Source: Sandaracinus amylolyticus
Lineage (GTDB): Bacteria > Myxococcota_A > Polyangia > Polyangiales > Sandaracinaceae
NCBI RefSeq assembly: GCF_021631985.1
Contig: NZ_CP070225.1
Coordinates: forward strand, 9,300,001 to 9,364,000
Direction of reading: 5' to 3'
Length of the DNA: 64,000 nucleotides
Shown here in pieces: positions 1 through 64,000 of the stretch; the first letter of the stretch is position 1; each line of letters starts with the position of its first letter. The notes below the pieces were generated by a model. The model was not told where the DNA came from, ran no database searches, and was given only the letters and a program-made list of their open reading frames with translations. The translations under genes and the position numbers were made by a program.

Positions 1-9
1 TGCGGCGCG

Positions 10-720
10 ATGCTCGATCGCCATCTGCGCCCGCTGCCGCCGATCCACGGCGCGGGCGCGCCGATGCCGCGCGCGCCCGAGGTCGTCGACGAGGCGGAGC
101 AGACCTGGGTCAGGCTCGACGCGAGCGAAGAGATCCCGACCGACCCGCGCGCGCAGCAGCACTTCGAGCAGCCCATGCATCCACGCATGGCGGAGCCCGC
201 GAGCCATGCATCCATGCATGACCCTCCGCAGCGCGGCTCGTTCGCCCCGCCGCCTCCGCCGGTCGCCGGTGCGTTCGCCGCGCCGCCTCCGAAGGACGCG
301 TTCGATCGCGACGCGCAGAAGCGACCGTGGTCGCGCGCGGTGGGCGATGGGGGCCCGCCGCACGGGCTCGATCTGCTCGTCCTGATCCTGGCGGGCCTCG
401 ACATCCTCTCGATCGGGCTCTGGGCTCGATCGAACGCGCCGATCGCCGGCTGCTACATGATCCCGCTCGGGGTCTCGCTGCTCATCGTCTACTTCTTCTG
501 GGCCGGGAAGAACTGGGCGCGCTTCCTCCTCATGACGGGGGCGCTGATGGAGCTCGTGATGGGCGGCATCGCGTTCGCGGTGGTGCGCCGCCACATGACC
601 GGGCCCGAGATGCTCTCGCTCGGGGCGCGCGTGGCGTTCGACGTGTACTTCCTCTGGTTCTGCGTGCGCCCCGACACCGTGTCGTACTTCGAGCGACGCT
701 CGGGGCGCCCCAAGCGATAG
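10..720 (+). CDS. Proline-rich N-terminus membrane protein (possibly 5'-partial)
   Basis: Hypothetical membrane protein of 236 residues from this ATG. The frame stays open to the left edge of the window, so the true start may lie outside it. The first ~100 residues are low-complexity and rich in Pro, Ala and His. From about residue 118 come three or four hydrophobic segments (around LDLLVLILAGLDILSIGLW, YMIPLGVSLLIVYFFWAG, LLMTGALMELVMGGIAF and VAFDVYFLWFCV). This looks like a cytoplasmic disordered tail on a small inner-membrane domain. I do not recognise the family. The next small secreted-protein gene follows within about 20 bp on the same strand. Confidence 0.65.
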   Translation: MLDRHLRPLPPIHGAGAPMPRAPEVVDEAEQTWVRLDASEEIPTDPRAQQHFEQPMHPRMAEPASHASMHDPPQRGSFAPPPPPVAGAFAAPPPKDAFDRDAQKRPWSRAVGDGGPPHGLDLLVLILAGLDILSIGLWARSNAPIAGCYMIPLGVSLLIVYFFWAGKNWARFLLMTGALMELVMGGIAFAVVRRHMTGPEMLSLGARVAFDVYFLWFCVRPDTVSYFERRSGRPKR

Positions 721-742
721 CCGCGTGCACCACCTCGTGCAT

Positions 743-982
743 ATGCATGCACGCAGATGGATGGCCGCGATCGCGGCGCTCGGCCTCACGCTCGGCATCG
801 GCACCGGCCTCGCGCTGCGCGCGAACGCGCAGACGCGCGCCTACCGCGAGTGCTACGCGCAGGCCCTCGTCTTCAACGACATCACCGCGACGTCGACGCC
901 GCAGACCACCACGCCGATCCCGATCGGCTGGACGATCGTCGGCGTGCACGGGCGTCCCGCCGCGGTCGTGCTCTGCCGCTGA
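743..982 (+). CDS. Small secreted hypothetical protein
   Basis: About 79 residues. The N-terminus is positively charged and followed by a hydrophobic stretch (MAAIAALGLTLGIGTGLAL) ending in an Ala-rich site (RANAQ), a plausible signal peptide. The mature part is short, with two Cys (ECYAQ and near the C-terminus VVLCR) and a Thr/Pro-rich middle. The start is uncertain: a GTG at 725 and an ATG at 761 are in frame, and none has a strong ribosome binding site. Family and function are unknown. Its position between two other short genes suggests co-transcription. Confidence 0.5.
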   Translation: MHARRWMAAIAALGLTLGIGTGLALRANAQTRAYRECYAQALVFNDITATSTPQTTTPIPIGWTIVGVHGRPAAVVLCR

Positions 983-1004
983 TCGGTGCCTATCTGCCGT
1001 GGCG

Positions 1005-1268
1005 ATGAGCACCCGCGACGTCACCACGCCGACCGAGCGCATCGATCTCCTGCTCGAGCAGGCGCGTCACTTCCTCGAGCTCGATCTCGTCGGTGAGGCG
1101 ATCGCGCGCACCCGTCACGCGCTCGCGCAGTGCGAGAAGGAGCTCGCCCACGCGAGCGATGCGGCGACGCGCCACGAGATCATCACGCGGCGAGAGATCG
1201 CGATCGACCTGCTGAACCGGCTCGGAGGCAAGCCGCTGCCGTCGGACGAGGAGCACGGTACGATCTGA
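1005..1268 (+). CDS. Small helical hypothetical protein
   Basis: An 87-residue soluble protein, acidic and rich in Leu, Ala, Arg and Glu, predicted almost all alpha-helical (LLLEQARHFLELDLVGEAIA, then a second helix with HALAQCEKEL). The pattern resembles a single TPR-like helical hairpin. There is no signal peptide or membrane segment. It lies 22 bp after the small secreted protein and 6 bp before the next secreted protein gene, so the cluster is probably one transcript. Function is not assignable. Confidence 0.6.
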   Translation: MSTRDVTTPTERIDLLLEQARHFLELDLVGEAIARTRHALAQCEKELAHASDAATRHEIITRREIAIDLLNRLGGKPLPSDEEHGTI

Positions 1269-1274
1269 TCGTCG

Positions 1275-2198
1275 ATGCTCCGCTCTCTCGTCCGTGCGCT
1301 TCCATTCCTCGTCGCGCTGCTCCTGATGCAGGCGAGCGCGCGCGCCCAGCTCGAGGGCGCGGTGCACCTGCGCACCGGGTTCATCCCCGACCCCGCGGTG
1401 CTCGAAGGACGCGCGACCGCGACGCGCCCCGCGAGCGAGCTCGCGTCCGCGTGCACCGGCTTCGTCGGCACCTCGCCGAGCCACGTGCTCGCGCTCGACA
1501 CGCGCTTCGGGTACCTGCGCCTCTTCGCGACCGCCGACGTCGATCTCGTCCTCGCGGTGCGCACCGCGCGCGGCGAGTGGCTGTGCAGCGACGATCGCTT
1601 CGGGCCGCATCCTGCGGTCGAGGGCATCTTCACGTCGGGGCGCGTCGAGGTGTGGATCGGCGGCAAGACCCTCGGCACGAGCGGCGACTACCAGCTCCGG
1701 ATCACCGAGACCCGAAGCGTGAGGCCCGGCATCGGCGAGGCTTCGACGTGGGACGAGGGCGAGGCGCTCGCGCGCGATCTCGGACTCGACGTCGAAGCGA
1801 CCGAGGGCACCCACGAAGGCATCCGGCTGCAGCGCGGGTTCCTCCCCGATCCGCGCACGATCGCGGGCGCCGCCGGTGGGCCCATCGACGCGACCTCGCT
1901 CGGTGGGACGTGCCGCGGGCACATCTCCGCGCGGCCCACGCACGCGATCACGCTGCGCAGCGACTTCGACTTCCTGCAGCTCTGGGTCGACGCCGAGGGC
2001 GATCGCGAAGAGGAGCTCACGCTGATCGTGCTGACGCCGCAGGGGCGCTTCCTGTGCGACGTGGGGACGCGCGAGGTGCCCGACGTCGCCGAGGCCGCGT
2101 GGCCCGAGGGGCTCTATCGCGTCTGGGTCGGCACGCTCGAGGAGGACGTCACCGAGCCGCACCGGCTGGGGATCTCGGAGATCCGCCGAGTGCGCTGA
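1275..2198 (+). CDS. Secreted protein with two tandem homologous domains
   Basis: 307 residues. The N-terminal signal peptide (LVRALPFLVALLLMQASARAQ) suggests export. The mature protein is an internal duplication: each half begins with a GF(I/L)PDP motif (about residues 35 and 187), has a conserved Cys in a C-x-G-(F/H) context, then a Thr/Leu-rich beta segment, a second Cys after a WLC or FLC motif, and a final VWIGG or VWVGT strand. The two halves resemble the beta-sandwich of PPC-type (pre-peptidase C-terminal) domains, but this is only a fold-level guess. The paired Cys probably form one disulfide per domain. No catalytic motif is visible. Confidence 0.7.
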   Translation: MLRSLVRALPFLVALLLMQASARAQLEGAVHLRTGFIPDPAVLEGRATATRPASELASACTGFVGTSPSHVLALDTRFGYLRLFATADVDLVLAVRTARGEWLCSDDRFGPHPAVEGIFTSGRVEVWIGGKTLGTSGDYQLRITETRSVRPGIGEASTWDEGEALARDLGLDVEATEGTHEGIRLQRGFLPDPRTIAGAAGGPIDATSLGGTCRGHISARPTHAITLRSDFDFLQLWVDAEGDREEELTLIVLTPQGRFLCDVGTREVPDVAEAAWPEGLYRVWVGTLEEDVTEPHRLGISEIRRVR

Positions 2199-2322
2199 GG
2201 GCGCACGCGCTCGCCACCTCGCCGGGGCGGCGAGGCTCGAGGCGAGCCGTCGAGAGGAGAAGAAGCGGGAAACCGTCGGGCCCGCGCGATCCATCCGCGC
2301 CGCGCGATGCGCGGCGTGCGGG

Positions 2323-2586
2323 TCACTTCGCGCGGTAGACGATCATCCCGTGGGTGAGGTCGTAGGGGCTCAGCGCGACCGTCACGCGATCGCCGAGGAT
2401 CACGCGGATGCGGTACTTGCGCATGCGGCCGCAGAGCTGAGCGCGCACGACCGCGCCTGCGTCCGTCTTCACCTCGAACTGACCACCGGCGTAGACGTTC
2501 GAGATCACGCCGTCGAGCTTGACGTGATCGTCACGCTCGTTGTCTTCCTCGTAGAACGCGTCTTCGTTTCTCCGTCGCCTTGCCAC
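2323..2586 (-). CDS. infA: Translation initiation factor IF-1
   Basis: The C-terminal ~69 residues match the OB fold of IF-1: LDGVISNVYAGGQFEV, then LCGRMRKYRIRVILGDRV, then the diagnostic VALSPYDLTHGMIVYR. IF-1 binds the ribosomal A site during initiation. Normal length is about 72 residues; here a GTG at 2586 gives 87, adding a basic/acidic stretch (ARRRRNEDAFYEEDNERDD). GTG is chosen because a GAAGGA box lies 5 nt upstream; an ATG at 2610 is in frame but has no such site. Divergence in the middle (GGQFEVKTDAGAVVRAQ) suggests a secondary or lineage-specific IF-1. Confidence 0.85.
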   Translation of the reverse strand: MARRRRNEDAFYEEDNERDDHVKLDGVISNVYAGGQFEVKTDAGAVVRAQLCGRMRKYRIRVILGDRVTVALSPYDLTHGMIVYRAK

Positions 2587-2709
2587 GCATGTCCTTCGGA
2601 GCGCGGACACGGGGCTCCGCGTGCAGGGCGCGCGCGGCCGGTCCGGCTCAGGGCGGCGTATATAGTGAAGTACGGCGTGGGTGGCAACGGCACGCGCCTT
2701 GATAGCGCG

Positions 2710-3453
2710 TCAACGCCCCAGCGCTGCCACGAGGGCTGCGGGATCGTCGGTGATGAGCCCGTCGATCCCCGCGGCGGCGAGGGCGAGGGCGCGATCGGGC
2801 GCGTTGACCGTCCACGCGTTCACGAAGCGCCCGCGCGCGTGCCAGCGCGTGATCGCGCCCGGCGTGCAGAGCGAGTGATGAGGATGCAGCCCGTCGGAGG
2901 GAGTGACGCGGCGGAGGACGGCGCCGCGCACCTCCCCGGTGTGCTGGGCGTCGAAGAGGAACGCGAGCGGGACGCGCGCGCGGAGGGCGCGGAGCGCGAC
3001 GAGGATCTCGGGGCGGAACGAGGAGACGAAGATGCGCTCGCGCTCGTTGGGCCTGCGCCGCGCGAAGAGGCTCGCGACCGCGCGCGCGAGGGCGAGCCGG
3101 TCGGGCACGTCTCCCTTGAGCTCGACGTTGACGAGCGCGCCGCGCGCGAGGGTGAGATCGAGTGTGTCGTCGAGCGTCGGGAAAGTGTCGCCCCCCGTGT
3201 CGATCGTGCGGAGGGTCGCGGCATCGAGATCGGCGACGCGCTCGGGGCGCTTCGCGACGCGCTGCAGATCGGGATCGTGCGCGACCATCACGATGCCGTC
3301 GCGGCTGAGGCGCACGTCGAGCTCGATCCCGTCGGCGCCCTCGTCGAGCGCGAGCGCGAACGCGCGCAGGGTGTTCTCGGGCGCGCGCCTCGACGCGCCT
3401 CGATGGCCGTAGACGAAGGGTCGATTCCCGCGGGCGCGCAGCCGTGTGATCAC
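2710..3453 (-). CDS. Glycerophosphodiester phosphodiesterase family protein
   Basis: 247 residues, normal for cytoplasmic GDPD enzymes, which hydrolyse glycerophosphodiesters to glycerol-3-phosphate and an alcohol. The active-site motifs are all present: GHRGASRRAPENTL near residue 16 (catalytic His, Arg and the PENT Glu), GIELDVRLSRDG (metal-binding Glu and Asp), VAHDPDLQR (second His), VELKG, and the C-terminal NAWTVN and GLITDDP strands of the TIM barrel. There is no signal peptide. It is the last gene of the minus-strand operon, 17 bp after the TPR gene. Confidence 0.9.
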   Translation of the reverse strand: MITRLRARGNRPFVYGHRGASRRAPENTLRAFALALDEGADGIELDVRLSRDGIVMVAHDPDLQRVAKRPERVADLDAATLRTIDTGGDTFPTLDDTLDLTLARGALVNVELKGDVPDRLALARAVASLFARRRPNERERIFVSSFRPEILVALRALRARVPLAFLFDAQHTGEVRGAVLRRVTPSDGLHPHHSLCTPGAITRWHARGRFVNAWTVNAPDRALALAAAGIDGLITDDPAALVAALGR

Positions 3454-3470
3454 GCGCGGAGGTTAGCCGA

Positions 3471-4403
3471 CTAGTAATCGTCGCGGAGGTGGACGGTCTC
3501 GAGCTCCTTGTCGAGCATGCGGCGGAACACACCCGGGCCGATCCAGGTATAGGCGCAGACCGCGAGCCACACGTACTGCAGCAGCGACGCGGCGGCCTCG
3601 AGATCGAGGTCCTCGAGCACCAGGCGCGCGATGCGGTACGTGATGAACGTCCCGAGCATCAGCGCGACCGAGCGTCCGTCGCCGAGCTCGCTCGTGAAGC
3701 TCGCCCAGCGCCACCACAGGCCGAGCCACACGCTCTCGCGCGCCTTGATCTGCGCGAGCAGGCTCAGCGCCTGCACATCGGTCGCGTCGTTGCGCAGCGC
3801 CCAGATCGCGTGCTCGCGCGCGCCCGCGACGTCGCCCTTCTTGAGGAGCACCAGCCCCATCGCGACCAGCGCGCTCGATGCGCCGGGGTGCTCCTCGAGC
3901 GCCTCGCGCGCGTGTCGCTCGGCGGCCGCGAGATCGCCCGCGTCGGCCTCGATGCGCGCCAGATCGGCGAGCGTCTCGGGATCGGTGGGGTCGAGGACCA
4001 GCGCCTTCTCGAGCCACCCGCGCGCCTCGTCGCGGCGGCCGCGCAGCGTGGCGAGCGTGGAGAGCGCGACGTGCGAGGGCACGTCGGCGGGCTCGATCGC
4101 GAGCGCTGCATCGAGGTGCCGCTGCGCGTCGTCGAGCCGGCGCATGCCGATCAGCACGACGCCGAGCACGCGGTGCGCCTGCGCGCTCTCGGGCGCGAGC
4201 GCGAGGCCGCTCTCGGCCTCGTGCAGCGCGGCGTGGATGCGGCGCTGCTCGTAGAGCGCGAGCGCGAGCATCAGGTGCGCGTCGGCGTGATCGGGATCGC
4301 TCCCCAGCACGTCCTTCAGCGCCTCGACCGCGCCGCCCCAGTGACGCTGCGCGATGAAGCGCCGCGCGAGCTCGAGCTTCCGATCCGCGAACGACTCGCT
4401 CAC
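3471..4403 (-). CDS. TPR-repeat protein with C-terminal membrane segments
   Basis: 310 residues. It opens with SESFADRKLELARRFIAQ and carries about six tetratricopeptide repeats up to residue ~220 (DPDHADAHLMLALALYE, APESAQAHRVLGVVLIG, EPADVPSHVALSTLATL, DPTDPETLADLARIEAD and HPGASSALVAMGLVLLK). The last ~80 residues hold two hydrophobic stretches (LMLGTFITYRIARLVL and LLQYVWLAVCAYTWIG), so the repeats are probably membrane-anchored. The GTG start at 4403 overlaps the upstream stop in a GTGA tetranucleotide, indicating translational coupling. It probably scaffolds a complex with its operon partners. Confidence 0.8.
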   Translation of the reverse strand: MSESFADRKLELARRFIAQRHWGGAVEALKDVLGSDPDHADAHLMLALALYEQRRIHAALHEAESGLALAPESAQAHRVLGVVLIGMRRLDDAQRHLDAALAIEPADVPSHVALSTLATLRGRRDEARGWLEKALVLDPTDPETLADLARIEADAGDLAAAERHAREALEEHPGASSALVAMGLVLLKKGDVAGAREHAIWALRNDATDVQALSLLAQIKARESVWLGLWWRWASFTSELGDGRSVALMLGTFITYRIARLVLEDLDLEAAASLLQYVWLAVCAYTWIGPGVFRRMLDKELETVHLRDDY

Positions 4404-4858
4404 GAGAGCACCAGCAGCAAGAAGAGCGGGAGCTCGGGGAGGATCGTCGCGCGGAGGATCGCGCCCGCGATCACCAGCGCGAGCCCGCTGCGCGCTCGGT
4501 GGCCGAAGTGCTCGAAGAGCCCGAACGTTCGCTCCTGCAGCGTGTGCAGCCAGTACGCGACGCCGAGCTTGAGCGCGAGCATCACCAGCACGACGTAACG
4601 CGCCGCCGCGCCCGCGGCCTCGGCGCCCAGCATCGCCATCACCAGCGCGGTCACCACCACCGAGCCGATCGCGGCGATCGCGACCCAGCGCTGCTCCTGC
4701 TTGCGTGTCGCGCTGCCCATCGCGATCGAGTTCACGATGAACCAAGGCCACGCGAGCCACGCGCCCGCGAGCATCTGTGCGAGCAGTGGCCAGAACGGTC
4801 GCACCGCGAAGCGCGCGAGCCCGCTCGCGCTCGGCTCGTCGACGATCCGATAGCTCAT
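4400..4858 (-). CDS. Hypothetical four-helix inner-membrane protein
   Basis: 152 residues with about four predicted membrane helices (WPLLAQMLAGAWLAWPWFIV, WVAIAAIGSVVVTALVMAML, ARYVVLVMLALKLGVAYWL and LALVIAGAILRATILPELPL). The loop between the third and fourth helices is amphipathic and His/Phe-rich (LQERTFGLFEHFGHR). No family is recognised. It sits 3 bp after the AAA+ ATPase stop and overlaps the TPR gene by 4 bp, so it is translated as part of this operon and may be the membrane partner of the ATPase. Confidence 0.7.
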   Translation of the reverse strand: MSYRIVDEPSASGLARFAVRPFWPLLAQMLAGAWLAWPWFIVNSIAMGSATRKQEQRWVAIAAIGSVVVTALVMAMLGAEAAGAAARYVVLVMLALKLGVAYWLHTLQERTFGLFEHFGHRARSGLALVIAGAILRATILPELPLFLLLVLS

Positions 4859-4861
4859 CGT

Positions 4862-6205
4862 TCAACCCTTCCCGTGTCGATCGAGGAACGCGAGGACCTC
4901 GTCGTACTGCCCGGCCTCGTTCGCGTAGCGCGCGTAGTTGCGCGCCGTCGTCAGCCACTCGCTCGTCGTCGCGCGGGTCTCGCCGAGCGCGCGCACCAGG
5001 TGCGCCTGGCTGATCGGCACTTCCGCGCCGCGCTCGAGCGACTCCTCGATCGCCGCGTCGGTCGCGTTCTCGACGAGGTGACCGAGATCGGCGCCCGAGA
5101 GCCCGCTGGTGCGCGCCGCGATCGCGGCCACGTCGATCGCTCCGTCGGTCGGCTTGTCGCGCAGCAGGACCTCGAGGATCGACGCGCGCGCCGCGCGATC
5201 GGGCGGCGGCACGAAGAGCACACGATCGAAGCGACCGGGACGGCGGAACGCGGGATCGATCGCCCACGGCACGTTGGTCGCGCCGAGCACGAGCACGCCG
5301 CCGTTGTTCTGCGCGAAGCCGTCCATCTCCGCGAGGAACTGACTGACGATCTTCGACGCGTGCATCTCGCGGCTGTACTGGCGCTTGCCCGCGAGCGCCT
5401 CGAGCTCGTCGAAGAAGAGCACCGCAGGCGTGCTGCTGCGCGCCTTCTCGAAGATCGCGTGGAGCTTCCGCTCCGACTCCCCGATGTACATGTCGAGAAT
5501 GTCGGAGATCGCGACGTCGAAGAACGTGGCGTCGCACTCGCCGGCGGTGGCGCGCGCGAGCAGCGTCTTGCCGCAGCCCGGCGGACCGTAGAGCAGGATC
5601 CCGCCGCCCACGCGCTTCTTGAAGCGCTGGAAGATCGTCGGCTTCTGGAAGGGCAGGATGATCTTCTTCTCGATCTGCCGCTTCACCTCGTCGTGGCCGC
5701 CGACGTCGCGCAGCGTGACCTTCTCGCGCGCGGGCTGGAGCATGCGGACGACCTCGGCGTCGTCGGTCGCGTCGTTCGCGATGACGCGTAGCTTCGGACC
5801 ACCAGGCCGCGCGACCTCGCGCACTTTCGCCTCGAGCGCGCTCGCGAGCTCTTTGTCCTCGAGCGTCGGGTTCGCAGCGATCGCGGAGCGATACGCGGCG
5901 AGCGCCTCGTCGCGGCGATCGAGCGCGAGCAGCGCGCGGGCGCGGCGGAGGGTGACCTCGGGGCGATCGCCGGTCGCGAACGCGAGCGCGCGCGTCGGGT
6001 TCTCGGCGCGCAGGTAGACGTCGATCGCCGTGACGCGCTGCGCGGGCTCGAGCGCCGCCTGGGGATCGACGACGTCGAGGTGGCGCGCGGCGCGGCGCGC
6101 CTCGCCGGCGGCGAGCAGTGTCTCGACGACGATCGCGCGCAACGCGAGGTTGTCTGGGGATGCAGAGAGCGCCTTCTCGAGCGCGTCCAGCTGGGCGGTG
6201 CTCAC
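4862..6205 (-). CDS. AAA+ ATPase with N-terminal TPR-like region
   Basis: 447 residues from a GTG start. Residues 1-125 are helical and TPR-like. The AAA+ module follows: Walker A GPPGCGKT (207-214), Walker B VLFFDELEAL (262-271), sensor 1 (VLGATN) and the second-region motif RRPGRFDR with the arginine finger. The C-terminal lid domain is present (SGLSGADLGHLVENATDAAI). The sequence is closest in style to FtsH/Cdc48-type ATPases but lacks a protease domain and membrane anchor of its own. An ATP-driven unfoldase or remodeller, acting with the downstream membrane and TPR proteins, is the likely role. Start choice is approximate: no strong ribosome binding site precedes it. Confidence 0.85.
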   Translation of the reverse strand: MSTAQLDALEKALSASPDNLALRAIVVETLLAAGEARRAARHLDVVDPQAALEPAQRVTAIDVYLRAENPTRALAFATGDRPEVTLRRARALLALDRRDEALAAYRSAIAANPTLEDKELASALEAKVREVARPGGPKLRVIANDATDDAEVVRMLQPAREKVTLRDVGGHDEVKRQIEKKIILPFQKPTIFQRFKKRVGGGILLYGPPGCGKTLLARATAGECDATFFDVAISDILDMYIGESERKLHAIFEKARSSTPAVLFFDELEALAGKRQYSREMHASKIVSQFLAEMDGFAQNNGGVLVLGATNVPWAIDPAFRRPGRFDRVLFVPPPDRAARASILEVLLRDKPTDGAIDVAAIAARTSGLSGADLGHLVENATDAAIEESLERGAEVPISQAHLVRALGETRATTSEWLTTARNYARYANEAGQYDEVLAFLDRHGKG

Positions 6206-6405
6206 GGGCGACGAAGGTAGCACCCGCGTGTCGCCGCGCGGCGCCTCGCACGCCCGGACTCCATCCCCATCGCGCCCCACGCGGCGCGAGCGCGATCGCG
6301 TCGAGCGGAGAAGCGCCGCGCCATCCGAGGTCACACGCACGGTCGCTGCAACGCGGCGCCGGCTGGCCCCGCGCTGCGCGCGCCGGGGCGGAAGGAGCAT
6401 CCGTC

Positions 6406-8064
6406 GTGGCGATCAACCTGTTGAACGAAGTGACGTCGGTGATCGGGACCGACACGCTAGCCGGCCTCGGGGGAGCGGTGGGCGAGAGCCCGGACGTGGT
6501 CCGGCGCGGCGCACACGCCGGCATCCCCGCCATCCTCGGCGGGCTGACGACGATGGGCGACACGCCGGGCGGCGCGTCACGCGTGCTCGCGCTCGTGCGC
6601 TCGAACCAGTACGACTCGCCGGACGCGCTCCCGCGGATCGCGTCGTCGTTCGGCCGTGGAGGCGTCACCGGCGAGCCGCTCGCGCGCGAGGGGTCGGGGA
6701 TCCTCGGATCGATCTTCGGAACGCGCACCGACGAGGTCGCAGGAGCGCTCGCCGGACGCTCGGGCATGAGCGGGCGATCGATGGGTGGCCTGCTCGCGAT
6801 GCTCGCGCCGCTCGTGATGGGCGTGCTCGGCAAGACGGTTCGCGAGCAGCGGCTCGACGCGAACGGGCTCTCGTCGCTGCTCGGCCAGCAGCGCTCGTAC
6901 CTCGGTGGGCTGGTGCCCGACGAGGTCTCGCGCACGTACGCGGTGTCCGGCCCGCAGGTGTACGAACGCCCCGTGGCGGGGCCGGTCGCGACGGAGACCG
7001 TGCGCACGCAGCGCGTCGTCACCGAGGAGCCGCACCGGAAGCGGCCCACCTGGCTGGTGCCGCTGCTCGTGCTCGGCGCGCTGCTGCTCGGGCTCTTCTT
7101 CCTGTTCCGCGGGCGCGGCGAGGAGCGGCGCGCCGCGATGGCGCCGGTGCCCGTCGAGCGCGAGGCGCGCGTCGCGGAGCGCGAGCCCCCGGCGAAGCCC
7201 GAGCCGGCCGAGACGGCGACGCCGACGCCCCCGCCCGCGCGCGAGCCCGCGGGCAAGCCCGAGGCGACGCCCGCACCGCTGGTCGCGCCGACCCCCGAGA
7301 CCGAGCAGCCCGCGCCCGAGGGTGAGCCCGCGATGGAGCCGCAGGGACAGCAGCAGCAGGCGACGGTCGGAGGCGCGCCGGCGGGCATGGCTCCGCAGGA
7401 ACGAGCCGCGGCGGATCAGGCCGCGATGGAGGAGCAGGCCGCGGCGGACCAGGCCGCGATGGAGCAGGACCAGGCGGCCGCCGATCAGGCCGCGATGGAG
7501 CAGGACGCGGCGGAGCAGGCCGCGATGGAGGAGCAGGCCGCGGCGGATCAGGCCGCGATGGAGCAGGACCAGTTCGCGGCGGATCAGGCCGCGATGGAGG
7601 AGGAGCAGGCTGCGGCCGAGCCGACGCAGCCCGCGCCGAGCGAGGAGACGCTCGTCGAGGCGCCGCGCGGCGGGCTCGACGCGTTCGCCTCGGCGTTCGA
7701 CGAGGCCTCCGGCGAGCAGCTCCCCGCGCGCTACACGATCGACGGGCTCGACTTCTCGACGTCGGAGGCGGACCTGCCCTCCGACACCGAGGCGATCGAC
7801 CGGATCGCCGAGATGCTCGAGGCGAATCCGTCCGCGCGCGTGCGCGTCGAGGGACACACCGACTCGACGGGCGATCCCGGGTTCAACGACGCGCTGTCCC
7901 AGATGCGCGCGGTCTCGGTCCGCGACGCGCTGGTCGAGCGCGGCATCGCCCGGGATCGCATCGAGGCCCAGGGCTACGGCGCGTCGCGACCGATCGCGTC
8001 GAACGACACGGAGGAGGGTCGGCAGGAGAACCGTCGCAGCGAGATCGTGCTGCTCTCGCGCTGA
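6406..8064 (+). CDS. DUF937 domain - TM - repeat linker - OmpA fusion protein
   Basis: 552 residues. The GTG start has GGAAGGAG 8 nt upstream. Residues 1-170 resemble the DUF937 (YidB-like) fold: a helical Gly/Ala-rich domain with AHAGIPAILGGLTTMG and LLAMLAPLVMGVLGK. A single membrane helix lies near 214-232 (LVPLLVLGALLLGLFFLF). It is followed by a Pro/Glu linker and an unusual acidic repeat of AADQAAMEQ-type units (about 334-404). Residues ~440-552 are an OmpA/MotB-like peptidoglycan-binding domain with VRVEGHTDSTGD and a C-terminal NRRSEIVLL. It probably links the inner membrane to the cell wall. Confidence 0.85.
   Translation: MAINLLNEVTSVIGTDTLAGLGGAVGESPDVVRRGAHAGIPAILGGLTTMGDTPGGASRVLALVRSNQYDSPDALPRIASSFGRGGVTGEPLAREGSGILGSIFGTRTDEVAGALAGRSGMSGRSMGGLLAMLAPLVMGVLGKTVREQRLDANGLSSLLGQQRSYLGGLVPDEVSRTYAVSGPQVYERPVAGPVATETVRTQRVVTEEPHRKRPTWLVPLLVLGALLLGLFFLFRGRGEERRAAMAPVPVEREARVAEREPPAKPEPAETATPTPPPAREPAGKPEATPAPLVAPTPETEQPAPEGEPAMEPQGQQQQATVGGAPAGMAPQERAAADQAAMEEQAAADQAAMEQDQAAADQAAMEQDAAEQAAMEEQAAADQAAMEQDQFAADQAAMEEEQAAAEPTQPAPSEETLVEAPRGGLDAFASAFDEASGEQLPARYTIDGLDFSTSEADLPSDTEAIDRIAEMLEANPSARVRVEGHTDSTGDPGFNDALSQMRAVSVRDALVERGIARDRIEAQGYGASRPIASNDTEEGRQENRRSEIVLLSR
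7405..7617 (+). repeat. Imperfect coding repeat encoding AADQAAMEQ/E units
   Basis: Short in-frame repeat inside the DUF937-OmpA gene. About six or seven units of roughly 27-33 bp encode (A)ADQAAMEQ or AADQAAMEEQ, with occasional deletions (EQDAAEQAAMEEQ). The encoded segment is strongly helical and acidic and would act as a rigid spacer between the membrane helix and the OmpA domain. Near-identity of units at the DNA level suggests recent expansion by slippage. Confidence 0.85.
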
Positions 8065-8118
8065 CGCGAAGGAGAGAGGCACGCCACCGAAGGACATCGA
8101 ACAGGAGGAGAAGTCATC

Positions 8119-9117
8119 ATGGCCAAGACGGTCGTCGGGCTCTTCGACGACGCGACGAGCAAGCGCGTCGAGAGCGAGCTTCTGGGCGCGGGCTTCGCCC
8201 GCAAGGACATCCTGTGTCGGCGCACTGCGTCGACGAGCGATCTCGAGACCCTCGGGATCCCGCGCTCCGACCTCGGACGCTACGAGTCCGCGATGAAGAG
8301 CGGACGCACGCTGGTCATCGCCGAGACCAGCGACATCGATGCCGACAAGGCGAGCGACATCATGCGGCGCTACGAGCTCGCCGAGGCGCGCACCGCGCGC
8401 GCGGCGACCGCCGCGACCACCGACATCGGGCGCGCGAAGGCGACCGACATCGGGCGCGCGAAGAAGACGACCGAGCGCGAGGTCGTCATCCCGGTCGTCG
8501 AGGAGGAGCTCGAGGTCGGCAAGCGCGAGATCGAGAGCGGCGGCATCCACGTGATGACGCGCGTGATCGACAAGCCGGTCGACGTCGACGTGTCGCTCCG
8601 CGAGGAGCACGTGCACGTCGATCGCAGGCGCGTCGACCGCCCCGCGACCGAGGCCGACATCGACGCGGCGCGGAGCGCGGGCGACATCGAGATGAGGGAG
8701 CACGCCGAGCGCGTCGTCGTCGCGAAGACCGCGCACGTCGTCGAGGAGGTGCGCGTCAGCAAGGATATCGACGAGCACGTCGAGCACGTCCACGACACGG
8801 TCCGCAAGACCGAGGTCGCGGTCCAGCCGCTCGCCGGGTACGACGCCGCGCTGCTGCGCGAGCATCGCGGGCACTTCGACCGCACGTTCGGCTCGACCGA
8901 GGGCGCGACGTGGGAGACCTACGAGCCCGCGTACCGCATGGGGCACACGTTCGCGCTGGATCGTCGCTACGGCGGCCGCGAGTGGACCGCGATCGAGCGC
9001 GACGTGCGCACGCGCTGGGAGACCGAGAACCCCGGTACCTGGGAGCGCGTCAAGGACGCGATCCGCCACTCGTTCGATCGCGCGCGCGGAGCGATGGGCG
9101 CGCCGCGGCACGCATAG
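8119..9117 (+). CDS. YsnF/AvaK-type DUF2382 stress protein
   Basis: 332 residues, start preceded by AGGAGGAG. The N-terminal ~75 residues form a general-stress-protein-17M-like domain (TVVGLFDDATSKRVESELLGAGF) that senses or binds an unknown ligand. A linker with a repeated TDIGRAK motif leads to the DUF2382 region (about 115-235): EREVVIPVVEEELEVGKRE, then HVHVDRRRVDRPATEAD and ERVVVAKTAHVVEEVRVSK. The C-terminal ~90 residues are an extra Trp-rich region (WETYEPAYRMGHTFA, WERVKDAIRHSF) seen in longer family members. Such proteins are usually induced by envelope or oxidative stress. It follows the DUF937-OmpA gene by 54 bp. Confidence 0.85.
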   Translation: MAKTVVGLFDDATSKRVESELLGAGFARKDILCRRTASTSDLETLGIPRSDLGRYESAMKSGRTLVIAETSDIDADKASDIMRRYELAEARTARAATAATTDIGRAKATDIGRAKKTTEREVVIPVVEEELEVGKREIESGGIHVMTRVIDKPVDVDVSLREEHVHVDRRRVDRPATEADIDAARSAGDIEMREHAERVVVAKTAHVVEEVRVSKDIDEHVEHVHDTVRKTEVAVQPLAGYDAALLREHRGHFDRTFGSTEGATWETYEPAYRMGHTFALDRRYGGREWTAIERDVRTRWETENPGTWERVKDAIRHSFDRARGAMGAPRHA

Positions 9118-9150
9118 CCCGGTGCGCGACGGCGCGGGCCACGCACCGGG
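9118..9150 (+). terminator. Hairpin after the YsnF-like gene
   Basis: Immediately after the stop, CCCGGTGCG and CGCACCGGG form a perfect 9-bp stem with a 15-nt loop. There is no strong T tract, as is common in high-GC genomes. It probably ends the DUF937-OmpA/YsnF transcript. Confidence 0.5.
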
Positions 9151-9199
9151 TGGCTCGCGTCGTCGTGCGCGCCCCGAGGCCGCCGGATAGACATGGCGC

Positions 9200-9577
9200 A
9201 TGCAGTCCCGCTTCGAGCAGCTCGGGGGCGAGCGCGTGGTACGCGCGATCATCGACGACTTCGTCGCGCGCATGACCGGCGACGCGATGATCGGCTTCTT
9301 CTTCGCGAAGGTCGATCGCGCCCGGCTCGCCGAGAAGGAGTACGAGCACGCGGCGGACTTCCTCGGCGCGCCCGGAGTGCGGTACACGGGGCGTCCGCTG
9401 CGCGCGGCGCACGGGCCGCACCGCATCTTCGGCGGGCAGTTCGCGCGGCGGAAGGAGATCCTGCGTCAGGTGCTGATCGCGCACGGCGTACCCGAGGACA
9501 TCCAGCGCGCGTGGCTCGATCACGTCGAGTCGCTGCGCGGCGAAGTCACCACCGATCCCGGCAGCGAATGCCGCTAG
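9200..9577 (+). CDS. Truncated hemoglobin (2/2 globin)
   Basis: 125 residues, typical for bacterial truncated globins. It matches the group I/II pattern: FEQLGGERVVRAIIDDFVAR at the start, FFAKVDRARLAEKEYEHAADFL in helices B-E, and the signature GVRYTGRPLRAAHGPHRI with the proximal His of helix F, then FARRKEILRQVLIAHGV. Such proteins bind heme and O2, NO or other ligands, often for NO detoxification. Its 3' end overlaps the ABC ATPase start by 10 bp, so it may be translated with the transporter. Confidence 0.85.
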   Translation: MQSRFEQLGGERVVRAIIDDFVARMTGDAMIGFFFAKVDRARLAEKEYEHAADFLGAPGVRYTGRPLRAAHGPHRIFGGQFARRKEILRQVLIAHGVPEDIQRAWLDHVESLRGEVTTDPGSECR

Positions 9578-10578
9578 ACGCGCAGATCGTCGTGCGCGAT
9601 CTGCGCAAGGAGTTCCGGGTGCACCAGCGCGCCGCGGGGCTGCTCGCGGCGACACGCTCGCTCTTCCGCCGGCCCACCACGATCGTGAAGGCGGTCGACG
9701 GGATCTCGTTCTCGCTCGCGCGCGGCGAGCGCGTGGGGTTCCTCGGGCCGAACGGCGCGGGCAAGACCACGACGCTCAAGACCCTCGCGGGGCTGCTGCA
9801 CCCGACGAGCGGCGAGGTGCGCGTCGACGGGCACGTCCCGCAGAAGCGCGAGGTGCGCTTCCTCGAGAAGGTCACGCTGGTGATGGGCCAGAAGCAGCAG
9901 CTCCTCTGGGATCTGCCGCCGGTCGAGACCTTCGAGCTCAACCGCGCGGTCTACGAGGTGCCGCGCGCGCGCTTCGAGAAGACGGTGCGCGATCTCGGCG
10001 AGCTCCTCGAGCTCGGCGATCTCGTGAAGAAGCCGACGCGCGAGCTCTCGCTCGGCGAGCGCATGAAGTGCGAGCTCATCGCGGCGCTGATCCACGAGCC
10101 CAAGGTGCTCTTCCTCGACGAGCCCACGATCGGGCTCGACGTCGCGATGCAGGTCGCCGTGCGCGAGTTCGTGCGTCGCTACAACCAGGAGCACGAGGCG
10201 ACGCTCATCCTGACGAGCCACTACATGGACGACGTCGCGGCGCTCTGTCCGCGCGTGCTCGTGATCGACAAGGGCGTGCTCAGCTACGACGGATCGCTCG
10301 ACGAGCTGGTGCGCCGGGTGCGCCCCGAGAAGCGCGTCGTGCTGCGCTTCTCGCGCGCGGTGGAGCGCAGCGATCTCGAGGTGATCGGAAAGATCGTCGA
10401 GTGTGCCGGCGAGCGCGCGGTGATCGACGTGCCGCAGCAGGATCTCGGGGCGCGGGTGTCGCGCGCGCTCGAGTCGCTCCCGGTGATCGATCTCGAGGTG
10501 ACCAGCGCGCCGCTCGAGGAAGTGATGAGCGAGCTCTTCGCGCGCACGCGCAAGGAGCGGGAAGAGCACGCGCGATGA
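9568..10578 (+). CDS. ABC transporter ATP-binding protein
   Basis: 336 residues. Walker A GPNGAGKT (60-67), Q-loop MGQKQQLLWDL, signature ELSLGERMK (the Leu-Ser-Leu-Gly variant typical of ABC-2 exporters), Walker B VLFLDEPT and the switch His in LTSHYMDD are all present. The C-terminal ~80 residues after DGSLDEL form the regulatory domain common in ABC-2 type exporters. The gene starts inside the end of the globin gene and overlaps the permease by ATGA. It pairs with the permease at 10575 and probably with the second one at 17910. Confidence 0.92.
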   Translation: MPLDAQIVVRDLRKEFRVHQRAAGLLAATRSLFRRPTTIVKAVDGISFSLARGERVGFLGPNGAGKTTTLKTLAGLLHPTSGEVRVDGHVPQKREVRFLEKVTLVMGQKQQLLWDLPPVETFELNRAVYEVPRARFEKTVRDLGELLELGDLVKKPTRELSLGERMKCELIAALIHEPKVLFLDEPTIGLDVAMQVAVREFVRRYNQEHEATLILTSHYMDDVAALCPRVLVIDKGVLSYDGSLDELVRRVRPEKRVVLRFSRAVERSDLEVIGKIVECAGERAVIDVPQQDLGARVSRALESLPVIDLEVTSAPLEEVMSELFARTRKEREEHAR

Positions 10579-11372
10579 TGCGCACCCTGCGCGCGATGCC
10601 GACGCTGATGCGCGTCGGATTCGCCGAGGCGATGGCGTATCGCGCGGAGCTGCTCGTCTGGGTGCTCACCACGACGATGCCGCTCGTGATGCTGCCGCTG
10701 TGGATCGCGGTGGCGGAGACCGGCCCGGTGCGCGGCTTCACCGGCGACGACTTCGTCGCGTACTTCCTGACGACGTTCGTGGTGCGTCAGGTCACCAGCG
10801 CGTGGGCGAGCTGGACGATCAACTACGAGGTGAAGAACGGCACGCTCGCGCTGCGCTTGATGCGCCCGATCCATCCGTTCTGGGCCTACGCGATCGAGAA
10901 CCTCGCGGCGCTGCCGATGCGCCTCCTGGTCGCGGGGCCGGTCGCGGTGATCGCGCTGCTCGCGACCTCGCGCGATCGGCTGACCAGCGATCCCCGGATG
11001 CTCGCGATCTTCTTCGTGTCGTTGATCGGCGCGTGGTCGATCACGTTCCTCGCGCACGTCGCGGTCGGGACGCTGAGCCTCTGGACCCAGAGCAGCATCA
11101 AGGTGATGGACGTGTGGACCTCGGGGTTCTTCGTGTTCAGCGGGTACCTCGTGCCGATCGCGCTCTTCCCCGAGTCGCTGCGCGGGCTCCCGGAGTGGCT
11201 GCCGTTCCGCTATCAGCTGGGCTTCCCGGTCGAGGTGCTCACGCGCTCGATGACGCTCGACGACGCGCTCTCGATGCTCGCGCGCCAGTGGGGCTGGGTG
11301 ATCGGGCTCGCCCTGCTCTGCGTCGTGCTGTGGAACCGCGGGCTGAAGCGCTTCCAGGCGTTCGGCGGCTGA
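10575..11372 (+). CDS. ABC-2 family transporter permease (first subunit)
   Basis: 265 residues with six predicted membrane helices. It matches the PF06182-type ABC-2 permease: an N-terminal amphipathic stretch then LLVWVLTTTMPLVMLPLWIA, the central motif NYEVKNGTLALRLMRP that contacts the ATPase, and a C-terminal FVFSGYLVPIALFPESL. Translation is coupled to the ATPase (ATGA overlap). In this family two permeases normally follow the ATPase directly; here the second lies about 6.5 kb downstream. The substrate is unknown. Confidence 0.9.
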   Translation: MMRTLRAMPTLMRVGFAEAMAYRAELLVWVLTTTMPLVMLPLWIAVAETGPVRGFTGDDFVAYFLTTFVVRQVTSAWASWTINYEVKNGTLALRLMRPIHPFWAYAIENLAALPMRLLVAGPVAVIALLATSRDRLTSDPRMLAIFFVSLIGAWSITFLAHVAVGTLSLWTQSSIKVMDVWTSGFFVFSGYLVPIALFPESLRGLPEWLPFRYQLGFPVEVLTRSMTLDDALSMLARQWGWVIGLALLCVVLWNRGLKRFQAFGG

Positions 11373-11448
11373 GCCCTTGCGGGAGTGCTCGTCCCGCCGG
11401 TCCCGGACGGGAGCGCGCGAAGCGGGCGAGCCGATGTTTTGGACAGTC
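11370..11448 (+). repeat. Dispersed repeat, copy A
   Basis: Begins at the stop codon of the permease: the pattern TGAG-CC-TTGCGGG-GTGCTCGTCCCG, then CCGGTCCCGGACGGGAGCGC, ending with GGCGAGCCGAT and GACAGTC. Copies: B at 12879-12920 (left half only) and C at 45081-45181. The left part folds as GCGGGA / TCCCGC with a 7-nt loop (11379-11397), so it may double as a terminator. Confidence 0.7.
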
Positions 11449-11768
11449 CTCTGAGCGCGGGCCTGGAACGTTCTGCAGAGCGGTCGACGGTCGAGATTTC
11501 GGCGCCAGAACGTCGTGCAGAGCGGTCGATGGTCGAGATTCGGCGCCAGAACGTTCCGTAGAACGGTCGATGGTCCAGATCTCGAGCCGGAACGTTCTGC
11601 AGAAGGGTCGCTCCTCGAGATCTCGAGGCGAGAAGTCCTGCAGAACGTTCGCGGTATCGCGTGCGCTCGGGTGCGCCGGTGTGCGGCGTTTGTTTCGTGC
11701 ACGTGACGATTGAGGTCCCGGGACGGCATCCGGCACAGTCGGTCTTCCCTCCGGAGGACGACGAGCGA
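11373..11768. other. Repeat-rich non-coding region between permease and FIST genes
   Basis: 396 bp with no supported gene. It holds, in order, one copy of a dispersed repeat just after the permease stop, a 41-bp tandem array (11466-11630 plus a partial unit), and a short leader before the FIST gene with a GGAGG box at 11753-11757. The array period is not a multiple of three and all frames are broken, so it is non-coding. Confidence 0.75.
11466..11656 (+). repeat. 41-bp tandem repeat array (4 full units and a partial)
   Basis: Units at 11466-11507 (42 bp), 11508-11548, 11549-11589 and 11590-11630, then a partial one. Each starts GAACGTTCTGCAGAGCGGTC (with changes) and ends with TCGAGAT and a short variable tail (TTCGGCGCCA or CTCGAGCCG). 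The core contains palindromic sub-motifs (GAACGTTC, CTCGAG, CTGCAG). Confidence 0.8.
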
Positions 11769-12881
11769 ATGCGGTTCATCGATTTGTCAGCCTCGAGCGC
11801 CGGCGCTGTGCGGGCACGCTGGGCCCTGGTCTACGCCACCTCGGATGCGGCCTCGGTCGCGATGGTCGCGAGCGCGCGCTCGCGCGCCGACATCGTCCTC
11901 GGCTGCACCTCCTCGGGCGGCGTGTTCACCCCGCGGGGCTTCGAGCGCGGCGCGTTCGCGCTGATCGGTGAGGACGGAGATCCCGACCTCCAGATCGTCG
12001 GTCGCGCCTGTGGTGCCGCGCCCGCGCGCCGTGCCGCGCGGGATGCCGCGCAGCAGCTCGCCAAGCGCCTCGGCCGCAAGCCCGATGCGCTCCTCCTCCA
12101 CGCGACGCCGGGCTTCGAGGAACGGATCATCGAGGGCATCGACGACGCGTTCGAAGGCGCCGCACCGCCGACCTACGGCGGCAGCGCGGCGGACGACGAT
12201 CTCAGCGGGCAGTGGCGCGCCTTCCACGGCGCGACCGTGGAGCGCGAGGGCTTCGTGCTCGGCGCGTTCACCAGCGCCTCGCCGATCCACGGATCGTTCG
12301 TCAGTGGCTACGTGCCGGGCCGACAGCGCGGCGTGGTCACGCGCGCCGCGGGTCGCGTCGTGTACGAGATCGATCGCCGTCCTGCCGCCGAGGTCTACGA
12401 CGAGTGGCGCGGCGGCGAGCTCGGTCGCGAGCCCGGCGTGGTGCTCGCGAAGACCACGCTGCACCCGCTGGGGCGCGTGATCGATCGGGTCGGCAACCTG
12501 CCGCGCCACCTGCTCTCGCATCCGCACGAGGTGCGCTCCGACGGCTCGCTCTCGCTCTTCACCGAGGTCGCGACCGGCGACGAGCTGGTGATGATGATCG
12601 GCTCGCGCGGCTCGCTGATGGACCGCACCGAGCAAGCGGTGTCGCGCGCGCTCGGCAGCGAGCGTGGACGCGCGCTGCGCGGCGGCGTGCTCGTGTACTG
12701 CGGCGGCTGCGTGATGGCGATCGGCGATGCGGCGCGCGACGTGGGCACGCTCTACTCGCGCGCCATCGGCGGCGCGCCCTTCGTCGGCGCGGCGACGTTC
12801 GGCGAGATCGGGTGCTTCACCGGGCCGACCCCGACGAACCGCCACGGCAACCTGATGTGCGACACGCTCTTGTTCGCGTGA
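11769..12881 (+). CDS. FIST domain sensory protein
   Basis: 370 residues, no membrane segment. The N-terminal half fits FIST_N: WALVYATSDAASVAMVA, then ADIVLGCTSSGGVF and the later PPTYGGSAADDD segment. The C-terminal half fits FIST_C: a long loop region ending in RALRGGVLVYCGGCVMAIG, PFVGAATFGEIGCF and NRHGNLMCDTLLFA. FIST domains are proposed small-molecule (possibly amino-acid) sensors and usually sit next to signalling domains. Here the protein is a stand-alone FIST unit, with no kinase or cyclase nearby. GGAGG lies 11 nt before the chosen ATG. Repeat copies lie on both sides of the gene. Confidence 0.85.
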   Translation: MRFIDLSASSAGAVRARWALVYATSDAASVAMVASARSRADIVLGCTSSGGVFTPRGFERGAFALIGEDGDPDLQIVGRACGAAPARRAARDAAQQLAKRLGRKPDALLLHATPGFEERIIEGIDDAFEGAAPPTYGGSAADDDLSGQWRAFHGATVEREGFVLGAFTSASPIHGSFVSGYVPGRQRGVVTRAAGRVVYEIDRRPAAEVYDEWRGGELGREPGVVLAKTTLHPLGRVIDRVGNLPRHLLSHPHEVRSDGSLSLFTEVATGDELVMMIGSRGSLMDRTEQAVSRALGSERGRALRGGVLVYCGGCVMAIGDAARDVGTLYSRAIGGAPFVGAATFGEIGCFTGPTPTNRHGNLMCDTLLFA

Positions 12882-12920
12882 GCTCCTTACCGGAGTGCTC
12901 GTCCCGCCGGTCCCGGACAG
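12879..12920 (+). repeat. Dispersed repeat, copy B (left half)
   Basis: Starts at the FIST stop codon (TGA) and continues with CTCCTTACCGGAGTGCTCGT then CCCGCCGGTCCCGGACAG, where similarity to copy A stops and a gene remnant begins. Only the left ~40 bp of the repeat are present. Confidence 0.65.
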
Positions 12921-13040
12921 CACGTCGATGCGGCGGGCACGCACCCCGCGCAGTGCCTCGTCACCGCGATGCAGGCGGCGGGCTACGACAGCGACACGCT
13001 CGGCGAGGTGAGCGGGACGATCTCGGCGATGACGACGTGA
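12921..13040 (+). pseudogene. 3' remnant of a gene, probably DUF1552-like
   Basis: A 39-codon open frame with no start codon context, ending in TGA. It translates to a well-formed C-terminus including THPAQCLVTAMQAAGY and TLGEVSGTISAM. This resembles the tail of DUF1552/DUF1501-type proteins (HPxxV...AM...LGEVSG), a resemblance recalled rather than searched. It begins exactly where repeat copy B ends. I read it as the surviving 3' end of a gene destroyed by deletion or repeat-mediated rearrangement. Confidence 0.4.
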
Positions 13041-13051
13041 TCGGGAGTACG

Positions 13052-15007
13052 ATGGGCGCGATGCGCCCGTCGTGCGTTCTGTTCTTCGCTTTGCTGATCG
13101 CGTGTGGTGGGACGCCGAGCGAGCCCGACGACGCAGGCACCGACGCCGTCGTGGCGATCACGCCCGCGATCGAGTGCGTGAGGCCGTTCCACGGCGAGAT
13201 GGTGCTCGACGAGCCGATGCGCCCGGTCCCCTTCGTCGCGGCGATCCGCGCGCCTGGCGCGACGAGCGCGCGGGTGAACGACGTGACGATCGCGATCGAC
13301 GCGAACGGGCTCGTCACGACCGAGGTGCCGGTGCGCTTCGGCGTGAACGACGTCGAGGTGGAGGTCGGCGGCGTGCGTCAGCTCTGCACGTTCGTCGTCG
13401 CGCCCGCGTTCCAGACGATCGAGGGCGACGACGCGCGGGTCGGCACGACCGCGCTGCTGCAGGTCGGTGGGCGCGGCGTCGACGACGGAGACGACGACAC
13501 GACGCTGGGCTCGCTCGACGACGTGCTGACGCGCGCCGGCACCGCCGGGCTGATCGCGGGCGCGCTCGACCTCGGGCTCGGCAGCTTCGGGTTCGATCCC
13601 GTGCCGTGCACCACCGATCCCGGGACCGGGTGCTCGACCGGGCCGCAGGTGATGTTCACGACGATCGACCTCGACACGAGCACGATCGGCGCGCCCGAGG
13701 AGAGCGAGCTCTCGGTGGTCGACGGAGGCCTGCGGGTGATCGCGCGCAGCCGCGATCTGCGGCTCGGCGTGCACGTCGTGGGCTGGACCTACGAGGCCCA
13801 CATGATCTGCGACGACGTGACCCTCGAGTGCCATCCGGTCGGCCCGGACTTCGACTCGATGGGCACGGTGGAGCTCGACCTCGAGATCACCGTGATCGTC
13901 GACGTCGGGCTCGACGGCACCACGCCGACCGCGACGACGCGCACCATCGAGTCGGTGCGGATCACCAACGTCGACGTCGAGCTCCCCGACATCCACGAGC
14001 TGATCCGCGATCCGATCGTGGCCTCGCTGCGGAGCCAGCTTCCCTCGCAGCCCGCGACCGCGAGCGCGCGCGACGATCTCGGAGACGCGTACGCCGAGGG
14101 CGTGCGTGCGCTGGTCGAGGGGCTGCTGGGCGGGCTCGAGACGCCGCTCGCGCGCGGGAGCCTGAGCGTGCCGAGCTACGCGGGCGCGACGACGGAGCTG
14201 CGCCTCGCCGCGACGCCGACGCGCATCGAGGCGAGCGCGGAGCACGGCCTCTTGCTGGGGATTCGCAGCCGCTACGAGCTGATGGGCGAGGCGGTGCGCG
14301 ACGGAGGGCGCGGCGTCGCGCTCGACAGCGCGGCGATCGACGTCGACACGATGCTCGATGCGGCGAGCCGATCGGCGGTGTCGGTGGTCGCGCTGAACCA
14401 GACGTTCCACGCGCTCTACCGCGCAGGCGCGCTCGACGGAGTCGTGGCGCCGGACATGGTGGTCGCGCCCGACATGGTCGTGGCGCCGGACATGGTGGTC
14501 GCGCCGGACATGGTGGTCGCGCCGGACACGATGCGGCTCGACGCAGCGGTGCCGCCGATCGCGAGCGTCGATGCGAGCGGCGTGTCGCTGATGCTCGGCG
14601 GGATGAGCGCGACGTTCGAGGGGCCCGCGCCCTACGGCGATGGGCTGCGGGTGCGCTTCTCGGCGACCGCGCGCGCGAGCACGGTGTCGTCGGGCGCCGA
14701 TCCGAGCTTCGGTGGGATCGAGATCACCGAGCTGCGCGTCGCGGCGGAAGGACGCGCGATGTCGAGCGCGGAGACCGCGTCGGTGCGCGCGTACGTCGCG
14801 GTGCTGAGCCACTTCCTCGCGAGCTCGCTGCTCGATCGATCGCAGCCCGCGCTCCCCGCGCCGACGCTGCGCGCACCTTCGATGATCACGATCGGCGGGC
14901 GCGCGCTGCCCACCGGCATCGTCGAGGGAACGCAGCTTGGCTCGGCGCCCGCGTGGCGCGCGGCGGCGGGTCGCTTCGAGTCGAGCGGCGCGTTCCGCGA
15001 GCTCTGA
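13052..15007 (+). CDS. Large secreted lipoprotein of unknown function
   Basis: 651 residues (or 648 from the ATG at 13061). The N-terminus MRPSCVLFFALLIACGG has a lipobox (LIAC), and the mature protein begins with an Asp-rich spacer. The rest is beta-rich and acidic with several Cys pairs (for example CTTDPGTGC, ICDDVTLEC). Around residues 464-493 a VVAPDM hexapeptide is repeated five times. The C-terminal part (about 495-620) forms another beta-rich block. It is probably an outer-membrane or surface lipoprotein. The following gene is convergent, with a 96-bp repeat between them. Confidence 0.75.
   Translation: MGAMRPSCVLFFALLIACGGTPSEPDDAGTDAVVAITPAIECVRPFHGEMVLDEPMRPVPFVAAIRAPGATSARVNDVTIAIDANGLVTTEVPVRFGVNDVEVEVGGVRQLCTFVVAPAFQTIEGDDARVGTTALLQVGGRGVDDGDDDTTLGSLDDVLTRAGTAGLIAGALDLGLGSFGFDPVPCTTDPGTGCSTGPQVMFTTIDLDTSTIGAPEESELSVVDGGLRVIARSRDLRLGVHVVGWTYEAHMICDDVTLECHPVGPDFDSMGTVELDLEITVIVDVGLDGTTPTATTRTIESVRITNVDVELPDIHELIRDPIVASLRSQLPSQPATASARDDLGDAYAEGVRALVEGLLGGLETPLARGSLSVPSYAGATTELRLAATPTRIEASAEHGLLLGIRSRYELMGEAVRDGGRGVALDSAAIDVDTMLDAASRSAVSVVALNQTFHALYRAGALDGVVAPDMVVAPDMVVAPDMVVAPDMVVAPDTMRLDAAVPPIASVDASGVSLMLGGMSATFEGPAPYGDGLRVRFSATARASTVSSGADPSFGGIEITELRVAAEGRAMSSAETASVRAYVAVLSHFLASSLLDRSQPALPAPTLRAPSMITIGGRALPTGIVEGTQLGSAPAWRAAAGRFESSGAFREL
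14441..14530 (+). repeat. 18-bp in-frame tandem repeat (VVAPDM x5)
   Basis: Five consecutive 18-bp units, GT(C/G)GT(G/C)GCGCC(G/C)GACATG, encode VVAPDM within the lipoprotein. The last unit is degenerate (VVAPDT). Units differ only at synonymous positions. Confidence 0.9.
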
Positions 15008-15011
15008 GCCC

Positions 15012-15107
15012 GCAAGCGGGGCTGGGGCCCCGCGCGCAGCGTTTGGGGCGGGGGGACCCGATCCGGCTTTGCCGGTCGGGGGGAGGGGTCTTCCAAGACC
15101 CCTCCCG
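15012..15107 (+). repeat. 96-bp inverted repeat, copy D (terminator-like)
   Basis: Identical by eye to the reverse complement of 17002-17097. It contains three hairpins: GCGGGG/CCCCGC, CCGGC-TTT-GCCGG, and a perfect 10-bp stem GAGGGGTCTT/AAGACCCCTC with a 2-nt loop. It lies between the convergent ends of the 13052 lipoprotein and the 15113 lipoprotein. Confidence 0.9.
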
Positions 15108-15112
15108 CAAGC

Positions 15113-16969
15113 TCAGATCGGCGGTGTGATGGGGCGGAGATCGAGACCGCCGGACACGATGTAGCTCGTGTACGCGCCGAACCCGTAGACCTGCAGACCG
15201 AACGGGCGCTCCGCGCTCGCGCGGTGCACGCCGGGCTGGATCTGCACGCTCGCGTGCGACCACCCGGTGCCCTCGATCTCGCGCCAGCCGCTGACGATCG
15301 TGCGATCGAGCTCCACCCGCACGCCGGTCGGCGCGATCACGTCGAGCCAGCTCTCGCGGTACGTCTCGGGCGCGAGCACGGTGTACGCAGTGCGGAACTG
15401 CGCGTCGGGGATCGCGAGCGCCATGCCGGGATCGCCGAGGCCCGAGCGCCCCGACGTGCCGAGGCCCGCGTAGTCCTGGCCGACGAGGAAGAGCGTCGCG
15501 AGCAGCGCGCCCGTGCCCTCGACGCGCACGCCGTCGCGCAGCTCGAGCTCCACGTGCTCGCCGCGCCCGAGCGTGATCGGCTCGTGGATCGCGGGCGTGA
15601 ACGTGATCGTGTTCGCGTCGGCCGCGCTCACCACGCGCAAGAGGTTCGGCTCCTCGCGCAGTGAGCTCGTCGGCGCGACGAACGCCGAGCGACCGAGGGA
15701 CTCGACCGGGAAGAGCTGCTCCTCGAGGTGATCACACGCCCAGCGATCGAAGGGCACGAACGTGCAGTCGTGCCCGGCGATCACCGCGACCGGTCCGTCG
15801 GCGCGCACGATGGTGCCGGTGAGATCGTAGTCGCTGCCGGGATCGCAGTACCGGATCCCGGGAGCGCTCGTCTCGTCGCGCTCGATCCCCGGGCACGTCT
15901 CCGCGCCTTCGCTCGCGAGCTGCATCACCTCGCCGCGCCCGAGCGTGATCGTGCGTCGCTCACCGGGCGCCATCGCTGCGAACGTTCCGTCGAGGGTCGG
16001 CGCGATGCGCGCGCTCGCCTCGATCTCGACCGAGACCTCGCCTTCGCCCGCGCCGACGATCGTCACGAACCCCGGCGACGTGGCGTACGTCCCGTCGCGG
16101 CCGAGGAAGAACGTGGGGCGGGTCACCGCGACGTAGTTGCCGGTGAGCACGTGCGCCGGGAGCAGCAGCGATGCGTCGTTGGTGAACGAGTGGCACTGGC
16201 CATCGCGGATCCCGCTCTCTTCGTCCTCGCAGTCGCGCTCGAGGCGGAACTCGAGCGGGTTCCACTGCGTGACCACGACCGGCACGTCGGACACGAGGTG
16301 GTACGCGCCGCCGGTCTCGCGCACCGACGCGATGCCGAGCGGCGCGCGCAGCGAGTCGATCCACGGCAGCGCGACGATCTCGAGCGCGCCCGGCGCGACG
16401 GTCCGCCGCGCGATCTCGGTGCCCGCGCGATCGATCACGATCACCGCGGGCACGAGCTGCGGGTTCGCGATCGCGACGGCGAACGTGAGCTCGCGCGGGA
16501 GCTGCGCGTTGCGCGTGACCACCGGCCAGTACTCGCACCCGAGGTACGAACGTTCCTCCGCGGCGCGCGCGCAGAGATCGACACATCCATCCGCGCTGCA
16601 GCGCTGGCCCGTGCTGGGTTCGCAGGTCACGCCGCGGGTCCAGCCGCTGCCCGCCGCGTCGCACACCTCGATGGTCTCGCCGTCGCAGCGCACCTCGTTG
16701 GGCACGCAGGGCTGACACCCAGTCCCGCTCACGCAGCGCTCACCGCGCTCCGCGCAGTCGTCGGGCGCGCTCGCGACGCCACGCGCATCGCACGACCACG
16801 CGACGTCGGCGACGCACACGATGCCTTCCCCCGCGCCCTCGCACACCGGCGGCGGCCCGGCATCGCGCGCGGTCGGCGCGAACGGCACGGGCTCGTCGCA
16901 TCCAGGAAGCAAGAAGAGGAGCGCAGAGCAAAGCGCGACCGACACGTGGCGGGCTGACACCACGTCCAT
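15113..16969 (-). CDS. IgGFc-binding-type surface lipoprotein
   Basis: 618 residues. Signal peptide with lipobox (LLFLLPGC), then an Asp/Pro spacer and a Cys-rich EGF-like region (CEGAGEGIVC, CVSGTGCQPCVPNEVRC, CEPSTGQRCSADGC). After YLGCEYWPVVTRN begins a long beta-rich domain with the pattern of the bacterial IgGFc-binding N-terminal family: FAVAIANPQ, VVVTQWNPLEF, SFTNDASLLLPAHVLTGNY, VAVIAGHDCTFVP and CDHLEEQLFPVESLG. This family is expanded in myxobacteria and is thought to be adhesive or surface-exposed. The gene is bracketed by two identical 96-bp inverted repeats. Confidence 0.8.
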   Translation of the reverse strand: MDVVSARHVSVALCSALLFLLPGCDEPVPFAPTARDAGPPPVCEGAGEGIVCVADVAWSCDARGVASAPDDCAERGERCVSGTGCQPCVPNEVRCDGETIEVCDAAGSGWTRGVTCEPSTGQRCSADGCVDLCARAAEERSYLGCEYWPVVTRNAQLPRELTFAVAIANPQLVPAVIVIDRAGTEIARRTVAPGALEIVALPWIDSLRAPLGIASVRETGGAYHLVSDVPVVVTQWNPLEFRLERDCEDEESGIRDGQCHSFTNDASLLLPAHVLTGNYVAVTRPTFFLGRDGTYATSPGFVTIVGAGEGEVSVEIEASARIAPTLDGTFAAMAPGERRTITLGRGEVMQLASEGAETCPGIERDETSAPGIRYCDPGSDYDLTGTIVRADGPVAVIAGHDCTFVPFDRWACDHLEEQLFPVESLGRSAFVAPTSSLREEPNLLRVVSAADANTITFTPAIHEPITLGRGEHVELELRDGVRVEGTGALLATLFLVGQDYAGLGTSGRSGLGDPGMALAIPDAQFRTAYTVLAPETYRESWLDVIAPTGVRVELDRTIVSGWREIEGTGWSHASVQIQPGVHRASAERPFGLQVYGFGAYTSYIVSGGLDLRPITPPI

Positions 16970-17001
16970 CGTAGTTGGTCGCAACGCGCCGCACGATCTC
17001 T

Positions 17002-17097
17002 CGGGAGGGGTCTTGGAAGACCCCTCCCCCCGACCGGCAAAGCCGGATCGGGTCCCCCCGCCCCAAACGCTGCGCGCGGGGCCCCAGCCCCGCTTGC
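17002..17097 (-). repeat. 96-bp inverted repeat, copy E (terminator-like)
   Basis: Reverse-complement copy of 15012-15107. On the minus strand it follows the stop of the small 17130-17363 gene, as copy D follows the 15007 stop on the plus strand. So each copy sits downstream of a gene in the same orientation, which fits a mobile terminator-like element. Confidence 0.9.
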
Positions 17098-17129
17098 TCG
17101 TTCGCGCAGCTCCGATGGATCGACAGCTC

Positions 17130-17363
17130 TCAATTCGACTTCTTCTTGCCCTCCTCCTTCTTCTTCGGCTCGGTCTCGTCGGCGTTCGCCGCGAACACCG
17201 TGTCGTCACCGGGGTGCGCCTTCGAGCGCAGGGCGTCGCCCTCGCCCGTCGGGTCCTCCTCGCGCGACGGCAGCGGCGGGTTGTGAGGCCACTCGGTTCC
17301 CGTCTTCTTCGCCGGCTCGCTGCGCTCCTGCGGCTGCGAGCCCGCCTGCTTCTGGTTCGGCAT
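17130..17363 (-). CDS. Small hydrophilic hypothetical protein
   Basis: 77 residues from the ATG at 17363. Low-complexity and highly charged: Gln/Ser/Glu-rich start, a middle with WPHNPPLPSREEDPTGEGDA, and a Lys/Glu-rich C-terminal tail (EPKKKEEGKKKSN). It has no hydrophobic segment and is probably disordered and cytoplasmic. It is divergent from the 17431 gene. Support is only codon usage and a clean start, so it is moderately uncertain. Confidence 0.5.
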   Translation of the reverse strand: MPNQKQAGSQPQERSEPAKKTGTEWPHNPPLPSREEDPTGEGDALRSKAHPGDDTVFAANADETEPKKKEEGKKKSN

Positions 17364-17430
17364 GCGACGAATCGCTGCAGCGCGCGTGCCCGTCTTTCGG
17401 GTCTGGAGCGCGCGACCCATACTCCTGCGC

Positions 17431-17913
17431 ATGGCCATCGCGACGTCTGAGCTGGTCACTGCGCTGCGCACCACCGCGGCGCGCCTCGAGCAGGGCGCCA
17501 CCTACCAGTGGACGCACATGGGCGCGTGCAACTGCGGGCACCTCGCGCAGACGCTCACGAAGATCGATCGCGCCGAGCTCCACCGGCTCGCACTGCAGCG
17601 CGCCGGCGACTGGGGCGAGCAGTCGATCGAGCACTGCGCCACCAGCGGCCTTCCGATCGACGACGTGATCACGACGATGCTCGATGCGGGCATGGAGCTC
17701 CGCGACATCGGCGAGCTCGAGCGCCTCTGCGCGCCCGACGTGCTCGCGCGCATCCCGCTCGACGAGCGCCCGCTCGAGCGTCGCGATCGCGCGCACGTCG
17801 TGAAGTACATGCGCGCCTGGGCCGACATGCTCGAGGAGCGGCTCGAGCCGACGTCCGGCGTGCACGAGATCGCTCGTCCGGTCGCGACGAACGCGCTACG
17901 TCGCGCCGGATGA
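17431..17913 (+). CDS. Conserved-looking hypothetical protein coupled to ABC permease
   Basis: 160 residues, soluble. The N-terminal part has a compact His/Cys motif, GATYQWTHMGACNCGHLAQ, which could bind a metal, and another Cys/His pair later (IEHCATSGLP). The remainder is helical and acidic (LERLCAPDVLARIPLDERPL, HVVKYMRAWADMLEERLE). I do not recognise a named family. The ATGA overlap with the downstream permease at 17910 indicates translational coupling. Confidence 0.7.
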   Translation: MAIATSELVTALRTTAARLEQGATYQWTHMGACNCGHLAQTLTKIDRAELHRLALQRAGDWGEQSIEHCATSGLPIDDVITTMLDAGMELRDIGELERLCAPDVLARIPLDERPLERRDRAHVVKYMRAWADMLEERLEPTSGVHEIARPVATNALRRAG

Positions 17914-18701
17914 TCCGTCGTCACCTGCGATTGCTCGCCACGCAGCTCCGGCTCTCGGGGCTGCTCGCGCTGCAGTACCGCTGGGAGTTCCTGCTCGACG
18001 GGTTCTTCTCGATCTTCTGGACCGTCACCGCGCTGCTCCCGCTCTGGCTGGTGTTCGACGAGCGCCCGGTGATCGCGGGCTACACGTACCCCGAGGCGCT
18101 CACGGTCGTCGGGTTCTTCACGCTGCTGCAGGGGATCCTCGAGGGCGCGATCCATCCGAGCCTCGCGACCGTGATCGATGCGATCCGCACCGGCACGCTC
18201 GACTTCGTGCTGCTCAAGCCCGCGGACGCGCAGTTCCTCGTCTCGACGCAGCGCTTCGCGCCGTGGCGTGGGGTGAACGTGCTCGCGGGGATCGGCGTGC
18301 TGATCTACGCGTTCGTCGAGATGGGGCGCGCGCCCGAGCCTGCGCACGTCGCGCTCGCGATGCTCATGCTCGTGCTCGCGATCATCGTGCTCTACGCGCT
18401 GTGGATCATCGTGGTGAGCGCGGCGTTCTACGTGGGGCGCATCGACAACCTGCGCTTCTTGTTCCTCGCGGTGTTCGACGCGGCGCGCTGGCCGAGCACG
18501 GTCTATCGCGGCGTGCTCTCGATCATCTTCACGTTCGTGATCCCGCTCGCGCTGATGACGAGCTACCCGGCCGGCGCGCTGCTCGGACGACTTCCGTGGT
18601 CGACGGTGATCGGCGCGTGGATCGGCGGCCTCCTGTTCGCGCTCGCGGCGCGCGCGGTGTGGCTCACGTCGATCCGTCGCTACACGAGCGCGAGCTCGTG
18701 A
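17910..18701 (+). CDS. ABC-2 family transporter permease (second subunit)
   Basis: 263 residues with about six membrane helices. It matches the second PF06182-type permease that normally accompanies an ABC-2 ATPase: LQYRWEFLLDGFFSIFWTV, the coupling motif DAIRTGTLDFVLLKPADAQF, and C-terminal helices ending in RAVWLTSIRRYTS. Its natural partners are the ATPase at 9568 and the permease at 10575. Here it is separated from them by a 6.5-kb segment and preceded by an unrelated gene with an ATGA overlap. It converges with the reductase gene at 18702 with no gap. Confidence 0.88.
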   Translation: MIRRHLRLLATQLRLSGLLALQYRWEFLLDGFFSIFWTVTALLPLWLVFDERPVIAGYTYPEALTVVGFFTLLQGILEGAIHPSLATVIDAIRTGTLDFVLLKPADAQFLVSTQRFAPWRGVNVLAGIGVLIYAFVEMGRAPEPAHVALAMLMLVLAIIVLYALWIIVVSAAFYVGRIDNLRFLFLAVFDAARWPSTVYRGVLSIIFTFVIPLALMTSYPAGALLGRLPWSTVIGAWIGGLLFALAARAVWLTSIRRYTSASS

Positions 18702-19565
18702 TCAGCGCATCACCTCGATGATCGCGGCGGCCTCGCGATCGGCGAGCCCGGCGCGCGCGGCGCGCGCGAAGATGCTCGCGGCGAGCGCGGGGAATTCGGT
18801 GCTCAGCCCCGATGCGCGTGCGGTCTCGAGCAGGCGCGCGGTCGCGTCGACCGAGATGCGCAGCGGGCTCTCGCTGACGGTGAAGTCGCCCGACTGGATC
18901 ACCGCGCCCTCGTGCGCGAAGAACGCGCCGAACGAGGGCGCGATGTCGCGCACGATGCGGCCGTAGGTCGCGACGTCGAGGCCCTCCTTCTGCGCGATCG
19001 TCGCGCCGTGCACGAAGCCGATCATCGCGCCGTAGACCCACGAGAGCGTCGCGAGATCCATCGTCGCCGACGCGCCGGGATCGTCGCCGAGGTACACCAG
19101 CCCGCCCGCGAGGGTCTCGAGCAGCGCGCGCTGCGCATCCCACGTCGCGCGATCGCCGCTCACGAGCACCGGCGTGTCGGGCTGACCCATCTGGCTCGGC
19201 GCGGCCTGGATCGCGCCGGCGAGGAAGTGCCCGTCGTGCTCGCGCGCCCAGCGGGCGCCGCGACGCGCGGTCTCGGGCGAGATGGTGGTGAGCTGGATCA
19301 GCGTGCGGCCCACGAGGGTCACGCCGGGCGCGCCGAGGATCGCGTCGACCGCATCGTCGTTGGAGACGCACATCACGATCACCGGGCTCGCCGCGAACGC
19401 CGACGCGACGTCGGGCGCCGCGATCGCACCGCGCGCGACCTCCTCGTCGACTCTCGTCGCGCTTCGATTCCACACCGTCACCCGCGCGCCCTTGGCGCGG
19501 AAGAGCCCGGCGATCGTCACGCCCATCGCGCCCAGGCCCACCACCGTCACGTCGCTCGTCTGCAT
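18702..19565 (-). CDS. NAD(P)-binding oxidoreductase (beta-hydroxyacid dehydrogenase / imine reductase type)
   Basis: 287 residues. N-terminal Rossmann motif VVGLGAMGVTIAGLF (GxGxxG), then VTVWNRS for the NADP-type phosphate loop. The central segment IQLTTISPETARRGARWA and GAIQAAPSQMG corresponds to the substrate-binding region. Asp or a substitute replaces the catalytic Lys of hydroxyisobutyrate dehydrogenases, as in imine reductases, so the substrate is unclear. The ATG at 19565 is chosen for its AAGGAGG site 5 nt upstream. It is divergent from the HxlR regulator gene, which probably controls it. Confidence 0.85.
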   Translation of the reverse strand: MQTSDVTVVGLGAMGVTIAGLFRAKGARVTVWNRSATRVDEEVARGAIAAPDVASAFAASPVIVMCVSNDDAVDAILGAPGVTLVGRTLIQLTTISPETARRGARWAREHDGHFLAGAIQAAPSQMGQPDTPVLVSGDRATWDAQRALLETLAGGLVYLGDDPGASATMDLATLSWVYGAMIGFVHGATIAQKEGLDVATYGRIVRDIAPSFGAFFAHEGAVIQSGDFTVSESPLRISVDATARLLETARASGLSTEFPALAASIFARAARAGLADREAAAIIEVMR

Positions 19566-19632
19566 CGGAGCCTCCTTCGCGACGAGCTCTGTGGATGCGA
19601 TCACCAGACGTCGAGTACGGATGTTTTGGTAG

Positions 19633-19642
19633 GGTACGTACC
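19633..19642. promoter_or_regulatory. Candidate HxlR operator palindrome
   Basis: In the ~100-bp divergent gap, GGTACGTACC is a perfect 10-bp palindrome inside a TA-rich patch (TTTTGGTAGGGTACGTACCT). Such short palindromes between an HxlR gene and a divergent target are typical operators. The assignment is positional and not tested. Confidence 0.4.
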
Positions 19643-19663
19643 TTCTGGTGCGTGGAGGCGAGG

Positions 19664-19996
19664 ATGGCGAAGAAGCGCCCGCGGGTGTGCGGCATCGGTC
19701 CCGCGTTCGAGGTGATCGGCGGCAAGTGGAAGGCGCAGATCCTCTGGGAGATGCACGTCGAGGCGAAGCGCTTCGGCGAGCTCAAGCGCCTGGTGCCCGG
19801 GATCAGCGAGAAGATGCTCACGCAGCAGCTCCGCGAGCTCGAGGCGGACGGTCTCGTACACCGCGAGGTGCTCGCCGCGGTCCCGCCGCACGTCGAGTAC
19901 TCGGTCACGCCGCTCGGCGCGTCGCTGAACGCAGCGCTCGGCCCGATCGCCGACTGGGGCGAGCGCTACGAGAAGGTGCGCGCGAAGCGACGCTGA
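19664..19996 (+). CDS. HxlR-family winged-helix transcriptional regulator
   Basis: 110 residues, the usual length. Diagnostic HxlR features: the N-terminal redox-type Cys in RVCGIGPAFEVIGGKWKAQI, the winged helix FGELKRLVPGISEKMLTQQL with RELEADGLVHREV, and the C-terminal VEYSVTPLGASLNAAL. HxlR regulators often sense aldehydes, quinones or oxidants through the Cys. It is divergent from the NADP-dependent reductase at 18702 and probably represses it. GGAGG lies just upstream of this ATG. Confidence 0.9.
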   Translation: MAKKRPRVCGIGPAFEVIGGKWKAQILWEMHVEAKRFGELKRLVPGISEKMLTQQLRELEADGLVHREVLAAVPPHVEYSVTPLGASLNAALGPIADWGERYEKVRAKRR

Positions 19997-20018
19997 TCTC
20001 GTAGGATCGCGCGGCACG

Positions 20019-21620
20019 ATGCGCGATCGCGGCCACGTCTTCGTCGTCCACGGCAACCTGCTGCGCCTCGAGTGCGACGCGTGGCTCCTGCCCTGCGGTG
20101 TCGGCGGCAGCACTGCCGGGTATTGGCGCATCCCGCCCAACGCCGACATCTACGACGCGTGGCAGTGGCCGCACGGCGACTGGACCACGGTGCTCCGCTG
20201 CGTCGCGCTCGAGGGCGATCACGATCGGCCGCGGCCCTTCGCGACGCACATCGGGGGCGGCAAGGACGCCGAGGTCGCGTGGTTCGTCGAGGGCGCGCTC
20301 GAGTTCGTCGCGCGCGCCCACGAGCGGCTGCGACGCGATGGTCTTCCGCCGCGTCACGGTCGCGCGCGTCACTTGCTCGCGATGCCGATCGTCGGCACCG
20401 GCTACGGCGGCGGCGCGGCGCGCGCGGGCGAGATCGTCACGATGCTGCTGCCCGAGCTCGAGCGCGAGACCGAGGCGCGCGGGATCGACATCGCGCTGGT
20501 GTCGCTCGACGCGTCGAACCACGCGGCAGCGCAAGCGACGCGCCGCGCGTACTGGGCGTCGCGCGCGCCCCACGAGGCGCCGTGGGCCGCGCTCACCGAG
20601 GCCCAGCGCGCGCGGGCGATCGCGCTCGCGCAGCAGGCGGTCGAGGGCAAGCTCGTGCTCTTCCTCGGCGCCGGGATCTCGCGCGGCGCGGGCCTGCCCG
20701 ACTGGGCGACGCTGCTCGAGCGGCTCGGCGCGCGCGCCGGGATCGACGATCGCGAGGGCTTCGCGCGGCTCGATCACCTCGATCGCGCGGAGGTGCTCGA
20801 GCGGCGGTTCGGCGGCACTGCGGCGCTCGGTCGTGAGGTCGCGTCGCTGCTCGGCTCGGAGCGGTGCTCGCTCGCGCATGCGCTGCTCGCCGCGCTGCCG
20901 GTGAACGAGATCGTCACGACCAACTACGATCGTCTCTTCGAGATCGCGAGCGAGCCGGTGATCGGCGCCGACGCGCTCGCGGTGCTGGGCCCGGGCCGGC
21001 GCAGCGATCGCGCGCGATGGCTGCTCAAGATGCACGGCTGCGTGACGCGTCCCGAGGAGATCGTGCTCACGCGCACCGACTACCTGCGCTACGCGGAGGA
21101 GCGCGGCGCGCTGATGGGCATCGTGCAGGCGCTCCTGATGACGCGGCACATGCTCTTCGTCGGGTTCTCGCTCGACGATCCGAACTTCCACCGCATCGCG
21201 GACGCGGTGCGCCGCGCGGTGCGCGGCAACGAGCGACGCGGCAACCGCGACTTCCTCGGCACCGCGCTCACGCCGGCGCGCCGCGGGTTCGTCGAGGAGC
21301 TGTGGAGCGACGATCTCGACTGGATCGCGCTCGCCGAGCAGGGCGACGACTTCGCGGAGGCGGCGCGACGCCACGACGTGTTCCTCGACTGCATCGCAGC
21401 GCACGCACCGCGCGCGGCGCACCTCTTCGATCCCGCGTTCGCGCCCTTGCTCGCGCCGCACGAAGCGGAGCTGACGAGCGCGGTGTCCGAGCTCCGCGGC
21501 GTGGTGGAGACGGTGCGTGCTCGTGGCGAGACGTCGCCCGCGCTCGCAGTGATCGAGCGAATGCTGGTCGAGCTCGGCGCAGTGGGCCGAGTGCCTCATC
21601 GCGCGCTGCGAAAGCGCTGA
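20019..21620 (+). CDS. Macro-like domain - SIR2 fusion protein
   Basis: 533 residues, no signal peptide. Residues ~6-175 resemble a macro (ADP-ribose-binding) fold: VFVVHGNLLRLECDAWLLPC, then AMPIVGTGYGGGAARAGEIV, matching the DAIVNPAN-like and GTG-type loops. Residues ~205-440 are a SIR2-type NADase domain: FLGAGISRGAGLPDWATLL (215-233), TTNYDRLFEIA with NYD at 302-304, LLKMHGC (His339) and LFVGFSLDDPNFHRI (382-390). The C-terminal ~100 residues are helical. SIR2 effectors in anti-phage systems deplete NAD; macro domains bind ADP-ribose products. The fusion suggests a self-contained NAD/ADP-ribose enzyme or sensor, possibly defence-related. No partner gene follows. Confidence 0.85.
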   Translation: MRDRGHVFVVHGNLLRLECDAWLLPCGVGGSTAGYWRIPPNADIYDAWQWPHGDWTTVLRCVALEGDHDRPRPFATHIGGGKDAEVAWFVEGALEFVARAHERLRRDGLPPRHGRARHLLAMPIVGTGYGGGAARAGEIVTMLLPELERETEARGIDIALVSLDASNHAAAQATRRAYWASRAPHEAPWAALTEAQRARAIALAQQAVEGKLVLFLGAGISRGAGLPDWATLLERLGARAGIDDREGFARLDHLDRAEVLERRFGGTAALGREVASLLGSERCSLAHALLAALPVNEIVTTNYDRLFEIASEPVIGADALAVLGPGRRSDRARWLLKMHGCVTRPEEIVLTRTDYLRYAEERGALMGIVQALLMTRHMLFVGFSLDDPNFHRIADAVRRAVRGNERRGNRDFLGTALTPARRGFVEELWSDDLDWIALAEQGDDFAEAARRHDVFLDCIAAHAPRAAHLFDPAFAPLLAPHEAELTSAVSELRGVVETVRARGETSPALAVIERMLVELGAVGRVPHRALRKR

Positions 21621-22015
21621 GCCGAATCATCACCACCACTGATATCTCGCCACGGTCTCATCAACAGCCGTGATGCGTGCCTCTCACCCAACACCGCGCG
21701 AAGCGCGCACACGCGCGAAGCGCGGTGCTACCCGCGAGCGTCCGGGCCGCGGCGAAGCGCGGACCGGCCGCGAGCTATCCACCACCCCACCCACCGAGGC
21801 GGCAGAACCGCGGTACCGGGCGTGGGGAGGAGGGTCCGGCGGGCCCACGCAGCAGGGCTCGCAGACACCTCGTCGAGACTGACGTGGTCGCTTCGCGGGA
21901 AAGCGCAACGCGCGCCCCGCGAACGACCCTCCGCCTCCCGACGCTCACTGCCTCGTGAACGGCAGCTGCGAGTACCGGCCCGACGGACCCTCCTCCCCGC
22001 GCCACACGCCGAAGC
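21621..22015. other. Non-coding region after the macro-SIR2 gene
   Basis: 395 bp between the plus-strand SIR2 gene and the end of the minus-strand lipoprotein gene. No supported ORF. It contains repeated CGCGCGAAGCGCG/GCGAAGCGCGG blocks at about 21706-21765 that can fold back on themselves. It could hold terminators or repetitive extragenic elements; I see no clear RNA gene. Confidence 0.5.
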
Positions 22016-23161
22016 CTATTCGCACACCGGCAACACCGGCGAATCGGGGCTCAGCCAACGTACGGTGTCGAGCCACAGCTGAGGGATCGGCGGCATCGTC
22101 GACCACTCCGAGTCGAACTCGATCCACTCGTCGCCGAAGAGCAGCACGCGTCCGTCGCCGAGCGGGCCTGCGACGCCGACCGTCGCGTCGCCGATCACCG
22201 CCATCGGGACGATCTCGTCCGCCAGCTCCGCGGGCACCGTGGTGCGCAGCCCACCGTAGAAGCTCACCGGCGGGAGCGTGCCGGTGCCGTCGGCGGTGAC
22301 GGTGCTCGGATGCGGCAGCAGCGTCGCGGGCCCGTCCAGCGGGCCCGCATCGCGATCGAAGCTCGGGCCGAGCGCGGCGAGCAGCGAGAGATGGCGATCC
22401 GCGGTGTTCCCCGAGTCGTGCCCGGTCATCACCATCAGCGCGCCGCCCGCGCGCACCCAGTCCGCGAGCGTCGTCGCCTCTTCGGTCGAGTAGAGGCGCT
22501 GCAGCCAGTCGACGATCACGAGATCGAACGTCTCGAGCTCGGCGCGCGAGAGCGTCGCCGCGTCGGCCGTCGCGTGGAAGCGCGTCGCGATCGCGCCCTG
22601 CATCTCGAGCCACGCCTGGAAGTTCGACGACGGATTCGCGCCCGGCGCGCCCATGATGCCGATGCGGCGACACCCGTAGAGCGAGCTGCCTCCGTCGAGC
22701 CCCCCGCCGCCCACGCACGGGCCCCACTCGCCGAACTCGCCCGCGCCTTCGCACGTCATCTCGCCGAAGCTGCAGAGCGACGCGGTCGGCGCGCTGCGGC
22801 CGGGCAGGCATCGCGTCGTGGTGCCGACCGCGCAGGCACAACCTTCGTCGACGCGATCGTCGCAGTCGTCGTCGAAGCCGTCGTAGCAGCCCTCGGTGGC
22901 CTCGCAGTCGAGCGAGATGCACGCGGCATCGGCCGACGCATCGCGCGGGCTCGCATCGATCCCGCTCGCCGCATCGATCGCGACGAACGCATCGACGCCC
23001 GACGACGCGTCGATCGTGACGCACCGATCGTCGATGCAGGTCTGGCCGTTGCGGCACTCGCTCGAGGTGGTGCAGGCGCGATCGGGTGGGTCGCCCGAGC
23101 AGTCGCAACCGGCGAGCAGTGAAGTGAAGAGCACGAACAGCACGAAGGTTCGGCGAAGCAT
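22016..23161 (-). CDS. Secreted lipoprotein with Cys-rich region and DUF4159-like C-terminal domain
   Basis: 381 residues. Start at the ATG at 23161; signal MLRRTFVLFVLFTSLLAGC with lipobox. An Asp/Ala/Ser-rich spacer with Cys pairs follows (CTTSSECRNGQTCIDDRC, then CDDRVDEGCAC, a calcium-binding style Asp-rich stretch). From about residue 155 the sequence becomes alpha/beta: RRIGIMGAPGANPSSNFQAW, LVIVDWLQRLYS, LADWVRAGGALMVMTGHDSG and GRVLLFGDEWIEFDSEW, like the class-I glutamine amidotransferase-like fold used by surface proteins. No catalytic Cys is obvious. Function is unknown. Confidence 0.7.
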   Translation of the reverse strand: MLRRTFVLFVLFTSLLAGCDCSGDPPDRACTTSSECRNGQTCIDDRCVTIDASSGVDAFVAIDAASGIDASPRDASADAACISLDCEATEGCYDGFDDDCDDRVDEGCACAVGTTTRCLPGRSAPTASLCSFGEMTCEGAGEFGEWGPCVGGGGLDGGSSLYGCRRIGIMGAPGANPSSNFQAWLEMQGAIATRFHATADAATLSRAELETFDLVIVDWLQRLYSTEEATTLADWVRAGGALMVMTGHDSGNTADRHLSLLAALGPSFDRDAGPLDGPATLLPHPSTVTADGTGTLPPVSFYGGLRTTVPAELADEIVPMAVIGDATVGVAGPLGDGRVLLFGDEWIEFDSEWSTMPPIPQLWLDTVRWLSPDSPVLPVCE

Positions 23162-23310
23162 CGCGGACGAGGGTACCGCTCGGTCGGGCAAAACGTGCGC
23201 GAACCGTGCGCGCACGCTCGGGCGGCTCCGAAATATCCCGAGAAATCCGCGGTCCGAGCATGGCTCGCCGGCTGCAATCAGGTGTCGTCGAGCCCTCGAA
23301 AGGAGCCCTC

Positions 23311-24144
23311 GTGTCCGACCCCTACGCCCCGATCCAAGGCATCTCGCTCGAACGCTACGCGGAGCTCGGCGCCGACCTCGACGGCATCACCGACGAGCAG
23401 GCGCAGGTCGCGAAGGTCGCGCAGCTCGGCGTGAGCGCGGCCGACTGGACCGCGGCCAAGAGCGGCTGGACCGCGCGCATGCAGGACATGAGTCTGATGG
23501 GCGCGGTCGCGACGAAGTACATGGCGCTCTACAACCAGGCGCTCGCGAAGAAGACCGGCGTCGCGAAGGTCTCGTTCGAAGACTGGTGCGCGATGAGCGC
23601 GGCGATCGCGGTGTTCGGCTACGAGGCCGCGATGAAGCACTTCGGGGTCACGCAGGGCGAGTGGACGACGATCAGCGCGCACTGGCAGAGCGAGCTGAGC
23701 CGCGATCCGATGAACCTCGCGATGAAGCGCAACACGCTGCAGGAGCAGGAGACGCAGCGGCTGCGCGCGGGTGGTCAGCCGAGGGCGGTCGTCGTGGAGC
23801 GCGGCCCCGCGGGCGCGCCGGCGGCGGGCGGCGCGGCGGCGTTCGATCCCAACGCGCACGCGGCGATGCAGATGAACGCCGCGGCCCAGCACAACCAGCA
23901 GTACTTCGCGCAGGCCGCGGCGGTGATGAACCAGGGCGCGGTGCAGGCCGCGGTGCAGATGGCGAGCGGCATGGCGCAGCTCGGCGGCGGCAGCGGCCTC
24001 ATCGTCGGCGCCGCGGTGAAGGTGCAGTGGTCCGACGGGAACAAGTACCCCGGGACGATCATGCAGATCGCGCAGGGCCAGTCGCAGATCGTGTTCTCCG
24101 ACGGCCGCACGATGTGGATCGGCAACCAGTACCTCAGCCTCTGA
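23311..24144 (+). CDS. DUF6620-like protein with C-terminal Tudor-like SH3 barrel
   Basis: 277 residues from a GTG start with AAAGGAG upstream. The N-terminus SDPYAPIQGISLERYAELG leads to a helical repeat (VAKVAQLGVSAADWTAAKSG, AMKHFGVTQGEWTTISAHW), a pattern seen in DUF6620-type proteins. A long Ala/Gln-rich helix follows (AAAVMNQGAVQAAVQMA). The last ~45 residues (VGAAVKVQWSDGNKYPGTIM, IVFSDGRTMWIGNQYL) look like a Tudor/Agenet SH3-like barrel. It is cytoplasmic. Followed 7 bp later by the zinc-ribbon membrane protein, probably one operon. Confidence 0.75.
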   Translation: MSDPYAPIQGISLERYAELGADLDGITDEQAQVAKVAQLGVSAADWTAAKSGWTARMQDMSLMGAVATKYMALYNQALAKKTGVAKVSFEDWCAMSAAIAVFGYEAAMKHFGVTQGEWTTISAHWQSELSRDPMNLAMKRNTLQEQETQRLRAGGQPRAVVVERGPAGAPAAGGAAAFDPNAHAAMQMNAAAQHNQQYFAQAAAVMNQGAVQAAVQMASGMAQLGGGSGLIVGAAVKVQWSDGNKYPGTIMQIAQGQSQIVFSDGRTMWIGNQYLSL

Positions 24145-24151
24145 GCGCCGC

Positions 24152-24541
24152 GTGTACCAAGTCGTCCAGAAGTGCCAGGGCTGTGGCGCCGGGCTCACGC
24201 TCGACGACATGCGCAAGACGCAGTGCCCGTACTGCCAGGTCGTCTATCCGCATCACTCGCAGGCCGCGCAACACGCGCAGGTCGCGGGCATGATGATGAA
24301 CCAGATGATCGCGCAGGCGGGCTACGCGCAGAACCCGTACGCGCCGCCGCCGCTCGGAGGAGGACCGCCGGGCGGGCCGCCCCCGGCGGTCGTCGCGCAG
24401 GCCTACGGTGATCCCTCGGCGATCGTCGCGAAGCAGATGGGGCGAGGCATCGCGATCACGATGATCGTGTCGACGCTCGTGGTGCTCGGGATGATCGCTG
24501 CGGGCGTCGCGGTCGCGCTCGCGTTCCTGTTGTTGCGCTAG
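24152..24541 (+). CDS. Zinc-ribbon membrane protein
   Basis: 129 residues, GTG start. Two CxxC knuckles near the N-terminus (KCQGCGAG and QCPYCQVV, with a downstream His pair) form a zinc ribbon. A Pro/Gly/Met-rich linker follows, then one C-terminal membrane helix (ITMIVSTLVVLGMIAAGVAV). Such proteins often act as small membrane-tethered adaptors. It is coupled to the preceding DUF6620-like gene. The C-terminus is at the membrane, so the zinc ribbon is likely cytoplasmic. Confidence 0.75.
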   Translation: MYQVVQKCQGCGAGLTLDDMRKTQCPYCQVVYPHHSQAAQHAQVAGMMMNQMIAQAGYAQNPYAPPPLGGGPPGGPPPAVVAQAYGDPSAIVAKQMGRGIAITMIVSTLVVLGMIAAGVAVALAFLLLR

Positions 24542-24557
24542 GGCGCCCGGGTGCGTC

Positions 24558-24999
24558 GTGCGCGGCCTCGGTCCACTCGCGATGCTCACTGCGTTCGCGA
24601 CCTCGTCTGGCTGCGGGTCACCAGCGGATTCGTCCGACGACTCCACATTTGCGGCGCGCGCTGCGGAGCTCGATCGCGCGCGAGCCCAGGCACCGGGCGC
24701 TCGCGCACATCACGCGTGAGATCGACGAGCTCTGCCCGGACACGTACTGCGAGCGCGGTGTCGTCTACCACTTCGACGCGATCACCTGCGTACCGCGGAC
24801 GTGCACGGTCGCGTTTCGCGCGTTGCAGTTCGGCGATCGCGACGAAGAGCTCTGGTCGGAAGGTCGCGTCGAGGTGAGCGGCTGGACCGAGGTCATCGAC
24901 GTGCGCGCGTCCCATGACTTCGGCGTCAGTGAGTCGTTCTCGATCGCGCTCGGCGACGCGCTCACGCGTTGGGAATCCGAGCACGCCCGGCGGCGCTGA
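24558..24999 (+). pseudogene. Frameshifted lipoprotein gene
   Basis: Two abutting frames look like parts of one gene. Frame 1 starts at a GTG at 24558 and reads MRGLGPLAMLTAFATSSGCG, a signal with lipobox, then SPADSSDDSTFAARAAELDR, and hits TGA at 24717-24719. The next frame (+1) is open over the same region and continues with HITREIDELCPDTYCERG to 24999. The second part alone has no good start. The join would need one base removed within roughly 24650-24716. Paired Cys suggest a secreted Cys-rich domain. A sequencing error could also explain it. Confidence 0.5.
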
Positions 25000-25019
25000 C
25001 ACCGGCCAAGAACGAGAAC

Positions 25020-25050
25020 GAGCGCCGATCCCTCGCGGGGATCGGCGCTC
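25020..25050. terminator. Bidirectional hairpin terminator
   Basis: GAGCGCCGATCCC / GGGATCGGCGCTC, a perfect 13-bp stem with a 5-nt loop, between two convergent gene ends (24999 on plus and 25074 on minus). Suits a terminator for both strands. Confidence 0.8.
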
Positions 25051-25073
25051 GCCATGTCGCTCGGTCTCGTCGT

Positions 25074-26951
25074 TCAGCGCGTCGTGACGCTCATCGACCA
25101 GCGATCGAGCGTGCCCACGTCGTTGCGCGCACCGTCGACCACGGTGAGGCGCCACGTGCCGGTCACGCTCTCGCCGACGAAGCCCTCGACCGCGAACGTG
25201 CGCTCGAAGCTGCCCGCGTCGATCGACGCCTCGCGCAGCAGCACGAACTCACGACCGCCGACGCGCGAGAGGCGCACCGTGAGGTCCATCGGGAACTCGT
25301 GCGTGATGCCGACCGTCACGCTCATGCGCGAGATCGTCCCGGCGTCGCTCACCACGATGTCGCTGGTCACGCCCGCGGTGCTGTCGTCGGGGATCGCCGC
25401 GCTCGGCGTCGCCGAGTGCTCGCGCGTCTGCTCGGTGCCGCCGCAGCTCGCGCCCTCGCAGCGCGTGATCGCGAGGCTCCACGAATTCAGCGTGCCCGCG
25501 TCGGCGTTCGCGGTGTCGACCACCACGAGGCGCCACGTGCCCGCCGCATCGACGCCGTTGAAGTCGGCGACGCTGAACGTCTGCTGCACGTGGTCGTCCG
25601 CGCCGCCCGCACGATCGAGCAGCGTGACCACGCGGCCGTCGCGCTCGAGGCGCACCTGCAGATCGCCGCGGTACGGGTGCGCGATGTCGACGGTCACCGC
25701 GAGGGAGCTGATCGCGCCCGCCTCGGCCACCACGATCTCGCTGCTCACGCCCGCCGGGGTGTTGTCGGGGATCGCGACCATCGGCGTCGCGCTGTGCGTC
25801 GTCTCGCTCGTGCTGTCCATGCACGCACGATCGCTCGCGCAGTCGCTGTCCTCGCAGTCGATCGCGCCGTCGCGATCGTCGTCGCTCGTGTTGTTGCAGG
25901 TCTCGGGAGGCAGGCGGACCGTGGGCAGCGCGCTCACGTACGCGGTGAGGTACTGCTCGACGTAGCGGAACGAGATCCAGCCGTAGCCGTCGGGCTGAGT
26001 GCCCTCGGTGCCGAAGCGCGTGGCGCCCCACGAGTTCTTGAACATGAAGAAGCCGCGCTCCATCACCGGGCGGCCCATCGCGTCGACGACCGGATTGCCC
26101 TCGCCGTCGAGGCGCTGCACTTCCATCTCCGAGTCCCAGCCGACCAGCAGGAACGCGTGACCGGCGGGGCGCATGCGCGAGTCCGCGATGTCCGCGTCGT
26201 TCGGCGACATCACGATGCCGCGGCGCGAGTTCTCGCCGTTCGTCGGCAGCATCGAGCCGCCGTGGTTCCACGCCTGGTAGAAGAAGTCGCCGCCGACCAC
26301 GACCGGCGTGCGCTTGGTGACCATGTGGCCCTGGAGGCTGCGCGCCGTGCTGCGGATCCAACGACCTGCGGGCAGGTGGAAGCGCATGCCCTCGCGCGCG
26401 GCGGCGGGCGGCTCGCCGTTGGTCCAGCAGCGCACGGGACGGCCCTCACCGGTGCACGCGGGGTCCTGCGTGGTGCTCCAGCCGCGCGACTCGTAGGGCC
26501 AGAGGCTCTCTTCCACGATGCCGAAGCGGTTGATCGCCTCGAGGTTGCGCTGCGCGCTCGAGCCGTCGGTGTTGGTGAACGCGCCGACCTCGGTCTTCAC
26601 CGACCACTGCAGGTACTGCTCGCTGAAGTCGGGGCTCGTGATCGTGCCCTCGCTGATGTAGAGCGACTCCATCAGCGCCGCGGTCGCGAAGATCGAGCAC
26701 ACGCCGCGGCTGCCCTGGTTGCGCACCGGCGTCTGCGTCTCGAGCAGATCGAAGCGCGCGGGATAGACCTCGTCGGCCTTGCTCTCGTCGGGCAGCTCGG
26801 CGTTCGGCGGGACGCCGTCGACGAGGGGCGAGAGCTCGGAGACCGGCGCCTCGTCGAAGGTGAGCGGGAGGTCGTCGTCGGGGCTGTTCGCGCAGCCGGC
26901 GAGCGCGACCAGCGACGCGAGGAGGAATGGGCGGCGATTCGTGAGCGACAT
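25074..26951 (-). CDS. Papain-family (C1A) cysteine protease lipoprotein with two P/Homo B domains
   Basis: 625 residues. Lipoprotein signal (LLASLVALAGC). The catalytic domain has the papain Gln and Cys in TPVRNQGSRGVCSIFATAAL, the His in GHAFLLVGWD and the Asn in FKNSWG. The C-terminal ~270 residues hold two tandem proprotein-convertase P-domains, each starting HSATP-x-AIPD and containing VTVxIxHxxxxDLxVRL and GTWRLxVVD. A Cys/Asp-rich linker (CNNTSDDDRDGAIDCEDSDC) joins them. It is probably a surface or secreted protease for predation or scavenging. P-domains stabilise and target such enzymes. Divergent from the PH-like membrane protein. Confidence 0.88.
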   Translation of the reverse strand: MSLTNRRPFLLASLVALAGCANSPDDDLPLTFDEAPVSELSPLVDGVPPNAELPDESKADEVYPARFDLLETQTPVRNQGSRGVCSIFATAALMESLYISEGTITSPDFSEQYLQWSVKTEVGAFTNTDGSSAQRNLEAINRFGIVEESLWPYESRGWSTTQDPACTGEGRPVRCWTNGEPPAAAREGMRFHLPAGRWIRSTARSLQGHMVTKRTPVVVGGDFFYQAWNHGGSMLPTNGENSRRGIVMSPNDADIADSRMRPAGHAFLLVGWDSEMEVQRLDGEGNPVVDAMGRPVMERGFFMFKNSWGATRFGTEGTQPDGYGWISFRYVEQYLTAYVSALPTVRLPPETCNNTSDDDRDGAIDCEDSDCASDRACMDSTSETTHSATPMVAIPDNTPAGVSSEIVVAEAGAISSLAVTVDIAHPYRGDLQVRLERDGRVVTLLDRAGGADDHVQQTFSVADFNGVDAAGTWRLVVVDTANADAGTLNSWSLAITRCEGASCGGTEQTREHSATPSAAIPDDSTAGVTSDIVVSDAGTISRMSVTVGITHEFPMDLTVRLSRVGGREFVLLREASIDAGSFERTFAVEGFVGESVTGTWRLTVVDGARNDVGTLDRWSMSVTTR

Positions 26952-27104
26952 GCGAGGCGGCCGATTACAGATCCCGTGCCGCATGTGGGATAGACGAATT
27001 GCCGAAGAAAATCGTGGTGACGCGGCGCGTCGAGGCTGGGGTCGGGCGTCGCCACACCCCAGCCCACCTGGCGTCTGGGGAAGCCATGGCGAGGGCTTCG
27101 TGCT

Positions 27105-28367
27105 GTGATTCGGCGCGTGGTGAGCCCCCTGCCTCCCTCGCGGCTGACGAGCCCACGCAAGCCGGCGTCGTGGACACCCGTCGTTGCCTTCTTGATCGCG
27201 TCCGGATTGCTCGCGCTGGTAGCACCGTCCTGGTGGCCCGCTTGGGTCGTGATGGCGGTGACGCCGATCCTGATCGCGTCGTGGACCGAGCACGCGCGAT
27301 GGATCGAGATCGATCGCGGAGGCGTGCGCTACGCGACGTTCTTCGGCGCGCGGTTCATCGCGTGGGACGCGATCGCGTCGATCGAGCGCGCCCGCGCGAG
27401 GCGGCTCGTCGTCCTCCGATCGCGCGCGCGCCGGGGCTCGCTGCTCGAGCTGAACGTCGAGCTCTACGGGGCGCGCCTCTTCGACGTGCTGCGCGAGAAC
27501 GCGCCGGTCGGCGTGTACCAGCTGCGCGCGGACGACGAGCGCGCGCTCGTATCGGGCGTGCGCTCGCAGGATCGCGAGCGGGCGCGCGCGCGGGTCATGA
27601 TGAAGCGCGAGCCGCGCGCGTCGTATCGCGGCATCGAGCGCGCGCGCTCGACCTTCTCGCTGCGGAGGCCGTTCGGGCCCGAGCGCCGCGCGTTCCGTCG
27701 CGCGTTCGTCGTGTCGATGGGCTTCGGCCTCTCGACGATGTACGTGGCGTGGCTGATCACGACCGCGCAGCTCGCGCTCGCGATGCTGGTGCTGCTCGGC
27801 GCGATCGCGCTCGCTGCGTTCCTGCTGAGTCGTTTCCTCGGCATCGCGATCGGCCTGCGTGCGCTGCGCCGGAGGCTGATCGATCGCCTCGGCCCCGAGG
27901 TCGAGCTCGATCCCCGGGGGATGCTGATCTCGCGCGATCGCCGCACCCGCGTGCGACAGCTCCCGAGCGATCTCGACGATCGCCTGATCGGTCTGCACCT
28001 GCACGTCGAGACGCTCGGCGACGACGGGCTGATCGAGAGCTCGGCGATCGTGCTCGGCCTCGATCTCGGCCTGCCCGCGGATGCGCGTCCGTGGACGCTG
28101 CGCGAGACCGCGCGCGTGCGTGGCCACGCGCTCTCGTCGCTCGACGACGACACCTGGCCCGTCGAGCCGCGCCTCCTGCGCACCGATCGGCGACCCCTCG
28201 CGACGCTCGTGATCGAGCATGGCCCCGACGGCGCGATCCTCAGTCGGTTCGGCGGCGGCGAGCGCCCGCTCGGCGACACGTTCCACGAGGACGCCGACGC
28301 GGCGCGACGCCAGGCCGCGCACGAGACCGAGCACTTCGAGTGGCACGACACGATGGAGGGGAGATGA
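27105..28367 (+). CDS. Membrane protein with PH-like segment, function unknown
   Basis: 420 residues, GTG start. Two hydrophobic segments near the N-terminus (VVAFLIASGLLALVAPSWWP, VVMAVTPILIASW) precede a PH-like strand pattern (WIEIDRGGVRYATFFGARFIAWDAIASIE). A second hydrophobic pair lies near residues 205-250 (VSMGFGLSTMYVAWLITTA, LALAMLVLLGAIALAAFLL). The C-terminal ~130 residues are charged and soluble. The layout recalls bacterial PH-domain membrane proteins with duplicated modules. Its stop overlaps the next tiny ORF by ATGA. Confidence 0.65.
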   Translation: MIRRVVSPLPPSRLTSPRKPASWTPVVAFLIASGLLALVAPSWWPAWVVMAVTPILIASWTEHARWIEIDRGGVRYATFFGARFIAWDAIASIERARARRLVVLRSRARRGSLLELNVELYGARLFDVLRENAPVGVYQLRADDERALVSGVRSQDRERARARVMMKREPRASYRGIERARSTFSLRRPFGPERRAFRRAFVVSMGFGLSTMYVAWLITTAQLALAMLVLLGAIALAAFLLSRFLGIAIGLRALRRRLIDRLGPEVELDPRGMLISRDRRTRVRQLPSDLDDRLIGLHLHVETLGDDGLIESSAIVLGLDLGLPADARPWTLRETARVRGHALSSLDDDTWPVEPRLLRTDRRPLATLVIEHGPDGAILSRFGGGERPLGDTFHEDADAARRQAAHETEHFEWHDTMEGR

Positions 28368-28438
28368 GGGGCGCGCTCTTGCTCGCGGTCGCGCTCGTCT
28401 GTTGGGCGGGGCAATCGGGATCGGACACCACGTCTTGA
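28364..28438 (+). pseudogene. Truncated signal-peptide gene stub at island edge
   Basis: Starts with ATG overlapping the previous stop (ATGA), as an operon gene would, and encodes MRGALLLAVALVCWAG, a good signal peptide core, then stops after 24 codons. Just past it the base composition drops. I read it as the 5' end of an operon gene cut by an insertion near 28410-28440. Confidence 0.45.
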
Positions 28439-28490
28439 CCGCCGCTATGTTCTCCTCGCCCTAATGCCGGGTACTCTTGGGTAGACTGCG

Positions 28491-29456
28491 ATGGTGGTTC
28501 ACCACAGGCATCTAATCTTGCGCGATGTCGGAAGGCCGGAGCCGCACCCGCTAGATTGCGACTGGCGATTTACCCCAGACACCACGCAGATGCTCGCCCA
28601 CCGGCTGCATCGCACGAGGTGTGTACTGGCTGGCGCGCCCACCGTTGCAGCGGCTCTCGTCGAGCAAGGAGACGCAGTCACGCTTGTTGAGCGGCAGCCT
28701 GGGCTCGCGCTCCCGCAGGCAACCGTCGACATCGAAGTAGCACCGGCGACCGGCGAGACCTTTGAAGCCGCATTCGCCGATCCGCCCTGGTACCCGACAG
28801 AGTACGAGCGCTGGATCACGTGGGTCGCGCAGCACATCCCGCGTGGAGGAAGGATCTACGCGTCGCTCTGGCCCGAAGACACGAGGCCGTCTGCAGCTGC
28901 GGAGAGGCACACGTTGCTTTCCGCTCTAGCCCGGTGGGCGACGGTTCGAGTCGATGCAGCGCAGCTTGAGTATCAAGTCCCTCCGTTCGAGAAGGTTGCG
29001 AGGAGTCTGCAGCTCATAGAGGACGCGGATCGACCGTGGCGGCGCGGAGACCTAGTCGAGTTGGTAGTAGAGGAACGACCGTCGCTCGCGCCACCGCTCG
29101 TCCGACGCGAAGCGTGGCGGCGTTTCGTTTGGAACGAGTATCAGCTCGCACTGCGTGTGCGGCCCGCGCAGCCTGGCCCCTTCTCGATCGCTCCGGTGCC
29201 CGGGGCCCGGTCCTGGCGATGGCCGTCTGTCAGCCGGCGCGCGCCGAACCGAGATCGCATCGACCTTTGGAGTTCGCGCAACGAGGTCGCCGTGATCATG
29301 GGTGCTGCGGATGTGGGGGACGCGCTCGCTGCGTTCTCAGATTCGTCCGGCACCAACACGGCAATGCTGCCAGCCGGTCTGGCCGCGGTCTTACACGACT
29401 GGGAACTCCCACGACCACCATTCACACGGGTACTACAGTGGACTCACCTCGCCTAG
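28491..29456 (+). CDS. Methyltransferase-like protein with DPPW motif (island gene 1)
   Basis: 321 residues. A glycine-rich segment CVLAGAPTVAAALVEQGDAV (44-63) ending in an acidic strand LVERQP looks like SAM-binding motif I. DPPW at 97-100 (FADPPWYPTEYERW) is the catalytic motif of N6-adenine and related methyltransferases. The C-terminal half is less conserved. I recognise the fold but not the target; a DNA, RNA or nucleotide target is possible. Base composition and codon use differ from flanking genes. Overlaps the downstream phosphoesterase by 19 bp, so the two are co-translated. Confidence 0.7.
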   Translation: MVVHHRHLILRDVGRPEPHPLDCDWRFTPDTTQMLAHRLHRTRCVLAGAPTVAAALVEQGDAVTLVERQPGLALPQATVDIEVAPATGETFEAAFADPPWYPTEYERWITWVAQHIPRGGRIYASLWPEDTRPSAAAERHTLLSALARWATVRVDAAQLEYQVPPFEKVARSLQLIEDADRPWRRGDLVELVVEERPSLAPPLVRREAWRRFVWNEYQLALRVRPAQPGPFSIAPVPGARSWRWPSVSRRAPNRDRIDLWSSRNEVAVIMGAADVGDALAAFSDSSGTNTAMLPAGLAAVLHDWELPRPPFTRVLQWTHLA

Positions 29457-30904
29457 TGCTTCGGTTTCGTGACTCGACCCCCGGCGTCGACACGATCGTG
29501 GAGCACCGCAAGCTGATCGACAACCAGGGAGCCGTCTGGTGGGGCTGGTGGCGGAAGAACTTCGAGCCAGAGCACACCGGTCTGTTCGAGCGGCTGGAGA
29601 ACGGTGGTAGTGGGCGCATCCTGATCGTTGATCGCGCGACCAGCAGGGCGTTCCGCGCGCGCTTTCTTCAAGTTCGCACGTCGTCATCAACGGTGGATGA
29701 TGTGCGCGTGCCGGCATACTACCGATCGCAGAAAGATCGAGTCGCCGCCTGGTTTCTGCTGGCGTCCATTGAGGACACTCCATTCGACCGAGAGCTGGGA
29801 GAACGACTCGGCGAGACAACACTGCTTCCGCTCGACGTGTCTGAAGCCAGCGCTACGCCGAGCACGCGTGTGAGCTTGCGGCCGCGAAGTTTGGGCCGCT
29901 CGCATATTCTGCACCTTTCGGATCTCCACTTCGGCGCGGACTATGCGTTTCTTCCACGCGGAGAGACGTCGGGTATCGGCGACCTTCGACGTACTCTCAC
30001 GAACTGCATCGTGGAGGATCTGAGTCGTCTGAATCGCAGAAACGATATCGGTCTCGTTATCGTGACCGGCGACTTTACGACACGCGGTGACTGGACCGAC
30101 AAGACTCGCGGCCAAATTCTCAGCGAGATGGCTGATCTTCTCAATGCCCTGGGGCTGCAGAAAGAAGATCTCATCGCGCTCCCCGGAAACCACGACATCG
30201 TACGCTATCGAGACGGGGCCACGGTCGACGTCGCCAAGATGGCAGTGTCGAGCCAGACCGACTCTCAGCACGAACGCGAGTTCCGGATGTTCCTCCAGCT
30301 ACTGACGGGGCGAGATATCCAGAATCCGCTGAACTACAGCCAGACGTCGATTCTCTCCGGCATCGCAGTTACCGTTTGTGCGTTGAACTCGTGCTCGATT
30401 ACCAGCACGCAATGGACCGAGTACGGATACGTCGGTACGGGCGGCTTAGACGCTCTGAGCGTCGATCCTCCGCACGCAACTGACATCGTGGCCACTCTTA
30501 AGATAATGGCACTCCACCATCATCTTCTTCCGGTCGCGGCCGTCGAAGCGCCGCGTGCGAATGGTGTTTCGCTCACCCTGAATGCGGTCGAGCTTCTGGA
30601 CAAAGCACTCGAGACCGGCGTTCAGCTCGTGATCCACGGACATCAGCATCAGGCGCGTGTATCGTCCTATGGGGTCCTTCCGATGGGCGATACGCCCGCA
30701 CGCGAGCCGCTCGTGATCGTATCGGGTGGCAGTTCGGGAGCCGCGGCTCCGCGTCTTCCCGGCGCTGAGCGCAACACGTACTCACTAATCGGCCTCGACA
30801 CCAAGGGCGTGCATCTGTGGATCCGTGAACTGCGCCCGGACGCCAAGCCGGGCGCGACGCTTTTCAATGCACCGGTGCCGCTAGTACCGGGACGAGCGAC
30901 CTGA
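29438..30904 (+). CDS. Metallophosphoesterase with N-terminal Trp-rich domain (island gene 2)
   Basis: 488 residues from a GTG start. Residues 1-150 carry a Trp-rich motif (LIDNQGAVWWGWWRK, 27-41) and read like an EVE/PUA-type or related substrate-recognition domain, uncertain. Residues ~155-440 are a calcineurin-like phosphoesterase: LSDLHFG (DxH, 162-164), VTGDF (GD, 211-212), PGNHD (250-253), HHH (360-362) and GHQHQ (401-405) supply all metal ligands. Such enzymes cut phosphodiesters or phosphoesters. Unlike neighbours it uses A/T-ending codons and even a TTA codon (near 30447). It is translationally linked to the DPPW gene, and both lie in one low-GC island. Confidence 0.82.
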   Translation: MDSPRLVLRFRDSTPGVDTIVEHRKLIDNQGAVWWGWWRKNFEPEHTGLFERLENGGSGRILIVDRATSRAFRARFLQVRTSSSTVDDVRVPAYYRSQKDRVAAWFLLASIEDTPFDRELGERLGETTLLPLDVSEASATPSTRVSLRPRSLGRSHILHLSDLHFGADYAFLPRGETSGIGDLRRTLTNCIVEDLSRLNRRNDIGLVIVTGDFTTRGDWTDKTRGQILSEMADLLNALGLQKEDLIALPGNHDIVRYRDGATVDVAKMAVSSQTDSQHEREFRMFLQLLTGRDIQNPLNYSQTSILSGIAVTVCALNSCSITSTQWTEYGYVGTGGLDALSVDPPHATDIVATLKIMALHHHLLPVAAVEAPRANGVSLTLNAVELLDKALETGVQLVIHGHQHQARVSSYGVLPMGDTPAREPLVIVSGGSSGAAAPRLPGAERNTYSLIGLDTKGVHLWIRELRPDAKPGATLFNAPVPLVPGRAT

Positions 30905-30958
30905 GGCGGGCGGATCCGTTCACCGCCGCGGCCGGGACGCCGAGTTCCGACGCAACCC

Positions 30959-32980
30959 TCACGCGACGCGGCGATCCACGTCCACGTCGACCGCGCCTTC
31001 GCCGGTCGCGCTCGCCTGCTCCGCGCTCATCTTCGCGCGCAGCGCCTCGCCGCGCGTCGCCCACCACGCGCGCGCCGCGTCGTCGCCGAACGCCACCACG
31101 CCTTGCAGCGCGTCGAGCGCCTCGATCAACGCCCGCGCGCTCGCGAGCCGACGGGCGCGATCCTTCTCGAGCAGGCGCATCACCAGCGCCTCGAGCTCCG
31201 CCGGCACTGCGCGCCCGAGGCGCTGGCTCGGCGGCTCCACCTCGGCGCGCAGCTGCATCGTCGCCACGGCGAGCGGCGTCTCGCCGACGAAGGGCGGCGT
31301 GCCGGTCAGCAGGTGATACGCGAGCGCGCCCACCGAGTAGAGGTCCGCGCGCGCGTCGATGCGAGCGGGCGCGCTGATCTGCTCGGGCGCCATGTACACC
31401 GGCGTGCCGATCATCGTGCCCTCGTGCGAGAACGCCGCGCCCTCGGTGAGCTCGCCGCTCACGACCTTTCCGAGCCCGAAGTCGAGCACCTTCACCGCGT
31501 CGGGCGTGCCCGCGCGCATCGCGAGCATCACGTTCGCGGGCTTCACGTCGCGGTGCACGATGCCGAGCCCGTGCGCCTCGTCGAGCGCCTCCGCGATCGC
31601 GCGCACGATGCGCACCACGCGCCCCGCGGGCAGCGCGCCCTCTTCGCGCACCACGACGTCGAGCGGCAGTCCGTCGACGTGCTCCATCGCGTAGTAGAGC
31701 TCGCCGCCGGGCGTGCGGCCGTAGTCCCAGACCTGCACCGTGTTCGGGTGCACCAGGCGCGACGCCAGCTGCACCTCGCGCTCGAAGCGCGCCGCGCGCT
31801 CGCGATCCGCGCCCCGCAGGATCTTGATCGCGGTGGGCCTCCGCATCATCGCGTGCCGCGCGAGATAGACCACGCCGGTGCCGCCCTCGCCGAGCTTGCG
31901 CTCGAGCACGTAACGACCGAGCCGCCGGGCGCTGCGCACCTCGTCCTCGAGCGCGCGGATGCGCGCGATGCCGCTCGCCGCCCACGCGAGCAGCGCGCTC
32001 AGCAGCAGCCCCACGACGAGCACCACCAGCGGCTCGGTGCGCGCGCCGCCGAACCCCGCGCCCGGCCGCGCGATCAATCGGAAGCTCCGCTCCGCGAAGG
32101 GGATCTCCACCTCGCGCGAGAACGCGGTCGTCTCGCCCGCGACGCCGGGCGCGGTCTCGTAGAGCACCCGCAGATCGTCGGGCGCGTCGGGATCGATCAG
32201 CGCGAGCTCGACGTGCTCGCGCACCACCGGCGCGACCAGCGGATCGAGCAAGGGGCGCAGTCGGAAGAGCGCGATCGCGAGCCCCGTCGCGCGCGCATCG
32301 CGCTCGGTGCTCGCCCCGGGGCGCACGCCGCGTTCGTACATCGCGAGGTACACCGCGAGCGAGAACACGCCCTCGGGATCTTCGACCAGCCGAAGACGGC
32401 GCGAGCCCACCGGCTCTCCGAGCTCGCGCGCCTGCTCCACGCTCGCACGGCGCACCGGCTCGCTCAGCAGGTCGTAGCCGAACGCGATGCCCTCGGACGG
32501 CTCGGCGTAGCGCAGCGGCGCGTAGATCGCGTCGCGGGCGCGCGGCACCATCGCGCCGTCGGGCGCGACCTCGGTGATCGGGAAGCCCGCGGTGGCCTCG
32601 AACGCCTCGCGATCGACGTCGCGCACGAAGGGCGCCCACTCGAGCGCGGCGATCCCCTGGTGTCGCGCCAGCGCATCGCGCACGAACACCGTGAACGCGT
32701 CGCGGCTCGGCACCTCCTCGCTCGCCGCGAAGAACGCGGGCACCGAGCGCAGCACCTCGAGCGGCCGCCCGAGCTCGTCGCGCAGGGTGTCGGCGAGACG
32801 ATCCGCGCGCTCCGCGAGCTGCTCGCGATCGTGCTGCTGCGCGCGCTCGTAGGAGAGCGCGGTCGCCGCGATCGTGAGCACCACGCCGAACGCCAGCACC
32901 ACCAGCGCGTCGCGCTGCAGCAGCGGATGCGCCGCGATGCGCCCGACCCACGCCGGGCGCGTCTGCGAGCGCTCGCTCAG
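30959..32980 (-). CDS. CHASE-domain Ser/Thr protein kinase
   Basis: 673 residues. N-terminal membrane helix (ALVVLAFGVVLTIAATAL), a periplasmic CHASE domain (IAALEWAPFVRDVDREAFEA then FPITE), a second helix (PLVVLVVGLLLSALLAWAA), then a cytoplasmic kinase domain: GEGGTGVVYLA, catalytic loop HRDVKPANVM, DFGLGKV and YMAPEQ. It senses an extracellular ligand, perhaps a small molecule. No ATG, GTG or TTG fits; a CTG at 32980 overlaps the upstream kinase stop as CTGA, parallel to ATGA overlaps elsewhere, so CTG is a likely start. The upstream partner is a second kinase. Confidence 0.85.
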   Translation of the reverse strand: MSERSQTRPAWVGRIAAHPLLQRDALVVLAFGVVLTIAATALSYERAQQHDREQLAERADRLADTLRDELGRPLEVLRSVPAFFAASEEVPSRDAFTVFVRDALARHQGIAALEWAPFVRDVDREAFEATAGFPITEVAPDGAMVPRARDAIYAPLRYAEPSEGIAFGYDLLSEPVRRASVEQARELGEPVGSRRLRLVEDPEGVFSLAVYLAMYERGVRPGASTERDARATGLAIALFRLRPLLDPLVAPVVREHVELALIDPDAPDDLRVLYETAPGVAGETTAFSREVEIPFAERSFRLIARPGAGFGGARTEPLVVLVVGLLLSALLAWAASGIARIRALEDEVRSARRLGRYVLERKLGEGGTGVVYLARHAMMRRPTAIKILRGADRERAARFEREVQLASRLVHPNTVQVWDYGRTPGGELYYAMEHVDGLPLDVVVREEGALPAGRVVRIVRAIAEALDEAHGLGIVHRDVKPANVMLAMRAGTPDAVKVLDFGLGKVVSGELTEGAAFSHEGTMIGTPVYMAPEQISAPARIDARADLYSVGALAYHLLTGTPPFVGETPLAVATMQLRAEVEPPSQRLGRAVPAELEALVMRLLEKDRARRLASARALIEALDALQGVVAFGDDAARAWWATRGEALRAKMSAEQASATGEGAVDVDVDRRVA

Positions 32981-34131
32981 GGATCGCCTCCGAGCACCAC
33001 GTACGCGACGAAGATCGCGAGCGCCCCGAGCATCGCGATCGCCATCGCGATCAAGGTCCGCCTCGAGGACGCGGGGCGATCGACGTCGCCGCCGAACACC
33101 TCGCCGGCATCCTCGGGCAGCTCGTGGGGCGTCGCGGGCGGCGGCTCGCTCGGGATGGTCTTCTTCGACTCTTCGTCGCGCCCGCGTTGCGGTCGGATCT
33201 GCGGCATGCGCGCGCTGCCGATCACGAACCCGCACGACGTGCCTTCGGGCACGGTCCTCGACGCGGCCTCGAGCGCCTCGCGCATCGAGCGCGCGTCGGG
33301 CCAGCGATCGTCGGGCTGCTTCGCGAGCGCGCGCGCCACCACCGCGCTCACCTCGCGGCCGATCGCGGGCACGCGCTCGTCGAGCGGCTCGGGGTCGTCG
33401 GCCGACACCGCGAGCAGGATCTCGCCCACGTTCGCGCCCTCGAAGGGCGCGCGTCCCGCGAGCGTCTCGTAGAGGATCGCGCCGACGCTGAAGATGTCCG
33501 CGCGATGATCGACGTGGTGCGCGTTCGTGCCCTGCTCCGGCGCCATGTACACCGGCGTGCCCAGCATCTCGCCGCTGCGGGTGAGCGAGTCCCACTGCGC
33601 GGCGCGCCCCTTCGGCGGCGCCGCGGTCATGCGCGAGATCCCGAAGTCGAGCAGCTTCACGCGCGTGCGCCCGTCGCGCCCGTTCGCGAGATAGAGATTG
33701 TCGGGCTTCAGATCGCGATGGACGATCCCCGCGGCGTGCACCGCCTCGAGCCCGGCGAGCGCGTCGACGATCCATCCGATCGCCTCGTGCGCCATCGGCG
33801 GCGGCGGTCGCTCGATCCTCCATCCGAGGCTCTCGCCCTCGAGCAGCTCGAGCACGAGGTAGGGCTCGTTCTCGTCGGTGGTGCCGTGGCCGAGCACCGA
33901 GACGACGTTGGGATGACGCACCGACTCGCACGCGATCGCCTCGCGCGAGAAGCGCTCCTCGAACGATGCGAGGCCGCGCACGTGCTTCGCCATCAGCTTC
34001 ACCGCGACGTCCTCGCCGCCCTGCCGATCGCGCGCGCGCCAGACGGTGCCCATGCCGCCGCCGCCCACCGGCGCGACGAGCTCCCAGCGATCGCCGAGCA
34101 CCGATCCGATCCCCGCCACGTCCGCGAGCAT
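32977..34131 (-). CDS. Ser/Thr protein kinase, tail-anchored
   Basis: 384 residues from the ATG at 34131. Kinase core: Gly-rich loop GGGGMGTVWRARD, VAVKLMAKH (Lys), catalytic loop HRDLKPDNLYL, DFGISRM and YMAPEQ. After residue ~300 comes a Pro/Glu linker and a single C-terminal membrane helix (LIAMAIAMLGALAIFVAYVVL) with almost nothing outside. It is a cytoplasm-facing tail-anchored kinase, possibly phosphorylated by or acting on the co-translated CHASE kinase. Eukaryote-like kinases of this type are abundant in myxobacteria. Confidence 0.9.
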   Translation of the reverse strand: MLADVAGIGSVLGDRWELVAPVGGGGMGTVWRARDRQGGEDVAVKLMAKHVRGLASFEERFSREAIACESVRHPNVVSVLGHGTTDENEPYLVLELLEGESLGWRIERPPPPMAHEAIGWIVDALAGLEAVHAAGIVHRDLKPDNLYLANGRDGRTRVKLLDFGISRMTAAPPKGRAAQWDSLTRSGEMLGTPVYMAPEQGTNAHHVDHRADIFSVGAILYETLAGRAPFEGANVGEILLAVSADDPEPLDERVPAIGREVSAVVARALAKQPDDRWPDARSMREALEAASRTVPEGTSCGFVIGSARMPQIRPQRGRDEESKKTIPSEPPPATPHELPEDAGEVFGGDVDRPASSRRTLIAMAIAMLGALAIFVAYVVLGGDP

Positions 34132-34288
34132 AGGTCGAGCACCGCCTCGCGGGCGAGCGCCGCTTGCTGGGCTCTCCAGACCCCGGATCGGAGCACGCGG
34201 TGCGCCGCGGAACATGCTCTGCTCCACGGATCACACGAAGATCCGGGGTGTTCCGTCCCGGTACGACCGGTGCAGAGGTGCGCCGACC

Positions 34289-35932
34289 ATGCGCCTCTCT
34301 CGACTTCGCGCGACGCTGCTGGTGACTGCCGGCCTCCTCGCGCTCGGTGCGTGCGTCGGCGACCTCGGAGACTCGCGCGGTGTCGGTCCCGGTGGTGGCT
34401 GGAACGGCGGACCGGATCCCATCCCCACGACCACGCAGCCAGTGCAGGCCGCGATGCGCCGTCTGACCGCGGTGCAGTACGACGCGACCATGCGCTCGCT
34501 CTTCGGCGACGACGCCCAGGTCGACGTCGAGCTCGAGGCCGATACCCCGGTGAACGGCTTCGTCGCGATCGGCAGCGCGCGCACCACGATTTCGCCGCGC
34601 GCGGCCGAGCTCTACGAGTCCGCGGCGCTCCGCATCGCGGAGAGCGAGCTGACCGACGCCGCGCGTCGCGGGGACCTCGTGCCCTGCACGCCGGGCGGCA
34701 CCGTCGACACCTCGTGCGCGCGCGAGTTCATCGAGTCGTTCGGTCGCCGGGCGTGGCGCCGCCCGCTCGCGGTCGACGAGGTCACTCGATACGTCGCGAT
34801 CGCCGATCAGTCGGCGACGGTGCTCGGCGACTTCTACCAGGGCCTCGCGATGGCGACCGCGGGCCTGCTCCAGTCGCCGAACTTCCTCTTCCGCGTGGAG
34901 ATCGGCGAAGAGGCCGACGGGCGCCGCCGCTACTCGAGCGTGGAGATGGCGTCGCGCCTCTCCTATCTGATCTGGAACGCGCCGCCCGACGAGGAGCTGC
35001 TCGCGGCCGGTGAGCGCGGCGACCTCGTCGACCCCGAGATCCTGCGCGCGCAGGCCGAGCGCCTGGTCGCCGAGGAGCGCAGCCGCGGCGCGCTGCGCGA
35101 CTTCTTCGCCGAGCTGCTGCGCCTCGAGGGCCTCGATCGCCTGCCTCAGGACCCCGACGAGTTCCCCGCGATGAGCGCGACGATCGGCGCGGCGATGCGC
35201 GAGTCGACGCTGCGCACCATCGAGGATCACCTGCTGGTCGAGGGCGGCAGCTACCGCGACCTCTTCACCACGCGCACCACGTTCGTGAACGCCGAGCTCG
35301 CCGGGCTCTACGGCGTCGAGGCGCCGGCCGAAGGATGGGCGCGCGTCGAGCTGCCCGATGGTCCGCGCGCCGGTCTGCTCGGCCAGGCGTCGGTGCTCGC
35401 GCTCTTCTCCCACAGCCACGCGTCGTCGCCGACGCTGCGCGGCAAGTTCGTGCGCGAGACGCTGCTCTGCCAGTCGATCCCGCCGCCGCCCGCCGACGTC
35501 GGCGAGCTGCCCGAGCCCAGCCCCGAGCTGCCGACGATGCGCGAGCGCCTCCAGGAGCACCGCGCGAACCCGGCGTGCGCGAGCTGCCACTCGATCACCG
35601 ACCCGATCGGCCTCGCGCTCGAGAACTTCGACGCGATCGGCAGCTTCCGCGAGCAGGAGAACGGCGCGACGATCGATCCGAGCGGCGAGCTCGACGGCAC
35701 CGCGTTCGCCGACGCGCGCGAGCTCGGACAGGCGATGGCCTCGCACCCGCAGCTCACCGCGTGCCTGGTGCGCAACCTCTACCGCTACGGCACGGGGCAC
35801 GTGGAGACGCGCGGCGAGGAGCCGACGATCCGCGACCTGGCCGATGCGTTCGCCGGCGAGCCCGAGCTGGGCGCGCTGATGGTCGAGCTCGTGACGAGCG
35901 ATGGATTCCGTTTCGCAGGGAGCCCGGACTGA
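34289..35932 (+). CDS. DUF1592/DUF1588/DUF1585 family secreted protein
   Basis: 547 residues. Signal peptide with lipobox (LLALGAC). Domain order follows the family: DUF1587-like start (MRRLTAVQYDATMRSLFGDD), DUF1595, DUF1592 (LLQSPNFLFRVEIGEEADG), DUF1588 (LRGKFVRETLLCQSIPPPP) and DUF1585 near the C-terminus. A CASCH motif (CxxCH) in DUF1588 may bind heme. These proteins travel with DUF1552 partners and are predicted surface or periplasmic complexes of unknown role. The DUF1552 gene follows within 2 bp. Confidence 0.88.
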   Translation: MRLSRLRATLLVTAGLLALGACVGDLGDSRGVGPGGGWNGGPDPIPTTTQPVQAAMRRLTAVQYDATMRSLFGDDAQVDVELEADTPVNGFVAIGSARTTISPRAAELYESAALRIAESELTDAARRGDLVPCTPGGTVDTSCAREFIESFGRRAWRRPLAVDEVTRYVAIADQSATVLGDFYQGLAMATAGLLQSPNFLFRVEIGEEADGRRRYSSVEMASRLSYLIWNAPPDEELLAAGERGDLVDPEILRAQAERLVAEERSRGALRDFFAELLRLEGLDRLPQDPDEFPAMSATIGAAMRESTLRTIEDHLLVEGGSYRDLFTTRTTFVNAELAGLYGVEAPAEGWARVELPDGPRAGLLGQASVLALFSHSHASSPTLRGKFVRETLLCQSIPPPPADVGELPEPSPELPTMRERLQEHRANPACASCHSITDPIGLALENFDAIGSFREQENGATIDPSGELDGTAFADARELGQAMASHPQLTACLVRNLYRYGTGHVETRGEEPTIRDLADAFAGEPELGALMVELVTSDGFRFAGSPD

Positions 35933-35933
35933 C

Positions 35934-37295
35934 ATGGGACGCTTCACGCTCAATCGGCGCACGGTCCTCCGCGGGATGCTCGGTGGTGCGGCGATCGCCG
36001 TCGCGCTTCCGCCGCTCGAGGCGATGTTCGACGTGAACGGGACCGCCTACGCGGGTGGCGAGACCGTCCCCAAGCGGTTCGGCGTCTTCTTCTGGGGCAA
36101 CGGGGTCAAGAAGGACCGTTGGAACCCCAGCGGCACCGGGGCCGACTATCCCCTCTCGCCGGCGCTCGAGCCGCTCGCGTCGGTGAAGGAGTACGTCTCG
36201 GTCGTCAGCGGGATGGACATCAAGACCGGCAACGAGCGCGGTCATCACGCGGGCGCGGTCGGGATCCTGTCGGGCTCGCCGATGATCTCGCAGGACCCGA
36301 TGGGCGCGCCCTACGCGTCGACGTTCAGCGCGCCGAGCATCGACCAGGTCGTCGCGCGCGCGTTCGCGGAGAGCTCGCCCACGCGGTTCCGCTCGCTCGA
36401 GATCGGGATCACGCAGCAGGTGGTGCGCGGCGAGGGCACGACGCTCCACTACCTCTCGCACAACGGTCCCGACAACGCGAACCCGCCGATCTACTCGCCG
36501 CGCGCGGTGTTCGATCGGATCTTCGGCGACGGGTTCACCGACCCCTCGACGACGCCGACCGTCGATCCGCGGCTCGCGCTGCGCCGCTCGATCCTCGATG
36601 CGGTGATGAGCGACGCGCGCGCGATCGAGTCGCGCGTGGGCACCACCGATCGCATGCGCATCCAGCAGCACCTCGAGAGCGTGCGGACGCTGGAGCGGCA
36701 GATCGAGGTCATCGAGTCGATGCCGCCGCCGATCGATGCGTGCGCGCGCCCCGAGGCGCCCGGCACGTTCGACTCGTTCGACTACCGCCCGATCTCGCGC
36801 ACGATGAGCGACCTCGTCGCGATGTCGCTCGCGTGCGACCAGACGCGCGTCTTCTCGAACATGTTCAGCGGCGGGGTGAGCCTCGCCGTGTACCGCGCGC
36901 TCGGCGCCGGCGAGAACCACCACAGCCTCAGCCACGACGAGGCCGGTGATCAGCCGATGATGCAGAACATCACGCGCTACATCATGGAGGAGTTCGCGTA
37001 CCAGCTCGAGGCGCTGCGCGCGATCCCGGTGGGCGACGGCAACCTGCTCGATCACTGCGCGATCCTCGCGAGCAGCGACGTGGCCGATGGGCGCGCGCAC
37101 TCGATCGACGACTACCCGGTGCTGGTCGCGGGCCGCGCCGGCGGACGCCTGCGCTCGGGCCTGCACGTGCGTCGGCTGGGCGACAACACCAGCAAGATCC
37201 TGCTCTCGATCCTGCAGGCGCTCGATCTGCCGTTCACCCAGTTCGGCAACCGCGGCGGTCAGGTGAGCGAGACCGTGAGTGAGCTGATGGCCTGA
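35934..37295 (+). CDS. DUF1552 family secreted protein
   Basis: 453 residues. Twin-arginine signal: RFTLNRRTVLRGMLGGAAIA. The body resembles DUF1552/DUF1501-type sulfatase-like proteins: KRFGVFFWGNGVKKDRWNP, YVSVVSGMDIKTGNERGHHA, SDLVAMSLACDQTRVFSNM and HCAILASSDVADGRAHS. Ends with LQALDLPFTQFG. It is paired with the preceding DUF1592 gene in the usual arrangement. Export through Tat suggests folding with a cofactor before secretion. Confidence 0.9.
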   Translation: MGRFTLNRRTVLRGMLGGAAIAVALPPLEAMFDVNGTAYAGGETVPKRFGVFFWGNGVKKDRWNPSGTGADYPLSPALEPLASVKEYVSVVSGMDIKTGNERGHHAGAVGILSGSPMISQDPMGAPYASTFSAPSIDQVVARAFAESSPTRFRSLEIGITQQVVRGEGTTLHYLSHNGPDNANPPIYSPRAVFDRIFGDGFTDPSTTPTVDPRLALRRSILDAVMSDARAIESRVGTTDRMRIQQHLESVRTLERQIEVIESMPPPIDACARPEAPGTFDSFDYRPISRTMSDLVAMSLACDQTRVFSNMFSGGVSLAVYRALGAGENHHSLSHDEAGDQPMMQNITRYIMEEFAYQLEALRAIPVGDGNLLDHCAILASSDVADGRAHSIDDYPVLVAGRAGGRLRSGLHVRRLGDNTSKILLSILQALDLPFTQFGNRGGQVSETVSELMA

Positions 37296-37317
37296 GTGCC
37301 ACGGTGGCACTGGGCGC

Positions 37318-38520
37318 TCACCGCGCGTGGAGCTGCATCCACGCAGCGCGCGGGCCGTCGGGGTAGGCGTCGAGATAGCGGCGCGCGGTCTCGGCGAGGT
37401 CGGTGCGACGATCGCTCGCGAGCTGCGCCTCGGCGCGGAGCACCAGCGCACGCTCTCGGAGCGCGGTGCCCTCCGCGTCGGCGTGGCTCGCGTCGAGCGC
37501 GGCGAGCGCGCGCGTGGGGTCGTGCAGGCGGCGGAGGTGGAGCTCGGCCGCGAGGAAGCCCGCGCTGCGTGCGAGGCCGGCGGGCAACGTGCGCGCGGCG
37601 CGCTCGTACACCTCCGCGGCTTCGGCGTCGCGCCCGAGGGCGCGCAGCGCGTCGGCCTCGAGGAGCGTCCACTCGCCGTCGCGCTCCGCGGGCGGAGGCA
37701 GCGCAGCGAGCGCGGCCGTGGGATCGCCACGCAGAAGACGAGCGCGCGCGTCGTCGCGACGTTCGCGCGTGAGCACGGTGGGGTCGGGCGTCGGCTCCGG
37801 GGTCGCGGGCGGGGCGACGCGTCGGGGCCGACGAGCGCGAGGTGGCGGCTCGTCCCCAGCGGGCGCGACGAGCTCGATGGGCTCGGGTGTCGCGATGCTC
37901 GCGATCGGTGCGCGCCTCGCGGCCGCATCGCGGGCGCGCGGCTCCAAGCGCGCGCTCCGCGCGCTCGCTGCGTCGACGTGCACGTGCGCTCCCGCACCGA
38001 GCTCCACCCGCGCGTCGCGCTCCCGCACCTCGACGTGCCCTTCGTAGACGCGCACCGAGGTCGCGCGCTCGCCGACCTCGACCACGAACACCGTGCCGCG
38101 CACCGCGACGATCGCGTGTGGCGTGGACACCTCGAACGACGATCCCGCGCCGAGCGGCGCGACGTCGAACATCGCCGCACCGTGCGCGAGATGGATCCGA
38201 CGCGCGCGCTCGGTCGAGCGCACCTCGAAGCGCGCGTCGCCGGTCGTCGCGAGACGATCGCCGGTGGGCAGCGTGAGCTCGACGATCTCGTGCGGTGCGA
38301 TCGCCGGCGCCGGCTCCTTCTCTTCTCCGTCCACCACCGCGATGACGATCGCGGCGGCGACGAGCCCCATCGCCGCGATCGCGCCGCGCCGCCACGCCCT
38401 CGTGCGTGCTCGCGCGCGTCCCGCCAGCACGGCGCGCCGGGCCAGCGCCGCATCGTCGGCCTCGCTGCGAGAGGGCTCGAGCGCGCGCGCGTCCTCGAGC
38501 AGATCGTCGAGCTCGCTCAT
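37318..38520 (-). CDS. FecR-like protein with TPR-like C-terminus
   Basis: 400 residues. A short cytoplasmic N-terminus (SELDDLLEDARALEPS), one membrane helix (AIAAMGLVAAAIVIAVV), then a FecR domain (about 75-190) with FEVSTPHAIVAVRGTVFVVEV. A Pro/Ala/Arg linker leads to helical TPR-like repeats. FecR proteins signal to a cognate sigma factor; it overlaps the sigma gene by ATGA. The TPRs replace the usual outer-membrane receptor interaction. Confidence 0.82.
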   Translation of the reverse strand: MSELDDLLEDARALEPSRSEADDAALARRAVLAGRARARTRAWRRGAIAAMGLVAAAIVIAVVDGEEKEPAPAIAPHEIVELTLPTGDRLATTGDARFEVRSTERARRIHLAHGAAMFDVAPLGAGSSFEVSTPHAIVAVRGTVFVVEVGERATSVRVYEGHVEVRERDARVELGAGAHVHVDAASARSARLEPRARDAAARRAPIASIATPEPIELVAPAGDEPPPRARRPRRVAPPATPEPTPDPTVLTRERRDDARARLLRGDPTAALAALPPPAERDGEWTLLEADALRALGRDAEAAEVYERAARTLPAGLARSAGFLAAELHLRRLHDPTRALAALDASHADAEGTALRERALVLRAEAQLASDRRTDLAETARRYLDAYPDGPRAAWMQLHAR

Positions 38521-39134
38521 CGCTCCCTCCTCAGCGCCGCGTCCTTCGCGATCCGCGCCTCGAGCTCGCGCCGCGCGTCGAACAAGCGGCTGCGCATCGC
38601 GAGCGGCGTGCACCCCACGATCGCTGCCGCCTCGGTGGGCGACATCTCCTCCATCGCGCAGAGCACGAACGCCGTGCGCCTCGGCTCGGAGAGCGCATCG
38701 AGGTGCGCGTAGAGCCGCGCGACGCGCTGTCGCGACGAGAGCGCGCGCTCGGGACAGCTCCCCTCGTCCGCGAGCGCCTCCACGTCCGCGTCGCCGCGCA
38801 TGCGGTTGCGGCCGTAGTACCGCGCGACGGTGCGCACCACGATGCGGTGCGAGAGCGTCGCGACGCTCGAGCGCCCCTCGAAGCGCGGCAGCGCCGACGC
38901 GATCTCGGCGAGCGAGTCCTGGATCGCGTCGTCGAGGTCGGGGTGCGGGCCGAGCAGTCGGTACGCCCATCGCCGCACCGCGGGCACGAGCTCGCGCACC
39001 ACGCGCTCGAGCACGCGATCGTCGCCTCCTCGCAGCCGCGCGACCAATCGCTCCAGCATCACGCGCTCGTGCGGCGTTCCCGGCGACAGGTGCACCCAGT
39101 CGGGCAGCGCATCGAGCGGCAACGTCTCGCTCAT
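38517..39134 (-). CDS. ECF-type RNA polymerase sigma factor
   Basis: 205 residues. Sigma region 2: LVPAVRRWAYRLLGPHPDLD and DAIQDSLAEIASAL (the DDAxQD core), and region 4: LSEPRRTAFVLCAMEEMSPT with EAAAIVGCTPLAMRSRLFDAR. Overlaps the OMP-like gene upstream and the FecR gene downstream by ATGA, so all four genes form one operon. It probably transcribes a regulon tuned by the FecR-TPR partner. Confidence 0.9.
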   Translation of the reverse strand: MSETLPLDALPDWVHLSPGTPHERVMLERLVARLRGGDDRVLERVVRELVPAVRRWAYRLLGPHPDLDDAIQDSLAEIASALPRFEGRSSVATLSHRIVVRTVARYYGRNRMRGDADVEALADEGSCPERALSSRQRVARLYAHLDALSEPRRTAFVLCAMEEMSPTEAAAIVGCTPLAMRSRLFDARRELEARIAKDAALRRER

Positions 39135-40108
39135 CGCCATCCCCACTGGATCGAGAGCCCGATCGCCGGCATCGCTGCGCGCGCCGACGCGAGCCACACG
39201 TCCACGTCGATGCGCACGCCCATCTCCGCGGTGCGTCCCACCGGGATCGCCATGCCCGCGTGGCCGCCGACGAGCGCGACGAACGACCAGGTCATCGGGT
39301 CGGGATCGGTCGCGAGCCCGACGTGCAGCGCCTGCCCGATCACCGCGTGCGCACCGACCGAGAGCGCGTGCCCGGGCACCGCCGCGCGCAGCCCGCCCTC
39401 GACGCCGATCGCGAACGCGCCCGCGACGCCCGACACCTCGTAGTCGTTCCACTCACCCGACTCGAGCGTCGGCATCGCCGCGAGCGACACCGCCGCGCGC
39501 AGGCCGCTCCGCCACTCGAGCCCGATCGCGCCGCGCGCCGCGAACCCGCCGCGCGCGTCGCTCGAGGGCTCGACCCAGAAGCCCGTCGCGAGCACGCCGA
39601 ACACCCGCTCTTCGGGCACGACCTCTTCGCGCGCATCGCTCTCCGTCGCAGGCGCGTGCGCCGCGACCGGCGCGGGGCGCGGCGGCGGCGCGATCGGCAT
39701 CGCGAGCAGCTCCTCGACCAGCACCGACGCGACCAGCGCCGACTCGCGCGGCTCGTCGATCAGCGCGCGTCGCGGCAGGGGCGTGCTCGTCTCGCGACCG
39801 TCCTCGGCGCGCACCACGCGCACCACCGCGGTCTGCCAGTCGGGCCCCGCGTCGACCCAGAGCGCCGCGTCCGCGCCGAGCGCCTGGGCCATCACGCGCG
39901 ACTCGTGGGCGCGCCGCTGGGCATCGCCTTCGCCGGGCGGCACGTCGTCGATCGTCTCGATGCCGCGCTGTCGCAGCTCGAACGCGAGCGCGCCCTTCAG
40001 TGGATCCTCGCTCGCGACGCGCAGCACGACGCGTCCGTCGGCCGCCGCGCGTGTCGCGATCGCGCAGAGCGCGACGGCGACGAGGGGCATCGCGAGCGAG
40101 CGGAGCAC
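39131..40108 (-). CDS. Predicted secreted / outer-membrane-associated protein
   Basis: 325 residues from a GTG at 40108, with GAGGAG 7 nt upstream; a GTG at 40111 is an alternative. The signal is LAMPLVAVALCAIATRAAA. The mature N-terminal part is alpha/beta (DGRVVLRVASEDPLKGAL), then a Pro/Ala linker, then a glycine and aromatic-rich beta region (RGAIGLEWRSGLRAAVSLAA, WSFVALVGGHAGMAIPVG) ending in Trp, typical of beta-barrel closing. It is likely a small OMP. Overlaps the sigma gene (ATGA). Confidence 0.75.
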   Translation of the reverse strand: MLRSLAMPLVAVALCAIATRAAADGRVVLRVASEDPLKGALAFELRQRGIETIDDVPPGEGDAQRRAHESRVMAQALGADAALWVDAGPDWQTAVVRVVRAEDGRETSTPLPRRALIDEPRESALVASVLVEELLAMPIAPPPRPAPVAAHAPATESDAREEVVPEERVFGVLATGFWVEPSSDARGGFAARGAIGLEWRSGLRAAVSLAAMPTLESGEWNDYEVSGVAGAFAIGVEGGLRAAVPGHALSVGAHAVIGQALHVGLATDPDPMTWSFVALVGGHAGMAIPVGRTAEMGVRIDVDVWLASARAAMPAIGLSIQWGWR

Positions 40109-40112
40109 CACG

Positions 40113-40655
40113 TCACTCCTCGGGCGGCGGCGCGAACGGAGCGCACGTGCGCTCGCCGATCCACTCGCATCCCGGCGCCGGGGCCAGCGCCGCGAGCTCC
40201 GCGTCGATCTGCGCGGTGTCGCCCACCATCGAGCAGTCGAGCTCGATCGTGAGCAGCGCTTCGACGGCATCGCGCGCGCACGCCTCGTAGTCGCCGACGC
40301 GGTGGGCGGGATCGCAGTCCGGCACCTCGTGGGCCCCGTCGCACACGTTCGCTTCGTCGAGCGTCTCGCGGGTCCTCGTGAGGCACGCCTCGAGCGAGGC
40401 CTCGCACGAGGCCTCGTCCACCGCCGTGCGCAGCGCGCCCGACAGGCACGACATCCGCGTCAACGCCTCGGGCCCGCGCGCCTCGTGCACCGTCGCGAGC
40501 TGCCACTCGCACAACACGCGGACCTCGTCGCCCGAGAGCGCCGAGAGCGCGCGCCCCTCGCTGAGCCCGCTGCCCACTGGCTGCGCCGTGCTCGCGCACC
40601 CGATCGCGAGACCCACGAAACACATCACCGCTCCGCACCTCGCGTGCTTGTCCAC
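40113..40655 (-). CDS. Cys-rich secreted lipoprotein
   Basis: 180 residues. GTG start at 40655 with GGGAGG 5 nt upstream. Lipobox VGLAIGC. Mature protein has about ten Cys spaced in short helices (MSCLSGALRTAVDEASCEASLEAC-type pattern, DCDPAHRVGDYEACARD, LDCSMVG, GCEWIGERTC). It is probably disulfide-stapled and periplasmic. First gene of the sigma-FecR operon; perhaps the sensed or regulated envelope component. Confidence 0.75.
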   Translation of the reverse strand: MDKHARCGAVMCFVGLAIGCASTAQPVGSGLSEGRALSALSGDEVRVLCEWQLATVHEARGPEALTRMSCLSGALRTAVDEASCEASLEACLTRTRETLDEANVCDGAHEVPDCDPAHRVGDYEACARDAVEALLTIELDCSMVGDTAQIDAELAALAPAPGCEWIGERTCAPFAPPPEE

Positions 40656-40828
40656 TCGAGCCTCCCCGGGGCCTCTCGCGTGCCCCGTGGACCTCAGTGC
40701 GAGCGCCCTCGCGGGCGTTGCCGGGAATCGTCCTCGAGCGACGTGAATTCCAACCGCACGCGTCGCCGGCGACACGCCTCCGTGTCTGCGGCATCCCGCG
40801 CTCTCGGTGTTTCTCGCTGTTTTTCACG

Positions 40829-40966
40829 ATGGCACGCGCGATGGACCACGCCCGGCGCATGACCTTCGTCGCTGCGTTCGTGCTCGTGTCGACCGCGTTC
40901 GTGTTCGTCTCGACGCTCCGGCTCGGCCGTCCCCGTCCGTCGGCGTGCGAGACCTCTCGTGGGTGA
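40829..40966 (+). CDS. Possible small membrane protein (weak)
   Basis: 45 residues: MARAMDHARRMTFVAAFVLV and a hydrophobic helix, then a basic tail. Composition fits a single-pass membrane microprotein, but no ribosome binding site or homology supports it. A chance ORF is quite possible. Confidence 0.3.
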   Translation: MARAMDHARRMTFVAAFVLVSTAFVFVSTLRLGRPRPSACETSRG

Positions 40967-40967
40967 G

Positions 40968-40993
40968 CCCACCTAGGGCTTCCCATAGGTGGG
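40968..40993. promoter_or_regulatory. 8-bp stem hairpin before the 79-residue gene
   Basis: CCCACCTA / TAGGTGGG, perfect 8-bp stem with a 10-nt loop, about 50 bp upstream of the gene at 41045. It could be an operator, a terminator of the tiny upstream ORF, or a 5' UTR element. Confidence 0.35.
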
Positions 40994-41044
40994 TCGTCCG
41001 CGATAGCGTGGTCTCGTTCGGTGCCGCTCGAGGGGGAGCGCGGC

Positions 41045-41284
41045 ATGAGCCAACAGGCAACCGGGTCGGATCCCGCGCTGAAGAAGCTCGTCAACGTGAT
41101 GGGCGAGGCGCGCGCGAGCGTGCTGATCGAGGAGACGCTGCGCCGCATCGGTCGCGCGTCGCTCGACAGCCCGGAGGCGCGCTACCGCTTCGGTGTCGAG
41201 CTCATGAAGCACGGAGGCGTGCTCGAATCGATCGGTCGCTCGATCAAGATCCAAGCGATCTTGCTCGGCGCGAAAGAGACCTGA
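41045..41284 (+). CDS. Small helical hypothetical protein
   Basis: 79 residues, start preceded by GGGGGAG. A mostly helical protein: DPALKKLVNVMGEARASVLI, ETLRRIGRASLDSP, FGVELMKHGG and ESIGRSIKIQAILLG. No signal peptide or membrane segment. It sits 21 bp before the ferritin-like diiron gene and is probably co-transcribed; a partner or regulator role is plausible. No family recognised. Confidence 0.65.
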   Translation: MSQQATGSDPALKKLVNVMGEARASVLIEETLRRIGRASLDSPEARYRFGVELMKHGGVLESIGRSIKIQAILLGAKET

Positions 41285-41305
41285 CGCGCAGGTGGGGGGG
41301 AAACC

Positions 41306-42223
41306 ATGCTCGATCTCTCGTTCGACTACGAATCGTGCGTCCGCGCGTCCGAGAAGGTCGCGTGGGCCATCGACGACGTGATGCCGCCGGGCACGCGGCT
41401 CGACTTCACGCGTCCGTTCCTGCCGCGCACGCTCGCGGGGCGTGACGAGCTCGCGTTCCTGAACGGGCGCGAGCGGCGCGTGCTCAACCAGATCAACGGC
41501 AACGCGTACCTGAACCTCTTCGCGTTCGTCGAGGAGTACATCCTCGCGGTGATGACGCAGCACGCGCACGCCGAGCTCTTCGGCGATCACGACGCGATCC
41601 GCGCGCTGCTGCGCTTCGCCGACGAAGAGGCGAAGCACCAGAAGCTCTTCTACCGCTACGTCGACGCGTTCCGGCGCGACGCGGGCTACGACACCGAGGT
41701 GCTCGAGGGCGCGTCGGACGTCGCGAGCGTCGTGATGAGCAAGAGCCCCATCGCCGTGATGATGGTGACGCTCCACCTCGAGATCATGACGCAGGCGCAC
41801 TACGTCGAGTGCATCCGCGACGACGACACGATCGATCCGTTCTTCTCGAAGCTGCTGCGCATGCACTGGCTCGAGGAGTCGCAGCACGCGCGCATCGACG
41901 CGCTCGAGCTCGACAAGCTGCTCCGGCTCGCGTCGCCGGCGCAGATCGAGGAGGCGTTCGCCGACTACCTCGACCTCGTCGCCGCGATCGACGGGCTGCT
42001 GCGGACGCAGGCGGAGATGGACGCACGCGTGCTCTCGCGCGCGACCGAGCGCACGTTCGCCGCGCCCGAGCGCGACGCGATCGTCGACTCCCAGCACGCC
42101 GGGTACCGCCGCACGTTCCTGACGTTCGGCATGACGAACCCGATGTTCGCGCGGCACCTCGAGACGATCTGGCCGGCGGGCGCGGCGCGCGTGCGGGGCC
42201 GCGCGGTCGAGCTCACGAGCTGA
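41306..42223 (+). CDS. Ferritin-like diiron protein (AurF-type fold)
   Basis: 305 residues. Two four-helix ExxH pairs: FVEEYILAVMTQHA with EEAKHQKLF (E..EExxH) and LHLEIMTQAHYVE with WLEESQHARIDALE (E..EExxH), the pattern of diiron oxygenase-like proteins. Additional acidic and His residues near the C-terminus (DSQHAGYRRTF). It is cytoplasmic. Such proteins may oxidise an unknown substrate or act in redox chemistry. GTGGGGGG lies upstream of the start. Partner: the 79-residue gene. Confidence 0.8.
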   Translation: MLDLSFDYESCVRASEKVAWAIDDVMPPGTRLDFTRPFLPRTLAGRDELAFLNGRERRVLNQINGNAYLNLFAFVEEYILAVMTQHAHAELFGDHDAIRALLRFADEEAKHQKLFYRYVDAFRRDAGYDTEVLEGASDVASVVMSKSPIAVMMVTLHLEIMTQAHYVECIRDDDTIDPFFSKLLRMHWLEESQHARIDALELDKLLRLASPAQIEEAFADYLDLVAAIDGLLRTQAEMDARVLSRATERTFAAPERDAIVDSQHAGYRRTFLTFGMTNPMFARHLETIWPAGAARVRGRAVELTS

Positions 42224-42395
42224 CCGCCACCTGTCGTGTCGTGCGCGTCCGTGGTGCGGCGATCTGCCTCGCGGCGTGATCGCCGCACGGGCGTGCCGCG
42301 CCGATCCTCGCGCATGCCGCGGACCGACGGCACGTCCGATGCTCCGTCGCAGGGCGTTCCACGATGCCCGCGACGAGCGCGGGAGGAGGAGACCC

Positions 42396-42668
42396 ATGTA
42401 CCGCCACGCCACGAAGCTGCTCGTCGCGTTCGGCCTCGCGGCCTTCGCGATCGGCTGCGACGTCGATCAGACGCGCGAGGGCCGGCTTCCGGAGGTCGAG
42501 GTCCGCGAGGGCGAGATGCCCGAGTACGACGTCGACACCGCCGAGATCGAGACCGGCACGCGCACCGAGGGCGTCGACGTCCCCGACGTCGACATCGAGA
42601 CGCGCCGCGAGCAGGTCGAGATGCCGACCGTCGACATCCAGATGCCCGACGAGGGCGAGCAGGACTGA
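42396..42668 (+). CDS. Small acidic lipoprotein
   Basis: 90 residues. Signal with lipobox (VAFGLAAFAIGC). The mature part is very acidic and repetitive, with Glu/Val/Asp triads (RLPEVEVREGEMPEYDVDTA, DVPDVDIETRREQVEMPTV). It probably tethers to the inner leaflet of the outer membrane. GGAGGAGGAG precedes the start. A strong hairpin follows the stop. Function unknown. Confidence 0.7.
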   Translation: MYRHATKLLVAFGLAAFAIGCDVDQTREGRLPEVEVREGEMPEYDVDTAEIETGTRTEGVDVPDVDIETRREQVEMPTVDIQMPDEGEQD

Positions 42669-42693
42669 TCGAGCCAGCCGAGCTCGATTGCGA

Positions 42694-42727
42694 GACGAGC
42701 CCGTGGCGGACACGCCGCGGGCTCGTC
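42694..42727 (+). terminator. Hairpin after the acidic lipoprotein
   Basis: GACGAGCCCG / CGGGCTCGTC, perfect 10-bp stem with a 14-nt loop, followed by GTGCTTTCGT. It probably ends the lipoprotein transcript; it is also 60 bp upstream of terC, so it could lie in that gene's leader. Confidence 0.65.
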
Positions 42728-42785
42728 GTGCTTTCGTGCTCGGCACCGTTCTCGCTACGCACTCGCGCGACCAAGGAGAGAGCGC

Positions 42786-43826
42786 GTGGCGGAGATCTGG
42801 CCCTGGGTGGTCTTCAACGGGTTCGTGCTCGCGATGCTCGCGCTCGATCTCTTCGTGTTCCATCGCGAAGCGCATCGCGTCCGGCTCCGCGAGGCCGCGG
42901 TGTGGAGCGTCGTGTGGATCGCGCTCGCGCTCTCGTTCTGCGCCGGCATCTACTCGATCCAAGGGCCGGAGGCGGGCACGCAGTTCCTCACCGGCTACCT
43001 GCTCGAGAAGGCGCTCTCGGTCGACAACATCTTCGTGTTCGTTCTGATCTTCGGGTACTTCCGGGTCCCGCCGCAGTTCCAGCACCGCGTGCTCTTCTGG
43101 GGCATCCTCGGCGCGCTCGTGATGCGCGGCACGATGATCGCCGCGGGCGCGTTCCTGGTGAGCCGGTTCCACTGGATCCTCTACCTGTTCGGCGGGTTCC
43201 TGGTGGTCACCGGGCTGCGCATGGCGACGCAGAGCGAGCACCACATCGAGCTCGAGGCGAACCCGGTGCTCCGCCTGCTCAAGCGGATCGTCCCGGTCAG
43301 CAAGACCTACGAGGGCTCGCACTTCTTCGTGCGCCGCGAGACGAGCCCGGGTCGCATGCAGCTGCTCGCGACGCCGCTCTTCGTGGTGCTCGTGCTGATC
43401 GAGACCACCGACCTCGTGTTCGCGGTCGACTCGATCCCGGCGGTGTTCGCGATCACCACCGACCCGTTCATCGTCTACACGTCGAACATCTTCGCGATCC
43501 TCGGGCTGCGCTCGCTCTACTTCCTGCTCGCGGGCGTCGTGCACCGGTTCCACTTCCTCAAGCTCGGCCTGAGCGCGGTGCTCGTGCTGGTCGGCGTGAA
43601 GATGCTGATCGCCGACATCGTGGAGGTCCCGATCGGGCTCTCGCTCGGCGTGATCGCGCTGATCATCACGGCATCGATCGTCGCGTCGATGATCTGGCCG
43701 AAGGAGCGCGACGAGCACGACCCGCTGATGGCCGCGCACGACGCGCTGAAGCCGCGGCCCGATCACACGCCCGCGCCGGTGAACGGCGACGAGGACGAGC
43801 GCGGAGGGAGCGAGAGCCCCGCCTGA
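42786..43826 (+). CDS. TerC/Alx-family membrane protein
   Basis: 346 residues with about eight or nine membrane helices. Family landmarks: FHREAHRVRLREAAVWSVVW, the Asp motifs LLEKALSVDNIFVFVLIFGY and IETTDLVFAVDSIPAVFAIT, and LSLYFLL-like late helices (LGLRSLYFLLAGVVHRFHFL). TerC proteins export metals such as Mn2+ or support metal loading and redox responses. The C-terminal tail is charged and cytosolic. GGAGAGAG lies upstream. No metal riboswitch was obvious in the short leader. Confidence 0.92.
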   Translation: MAEIWPWVVFNGFVLAMLALDLFVFHREAHRVRLREAAVWSVVWIALALSFCAGIYSIQGPEAGTQFLTGYLLEKALSVDNIFVFVLIFGYFRVPPQFQHRVLFWGILGALVMRGTMIAAGAFLVSRFHWILYLFGGFLVVTGLRMATQSEHHIELEANPVLRLLKRIVPVSKTYEGSHFFVRRETSPGRMQLLATPLFVVLVLIETTDLVFAVDSIPAVFAITTDPFIVYTSNIFAILGLRSLYFLLAGVVHRFHFLKLGLSAVLVLVGVKMLIADIVEVPIGLSLGVIALIITASIVASMIWPKERDEHDPLMAAHDALKPRPDHTPAPVNGDEDERGGSESPA

Positions 43827-44225
43827 TCACATCGTGATGCGGGTGAGCACCTGCGAGAGCGCGACGAGCTCGCGACGCAGGCCGGGCGGCATCACGTAGT
43901 CCGAGCCCTCGTGGCCGACGCGCGGTCCGACCGCGACGATCTGCACGTGACCGGTCTGGAAGCACTGCACGACGAACGCGTGCTCGCCGATGCGCGTCGA
44001 GCGATCGGCGTAGCGCGAGACGACGCGGAAGCGGCCGGCGACGACGTCGGCGTCCTCGACGGTGAAGCCCGCGGAGCGCACGCCGTCGAGCAGCGCGTCG
44101 AACGCCTCGCGCGAAGGGCCGGCGCGCATCGGGCCGACCAGCACCGGCGGCACGCGCTGCCCGGCCTGACAGCCGAGCGATGCGACCGCGAGCACGATCG
44201 CGATCAGAGCTCGACGCGCAGCCAT
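43827..44225 (-). CDS. Small lipoprotein, unknown function
   Basis: 132 residues. Signal with lipobox (VLAVASLGC). The mature protein has an alpha/beta pattern (SREAFDALLDGVRSAGF, DVVAGRFRVVSRYADRS, HAFVVQCFQTGHVQIVAV). Its start overlaps the 3' end of the upstream gene by 22 bp, so they are co-translated. It is tail-to-tail with terC, with stop codons adjacent. Confidence 0.7.
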   Translation of the reverse strand: MAARRALIAIVLAVASLGCQAGQRVPPVLVGPMRAGPSREAFDALLDGVRSAGFTVEDADVVAGRFRVVSRYADRSTRIGEHAFVVQCFQTGHVQIVAVGPRVGHEGSDYVMPPGLRRELVALSQVLTRITM

Positions 44226-45040
44226 GTTCCGCCCTCCGTGCTCGTGAAGTACGGCGTGATCGAGACGCCCGCGACCTCGACGCCGCCGGTCTCGCCGGGC
44301 ACGAGGTGCTCGGCGCCGCCGAAGAGCGCGAGCGCCATCAGCGTGAGCCCGAAGCCCTGGATCGCCGCGAGCGGAAGGCCGAAGCCGATCCCGAGCGCGA
44401 CGTTGCGACAGCATGCGCCCTCGCGCTCGATGATCGTCCCCGCGAGCACGCCGCCGACGACCGGGATGAACGCGTAGGGCCAGCTCTCGCAGCCCACCGA
44501 GCCGAAGCTCACGGGGCCGAACTCCTGGCAGTTGCGCGCGGCCTCGTCGGCGAGCGCGAGGATGAAGCCTCCGAGGTAGCCGCCGAGGAACGTCGAGAGG
44601 CCGGCGACGAGCAGGCCGTCGTCGGTGCCGCGCTCGAGGCGCGGAGAGACGATCGCTTCGTTCAGCGAGCGCGGCTCGTCGGGCCACGCGAGCGCGGGCT
44701 GGGTGGAGGAGGGGCGCGTCGTGGTGGGCACCACCGCGAGATCGTCGGCGGGCGCCGGAGCGTTCGCCCACTCGGCCGGCAGCCCGTAGTGCGCGGTGTA
44801 GGGCGGCACGCATGCATCGCCCTCGGCGACGAACGGCGGCGGGCACGTGGGCGCGCCCGAGCAGCGACCGAGCGCCTCGGAGAACGACTGGCCGGGCCAA
44901 CAACAGCGGCCGAGCGTCTCCGGTGTGCTCACGCGTCCTTCGGCGCACTCCTGCGCGCGCGCGAGCGCCGCGGGCGCGAGGATCGAGAGCGCGATCGCGA
45001 AGAGCGCGCCGAGCGATGGGTGGATTCGTTGCAAAGCCAT
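44204..45040 (-). CDS. Secreted protein with Cys-rich N-terminus and membrane segments
   Basis: 278 residues from the ATG at 45040. Signal peptide LGALFAIALSILAPAALARA. A Cys-rich region follows (QECAEGRVSTPETLGRCCWP, CSGAPTCPPPFVAEGDAC). The C-terminal half has hydrophobic Gly/Ala-rich stretches (LVAGLSTFLGGYLGGFILAL, YAFIPVVGGVLAGTII, AAIQGFGLTLMALALFGG), so it is probably membrane-associated. Upstream lies dispersed repeat copy C. Unknown family. Confidence 0.65.
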   Translation of the reverse strand: MALQRIHPSLGALFAIALSILAPAALARAQECAEGRVSTPETLGRCCWPGQSFSEALGRCSGAPTCPPPFVAEGDACVPPYTAHYGLPAEWANAPAPADDLAVVPTTTRPSSTQPALAWPDEPRSLNEAIVSPRLERGTDDGLLVAGLSTFLGGYLGGFILALADEAARNCQEFGPVSFGSVGCESWPYAFIPVVGGVLAGTIIEREGACCRNVALGIGFGLPLAAIQGFGLTLMALALFGGAEHLVPGETGGVEVAGVSITPYFTSTEGGTWLRVEL

Positions 45041-45080
45041 GCGTGCGAGCAGGCTCGACTCCGCCTGCAGCGATGTCAAA

Positions 45081-45181
45081 TGAGTCCTTGCGGGGGTGCT
45101 CGTCCCGCAGGTCCCGGACGGGAGCGCGCGCAGCGCGCGGACGGTAGGGACCGGCGGGCGAGCCGATTTTCGACAGTCAAT
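45081..45181 (+). repeat. Dispersed repeat, copy C
   Basis: Matches copy A at both ends (TGAG-TCCTTGCGGGGGTGCTCG at the left, GGCGAGCCGAT..GACAGTC at the right) with about 20 bp extra in the middle. It lies between the divergent starts at 45040 and 45244, not after a gene end. Confidence 0.75.
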
Positions 45182-45243
45182 GAGTCGACCGGCCTGCTGC
45201 GGGTTTCCATGACGCGTCGGGGCCCGCATGTTCTCCTCGTCGG

Positions 45244-45978
45244 ATGTGGCGGCGAGCGCGAGAGGTGATCACGCGAGACGGGCAGGGGCTCGTCGCGGCG
45301 ATCACGGTGCTGCTCTCGTTCGTCGCGCTCGTGGCGCTCGCGATGGCGGTGGCGACGGGGCCCGAGCCGGTGGTGCGCGCACCGGTGATCGTCGATGCGG
45401 CGGTCGAGCGTGTGGACGCGGGCACGCCGATCGTCGCGCGCGAGGAGCCGCGCGTCGAGGAGCCCTACGTGCTCGACGATCTCCCGCGCGACGGGGCGCA
45501 GCTCGCGGAGGGATGCCCCGAGGTGCCGCTCGTCGACCACGCGGGCGATCCGGTGCCGTGGCGTCCCGCGCTGCGCGTGCATCCCGCGGTCGTGCCCGCG
45601 GTGCGCGCGCTCGAGCGTGCGATCCTCGAGACCGCGCTGGTCACGTACCACCGCGCGCCGATCCGTCTGCTCTCGGCGAGCAGCCATCGATGTCGCGCGA
45701 TGCGCGGCAACCCCACGCGCATCAGCGAGCACGCGCTCGGCAACGCGGTCGACGTGCGCGGCATCGTGCTCGAGGAGGGCGAGGAGATCACGATCCGCGA
45801 CCACTGGAGCGCGACCGGCGACGACGCGATCCACGCGCGCTTCTGGCACGCGCTGGTGCAGCGGATGATCGACGAGCAGAGCTTCCGCGGCATCGTGGGC
45901 CCGCCGCGCGCGGATCACCTCGATCACCTGCACTTCGATCACGGCCGCTCGCGCTTCACCGACGTGGAGCTGCCGTAG
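45244..45978 (+). CDS. Extensin-like / M15-type peptidase domain protein
   Basis: 244 residues. One membrane helix at the N-terminus (LVAAITVLLSFVALVALAMA), then an Asp/Glu-rich linker. The C-terminal domain fits the extensin-like family: LLSASSHRCRAM, ISEHALGNAVDVRGIVL and the His-rich end DHLDHLHFDHGRSR. These proteins resemble D,D-carboxypeptidase folds and may act on peptidoglycan. Its 3' end overlaps the convergent M48 protease gene by 23 bp. Confidence 0.8.
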   Translation: MWRRAREVITRDGQGLVAAITVLLSFVALVALAMAVATGPEPVVRAPVIVDAAVERVDAGTPIVAREEPRVEEPYVLDDLPRDGAQLAEGCPEVPLVDHAGDPVPWRPALRVHPAVVPAVRALERAILETALVTYHRAPIRLLSASSHRCRAMRGNPTRISEHALGNAVDVRGIVLEEGEEITIRDHWSATGDDAIHARFWHALVQRMIDEQSFRGIVGPPRADHLDHLHFDHGRSRFTDVELP

Positions 45979-48142
45979 CGCGCGCCTCGGACCAGCGCGC
46001 CGCGATCGCGTCCTGCGACGCGACCAACCCGGCGAGGCTCTTGCGGCGGACGCGCTCGAGACGATCGAGCACCTCGCCGTGCTGTCGCGCGAGGCGCTCG
46101 ATCACGTCGCTCGAGATCCGGGCCTCCATCAGCCGCGGGTCGGAGATCAGCGGCTCGGGCAGGAGAACGCGCGAGAGCGGCTCGGAGCGCGCGAGCCCGG
46201 GCAGCGCGGGCGCGACGAGCGTGCCGGCGTGCGCGAGCACCTCCGCGACGACACCGCGCGCGTCGAGCGCGAGCCGCATCACGTGCTCCTGCACGTGCGG
46301 CGCGACGGCGACCGGCGCGCCCGCGACCTCGATCGCGGGACGAAGCAGCGCCGCGGCGCGCATCATCCCGCCGCGCAGATCCTGGATCGCGAGGTGGAAC
46401 GCGTAGCGCGTGCGCAGCTCGTTCGTTGCTTCGGCGCCGAGGTCGGTCGCCATCCGCGCGTGCACCTCGGCGACGCGGCGGTCCCATGCATCGCGCGCCG
46501 CGTCCAGCGTCTCGAGCTCGGCCTCGAGCGGCAGCGCGACGTTGCGCACCTCCTCGAGCGGCCTCTCGAACCCGCGCACGGTCGCGCTGGATCGTCCTTC
46601 CTGCTCCGCGTGTGCGAGCGCGCGCGACAGCGACTCGAGCTCTCGGAGGATCTCCTCGACGCGCTCGACTGCGCGCGTGTGGTCCGGCCCGTAGAGCTCC
46701 ACGAGCGCGCGCTCGACCGCCTCGGGCTCCATCCCTCGCGCGCTCGCCCGCGCGAACATCTCGTCGAGCGGGAGCGACGCGATCAGCCGCTGTCCGTAGG
46801 CGCCGCGATGACGCGCGTCGAGCTTCGCGCTCTCGCGCTCCTCGGCGAGGAAGCGCTCGACCGTCGCGGGGTCGGTGAAGCGCAGCGTACGCCCCGGATG
46901 CATGCGCCGGCTCAGCTGCATCGTCATGCGCTGCCGCAGCCCTTCGGGATCGGCGAAGAGCGCCCACGCCGACGTCTCGTCGCCCACGCTGCGACGCGCC
47001 TCGATCCACGGTGCGCGCGCCGCCTCCTCGCGCGCTGCGTTCGGCGGATGGGTCGCCCACATCGACGGGCGCGCGTCGTCGGCACCGGGCGGGAAGAGCG
47101 GCTGCAGATCGGGCCCGAGCGGCGCGTCGAGCCGGGCCCACTCGGCGCGGAACGCCTCGTCGGGAAGGGTCTCCGCCGCGCGGAGCTGGTGCGCGTAGAG
47201 GTCGGTCGTGAAGAACGCGTGATCGCCCGCGTGCGCGAGCTCCGACATCGCGTGATCGAGGCACGCCTGTCCGTACGCGACGCGTCCGAGCAGGCGCACC
47301 GTCGCGTCGCTGCCCGCCGCGGCGATCGCGACGCGATCGGCGTGGAGCTCCATCTCGCGCGAGAGCGCGCGATCGGCGAGCGTGACCAGTCGGTACGTCG
47401 CCGCGAGCACGGCGCGCATCGAGGCGACGAGCCCGTACGCGGTCCATCCGACGAGGCTCAGCTCGCGACGCGACGCGAACCGCAGCTGATCGATCGCGAC
47501 GTCGACCGCGTCACGACCCGCGACGAGCTGCACGAGGATCTGCTGGCCGAAGTAGACGTAGCTCCCGAGCCGCATCGAGCGCTGCGAGAAGTGCCCGAGC
47601 TCGTGCGCGAGCACGGCCTTGAGCTCGCGCAGATCGAGCGCGTTGATCAGACCGAGGCCGATCACGAGCTGCTTGCGCGCGGGCAGGACGAGCGAGAGCA
47701 ACGTCGTGTCCTGGAACACCGCGGCGTTGACGTCGGGCGCGACGTACACGCGCCGCGGGACGGGCGCGCCGACCTCCTTCGCGAGCCGCGCCAGGAACGC
47801 GAAGAGCACCGGCTCGCGCGCGGGCAGGAGCTCGATCCACGCGTCGCGTGCGCGCGCCTGACGAACCAGCAGGCCCTTCAGCAGGAAGAGCAGCACGAGC
47901 CCGAGCGCGAGGATCGCGCCCACCCAGAACAAGAAGAGGAAGATCGGGAGGTCGCGTGGCGGCACGTGCACGACGACCCAGCGCAGCGCCGCGACCGTGC
48001 CCGCGAGCAGCGCGACGTAGACCGCGACGAAGAGGCCCATCGCGAGCAGGACGCCGAGCGCTTGGGCGCGGTAGGAGAGGGGCGACCCGAGGTAGCCCGG
48101 TGGAAGTCGCGCGGGAGGTGCGGGATAGAGGCGCTCGTCCAT
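45956..48142 (-). CDS. M48-family membrane metalloprotease
   Basis: 728 residues. Two N-terminal membrane helices (LGVLLAMGLFVAVYVALLAG, FLFWVGAILALGLVLLFLL), a catalytic core LKAVLAHELGHFSQRSMRLG (HExxH zinc site), SREMELHADRVAIAAAGSDA (second Glu region) and a long helical C-terminal domain. It resembles CAAX-prenyl-protease-like M48B enzymes that degrade misfolded or membrane proteins. ATG at 48142. It overlaps the extensin-like gene on the other strand by 23 bp, so transcription of each may interfere with the other. Confidence 0.88.
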   Translation of the reverse strand: MDERLYPAPPARLPPGYLGSPLSYRAQALGVLLAMGLFVAVYVALLAGTVAALRWVVVHVPPRDLPIFLFLFWVGAILALGLVLLFLLKGLLVRQARARDAWIELLPAREPVLFAFLARLAKEVGAPVPRRVYVAPDVNAAVFQDTTLLSLVLPARKQLVIGLGLINALDLRELKAVLAHELGHFSQRSMRLGSYVYFGQQILVQLVAGRDAVDVAIDQLRFASRRELSLVGWTAYGLVASMRAVLAATYRLVTLADRALSREMELHADRVAIAAAGSDATVRLLGRVAYGQACLDHAMSELAHAGDHAFFTTDLYAHQLRAAETLPDEAFRAEWARLDAPLGPDLQPLFPPGADDARPSMWATHPPNAAREEAARAPWIEARRSVGDETSAWALFADPEGLRQRMTMQLSRRMHPGRTLRFTDPATVERFLAEERESAKLDARHRGAYGQRLIASLPLDEMFARASARGMEPEAVERALVELYGPDHTRAVERVEEILRELESLSRALAHAEQEGRSSATVRGFERPLEEVRNVALPLEAELETLDAARDAWDRRVAEVHARMATDLGAEATNELRTRYAFHLAIQDLRGGMMRAAALLRPAIEVAGAPVAVAPHVQEHVMRLALDARGVVAEVLAHAGTLVAPALPGLARSEPLSRVLLPEPLISDPRLMEARISSDVIERLARQHGEVLDRLERVRRKSLAGLVASQDAIAARWSEARATAAPRR

Positions 48143-48190
48143 CGACGCGCCGAGTCTGCCACGCGTCCGCAGGGCGGCGTGTGACGCGCA

Positions 48191-48213
48191 ATCGTTCTCC
48201 CCAGGAGAACGAT
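48191..48213 (-). terminator. Short hairpin at the end of the 48213 gene
   Basis: ATCGTTCTCC / GGAGAACGAT, perfect 10-bp stem with a 3-nt loop, right after the minus-strand stop. Shares CCCAGGAGAACGATCA with the 3' end of the 49540 gene. Confidence 0.65.
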
Positions 48214-49451
48214 CAGCGGCACTCGGCGGGCACTTCGCCTTCGCCGCCGGCCGCGATCGTGCGCACCGTCGCGAGCTCCTCGGTGCAGTCGCCGCCCTGG
48301 TGCTGCGCGACGAGGATGCCGCAGATCGCGCCCGCGCTCGCGACCGCGCCGCAGCACGCGACGAACGCACGGCACGCCGGGGTCGGCGGCAGCTGCACCT
48401 GCTGCCCGTCACGGAACACCGCGAACCCGCCGCCCTCGGGATCGAACATGATCTGGGTGCTGCGCTCCTCTCCTCCGGGCGTGGGCACGACCGAGTAGTC
48501 GAACGCGTAGTCCTGTCGATCGACGATGTTGCGCGTGAGGTCGGGCTCGCCGGGCGCGCGCCAGGTGAGCGACGAGCGCTCCTCGACGACCACACGATGC
48601 GGCGCGAGCGTCGCGACCTCGACGACCAGATCGATCGTGCGCTCGAGCGTCGCGCCCGTGAGGTCTCCGCCTTGCTGCGCCGCGAACCCCGCGAGCGCGT
48701 CGCGCAGCGAGGCTGCGCGCGCGTGCTGGCGCACCTGCAGCGCGACGCAGCGCGCCTCGGGCGAGACCACGGCCTCGCCACACGGGGCGACGCCCATCAG
48801 CTCGAGCTCGGTGTCGACCTCGGTGGGCGTCGTCGCGCCGAGCGAGAGCGCAGGCACCCGCGCCGAGCCGCGCACGACCTGCCCGCACCCGAGCGTCTGC
48901 CCGCTCCACGCCGCGAGGATCCAGTCCCAGTGCGCATGCGCGGTCGCGAGCTGCGCCTGCGCCGTGAGGTTCGGCTGGACCATCGCGACCGAGCGGGGAT
49001 CGATCTCGCCGCGCGCCACCGCTTCCTCGAGCGCGCGCCGCATCTCGTCGACGCCCTCGACGCCGACCACCGTGCCCGCACCGTCGAGCACGAGCGTCGG
49101 ACGCGCGCCCCCGATGTCCGGCGCGAGCCCCTGGCTGCGCATGCGGTTGCGCCCGTCGACGACGAAGCGCATCCGGCGCGCGTCGCCCTCCGCGCTCACC
49201 TCGAGGCGCAGCTCGGAGAACGACTCGCCGCGCATCGGGTGCGAGCCGTCGGCGAACGCGCTCTCGGTGAGATCGACGCCACGCACCCGCGCACGCATGC
49301 CGTCGGGCCACGCGAAGCGCAGCGCGACCGGCGCCACGTTGCAACCGTCGCCCGCACGCGATGCGGGCGTGGTCTCGCCTGGTGGCGAGGACGCTGCGCC
49401 GCCGCACGCGACGACGAGGCTGCTCAGGATCAGGACGAACGAGGTGCGCAT
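48213..49451 (-). CDS. Lipoprotein of unknown function
   Basis: 412 residues. Signal with lipobox LVVACGG. The mature protein is beta-rich with a Cys-rich C-terminus (ACRAFVACCGAVASAGAICG, GGDCTEELATVRT). Central strands (RRMRFVVDGRNRMRSQG, TLVLDGAGTVVGVEG, PHRVVVEERSSLTWR) suggest an Ig-like or lipid-binding fold. Function is unknown. Downstream of the VIT-vWA gene on the same strand. Confidence 0.7.
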   Translation of the reverse strand: MRTSFVLILSSLVVACGGAASSPPGETTPASRAGDGCNVAPVALRFAWPDGMRARVRGVDLTESAFADGSHPMRGESFSELRLEVSAEGDARRMRFVVDGRNRMRSQGLAPDIGGARPTLVLDGAGTVVGVEGVDEMRRALEEAVARGEIDPRSVAMVQPNLTAQAQLATAHAHWDWILAAWSGQTLGCGQVVRGSARVPALSLGATTPTEVDTELELMGVAPCGEAVVSPEARCVALQVRQHARAASLRDALAGFAAQQGGDLTGATLERTIDLVVEVATLAPHRVVVEERSSLTWRAPGEPDLTRNIVDRQDYAFDYSVVPTPGGEERSTQIMFDPEGGGFAVFRDGQQVQLPPTPACRAFVACCGAVASAGAICGILVAQHQGGDCTEELATVRTIAAGGEGEVPAECR

Positions 49452-49484
49452 GCGACGACGCTACTCCTGCTCGACGGAAAGCAC

Positions 49485-49516
49485 GAGGCCGGCCGCTCTT
49501 CCGAGCGACCGGCCTC
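49485..49516 (-). terminator. Hairpin between the VIT-vWA and lipoprotein genes
   Basis: GAGGCCGGCCGCTC-TTCC-GAGCGACCGGCCTC, 14-bp stem with one mismatch. Lies past the 3' end of the VIT-vWA gene and before the start of the 48213-49451 gene, likely a terminator. A second, imperfect hairpin sits at 49518-49540. Confidence 0.7.
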
Positions 49517-49539
49517 GATTGTTCACCCCAGGAGAACGA

Positions 49540-52500
49540 TCACCAGCCCGCGCCGACGGCCTCCATGCGGCTCTCGCGACGCACCACGACGCGCGCGACG
49601 CTCTCGCGCTCGCCGTCGTCGATCACGAAGGGCACGGTGCGCGTCTCGTCGAGCGCGCGGATGCGCAGCGTGCCGCGGATCGCGCCGCGCTGATCGGGGC
49701 TCGTGCGCGCGACCTCGACGAGGTAGTTGCCCACCGTCGCGCGCGAGAGCCCGATCGTCTCGCGCCCGTCGCGGCGCGCGTCCTCGCCGACGATCGTGGT
49801 GCGACCACCCATCCACGAGAGGCGCGATCCATCGGGGGCGATCAGCGCGACGTCGACGTCGTCGCCGCCCGGCCAGCTCGCCTCGATGGTGATCTCGCCG
49901 CGGTTGCGGCGCGCGTCGTCCGCCTGCTCGGCGAGCGTCGCCGCGCGGGTGCGCGCGCGGTCCTCGCGCACTCCGTCGAGCAGGAGCTGCGCGAGCTCGC
50001 GGTGGCTCGCCATGCGCTCGCAGCGCACCGCGTCCGCCACGATCTCGGCGTCCTCGTTGCGGATCTCGGCGAGCGAGATCCGGTGCGCGCACGCCCGGGC
50101 CTCGTCCCCCGCACGCTCGAACGCGCCGGCGAGACGGGTGTGGAGCGCCGCGTCGTCGGGCCGCACGTCGACCACGCCGGTCAGCAGGCGCAGCGCTTCG
50201 TCACGACGACCGAGGCGCGCCAGCACGTCGGCCCGCGCCACGAGCGCCTCGGGGTCGAGGCGATCGCGCGAGAACCACGCCTCCGCCACCTCGAGCGCGC
50301 GCTCGAGGTTCCCGGCGCGCGAGAGCGCACGGACCGCGGTGCGATGACGATCACGGCTGTCGGGCTGCAGGCGCAGCGACTCCTCCGCGATGCGCGCCTG
50401 CTCCTGCTCGCGGAAGCTCGGCGCGCCGTCGTTCTGGATCTCGCCGACGCGGTAGTACACGCGGCGCATCCACTGGCCGGGCCCACGCGGGCGCATCATC
50501 GGCGCGGTCGGGGTCGGGGCCGCCACCGCGGGCGGCTGCTGCGGCGCACGCTGCTGCTGCTCGCGCCACGCGCGATCGAACTCGTCGCGCGTCTGGGTGG
50601 CCGAGGTGTCCGCCGCGCGTCCGCGCGTGCCGCGCTCCTCCGCTTCTTCCATCATCGGCGCGGCCTCGGTGATCGTCGGCTCCGCCGAGGCACGCCGCGC
50701 CGCGCGGGTGCCCGACGTCGGCGCCGCGAAGCCCGCGGACGCGCCACCACCACCGCTGCGGCCCGCGCCGAGGGCGCCCGCCGAGAGCGCATCGAGGTCA
50801 CCGCTCGCACCGCCCATCTCGCTCGGCGGCAACGAGAGCGAGCCTTCCGCGGTGCTGCCTTCGACCTCGTCCTCGCCGGTCCACTGCGCGACCGGCGCCG
50901 CGGCGCGATCGATGCCGAACGCACGGAACATCGCCTCGCTCTCGAGCACGAGCAGCGACGTGTGGCGCGACATCACCGAGTACGCCTTGCTCATCGCGAC
51001 GATGCGCGCCTCGTCCTCGCCGTTGCCTCGCGCCTCGATCTGCTCGATGCGATGCGCCGCCCAGAGAGCCGGCACGAAGCGATTGCCCGCCGCGGTGCTC
51101 GGCACGAGCCGCACCGGATAACGCTGCTCGAAGGGCTCGCCGCCCACGGTGCCGCGCAGCACGACCTCACCGCCGATCTCACTCGGCGAGCTCATGCGCG
51201 CGGTGACGATCACTTCTTCACCGGCGCGGATCGTCGGCAGCCGCTCGGGCGCGACCTCGACCAGGCCCGCGGGCAGCTCGAGGCGCGCATCGCGCAGCGC
51301 GACGCCGTACGTGGTCTCGAGCACCGAGAGCGCCGCGAGCGAAGCGCGCTGCCCGGGCACGAAGGGCACGTAGTGACCGCCGCCGCTCCGCGCGATCGCG
51401 GCGAGCGAGGTCGCGTCCGCGTCGCCGCCGATGCCGACGGTCGTGAACGCGACGTGCGCGCTCGTCGCGAGGCGCTCCGCCTCCGAGGTGATCGCCGCGG
51501 TGCTGCGATGGCCCGCCGACGCGACGCCGTCACCCACGTAGATCACGTGCACGCGGCGGCTCGCATCGCGCTGTGCGGTCCCGGCGCGCGACGCGGTCCG
51601 CATCGTCGCAATGAGATCGCTCGCGCCCGCGGGCTCCACGCGCGAGAGCCACTGCGAGACCTGCGACATCTCGCCCGCGCTCGGCACGCGCATCCGCGCG
51701 TTCTCGGCAGTGCCCTCCATCGAGCGGCACTCGTAGTCGCACGCCAGCACGGTGAAGCGATCGCGGCGATCCATCTCCGCGATCACCCCCGAGACGAGGC
51801 GGCTCGCGCGCTGGAAGCGCTCGCCGACCATCGACTGGCTCGAGTCGACGACGATCACGTAGTCGTGCGCCGCGCCCTCGGTGCGCGCCGGCAGCTCGGG
51901 CCGCAGCGCGAACGCGACGTAGGGCCGCGAGTCCGCCGCGATCTGGCGCTGCAGATCGATCACCTCGCGATCCTGATCGCGGCTCTGCGCGGGCGGCGCC
52001 TGCGCGGCATCGCCCTGGTAGGTCCAGAACGCGAGCTCGCGCTCACCCCCCGGGATCGCGTAGTCGATCACGAGATCGCCGTTCGGCAGGAAGCCCGTCT
52101 GCTGGTACGAGAGGCGCGTCGCGTCGGCGTCGGCGGCGCTGCGCACCTGATAGCCCGACGCGTTCACGCGCTCCGCGTTCGCGACGCGCACGTCCACGTT
52201 GAACTCACCGACGCGCAGCGACTCGTCGCGCGAGTGCGCGAGCGGGTAGACGTAGCGACGGCCCTCGGTCGTCGGCGCGATCGTCTGCGTGTACGCGATC
52301 ACCACGCGACGCTCGCCGTGCGCGGGGATCGGGAAGATGCGCAGCTCGAACTGACCACCCCGCTGCCACTCGAGCAGCGCGGGATCGCGCCACGGGCCGG
52401 GCACCCAGATGAACTCCTCGGTGGGACGGCGCTCGGCGACCGGCGTCGCGTTGCGGATCACGCCACGCCAGATGCGCTGCGCCCGCTCACGAGCGACGAA

Positions 52501-53925
52501 CGCGCCCTCTTCCATCACGCCGTTCACGTCGAGCGCGAGGCGCGCGATCTGCGCGTCGGCGGGCAGCGGGAAGCGGTAGATGCCCTCGAGCGTCGCGTCC
52601 GAGTCGTTGCGGAAGACCTCCTCGATCTCGGTGCGCGCGACGTTGCCCACGATGCGCACCCGCACGTCGTGGCGCGCGAGCGTGAGCGGGCGCTCGCGAT
52701 CCTCGCGCTCACCGGGACGGCGGGCCCGCAGCGAGCCGATGCCGGGCAGCGTCGTCTCGGGATCGTCCTGCTGCACGACGTTGGTGAGCTCGCTCCACGC
52801 GACCGAGCGCGCGAGGTCCATCACCGGCGCGACCTCGGGCGCCGCGTTCGCGCGCAGCACGCCCTCTTCGCCGCTCTTCACCTCGCGCGAGCCCTGATTC
52901 GCACCGTGCACGCGCACCGTGCCGCGGGTCACGCGCACGCTCGCGCTCTCGGGCGTCGCCGCGAGCACGAACTTCGTGCCCAGCACCTCGACGCGACCGG
53001 TCGGCACCGTGATGCCGAGGTTCGGACCGTTCTCGAGGTGCGCGACGTCGGCGAGCACCTCGCCCGTGGGCAGCTCGAAGCGACGCGGCTGCTGGGGATC
53101 GAAGCGCACCTCGGTCGAGTGGTTGAGCACCATCTCGCTGCCGTCCGAGAGCGCGATGCGCGCGCGCGTGCGCTCGTCGGTGCGGATCGCCGCGCCCGCC
53201 GCGATCTCCGCGCCCTGCGCCGCGGGCTGCCACGTGCCGCCCGCCGCGCGCACCTGCACGCCGCTCGCGCCGTCGCTCGACGCGCGCGCGACCTCGGCGA
53301 TGCGTCCCGTCGTCGCGCCCTGCGCGATCACCGCCGGCGTCTCGCCGTCGCCCTCCGCGACCTCTTCACTGCCGCCGAACATCGTCGCGCCGATCGCGAC
53401 CAGCGCCGCAGCCGCCGCGGCCGCGACCCCGAGCGCGCCGAAGAGCACGATCACCTTCGCGAGCCCGCGGTTGCTGTGCGCCGGCTCGGTCTTCTTCGCC
53501 TCTTCGCGGGCGCCCGGCTCGACGACCTCGCGCATCGCGACCGTCGGCGCGACCACCCGCTCGCGCTCCTCGCTCACCGCGGGCGCGTCGAGCCGCGCCT
53601 CCACCTTCGCGATCTCGGCCTGCGCGTGCGGGTCGAGCACGAAGCCGGGATCGGTCTTGCGCGTCGTGCCCTCGATCGCCGGCACCACGTTCCCGGCGCG
53701 CGCGTCGAGCGCCGCCATCAGCCGCGCCTCGAGATCCGCGGGCGGTACGTAGTCCGCGCCCGCCTTCACCAGGCGCTCCGCGGTCTCCATCGCGTCGTGC
53801 TTGAGGTCGCGCGCCTCGTCGTCGTCCGCGAGGAAGTCCGCGTGTCGCTCCATCGCCTCGCGATCGCCGTCGACCACGAGCGCGAGCTCGTCGAGCAGCT
53901 TCTCCATGTTCTCGCTGCGGTTCAT
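49540..53925 (-). CDS. FecR - VIT - vWA multidomain protein with C-terminal TPR-like region
   Basis: 1461 residues. ATG at 53925 with GGAGG 7 nt upstream. Cytosolic N-terminus ~150 residues; one membrane helix (~158-183); FecR domain (~225-360: IRTDERTRARIALSDGSEMV, LPTGEVLADV, GRVEVLGTKFVLAATP). Then a VIT domain (~410-580: VGNVARTEIEEVFRNDS, IYRFPLPADAQI) and a vWA domain with a MIDAS motif DSSQS (694-698). Low-complexity Ala/Gly/Gln/Pro linker (~980-1200) and TPR-like helices toward the end, plus a final beta segment. It overlaps the sigma gene (ATGA). Like inter-alpha-inhibitor proteins, VIT-vWA suggests metal-dependent adhesion; FecR ties it to sigma control. Confidence 0.88.
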   Translation of the reverse strand: MNRSENMEKLLDELALVVDGDREAMERHADFLADDDEARDLKHDAMETAERLVKAGADYVPPADLEARLMAALDARAGNVVPAIEGTTRKTDPGFVLDPHAQAEIAKVEARLDAPAVSEERERVVAPTVAMREVVEPGAREEAKKTEPAHSNRGLAKVIVLFGALGVAAAAAAALVAIGATMFGGSEEVAEGDGETPAVIAQGATTGRIAEVARASSDGASGVQVRAAGGTWQPAAQGAEIAAGAAIRTDERTRARIALSDGSEMVLNHSTEVRFDPQQPRRFELPTGEVLADVAHLENGPNLGITVPTGRVEVLGTKFVLAATPESASVRVTRGTVRVHGANQGSREVKSGEEGVLRANAAPEVAPVMDLARSVAWSELTNVVQQDDPETTLPGIGSLRARRPGEREDRERPLTLARHDVRVRIVGNVARTEIEEVFRNDSDATLEGIYRFPLPADAQIARLALDVNGVMEEGAFVARERAQRIWRGVIRNATPVAERRPTEEFIWVPGPWRDPALLEWQRGGQFELRIFPIPAHGERRVVIAYTQTIAPTTEGRRYVYPLAHSRDESLRVGEFNVDVRVANAERVNASGYQVRSAADADATRLSYQQTGFLPNGDLVIDYAIPGGERELAFWTYQGDAAQAPPAQSRDQDREVIDLQRQIAADSRPYVAFALRPELPARTEGAAHDYVIVVDSSQSMVGERFQRASRLVSGVIAEMDRRDRFTVLACDYECRSMEGTAENARMRVPSAGEMSQVSQWLSRVEPAGASDLIATMRTASRAGTAQRDASRRVHVIYVGDGVASAGHRSTAAITSEAERLATSAHVAFTTVGIGGDADATSLAAIARSGGGHYVPFVPGQRASLAALSVLETTYGVALRDARLELPAGLVEVAPERLPTIRAGEEVIVTARMSSPSEIGGEVVLRGTVGGEPFEQRYPVRLVPSTAAGNRFVPALWAAHRIEQIEARGNGEDEARIVAMSKAYSVMSRHTSLLVLESEAMFRAFGIDRAAAPVAQWTGEDEVEGSTAEGSLSLPPSEMGGASGDLDALSAGALGAGRSGGGGASAGFAAPTSGTRAARRASAEPTITEAAPMMEEAEERGTRGRAADTSATQTRDEFDRAWREQQQRAPQQPPAVAAPTPTAPMMRPRGPGQWMRRVYYRVGEIQNDGAPSFREQEQARIAEESLRLQPDSRDRHRTAVRALSRAGNLERALEVAEAWFSRDRLDPEALVARADVLARLGRRDEALRLLTGVVDVRPDDAALHTRLAGAFERAGDEARACAHRISLAEIRNEDAEIVADAVRCERMASHRELAQLLLDGVREDRARTRAATLAEQADDARRNRGEITIEASWPGGDDVDVALIAPDGSRLSWMGGRTTIVGEDARRDGRETIGLSRATVGNYLVEVARTSPDQRGAIRGTLRIRALDETRTVPFVIDDGERESVARVVVRRESRMEAVGAGW

Positions 53926-54506
53926 CGCTCGACCTCCGACAACAGCTCCTTCATCCGCGCCAGACCCCGGCTCACGCGCTTGCGCGCAGCGGGCTCGTCG
54001 ATGCCGCACGCCGCGGCGATCTCGCGGTACTCGAGGCCGCCCTGGTACCGCATCACCACCGCGTCGCGCTCGCTCGGCTTCAAGCGCTCGAGCGCCTCGC
54101 GCACCTTCTCCGCTTCGCGTCGCGCCTCGAGCAGCCCCTCGGGCGTGCTCGACGGTGCGTCCGCGTCGTGCACCAGCCGCAGCCGGCGCTCGCGTCGTCC
54201 CCGCATCTCGAGCCGTCGCGCGCACATGCGTCGCGCGATGCCGAAGAGGAACGCACGCACGCTGCCTTCCCCGCGGTAGCTGGGGAACGCGTCGTGCGCG
54301 GCGAGCAGGACCTCCTGCACGCACTCCTCGGCCTCGGCCTGGCTCCCCAACATCGCCATGCAGAGCCGCCCGAGGGGGGCTCCATGCATGCGCGCGCACA
54401 GGGCGATCGCGTCTTTGAACGCTCCCGCCCGGATCGATCGCTCGATCGGATCCTCGATGGGATCCGGGTTCGTCTGCGGCATCGCCCAGGTCATCCTGTC
54501 GTCCAT
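53922..54506 (-). CDS. ECF-type RNA polymerase sigma factor
   Basis: 194 residues from the ATG at 54506. Region 2: LGSQAEAEECVQEVLLAAHD and RGEGSVRAFLFGIARRM, then a region-4 helix-turn-helix: LKPSERDAVVMRYQGGLEYR, EIAAACGIDEPAARKRVSRG. Overlaps the FecR-VIT-vWA gene by ATGA, forming the second sigma/FecR pair in this window. Confidence 0.9.
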   Translation of the reverse strand: MDDRMTWAMPQTNPDPIEDPIERSIRAGAFKDAIALCARMHGAPLGRLCMAMLGSQAEAEECVQEVLLAAHDAFPSYRGEGSVRAFLFGIARRMCARRLEMRGRRERRLRLVHDADAPSSTPEGLLEARREAEKVREALERLKPSERDAVVMRYQGGLEYREIAAACGIDEPAARKRVSRGLARMKELLSEVER

Positions 54507-54747
54507 GTGACTGCGTCCCCGCTCGCTGTGACCGCGCGCGTGCTCGTCGCGGCGTCTCGACCGCAGACGCACCACCGAGCGCGACGATCTCCCCCTGGCA
54601 CGTCTCGGCACGCTGCCGAGCGCCCCCGCGCGATCTCGACCCTCTCACATCGCGGAATTCCGGGCAATTCTCACGGGCGCGTGACTTGCTGTTCGCGCTG
54701 GTCCAGCGCGCGACGTCACGGCGCCGGTGTGGGGGGAACCAAGCCGT

Positions 54748-56409
54748 ATGAGCACCAACGATCGATGGTGGAGCGCGGGGGCGCTCGTGCTCGCTGCATC
54801 GCTGCTCGCGCCCGGTCGCGCGTCCGCGTGCGGCGGGTTCTTCTGCCAGAACGTCCCGATGGATCAGGCGGGGGAGAACATCCTCTTCTCGATCGAAGGG
54901 GACGGCACGCTCACCACCCACGTGCAGATCCTCTACTCGGGCGACGCCGACGCGTTCGCGTGGATCCTGCCGCTCCCGAGCATCCCCGAGCTCGACGTGG
55001 GCAGCGACGAGCTCTTCCGACAGCTCGGCCAGCGCACCGCGACGCGCTTCGATCTCACCGGGCGCACCGAGGGCACGTGTCGCCCGCCGCCCGAGCGCTG
55101 CGGTTGGGACGACACGGACGAAGGTCCGTGGCCGGCGCCCGGTGCGGTCGCCGACGCGGGCGCCTCGGCCGCCGACGCGGGCGGCAGCGTGACCGTGCAC
55201 TTCCGCGGCGCGGTGGGCCCCTACGACGCGGTGATCCTGCAGTCGGGCTCGGCCGACGAGCTCTTCGCGTGGCTCGACGAGAACGACTACCGCATCCCCG
55301 AGATGTCGCGCCCGCTCGTCGCGGACTACGTCGCGGCGCGCCACGTCTTCGTCGCGTTGAAGCTGCTCTCGAGCGCGAGCACCCGCGAGATCCAGCCGAT
55401 CGTGCTGCGCTATCGCGAGGGTCAGCCGTGCGTGCCGATCCGCCTGACCGCGATCGCGACGATCCCCGACATGCCAATCATCGCGTACTTCCTCGCGGAC
55501 CGTTACGCGACGCCGAACAACTACTCGCGTGTCGAGCCGACCTACGACGACCTGCGGCTGTGGCGCGACTTCTCGTACTACCCGACCTACGTCTCGAACC
55601 TGATCGACGACGCGGGCGGGCGCGGCTTCGTCCCCGAGTTCGCGGGCCGGACACCCGAGCTCTTCCTCGAGCTGCCCTCGGTGAGCGACCTCGCGACGAT
55701 CACCGATCCGACCGAGCTCCTGCAGCAGCTGCGCAGCCGCGGGTTCGCCGGGGACACGCAGCTCCTCGGGATCCTCTCGCGCTTCCTGCCGCCGCCCGCG
55801 ATGTACGCGAGCGATCCCTCGCAGTACTACAACTGCCTCTTCTTCTCGTGGGGCTCCGCGGAGTCGTGCGGCTTCGCGGGGGAGCTCGACGCAGCGGGGC
55901 TCGTGGGCGCGGTCGAGGCGCAGATCGTCGAGCCGCGGCGCGAGGCGCAGCAGATGCTCGCGCGGCACGCGCGCCTGACGCGGCTCTTCACGACGATGAG
56001 CGCGGACGAGATGACGATCGATCCGACGTTCTCGCTCGACTCGGGTCTGCCCGACGTGTCGAACGCGCACGTCGCGACGCTGGTGACCGAGTGCAGCGAC
56101 CAGTACCTCGACTGGACCGCGCCGCAGCGCGTCGAGCTGCCGAGCGGGCGCAGCGAGCGATGGCGCGAGGGCATCGCGTACGCCGGCAGCGACGAGGATC
56201 TCTGCGACGACATGCGCAGCGGCGACTTCGCGCCGTGGACGCCCGAGGATCGGCTGCGCGCGACGGCGGAGCGCCGCGCGCTGCGTCCGGGTGGCGGAGG
56301 ACCGCGTTGTGCGGCGAGCGCGAGCTCGCGCGCAGGCGGAGCGAGCGTGCTGTTGGCCGCCGGTGTGGTGATCGCGATGGCGATCACGCGCACGCGCCGT
56401 CGGCGTTGA
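54748..56409 (+). CDS. DUF2330 protein with a C-terminal MYXO-CTERM-like anchor
   Basis: 553 residues. Signal peptide; the DUF2330 hallmark ACGGFFCQNVPMDQAGENIL follows directly. The body is beta-rich (YSGDADAFAWILPLPSIPEL, HVFVALKLLSSASTREIQPI) with Cys. The C-terminus has Gly/Arg, Cys, then a hydrophobic helix and a basic tail (SVLLAAGVVIAMAITRTRRRR), the architecture of myxobacterial surface sorting signals. Chosen start at 54748. A strong hairpin (56433-56468) follows. Confidence 0.85.
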   Translation: MSTNDRWWSAGALVLAASLLAPGRASACGGFFCQNVPMDQAGENILFSIEGDGTLTTHVQILYSGDADAFAWILPLPSIPELDVGSDELFRQLGQRTATRFDLTGRTEGTCRPPPERCGWDDTDEGPWPAPGAVADAGASAADAGGSVTVHFRGAVGPYDAVILQSGSADELFAWLDENDYRIPEMSRPLVADYVAARHVFVALKLLSSASTREIQPIVLRYREGQPCVPIRLTAIATIPDMPIIAYFLADRYATPNNYSRVEPTYDDLRLWRDFSYYPTYVSNLIDDAGGRGFVPEFAGRTPELFLELPSVSDLATITDPTELLQQLRSRGFAGDTQLLGILSRFLPPPAMYASDPSQYYNCLFFSWGSAESCGFAGELDAAGLVGAVEAQIVEPRREAQQMLARHARLTRLFTTMSADEMTIDPTFSLDSGLPDVSNAHVATLVTECSDQYLDWTAPQRVELPSGRSERWREGIAYAGSDEDLCDDMRSGDFAPWTPEDRLRATAERRALRPGGGGPRCAASASSRAGGASVLLAAGVVIAMAITRTRRRR

Positions 56410-56432
56410 AGCACGCGCGTGGGGGGGACGTT

Positions 56433-56468
56433 GCGAGGGGGCGCGATCGCGAGATCGTGTCCCCTCGC
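56433..56468. terminator. 16-bp stem hairpin between convergent genes
   Basis: GCGAGGGGGCGCGATC-GCGA-GATCGTGTCCCCTCGC, a 16-bp stem with two G-T wobbles and a GCGA loop. Sits between the DUF2330 gene end (56409) and the convergent HEAT-like gene end (56481). Likely bidirectional. Confidence 0.75.
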
Positions 56469-56480
56469 GCGTCTCTGCCG

Positions 56481-58559
56481 TCAGCCGACGTAGAGCGTGC
56501 TGTTGCCGTCGGCGATCTCGCCGCGGAAGCCGAGCTCGCCGAAGAGGCGCTGCACGCGATAGCGCGTCGTGTGGTCGAGATCGCCGTCGAGCTCGATGCG
56601 CGGCTGAACGACGTGCTTCACGGCGTCGGCGAACGCGCGGAGCTCGTCGGGCATCGGCTGCGCGGAGAGCGATCTCGCGACGAGGATCGTGGCCGCGTGA
56701 TCGCGCAGCGTCGCGCGCACCGCGTCGCCGTCGGCGCGGAGGTCGAGCACGAAGAGCCCCTCGCCGGTGCGGTCGCGCAGCACGCGGCGCAGGATCGTCG
56801 CGCGGCGACCGGCGACCCGTGCGCTCGCGAGCAGCTCGATCGGCACCGTCGCGAGCAGGCGATCGGCCTCGTGCACCATCCAGTCGCAGTCGGGCGCGAG
56901 GAAGCGATCGAGGAGCGCGCGAGAGAGCGCGTCGGGATCGCACGCGGGCTCGAGCTTGTGGAGCAGCCACGCGTTGCCCATCGTCGCGACCAGCGCCGCG
57001 CGGCGCGGCTCGGGGAACGCACGCAGCCACGCGAGCGCGTCGGCCTCGGCGGTGCCCGCGATCGACGCGATCGCCGAGCGCGCGACCCGCTCGAGCTCCG
57101 GCGCGACGGCCTCGCCGCGCGTCAGCGCGAAGCGCGCGGCCGCGGGATCGATCGACTCGCGCGCCGCGAGGGTGCGCGCATACGCGTCGAAGCGCGCGCG
57201 CTGACCCGCGAGCCGGGGCACGACGTGGGCCTCGATCGCGCGCTCGAGGTGCTGCGCGAGATGGCCATGCGCAGGCAGCGCGTAGGGACGCTCGAGGACG
57301 TCGAGCGCGAGCTCGAACGCGTCCACGTCCTGCACCAGCGCGGCGATGATCGCGTCCACGCGCGCCGCGGTCGAGGGCTCTCCGGGCGCCTGCGCGATCG
57401 CGTGCAGCAGCTCGTACGCGGGCGCGCGCACCCCGTCGATCTCGACCTCGTGATCGAGCGCTCCCGCGCCGCGGAGGAAGCGCGCCATCTCACCCGGCCC
57501 GAACCACGGCGCCGCAGGCAGCGGCAGCGGGATGCGGTGATCGCTCGAGAGCGCGAGCACGCGCCGCATCCGCGCGTCGAGCTCCTCGCGACGCAGCAGC
57601 GGTGGGCGGTGTCCGCGCTCACCGAACGCGACGTGCGCCATCGCGCCCGCGAGCAGACGCAGCGGCGCGTCGGCCACGAGCGCGCGCGGATCGAAGCGCG
57701 GGCGCGTTCCTTCGTCGCACACGCGCTCGGTCGTCGGCCCGGTGTGCTCGCGGATCTGCTCGCCGCGCGCGAGGCGAGCCTCGAGCGCGCGCTCGAGCAC
57801 CTCGAACGCGCGAGGATCGGTCGCGCATCGCTCGAGCGCCCGGGTCGCCGCGCGGATCAGACCGTTCAGCGGCGACTCGTCGATGTCGAGCGGCGCCGAG
57901 AGCAACAGGCGCTCGAGCGCCGCGGCGCGCGCGTCGTCGAGCGGTCCGTCGCGCAGCATCGACACGACGTCCGCGAGCAGCCCCGGCCCTTCGGGCTCCG
58001 GCAAGGACGCGCCGACGTCGCGCGCCGCGAACGCGAGCGCGACCTGGGTCAGCGTGTCGGTCTCGCGCGCGATCGCGGCCTCGATCGGGACGCGCGCGCC
58101 CTCGCCGCGCACACACGCGACGAGCCTCGCCGCGGCGCGACGCACCTCGGGACGCGCGGCCTCGAGCGCGCGCTCGTACACCGCGATGCCCTTCCTGATC
58201 GCGTCGATCGTCGCGATCGCCTCGGGATACTCGGGCGCGCCCGGCGTCGAGTGGAAGAGGTAGGGATCGAACGCCTCGGGCTCCGGCAGCGGGGCGCTCA
58301 TGTCCGCGAGGACGTGGAGCAGCGCGGCGCGGATCGGGACGTCGCCATCGGCGATCTCGATCAGGAACGGGATCGCCGGCGCGGCCGCCTGATAGTAGCT
58401 GCCCTGGTGGAAGATCCCCGCGACGAGATCGCCGAGCGCGTGCCTCGCCTCGTCGTACGTCCCGTGCGCGAGCGCGCGCAGCCGATCGGGCACGTCGACC
58501 GCGGGCCCGTACGCGTCCTCGAGCGTGGCGAACACCGAGTCTTCGAGCGTCTCGAGCAT
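56481..58559 (-). CDS. HEAT-repeat-like protein
   Basis: 692 residues. Helical repeats throughout, with an N-terminal pattern seen in HEAT-repeat hypotheticals: YGPAVDVPDRLRALAHG, GDLVAGIFHQGSYYQAAAPA and PFLIEIADGDVPIRAALLHV. Later repeats contain ERALEARLARGEQIREHTGP and ERPYALPAHGHLAQHLERAI. No enzymatic motif, signal peptide or membrane segment. Probably a cytoplasmic scaffold. Convergent with the DUF2330 gene. Confidence 0.7.
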   Translation of the reverse strand: MLETLEDSVFATLEDAYGPAVDVPDRLRALAHGTYDEARHALGDLVAGIFHQGSYYQAAAPAIPFLIEIADGDVPIRAALLHVLADMSAPLPEPEAFDPYLFHSTPGAPEYPEAIATIDAIRKGIAVYERALEAARPEVRRAAARLVACVRGEGARVPIEAAIARETDTLTQVALAFAARDVGASLPEPEGPGLLADVVSMLRDGPLDDARAAALERLLLSAPLDIDESPLNGLIRAATRALERCATDPRAFEVLERALEARLARGEQIREHTGPTTERVCDEGTRPRFDPRALVADAPLRLLAGAMAHVAFGERGHRPPLLRREELDARMRRVLALSSDHRIPLPLPAAPWFGPGEMARFLRGAGALDHEVEIDGVRAPAYELLHAIAQAPGEPSTAARVDAIIAALVQDVDAFELALDVLERPYALPAHGHLAQHLERAIEAHVVPRLAGQRARFDAYARTLAARESIDPAAARFALTRGEAVAPELERVARSAIASIAGTAEADALAWLRAFPEPRRAALVATMGNAWLLHKLEPACDPDALSRALLDRFLAPDCDWMVHEADRLLATVPIELLASARVAGRRATILRRVLRDRTGEGLFVLDLRADGDAVRATLRDHAATILVARSLSAQPMPDELRAFADAVKHVVQPRIELDGDLDHTTRYRVQRLFGELGFRGEIADGNSTLYVG

Positions 58560-58623
58560 CCCGCGAGCTTACGTCGGGGACGCTTCTTTTCGTGCGATCC
58601 GCACCACTGATAGGCTCGATCGC

Positions 58624-59829
58624 ATGCCGCGCCACGCAGTGTCCTCGCTTCCGCTGCTCGTGCTCGTCGCGATCCTCGCCGTCGCTCCATCCGCGAGCGC
58701 GCAGCGACGCGTGCAGTACGACACGCTCACCAGCGAGTCGCCCGCCGCGATCTCGTGCGGCTTCTGCGCCGGCGAGAAGTTCGGCATGGTGTTCCGCCCG
58801 CTCGACTCGGGCGGCGGTCTGCGCGCGGACGAGTTCCCGCTCACGCTCAACGCGGTCGAGGTCGCCGTCGCGCGCACCACGATCGACGAGACGCTGCAGT
58901 GCGTCGGGTCCGCCGCGGGCGGCACCGTCTCGATGACGATCGAGGTCTACGCCGGCACGACCGCGCCCCGCGGATCGCTCGCGAACGCCACGATGTTTCC
59001 GCGGGAAGGGCCGTGGGTCGGCGAAACCCAGGTGTTCGCCGAGAGCGCCGAGCTCAACCTCAGCGTCGAGACCACTGCGGGCTCGAACATGTACGACGTG
59101 ATGTTCACGTCGGTGCCGATCGACGCGCGGGTCGACGCGCCCAACACCTACCTGCGCGTCGTGGTCACGATCCCGAGCGGAGGTGAGTCGTTCGCGTGCG
59201 AGTTCCTCTCGCTCGGCGCGCCTGGCGCGGTCGGGCTGCGCGATGACGACGGCCGCATCGAGGACAACGTCTCCTTCATCCTCTCGGCCGGGGGCGTTGG
59301 CGATGGCTGGCTGTGGAACGAGTCCGATCAGATCATGGACACGTCGGGCAACCGCCGCATCAACGGCGACTGGGCGATCCGCCTCGACGTCGCGCCCGCG
59401 GGCGCCACCACCAGCGACGGCGGCGTGCGCGACGCGGGCACGACGCTCGACGCCGGCACCTCGTCGAACGACGACGCGGGATCGAGCTCGACGAGCTGCA
59501 CCGCGGATCGCGACTGCGCCGGCGGCGAGCGCTGCAGCGCCGGCGAGTGCGTGCGCGTGACCTGCGAGATGCCGACCGACTGCGCGGGCGGGATGACCTG
59601 CGTGGGCGGCATGTGCCGCGTGCTCTGCGACGACGACGACGAGTGCCGCGGCGGCGAGGTGTGCAGCACGATGGGCGGCTATTGCATGCCGGTGTCGACG
59701 TCGAGCGGCGACGGTGGATGCAGCTGTCGCGCGGCCGGCGCGGGATCGCGCGCGCCGATCACGACGATGCTGATCGGGCTCGCGCTCGCCTTCGTGATCA
59801 CGCAGCGAGCGTCGCGCCGTCGCGGCTGA
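58624..59829 (+). CDS. Secreted Cys-rich protein with MYXO-CTERM-like tail
   Basis: 401 residues. Signal peptide (LPLLVLVAILAVAPSASAQ). N-terminal beta-rich half (GMVFRPLDSGGGLRADEFPL, VSMTIEVYAGTTAPRG, WLWNESDQIMD). C-terminal half: an Ala/Thr/Ser/Asp spacer, then CxxDxDCxxGxxCxxGxC repeats (DRDCAGGERCSAGECV, DCAGGMTCVGGMCRVLC, ECRGGEVCSTMGGYC). Ends with a Cys-rich motif, a hydrophobic helix (ITTMLIGLALAFVITQ) and RRR, typical of MYXO-CTERM anchoring. It overlaps the convergent hydrolase gene by 32 bp. Confidence 0.82.
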   Translation: MPRHAVSSLPLLVLVAILAVAPSASAQRRVQYDTLTSESPAAISCGFCAGEKFGMVFRPLDSGGGLRADEFPLTLNAVEVAVARTTIDETLQCVGSAAGGTVSMTIEVYAGTTAPRGSLANATMFPREGPWVGETQVFAESAELNLSVETTAGSNMYDVMFTSVPIDARVDAPNTYLRVVVTIPSGGESFACEFLSLGAPGAVGLRDDDGRIEDNVSFILSAGGVGDGWLWNESDQIMDTSGNRRINGDWAIRLDVAPAGATTSDGGVRDAGTTLDAGTSSNDDAGSSSTSCTADRDCAGGERCSAGECVRVTCEMPTDCAGGMTCVGGMCRVLCDDDDECRGGEVCSTMGGYCMPVSTSSGDGGCSCRAAGAGSRAPITTMLIGLALAFVITQRASRRRG

Positions 59830-60643
59830 AGAACGCTGCGAGCTGCTCGCCGATCTCGGTGCCGCGCTCCTCCTGGAGGAAGTGCCCGCAGTCCGCGAAG
59901 CACGTCACCTGCGCCTGCGGCAGGTCGCGCTCGAGGCGCGACACCGTGCGCGCGATGTCGACCAGCACACGATCCTTCGCGCCGTAGATCACGCGCACCG
60001 GTCCGCGGAACGTGGGCAGCCAGCGCGCGATCTCGACCATGCCGCGCGGCTCGAGCGAGCTCATCGTCGCGATCAGCCCGCGACGCGCCGCGGGATCGAG
60101 GAAGGGCTCCTGCACCGCGCGGATCACCTCGGCTGTCATGCGCCGGCGATCGCCCACCCCGAGCGGCATCGCGAGCCCGAGCGCGCTCGTCGACGTGAGC
60201 ACGTCGCGCAGGATCGGCACGCGTCCCGCGAGCACGAACGCGGCGACCACCGGATGGATCTCGGGATACACGAGCGTGTTGAGCAGCCCGAGCGCGCGCA
60301 CGCGTCCCGGATGACGCGCCGCCCAGTGCAGCCCGATCGGGCCGCCGAGATCGTGCACGACGAGCTCGACCTGGCCGAGCTCGAGCACATCGACGAACCG
60401 CTCGAGCACCCGATCGAAGAACGCGAACGAGTAGGGCGCATCGGCCGGCTTGTCCGAGCGCCCGAAGCCCGGCAGGTCGAGCGCGATCACGCGGCGATGG
60501 CGGGCGAGCGGCGGGATCACCTCGCGCCACAGGAACGACGAGGTCGGCCAGCCGTGCAGCAGGAGCACGACCGGGCCCTCTCCCGCTTCGAGCCAGTGCA
60601 GGTGCAGTCCGTCGATGGTCGCCGTGCGATGTGCGAGGGGCAT
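59798..60643 (-). CDS. Alpha/beta hydrolase (haloalkane dehalogenase-like)
   Basis: 281 residues. Fits the haloalkane dehalogenase/epoxide hydrolase family: HWLEAGEGPVVLLLHGWPTS (oxyanion HGW), nucleophile Asp in LVVHDLGGPIGLHWAARHPG, the acid in RVIYGAKDRVLV and the His in CFADCGHFLQEE. The nucleophile is Asp, not Ser, favouring dehalogenase or epoxide hydrolase chemistry on small substrates. No signal peptide. It overlaps the MYXO-CTERM gene on the opposite strand. Confidence 0.85.
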   Translation of the reverse strand: MPLAHRTATIDGLHLHWLEAGEGPVVLLLHGWPTSSFLWREVIPPLARHRRVIALDLPGFGRSDKPADAPYSFAFFDRVLERFVDVLELGQVELVVHDLGGPIGLHWAARHPGRVRALGLLNTLVYPEIHPVVAAFVLAGRVPILRDVLTSTSALGLAMPLGVGDRRRMTAEVIRAVQEPFLDPAARRGLIATMSSLEPRGMVEIARWLPTFRGPVRVIYGAKDRVLVDIARTVSRLERDLPQAQVTCFADCGHFLQEERGTEIGEQLAAFFSRDGATLAA

Positions 60644-60691
60644 GCGCTCGATGCTGGGCGCGGGCCCTCACGCGCTCCATGACCTCCGAGG

Positions 60692-61681
60692 TCAAGCCGA
60701 GCGTGCGGTCGCGAAGAGCAGGCGATACTCGCGCGGACCCACGCCGAGCTCGCGCTCGAACGCGCGCTTCATGCGCGCGGTGCTCCCGAAGCCGCACTGC
60801 GCGGCGAGCGTCTTGTGTGCGACGTCGCTCGTCGCGAGGAGCGACCGTGCGTGCTCCACCCGCAGCTTCTCGAGCAGCTTCGCGGGCGTCGTCGCGAGCG
60901 TCTCGTGGCAGCGGCGATGCAGCGTGCGCACCGAGAGCCCGGCGCGCTTCGCGAGCCGCTCGACGTCGACGTCGCGCAGGTGCGCGCGCGCCCACGCGAT
61001 CGCGGGACCGAGGGGATCCGAGCTCGACGTCTGCGCGACCAGCGCGTCGGTGAACTGCGACTGGAACCCCGGCCTCCGCACGTAGAGCACGAGCCGCGCG
61101 GCGATCGCGTCGGCCATCTTCGCGCCGAGGTCGCGCTCCACCATCGCGAGCGCCATGTCGATCCCGGTGGTCACGCCCGCCGACGTCCACACCCGTCCGT
61201 CCTGCACGAAGATCGCGTTGCGATCGACCTCGACCGCGGGCCGGAAGCGCGCGAGGCGATCACACGCCGCCCAGTGCGTCGCAGCGCGCCGCCCGTCGAG
61301 CAGCCCCGCGTGCGCGAGCAGGAACGCGCCCGAGCACACCGATCCGATGCGCCGCACCACCCGCGCCGCGCGCTGCAGCCACGCGATCAGTGGCGCGTCG
61401 AGCGCGGCGCGTGTGATGGGTCGCTCTTCGCCGCCCACCACCAACACCGTGTCGTGCTTCGTCGGCCGCACGCTCGCGAGCGCGCGCGTCTCGATCACGC
61501 ATCCCGCCGAGGTGCGGATCGGCGCGCCGCAGGTCGACACCACCTCGACGCGATAGGGCGAGCCGCGACGTCCTTCGCGCTCGAGCTCGCGCCCCGCGCA
61601 CGCGAACACCTCCGCGGGCCCGGTGAGGTCGAGCGTCAGCGCGCCCTCGAACGCGACCATCAGGACCCTGCGGATCGGCAT
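60692..61681 (-). CDS. GlxA-type transcriptional regulator (DJ-1/PfpI plus AraC HTH)
   Basis: 329 residues. N-terminal DJ-1/PfpI domain: VLMVAFEGALTLDLTGPAEV, the nucleophile elbow GSVCSGAFLLAHAGLLDGRR. C-terminal AraC domain with two HTH motifs (DVERLAKRAGLSVRTLHRRC, TLAAQCGFGSTARMKRAFE, VGPREYRLLF). Regulators of this type often sit divergent to their targets, here the isonitrile hydratase-like gene at 61763, from which it is 81 bp away. Confidence 0.9.
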   Translation of the reverse strand: MPIRRVLMVAFEGALTLDLTGPAEVFACAGRELEREGRRGSPYRVEVVSTCGAPIRTSAGCVIETRALASVRPTKHDTVLVVGGEERPITRAALDAPLIAWLQRAARVVRRIGSVCSGAFLLAHAGLLDGRRAATHWAACDRLARFRPAVEVDRNAIFVQDGRVWTSAGVTTGIDMALAMVERDLGAKMADAIAARLVLYVRRPGFQSQFTDALVAQTSSSDPLGPAIAWARAHLRDVDVERLAKRAGLSVRTLHRRCHETLATTPAKLLEKLRVEHARSLLATSDVAHKTLAAQCGFGSTARMKRAFERELGVGPREYRLLFATARSA

Positions 61682-61762
61682 TGGCAGAAAATGAACGTGA
61701 GTTGTCATTCCTGCCAGCGCGATCGCCGGCCACGATCGGAGCGCGGAAGGAGAACCCACCCG

Positions 61763-62428
61763 ATGACGCTCCAGATCGGTCTCTTGCTCTATCCCGGCGT
61801 GACCCAGCTCGATCTCACCGGGCCCTTCGAGGTGTTCCACCACGTGCCCGGCGCGACCGTGCACGTGGTGTGGAAGACGCTCGACGTGGTGCGCGCCGAC
61901 TCGGGCCTCGGCATCGTGCCCACCACGACGATCGACGCGTGCCCTCCGCTCGACGTGATCGTGGTGCCGGGCGGCGTCGGGCAGATGGCGCTCCCCACCG
62001 ACGAAGTGGTGATGCGCTTCCTGCGCGAGCAGGGCCGCCAGGCGAAGTACGTCACCTCGGTGTGCACCGGCTCGCTGCTGCTCGGCGCCGCGGGGCTGCT
62101 CGAGGGCTACGAGGCCGCGACGCACTGGGCGTACATGGACCTGCTCCCGATGTTCGGCGCGCGCCCGGTCTCGAAGCGCGTGGTGATCGATCGCAACCGC
62201 ATCACCGCGGGCGGCGTGACCGCGGGCATCGACTTCGGCCTCCGTGTGATCGCCGAGCTCGCGGGCGAACGCATCGCCAAGCGGGTGCAGCTCGGGCTCG
62301 AGTACGACCCCGAGCCGCCCTTCCGCTGTGGCCATCCCAGCGTCGCCGACCCCGACGTGGTCGCCGATCTCCGCCACCAGATGGCCGCGCTGCTCACCGA
62401 GCGCGCCGAGCGCTTCGCCCGCGCGTGA
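61763..62428 (+). CDS. DJ-1/PfpI family protein, isonitrile hydratase-like
   Basis: 221 residues. GGAAGGAG lies just upstream of the start. IGLLLYPGVTQLDLTGPFEV, the Cys nucleophile in VTSVCTGSLLLGAAGLLEGY and the ATHWAYMDLL motif match isonitrile hydratase (InhA)-type DJ-1 proteins, which hydrate isonitriles to N-formyl compounds. GGVTAGIDFGLRVIAELAGE is also typical. Divergent from the GlxA-type regulator, its likely controller. It is adjacent (stop to stop) to the copper-storage-like gene. Confidence 0.85.
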   Translation: MTLQIGLLLYPGVTQLDLTGPFEVFHHVPGATVHVVWKTLDVVRADSGLGIVPTTTIDACPPLDVIVVPGGVGQMALPTDEVVMRFLREQGRQAKYVTSVCTGSLLLGAAGLLEGYEAATHWAYMDLLPMFGARPVSKRVVIDRNRITAGGVTAGIDFGLRVIAELAGERIAKRVQLGLEYDPEPPFRCGHPSVADPDVVADLRHQMAALLTERAERFARA

Positions 62429-62827
62429 TCACGACGCGAGCAGCGCGCGACAGGCACGCTCGCAGCGCCGGCACGTCTCCGCGCAGAGCCGGCAGTGCTC
62501 GTGCACGTCCGCGTGCTGCTCGCACTCGCGCGCGCACTCCGCGCATGCGATCGCGCACGCCTCGACCATCATCCGCGCCATGCGCGTGCCGTGCGGCCCG
62601 ACGCGCGCGAGCACGCGCCCGGTCGCGTCGCACACGTCGGCGCAGTCGAGGTCCAGCCGGATGCACTGCCGCAGCATCGCGACCGTGCGCTCCTGCAGGC
62701 ACGCGTTCGCGCAGAGCGTGCAGACCTGCGCGCACTCGAAGCACGCGTCGATGCACGCGAGGAGGGTGCGGTCGCTGCGCGCGCGCACCCCGGGCGTCAT
62801 CTCGAGCATCCGGGCCGTCGTCTCCAT
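62429..62827 (-). CDS. Four-helix-bundle copper-storage-like (Csp) protein
   Basis: 132 residues, no signal peptide. Cys spaced along helices: ACIDACFECAQVCTLCANAC, RQCIRLDLDCADVCDA, EACAIACAECARECEQHADV and HCRLCAETCRRCERACRA. About 18 Cys plus several His match cytosolic copper-storage proteins (Csp3-like) that hold many Cu(I) ions inside a four-helix bundle. ATG with GGAGGG upstream. Divergent from the lectin gene. Confidence 0.88.
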   Translation of the reverse strand: METTARMLEMTPGVRARSDRTLLACIDACFECAQVCTLCANACLQERTVAMLRQCIRLDLDCADVCDATGRVLARVGPHGTRMARMMVEACAIACAECARECEQHADVHEHCRLCAETCRRCERACRALLAS

Positions 62828-62962
62828 GTCTCGTTCCCTCCTCGGAACGAGCGAGCTAGGAACGCGCACGTGCGGCTCAAGTGGCCGAGGTGGGACCGTC
62901 GCGACGCTTGCCTTTCCTGCGGGCGAGTGCGATGCAGAGAAACACCCGGAGGGCCTTCTCAG

Positions 62963-63967
62963 ATGACGCGTGAGATCTCCAGCGAGAAGCGGATCGCGAT
63001 CGGCAGGAACCGTGACGGACGGCTCGAGGTCTTCGTCGTCGGCAAGGACGGCGTGCTGCGGCACAACTGGCAGAGCCGGCCCAACGGTCTGTGGGAGGGC
63101 GAGAGCTCGCTGAAGCAGAACGCGATCGAGGTCGGCTGCGGCGTGAACGCCGATGGTCGCCTCGAGGTCTTCTGGGTCTCGCCCGAAGGCACGCTGATGC
63201 ACGACTGGCAGCTCTCGCCGGGCGGCAAGTGGGCGGGCGCCGAGGACCTGAAGGCGAAGGCGAAGGCGCTCGCGGTGGCGAGCAACGCCGATGGTCGCCT
63301 CGAGGTCTTCTACGTCGGCGCGGACGGCGCGCTGCACCACGACTGGCAGCTCGAGCCGAACGGCGACTGGAACGGACCGGAGAAGCTCGCGAAGATCGCG
63401 AGCGCGGTCGCGGTGGGTCGCAACCAGGACGGCCGCCTCGAGGTCTTCTACGTCGGCGAGAACGGCGCCGTCATGCACGACTGGCAGAAGGAGCCGAACG
63501 GCGATTGGTTCGGCGCCGAGGCGCTGCAGGGCAAGGCGCGCGAGATCGTCGTCGGCAGCAACGCCGATGGTCGCCTCGAGGTGTTCTGGCGCGACGATCT
63601 CGACATCGTCTGGCACGACTGGCAGCTCGCCCCGAACGGCGACTGGCACGGCCAGGAGAGCCTCGGCGTAAAGGCCAAGCGCATCGACGTCGCGGAGAAC
63701 CGCGATGGTCGCCTCGAGGTCTTCTACATCGACGGCGACAAGAAGATCCGGAACCTCTGGCAGGTCCACGCGAACGGCGACTGGGGCACCGATCAGGAAG
63801 TGCTCGGCGAGGAGGCGACGGACCTCGCGATCGGCCAGAACCAGGACGGCCGCCTCGAGCTCTTCTACTTCGGTCGCGGCTCCGAGATCTGGCACAACTG
63901 GCAGCCCCGCCCGAACGCGGGCCCGTGGAACCCGATCGTCCGCTACGACGAGCCCACGGTGGGTTGA
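62963..63967 (+). CDS. PLL-type seven-bladed beta-propeller lectin
   Basis: 334 residues. Seven repeats of about 46-48 residues, each with a DGRLEVF core followed by a GADGAL-type turn and a HDWQ/HNWQ strand, then PNGDW. This is the PLL (Photorhabdus) lectin pattern, where such blades bind fucose or related sugars in pockets between blades. No signal peptide is present. Repeats at the DNA level are nearly identical (GATGGTCGCCTCGAGGTCTT recurs), which suggests recent duplication or ongoing gene conversion. Confidence 0.88.
   Translation: MTREISSEKRIAIGRNRDGRLEVFVVGKDGVLRHNWQSRPNGLWEGESSLKQNAIEVGCGVNADGRLEVFWVSPEGTLMHDWQLSPGGKWAGAEDLKAKAKALAVASNADGRLEVFYVGADGALHHDWQLEPNGDWNGPEKLAKIASAVAVGRNQDGRLEVFYVGENGAVMHDWQKEPNGDWFGAEALQGKAREIVVGSNADGRLEVFWRDDLDIVWHDWQLAPNGDWHGQESLGVKAKRIDVAENRDGRLEVFYIDGDKKIRNLWQVHANGDWGTDQEVLGEEATDLAIGQNQDGRLELFYFGRGSEIWHNWQPRPNAGPWNPIVRYDEPTVG
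62989..63890 (+). repeat. Seven near-identical coding repeats of the lectin
   Basis: Units of about 140 bp, each including GA(T/C)GG(T/C)CGCCTCGAGGTCTTCT. Conservation at synonymous positions is higher than needed for the protein repeat. Confidence 0.8.
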
Positions 63968-64000
63968 ACGACGTCGCGCGCCGCCCGGGGCTTCGTGCTC

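Follow-up and report, generated by a model that had tools for sequence, protein, structure and literature searches.

A predicted anti-phage gene pair in Sandaracinus amylolyticus: a DS-9-like phosphoesterase with a DPPW methyltransferase-like partner

A low-GC two-gene island in Sandaracinus amylolyticus is, in our judgement, likely to be a horizontally acquired DS-9-type cassette, predicted to act against phage, with a DPPW methyltransferase-like partner in place of the HAD phosphatase of DS-9. We favour this reading because the two overlapping genes travel and diverge together, the site is empty in a sister genome, the distribution is sporadic and tied to mobile elements, the pair has defence neighbours elsewhere, and the phosphoesterase has an intact active site and is homologous to DS-9A. 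An earlier note on this DNA had proposed a mobile defence cassette, and the empty collinear site, the sporadic occurrence, the carriage on plasmids, prophage and satellite, the defence neighbours and the homology to a validated protein support that prediction. DS-9 consists of a metallophosphatase and a HAD phosphatase and is among the 42 systems that the DefensePredictor study validated in E. coli; protection of E. coli needs the catalytic residues of the metallophosphatase, and the system was reported without a known substrate for either enzyme (PMC13092281). The two genes, P0001 (DPPW protein) and P0002 (phosphoesterase), lie in a window of 64,000 nucleotides, the whole stretch of DNA analysed here, at 9.30-9.36 Mb of the 10.96-Mb genome.

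Table 1. Features of the island and loci that carry the gene pair
Feature	Position in window	Strand	Basis or carrier
Acquired island, 2,553 bp (432 bp in the sister genome G001)	28398..30950		blastn of window against G001
Lipoprotein-like gene remnant, 24 codons then TGA; longer in G001	28364..28438	+	G001 alignment
P0001, DPPW protein, 321 aa, class I SAM-methyltransferase-like fold (model)	28491..29456	+	translation, homologues, VIA Z
DPPWY motif of P0001, residues 97-101, motif IV of amino-methyltransferases	28779..28793	+	alignment A7
P0001/P0002 overlap, exactly 19 bp	29438..29456	+	same length in 9/10 loci
P0002, PUA-like plus metallophosphoesterase, 488 aa, DS-9A-type, GTG start	29438..30904	+	NF053862, PF24405, PF00149
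PUA-like domain of P0002, PF24405, residues 6-117	29453..29788	+	1e-23, 84.4 bits, cut-off 27
WWGWW motif of PUA-like domain	29537..29551	+	W35-G36-W37-W38 invariant in alignments A1, A4, A6
Calcineurin-like phosphoesterase domain, all dimetal-site motifs	29903..30652	+	PF00149, 1.3e-13
Pair locus L018			Acetobacteraceae MAG
Pair locus L019			Rhodospirillales MAG
Pair locus L020			Loktanella plasmid
Pair locus L021			Agrobacterium plasmid
Pair locus L022			Sinorhizobium plasmid
Pair locus L023			Rhizobium plasmid
Pair locus L031			prophage-type contig, adjoins tail and endolysin genes
Pair locus L033			P4-like satellite contig
Pair locus L035			gut-phage contig

Results

Composition and insertion site of the island

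At 28.4-30.9 kb the GC content is about 62%, against about 72% around it. Measured in 500-bp windows, it averages 0.622 (minimum 0.574) within the island and 0.720 (sd 0.026, minimum 0.656) outside. The step is sharp on the right, at about 30.9 kb, and softer on the left, at about 28.4 kb, where GC goes from 0.71 to 0.65; the lowest values occur near 30.0-30.5 kb, inside P0002. GC3 is 0.70 in P0001 and 0.69 in P0002 versus 0.91-0.94 in four neighbour genes, and the pair contains nine CTA and two TTA codons, of which the four neighbours have none. The compositional step, the deviant codon use and the 19-bp gene overlap described in the earlier note were all recovered, the last exactly.

A hypothetical gene flanks the pair on one side and protein kinase genes, identified as such by eye, on the other. 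We recognised no other defence genes beside it in the window and saw no integrase or transposase near the island. A search for flanking repeats or transposon ends gave only short matches of low identity, and a scan of the island start for sigma-70 promoters and terminators yielded nothing useful.

A one-contig sister genome of the same genus, G001, is collinear with the window at positions 25074-28397 and 30951-34306 (86-88% identity), and blastn finds no match between these two blocks. The G001 sequence at the island site is the rest of a lipoprotein-like ORF of about 143 aa. The remnant in the window, ATGAGGGGCGCGCTCTTGCTCGCG, aligns with the start of the G001 gene, ATGAGGCGCGCGCTCCTGCTCGCG, and the island stands in place of the 3' part. 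Since the window keeps the first two dozen or so codons and then continues into the island, the simplest reading of the alignment is that acquisition of the island broke the lipoprotein-like gene.

Homologues of P0001 were found in none of 56 other relatives, and a profile of the P0001 family had no match among a further 378 phylum genomes. We rejected a housekeeping or metabolic operon, because the pair is missing from the collinear G001 site and P0001 from both of these sets of genomes.

Recurrence of the pair

A search for paired homologues returned nine loci besides the window, on mobile or phage-type carriers and in two MAGs (Table 1). The one locus among the ten that departs from the 19-bp overlap has an overlap of 1 bp, and the GC content of the pair lies below that of its own locus in all ten. 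Moreover, the distance matrices of the P0001-type and P0002-type proteins correlate (Mantel r 0.93, p 0.0001, n=10). Since homologues elsewhere keep gene order and overlap, the arrangement is, judged by these loci, more than chance, and the earlier view of the two genes as one unit is strengthened by the order, the overlap kept in nine of ten and the co-divergence of the proteins. Single-sequence scans of viral contigs gave no further close relatives, and the pair of the P4-like satellite was not found at the DNA level in complete E. coli genomes. We found no paper on the combination of DPPW protein and phosphoesterase among the open-access papers searched.

The phosphoesterase tree splits DPPW-partnered from HAD-partnered proteins (support 100/98; branches long), and three loci from the window's own phylum (L058, L059 and L060) combine a PUA-phosphoesterase with a HAD partner, which in these sequences indicates that partner identity tracks the phosphoesterase clade. 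At L060:4152-6856, from the window's class, the HAD gene stands before the phosphoesterase gene, the reverse of the DS-9 order, and the PUA-like reading frame looks interrupted.

Defence neighbourhood and mobile carriers

The Agrobacterium pair has as neighbours the Gabija genes GajA (2.6e-203) and GajB (8e-181) and an AbiEii-type candidate, the Loktanella pair CARF_STK_AAA and NaeI-type restriction-modification, and the Rhizobium pair RdrA/RdrB-like (RADAR-like) genes. Co-occurrence with defence islands, a point raised by the earlier note, is thus seen at loci elsewhere. A DS-9 on an IncHI1B plasmid (L029; phosphoesterase at 573 bits, then HAD), adjoins Hachiman. Two overlapping genes on plasmids and prophages, and a window copy that stands alone on its chromosome, would also suit a pair of the toxin-antitoxin type or one for selfish maintenance, or passive mobile-element cargo; we nevertheless consider such a non-defence role improbable, given the homology to a validated defence protein and the repeated siting beside known defence systems.

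Two further observations concern the carriers. A HAD-type DS-9 is present in another P4-like satellite, where it adjoins the satellite integrase (L032:7986-10467); P4-like satellites have a known hotspot of antiviral systems, and the paper of Rousset on this hotspot mentions HAD and no phosphoesterase (PMC9122126). All three Rhizobiaceae loci (L021:12217-14500, L022:6389-8688 and L023:6601-8900) have, no more than about 3 kb from the pair, a gene of about 230 aa and a gene for a 533-aa protein whose C-terminal region is adenylosuccinate-synthetase/PurZ-like; this is a possible further defence candidate.

P0001, the DPPW protein

The structural model of P0001 (mean pLDDT 70) has a Rossmann-like class I methyltransferase core, in line with the SAM-type fold with DPPW of the earlier note, the four residues being 97-100. 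Residues D97, P99, W100 and Y101 are invariant across 15 homologues. The sole change of the motif among the 15 is DSPWY for DPPWY in the prophage homologue (L031:742-1674). Further conserved blocks of the family are P-H-P-L-D-x-x-W-R, Y-x-x-P-x-F-E and V-S-x-R, and motif I, at the expected strand end, is GxP(S/T)xA versus GxGxG. P0001 has no family match in Pfam, NCBIfam or PHROGs; residues 80-147 weakly match the PADLOC model mad2 (E 6.6e-5). Against the PDB, the sequence alone gave no match and the profile only chance-level matches. The homologue from the gut-phage contig passes the cut-off of the Pfam model N6-adenineMlase (26.1 vs 23.2). Based on the class I fold, the DPPWY motif and this score, we regard P0001 as a probable SAM-dependent amino-methyltransferase. 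Its use of SAM is not certain, because Pfam and NCBIfam give no match and motif I reads GxP(S/T), not GxGxG.

Comparison with VIA covered residues ~16-250 and placed BpsA first (Z 17.4), ahead of METTL5 (Z 14.2). Together with long-form homologues whose N-terminal extension is wHTH-like by appearance, this top match could suggest a BpsA-like activity for the DPPW protein, which would then transfer aminopropyl rather than methyl groups and attach a polyamine group to nucleic acid or some other target. The GDDD motif is indispensable in BpsA (PMC12979288) and is replaced by GxP(S/T)x in the P0001 family, and the P0001 profile retrieves none of the BpsA sequences from the PDB; we therefore hold an aminopropyl transferase to be very improbable.

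P0002, the phosphoesterase

The description of P0002 as a calcineurin phosphoesterase with a Trp-rich N-terminal domain agrees with its PF00149 domain and with the stretch GAVWWGWWRK at residues 31-40. Its dimetal-site motifs are D162xH164, G211D212, G250N251H252D253, HHH at 360-362 and G401HxH404, and all are invariant in comparison with the DS-9A relative of the E. coli plasmid (L029). The best NCBIfam match, which runs along the protein, is NF053862 (DS9_1_antiphage; E 1.1e-111) with 374 bits, below the equivalog cut-off of 420 bits. The DPPW-partnered homologue from Loktanella reaches 443.8 bits and thus exceeds this cut-off. Identity of P0002 to the enterobacterial (E. coli plasmid) DS-9-type protein is about 23%.

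In the model (mean pLDDT 71), the fold of the catalytic domain resembles YydB, Lmo2642, purple acid phosphatases, GpdQ, Rv0805 and SMPDL3A (Z ~18-23), and scores lower with Mre11 (Z ~16) than with these phosphodiesterases and phosphatases; the VIA-align comparison covered residues 144-488, and the identity of the PUA-like domain rests on PF24405. A search of the PDB with the P0002 sequence alone gave no match, and the phosphoesterase profile found Lmo2642.

Related gene arrangements

Relatives of the parts of this pair occur in other combinations. A conserved seven-gene cluster (L024:3223-9059, L025:3178-9118, L026, L027, L028 and L048:5927-11793) is carried by cyanobacterial and alphaproteobacterial plasmids and by one genome. 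Its first genes encode a small PDC-M63A-like protein, an XRE regulator with an M78 peptidase-like (XRE/ImmA-type) domain and DUF4186; the remaining genes encode a radical SAM protein, a long-form DPPW protein (a distant homologue with the N-terminal extension), an ASCH protein and a P-loop kinase. This DPPW-ASCH-kinase cluster is possibly an undescribed system. At L063:1888-3727 (minus strand), a stand-alone PUA-like gene (PF24405) is followed by genes for a P-loop nucleotide-kinase-like protein and for a HAD phosphatase akin to that of DS-9; DS-9-like parts are seen here in a third arrangement. At L061:5129-7171, the stop of a PUA-like gene overlaps with the start of a gene for an adenine-specific DNA methyltransferase, and the product of the next ORF, with an EIKFS stretch, might be a nuclease.

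The seven-gene cluster and the L063 arrangement suggest, though they do not prove, that PUA-type readers occur together with interchangeable enzymes that either handle phosphate or act as transferases. Taken further, there could be a modular family of defence cassettes with a shared reader of the PUA superfamily (PF24405 or ASCH), an idea that we put forward as speculative and rather doubtful. We would say the same of the list of partners exchanged in it, namely calcineurin phosphoesterase, HAD phosphatase, P-loop kinase and DPPW transferase. If such a family were real, the window pair would be its write-and-hydrolyse version, in which the reader domain checks the mark made by the DPPW protein, and would stand for a form of immunity that relies on modification and does without a classical restriction enzyme.

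The recurring combinations (phosphoesterase with HAD, phosphoesterase with DPPW, PUA with kinase and HAD, DPPW with ASCH and kinase) might also recall, by analogy with Pnkp/Hen1, the processing or repair of RNA or DNA ends broken during infection. The kinases, however, match AAA_17/AAA_18 and not polynucleotide kinase, with weak matches to cytidylate, adenylate and dephospho-CoA kinase models, and we recognised no ligase next to the pairs; we give end repair a low probability.

Discussion

Proposed mechanism

For the mechanism of the pair we tentatively favour a write-and-read scheme, to which we assign somewhat less than an even chance. Since DS-9A cannot defend without its catalytic residues, P0002 would be the effector, acting as a metal-dependent phosphodiesterase or nuclease. 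Its PUA-like domain would read a feature of a base or nucleotide, and P0001, as a SAM-dependent amino-methyltransferase, would mark the same class of target. Marked host nucleic acid or nucleotide would then be spared, and phage-altered or unmarked target would be hydrolysed by P0002. Domains of the PUA/ASCH type are chiefly known for recognising modified bases in nucleic acids. The presence of such a domain, the coupling of a stand-alone PUA-like gene to an adenine DNA methyltransferase gene at L061 and the DPPWY motif, which suggests a planar base bearing an amino group, are our reasons for favouring the scheme; the phosphodiesterase-like fold scores of P0002 count against it, as does DS-9, in which there is no methyltransferase. 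The earlier proposal of modification plus nuclease or hydrolysis is kept here as a hypothesis.

The main rival to write-and-read, likewise within the cassette claim, is the processing of a small nucleotide or second messenger. The phosphoesterase would hydrolyse a nucleotide that the HAD or DPPW partner makes, modifies or traps, and nucleotides of the cell would be depleted or a phage signal removed. The fold scores, higher for cyclic-nucleotide and SMPDL3A-like phosphodiesterases than for Mre11, argue for this alternative, as do the pairing of the same type of phosphoesterase with a HAD phosphatase in DS-9 and the relatives that join P-loop nucleotide kinases and HAD enzymes to a PUA-like or ASCH domain (L063, L024-L028, L048). 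HAD effectors of type III CRISPR systems, moreover, deplete ATP (PMC12715507). The same three features that speak for write-and-read, namely the PUA-type domain, the coupling of a PUA-like protein to an adenine DNA methyltransferase at L061 and the DPPWY motif, speak against nucleotide processing, which we rate as possible but on the unlikely side.

Comparison with known systems

The likeness to MADS is confined to the weak mad2 match, which covers only the surroundings of the DPPW motif of P0001; there is no multi-gene mad locus at the island, whose flanking genes are collinear with G001, which lacks the pair. With BpsA/METTL5-type transferases, P0001 shares the Rossmann core and a DPP/NPP-type motif at the level of fold, but there is no sequence-level match, GDDD is absent and motif I is GxP(S/T). 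As in restriction-modification systems, a methyltransferase-like protein with a DPP-aromatic motif lies beside a hydrolase; this hydrolase, however, is a calcineurin-like phosphoesterase (PF24405 plus PF00149) and has no recognised endonuclease domain, and PADLOC reports no restriction-modification nuclease at the pair. A restriction-modification reading is further weakened because HAD-partnered DS-9 works without a methyltransferase. DS-8 (metallophosphatase-NACHT, PMC13092281) has a homologous metallophosphatase domain but is a single protein with NACHT, in place of which P0002 has the PUA-like domain, and P0002 scores only 21 bits to DS-8.

The closest known system is DS-9. Both are two-gene units with a PUA-like domain and the same metallophosphoesterase active-site motifs, and mobile and defence-island settings are common to both. 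They differ in the second enzyme and in gene order, since the HAD phosphatase gene of DS-9 follows the phosphoesterase gene whereas the DPPW gene of the window precedes it, and in length, P0002 having 488 aa versus about 549 aa in DS-9. No homologue of the DS-9 HAD adjoins P0002, and tblastn gave only chance-level matches elsewhere in the window. On these sequences we do not grant the window pair membership of DS-9, because the HAD partner is missing and the score lies under the curated DS9_1 cut-off. The earlier statement that no named system has this pair holds for the DPPW partner, which is unnamed, and not for the phosphoesterase half, which is a relative of DS-9A. In altered form, a system validated in E. 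coli thus extends to the window's phylum, to Alphaproteobacteria, to a P4-like satellite and to a gut-phage contig, and, for the question of the DS-9 substrate, traits common to the HAD and DPPW partners limit the possible targets of the phosphoesterase.
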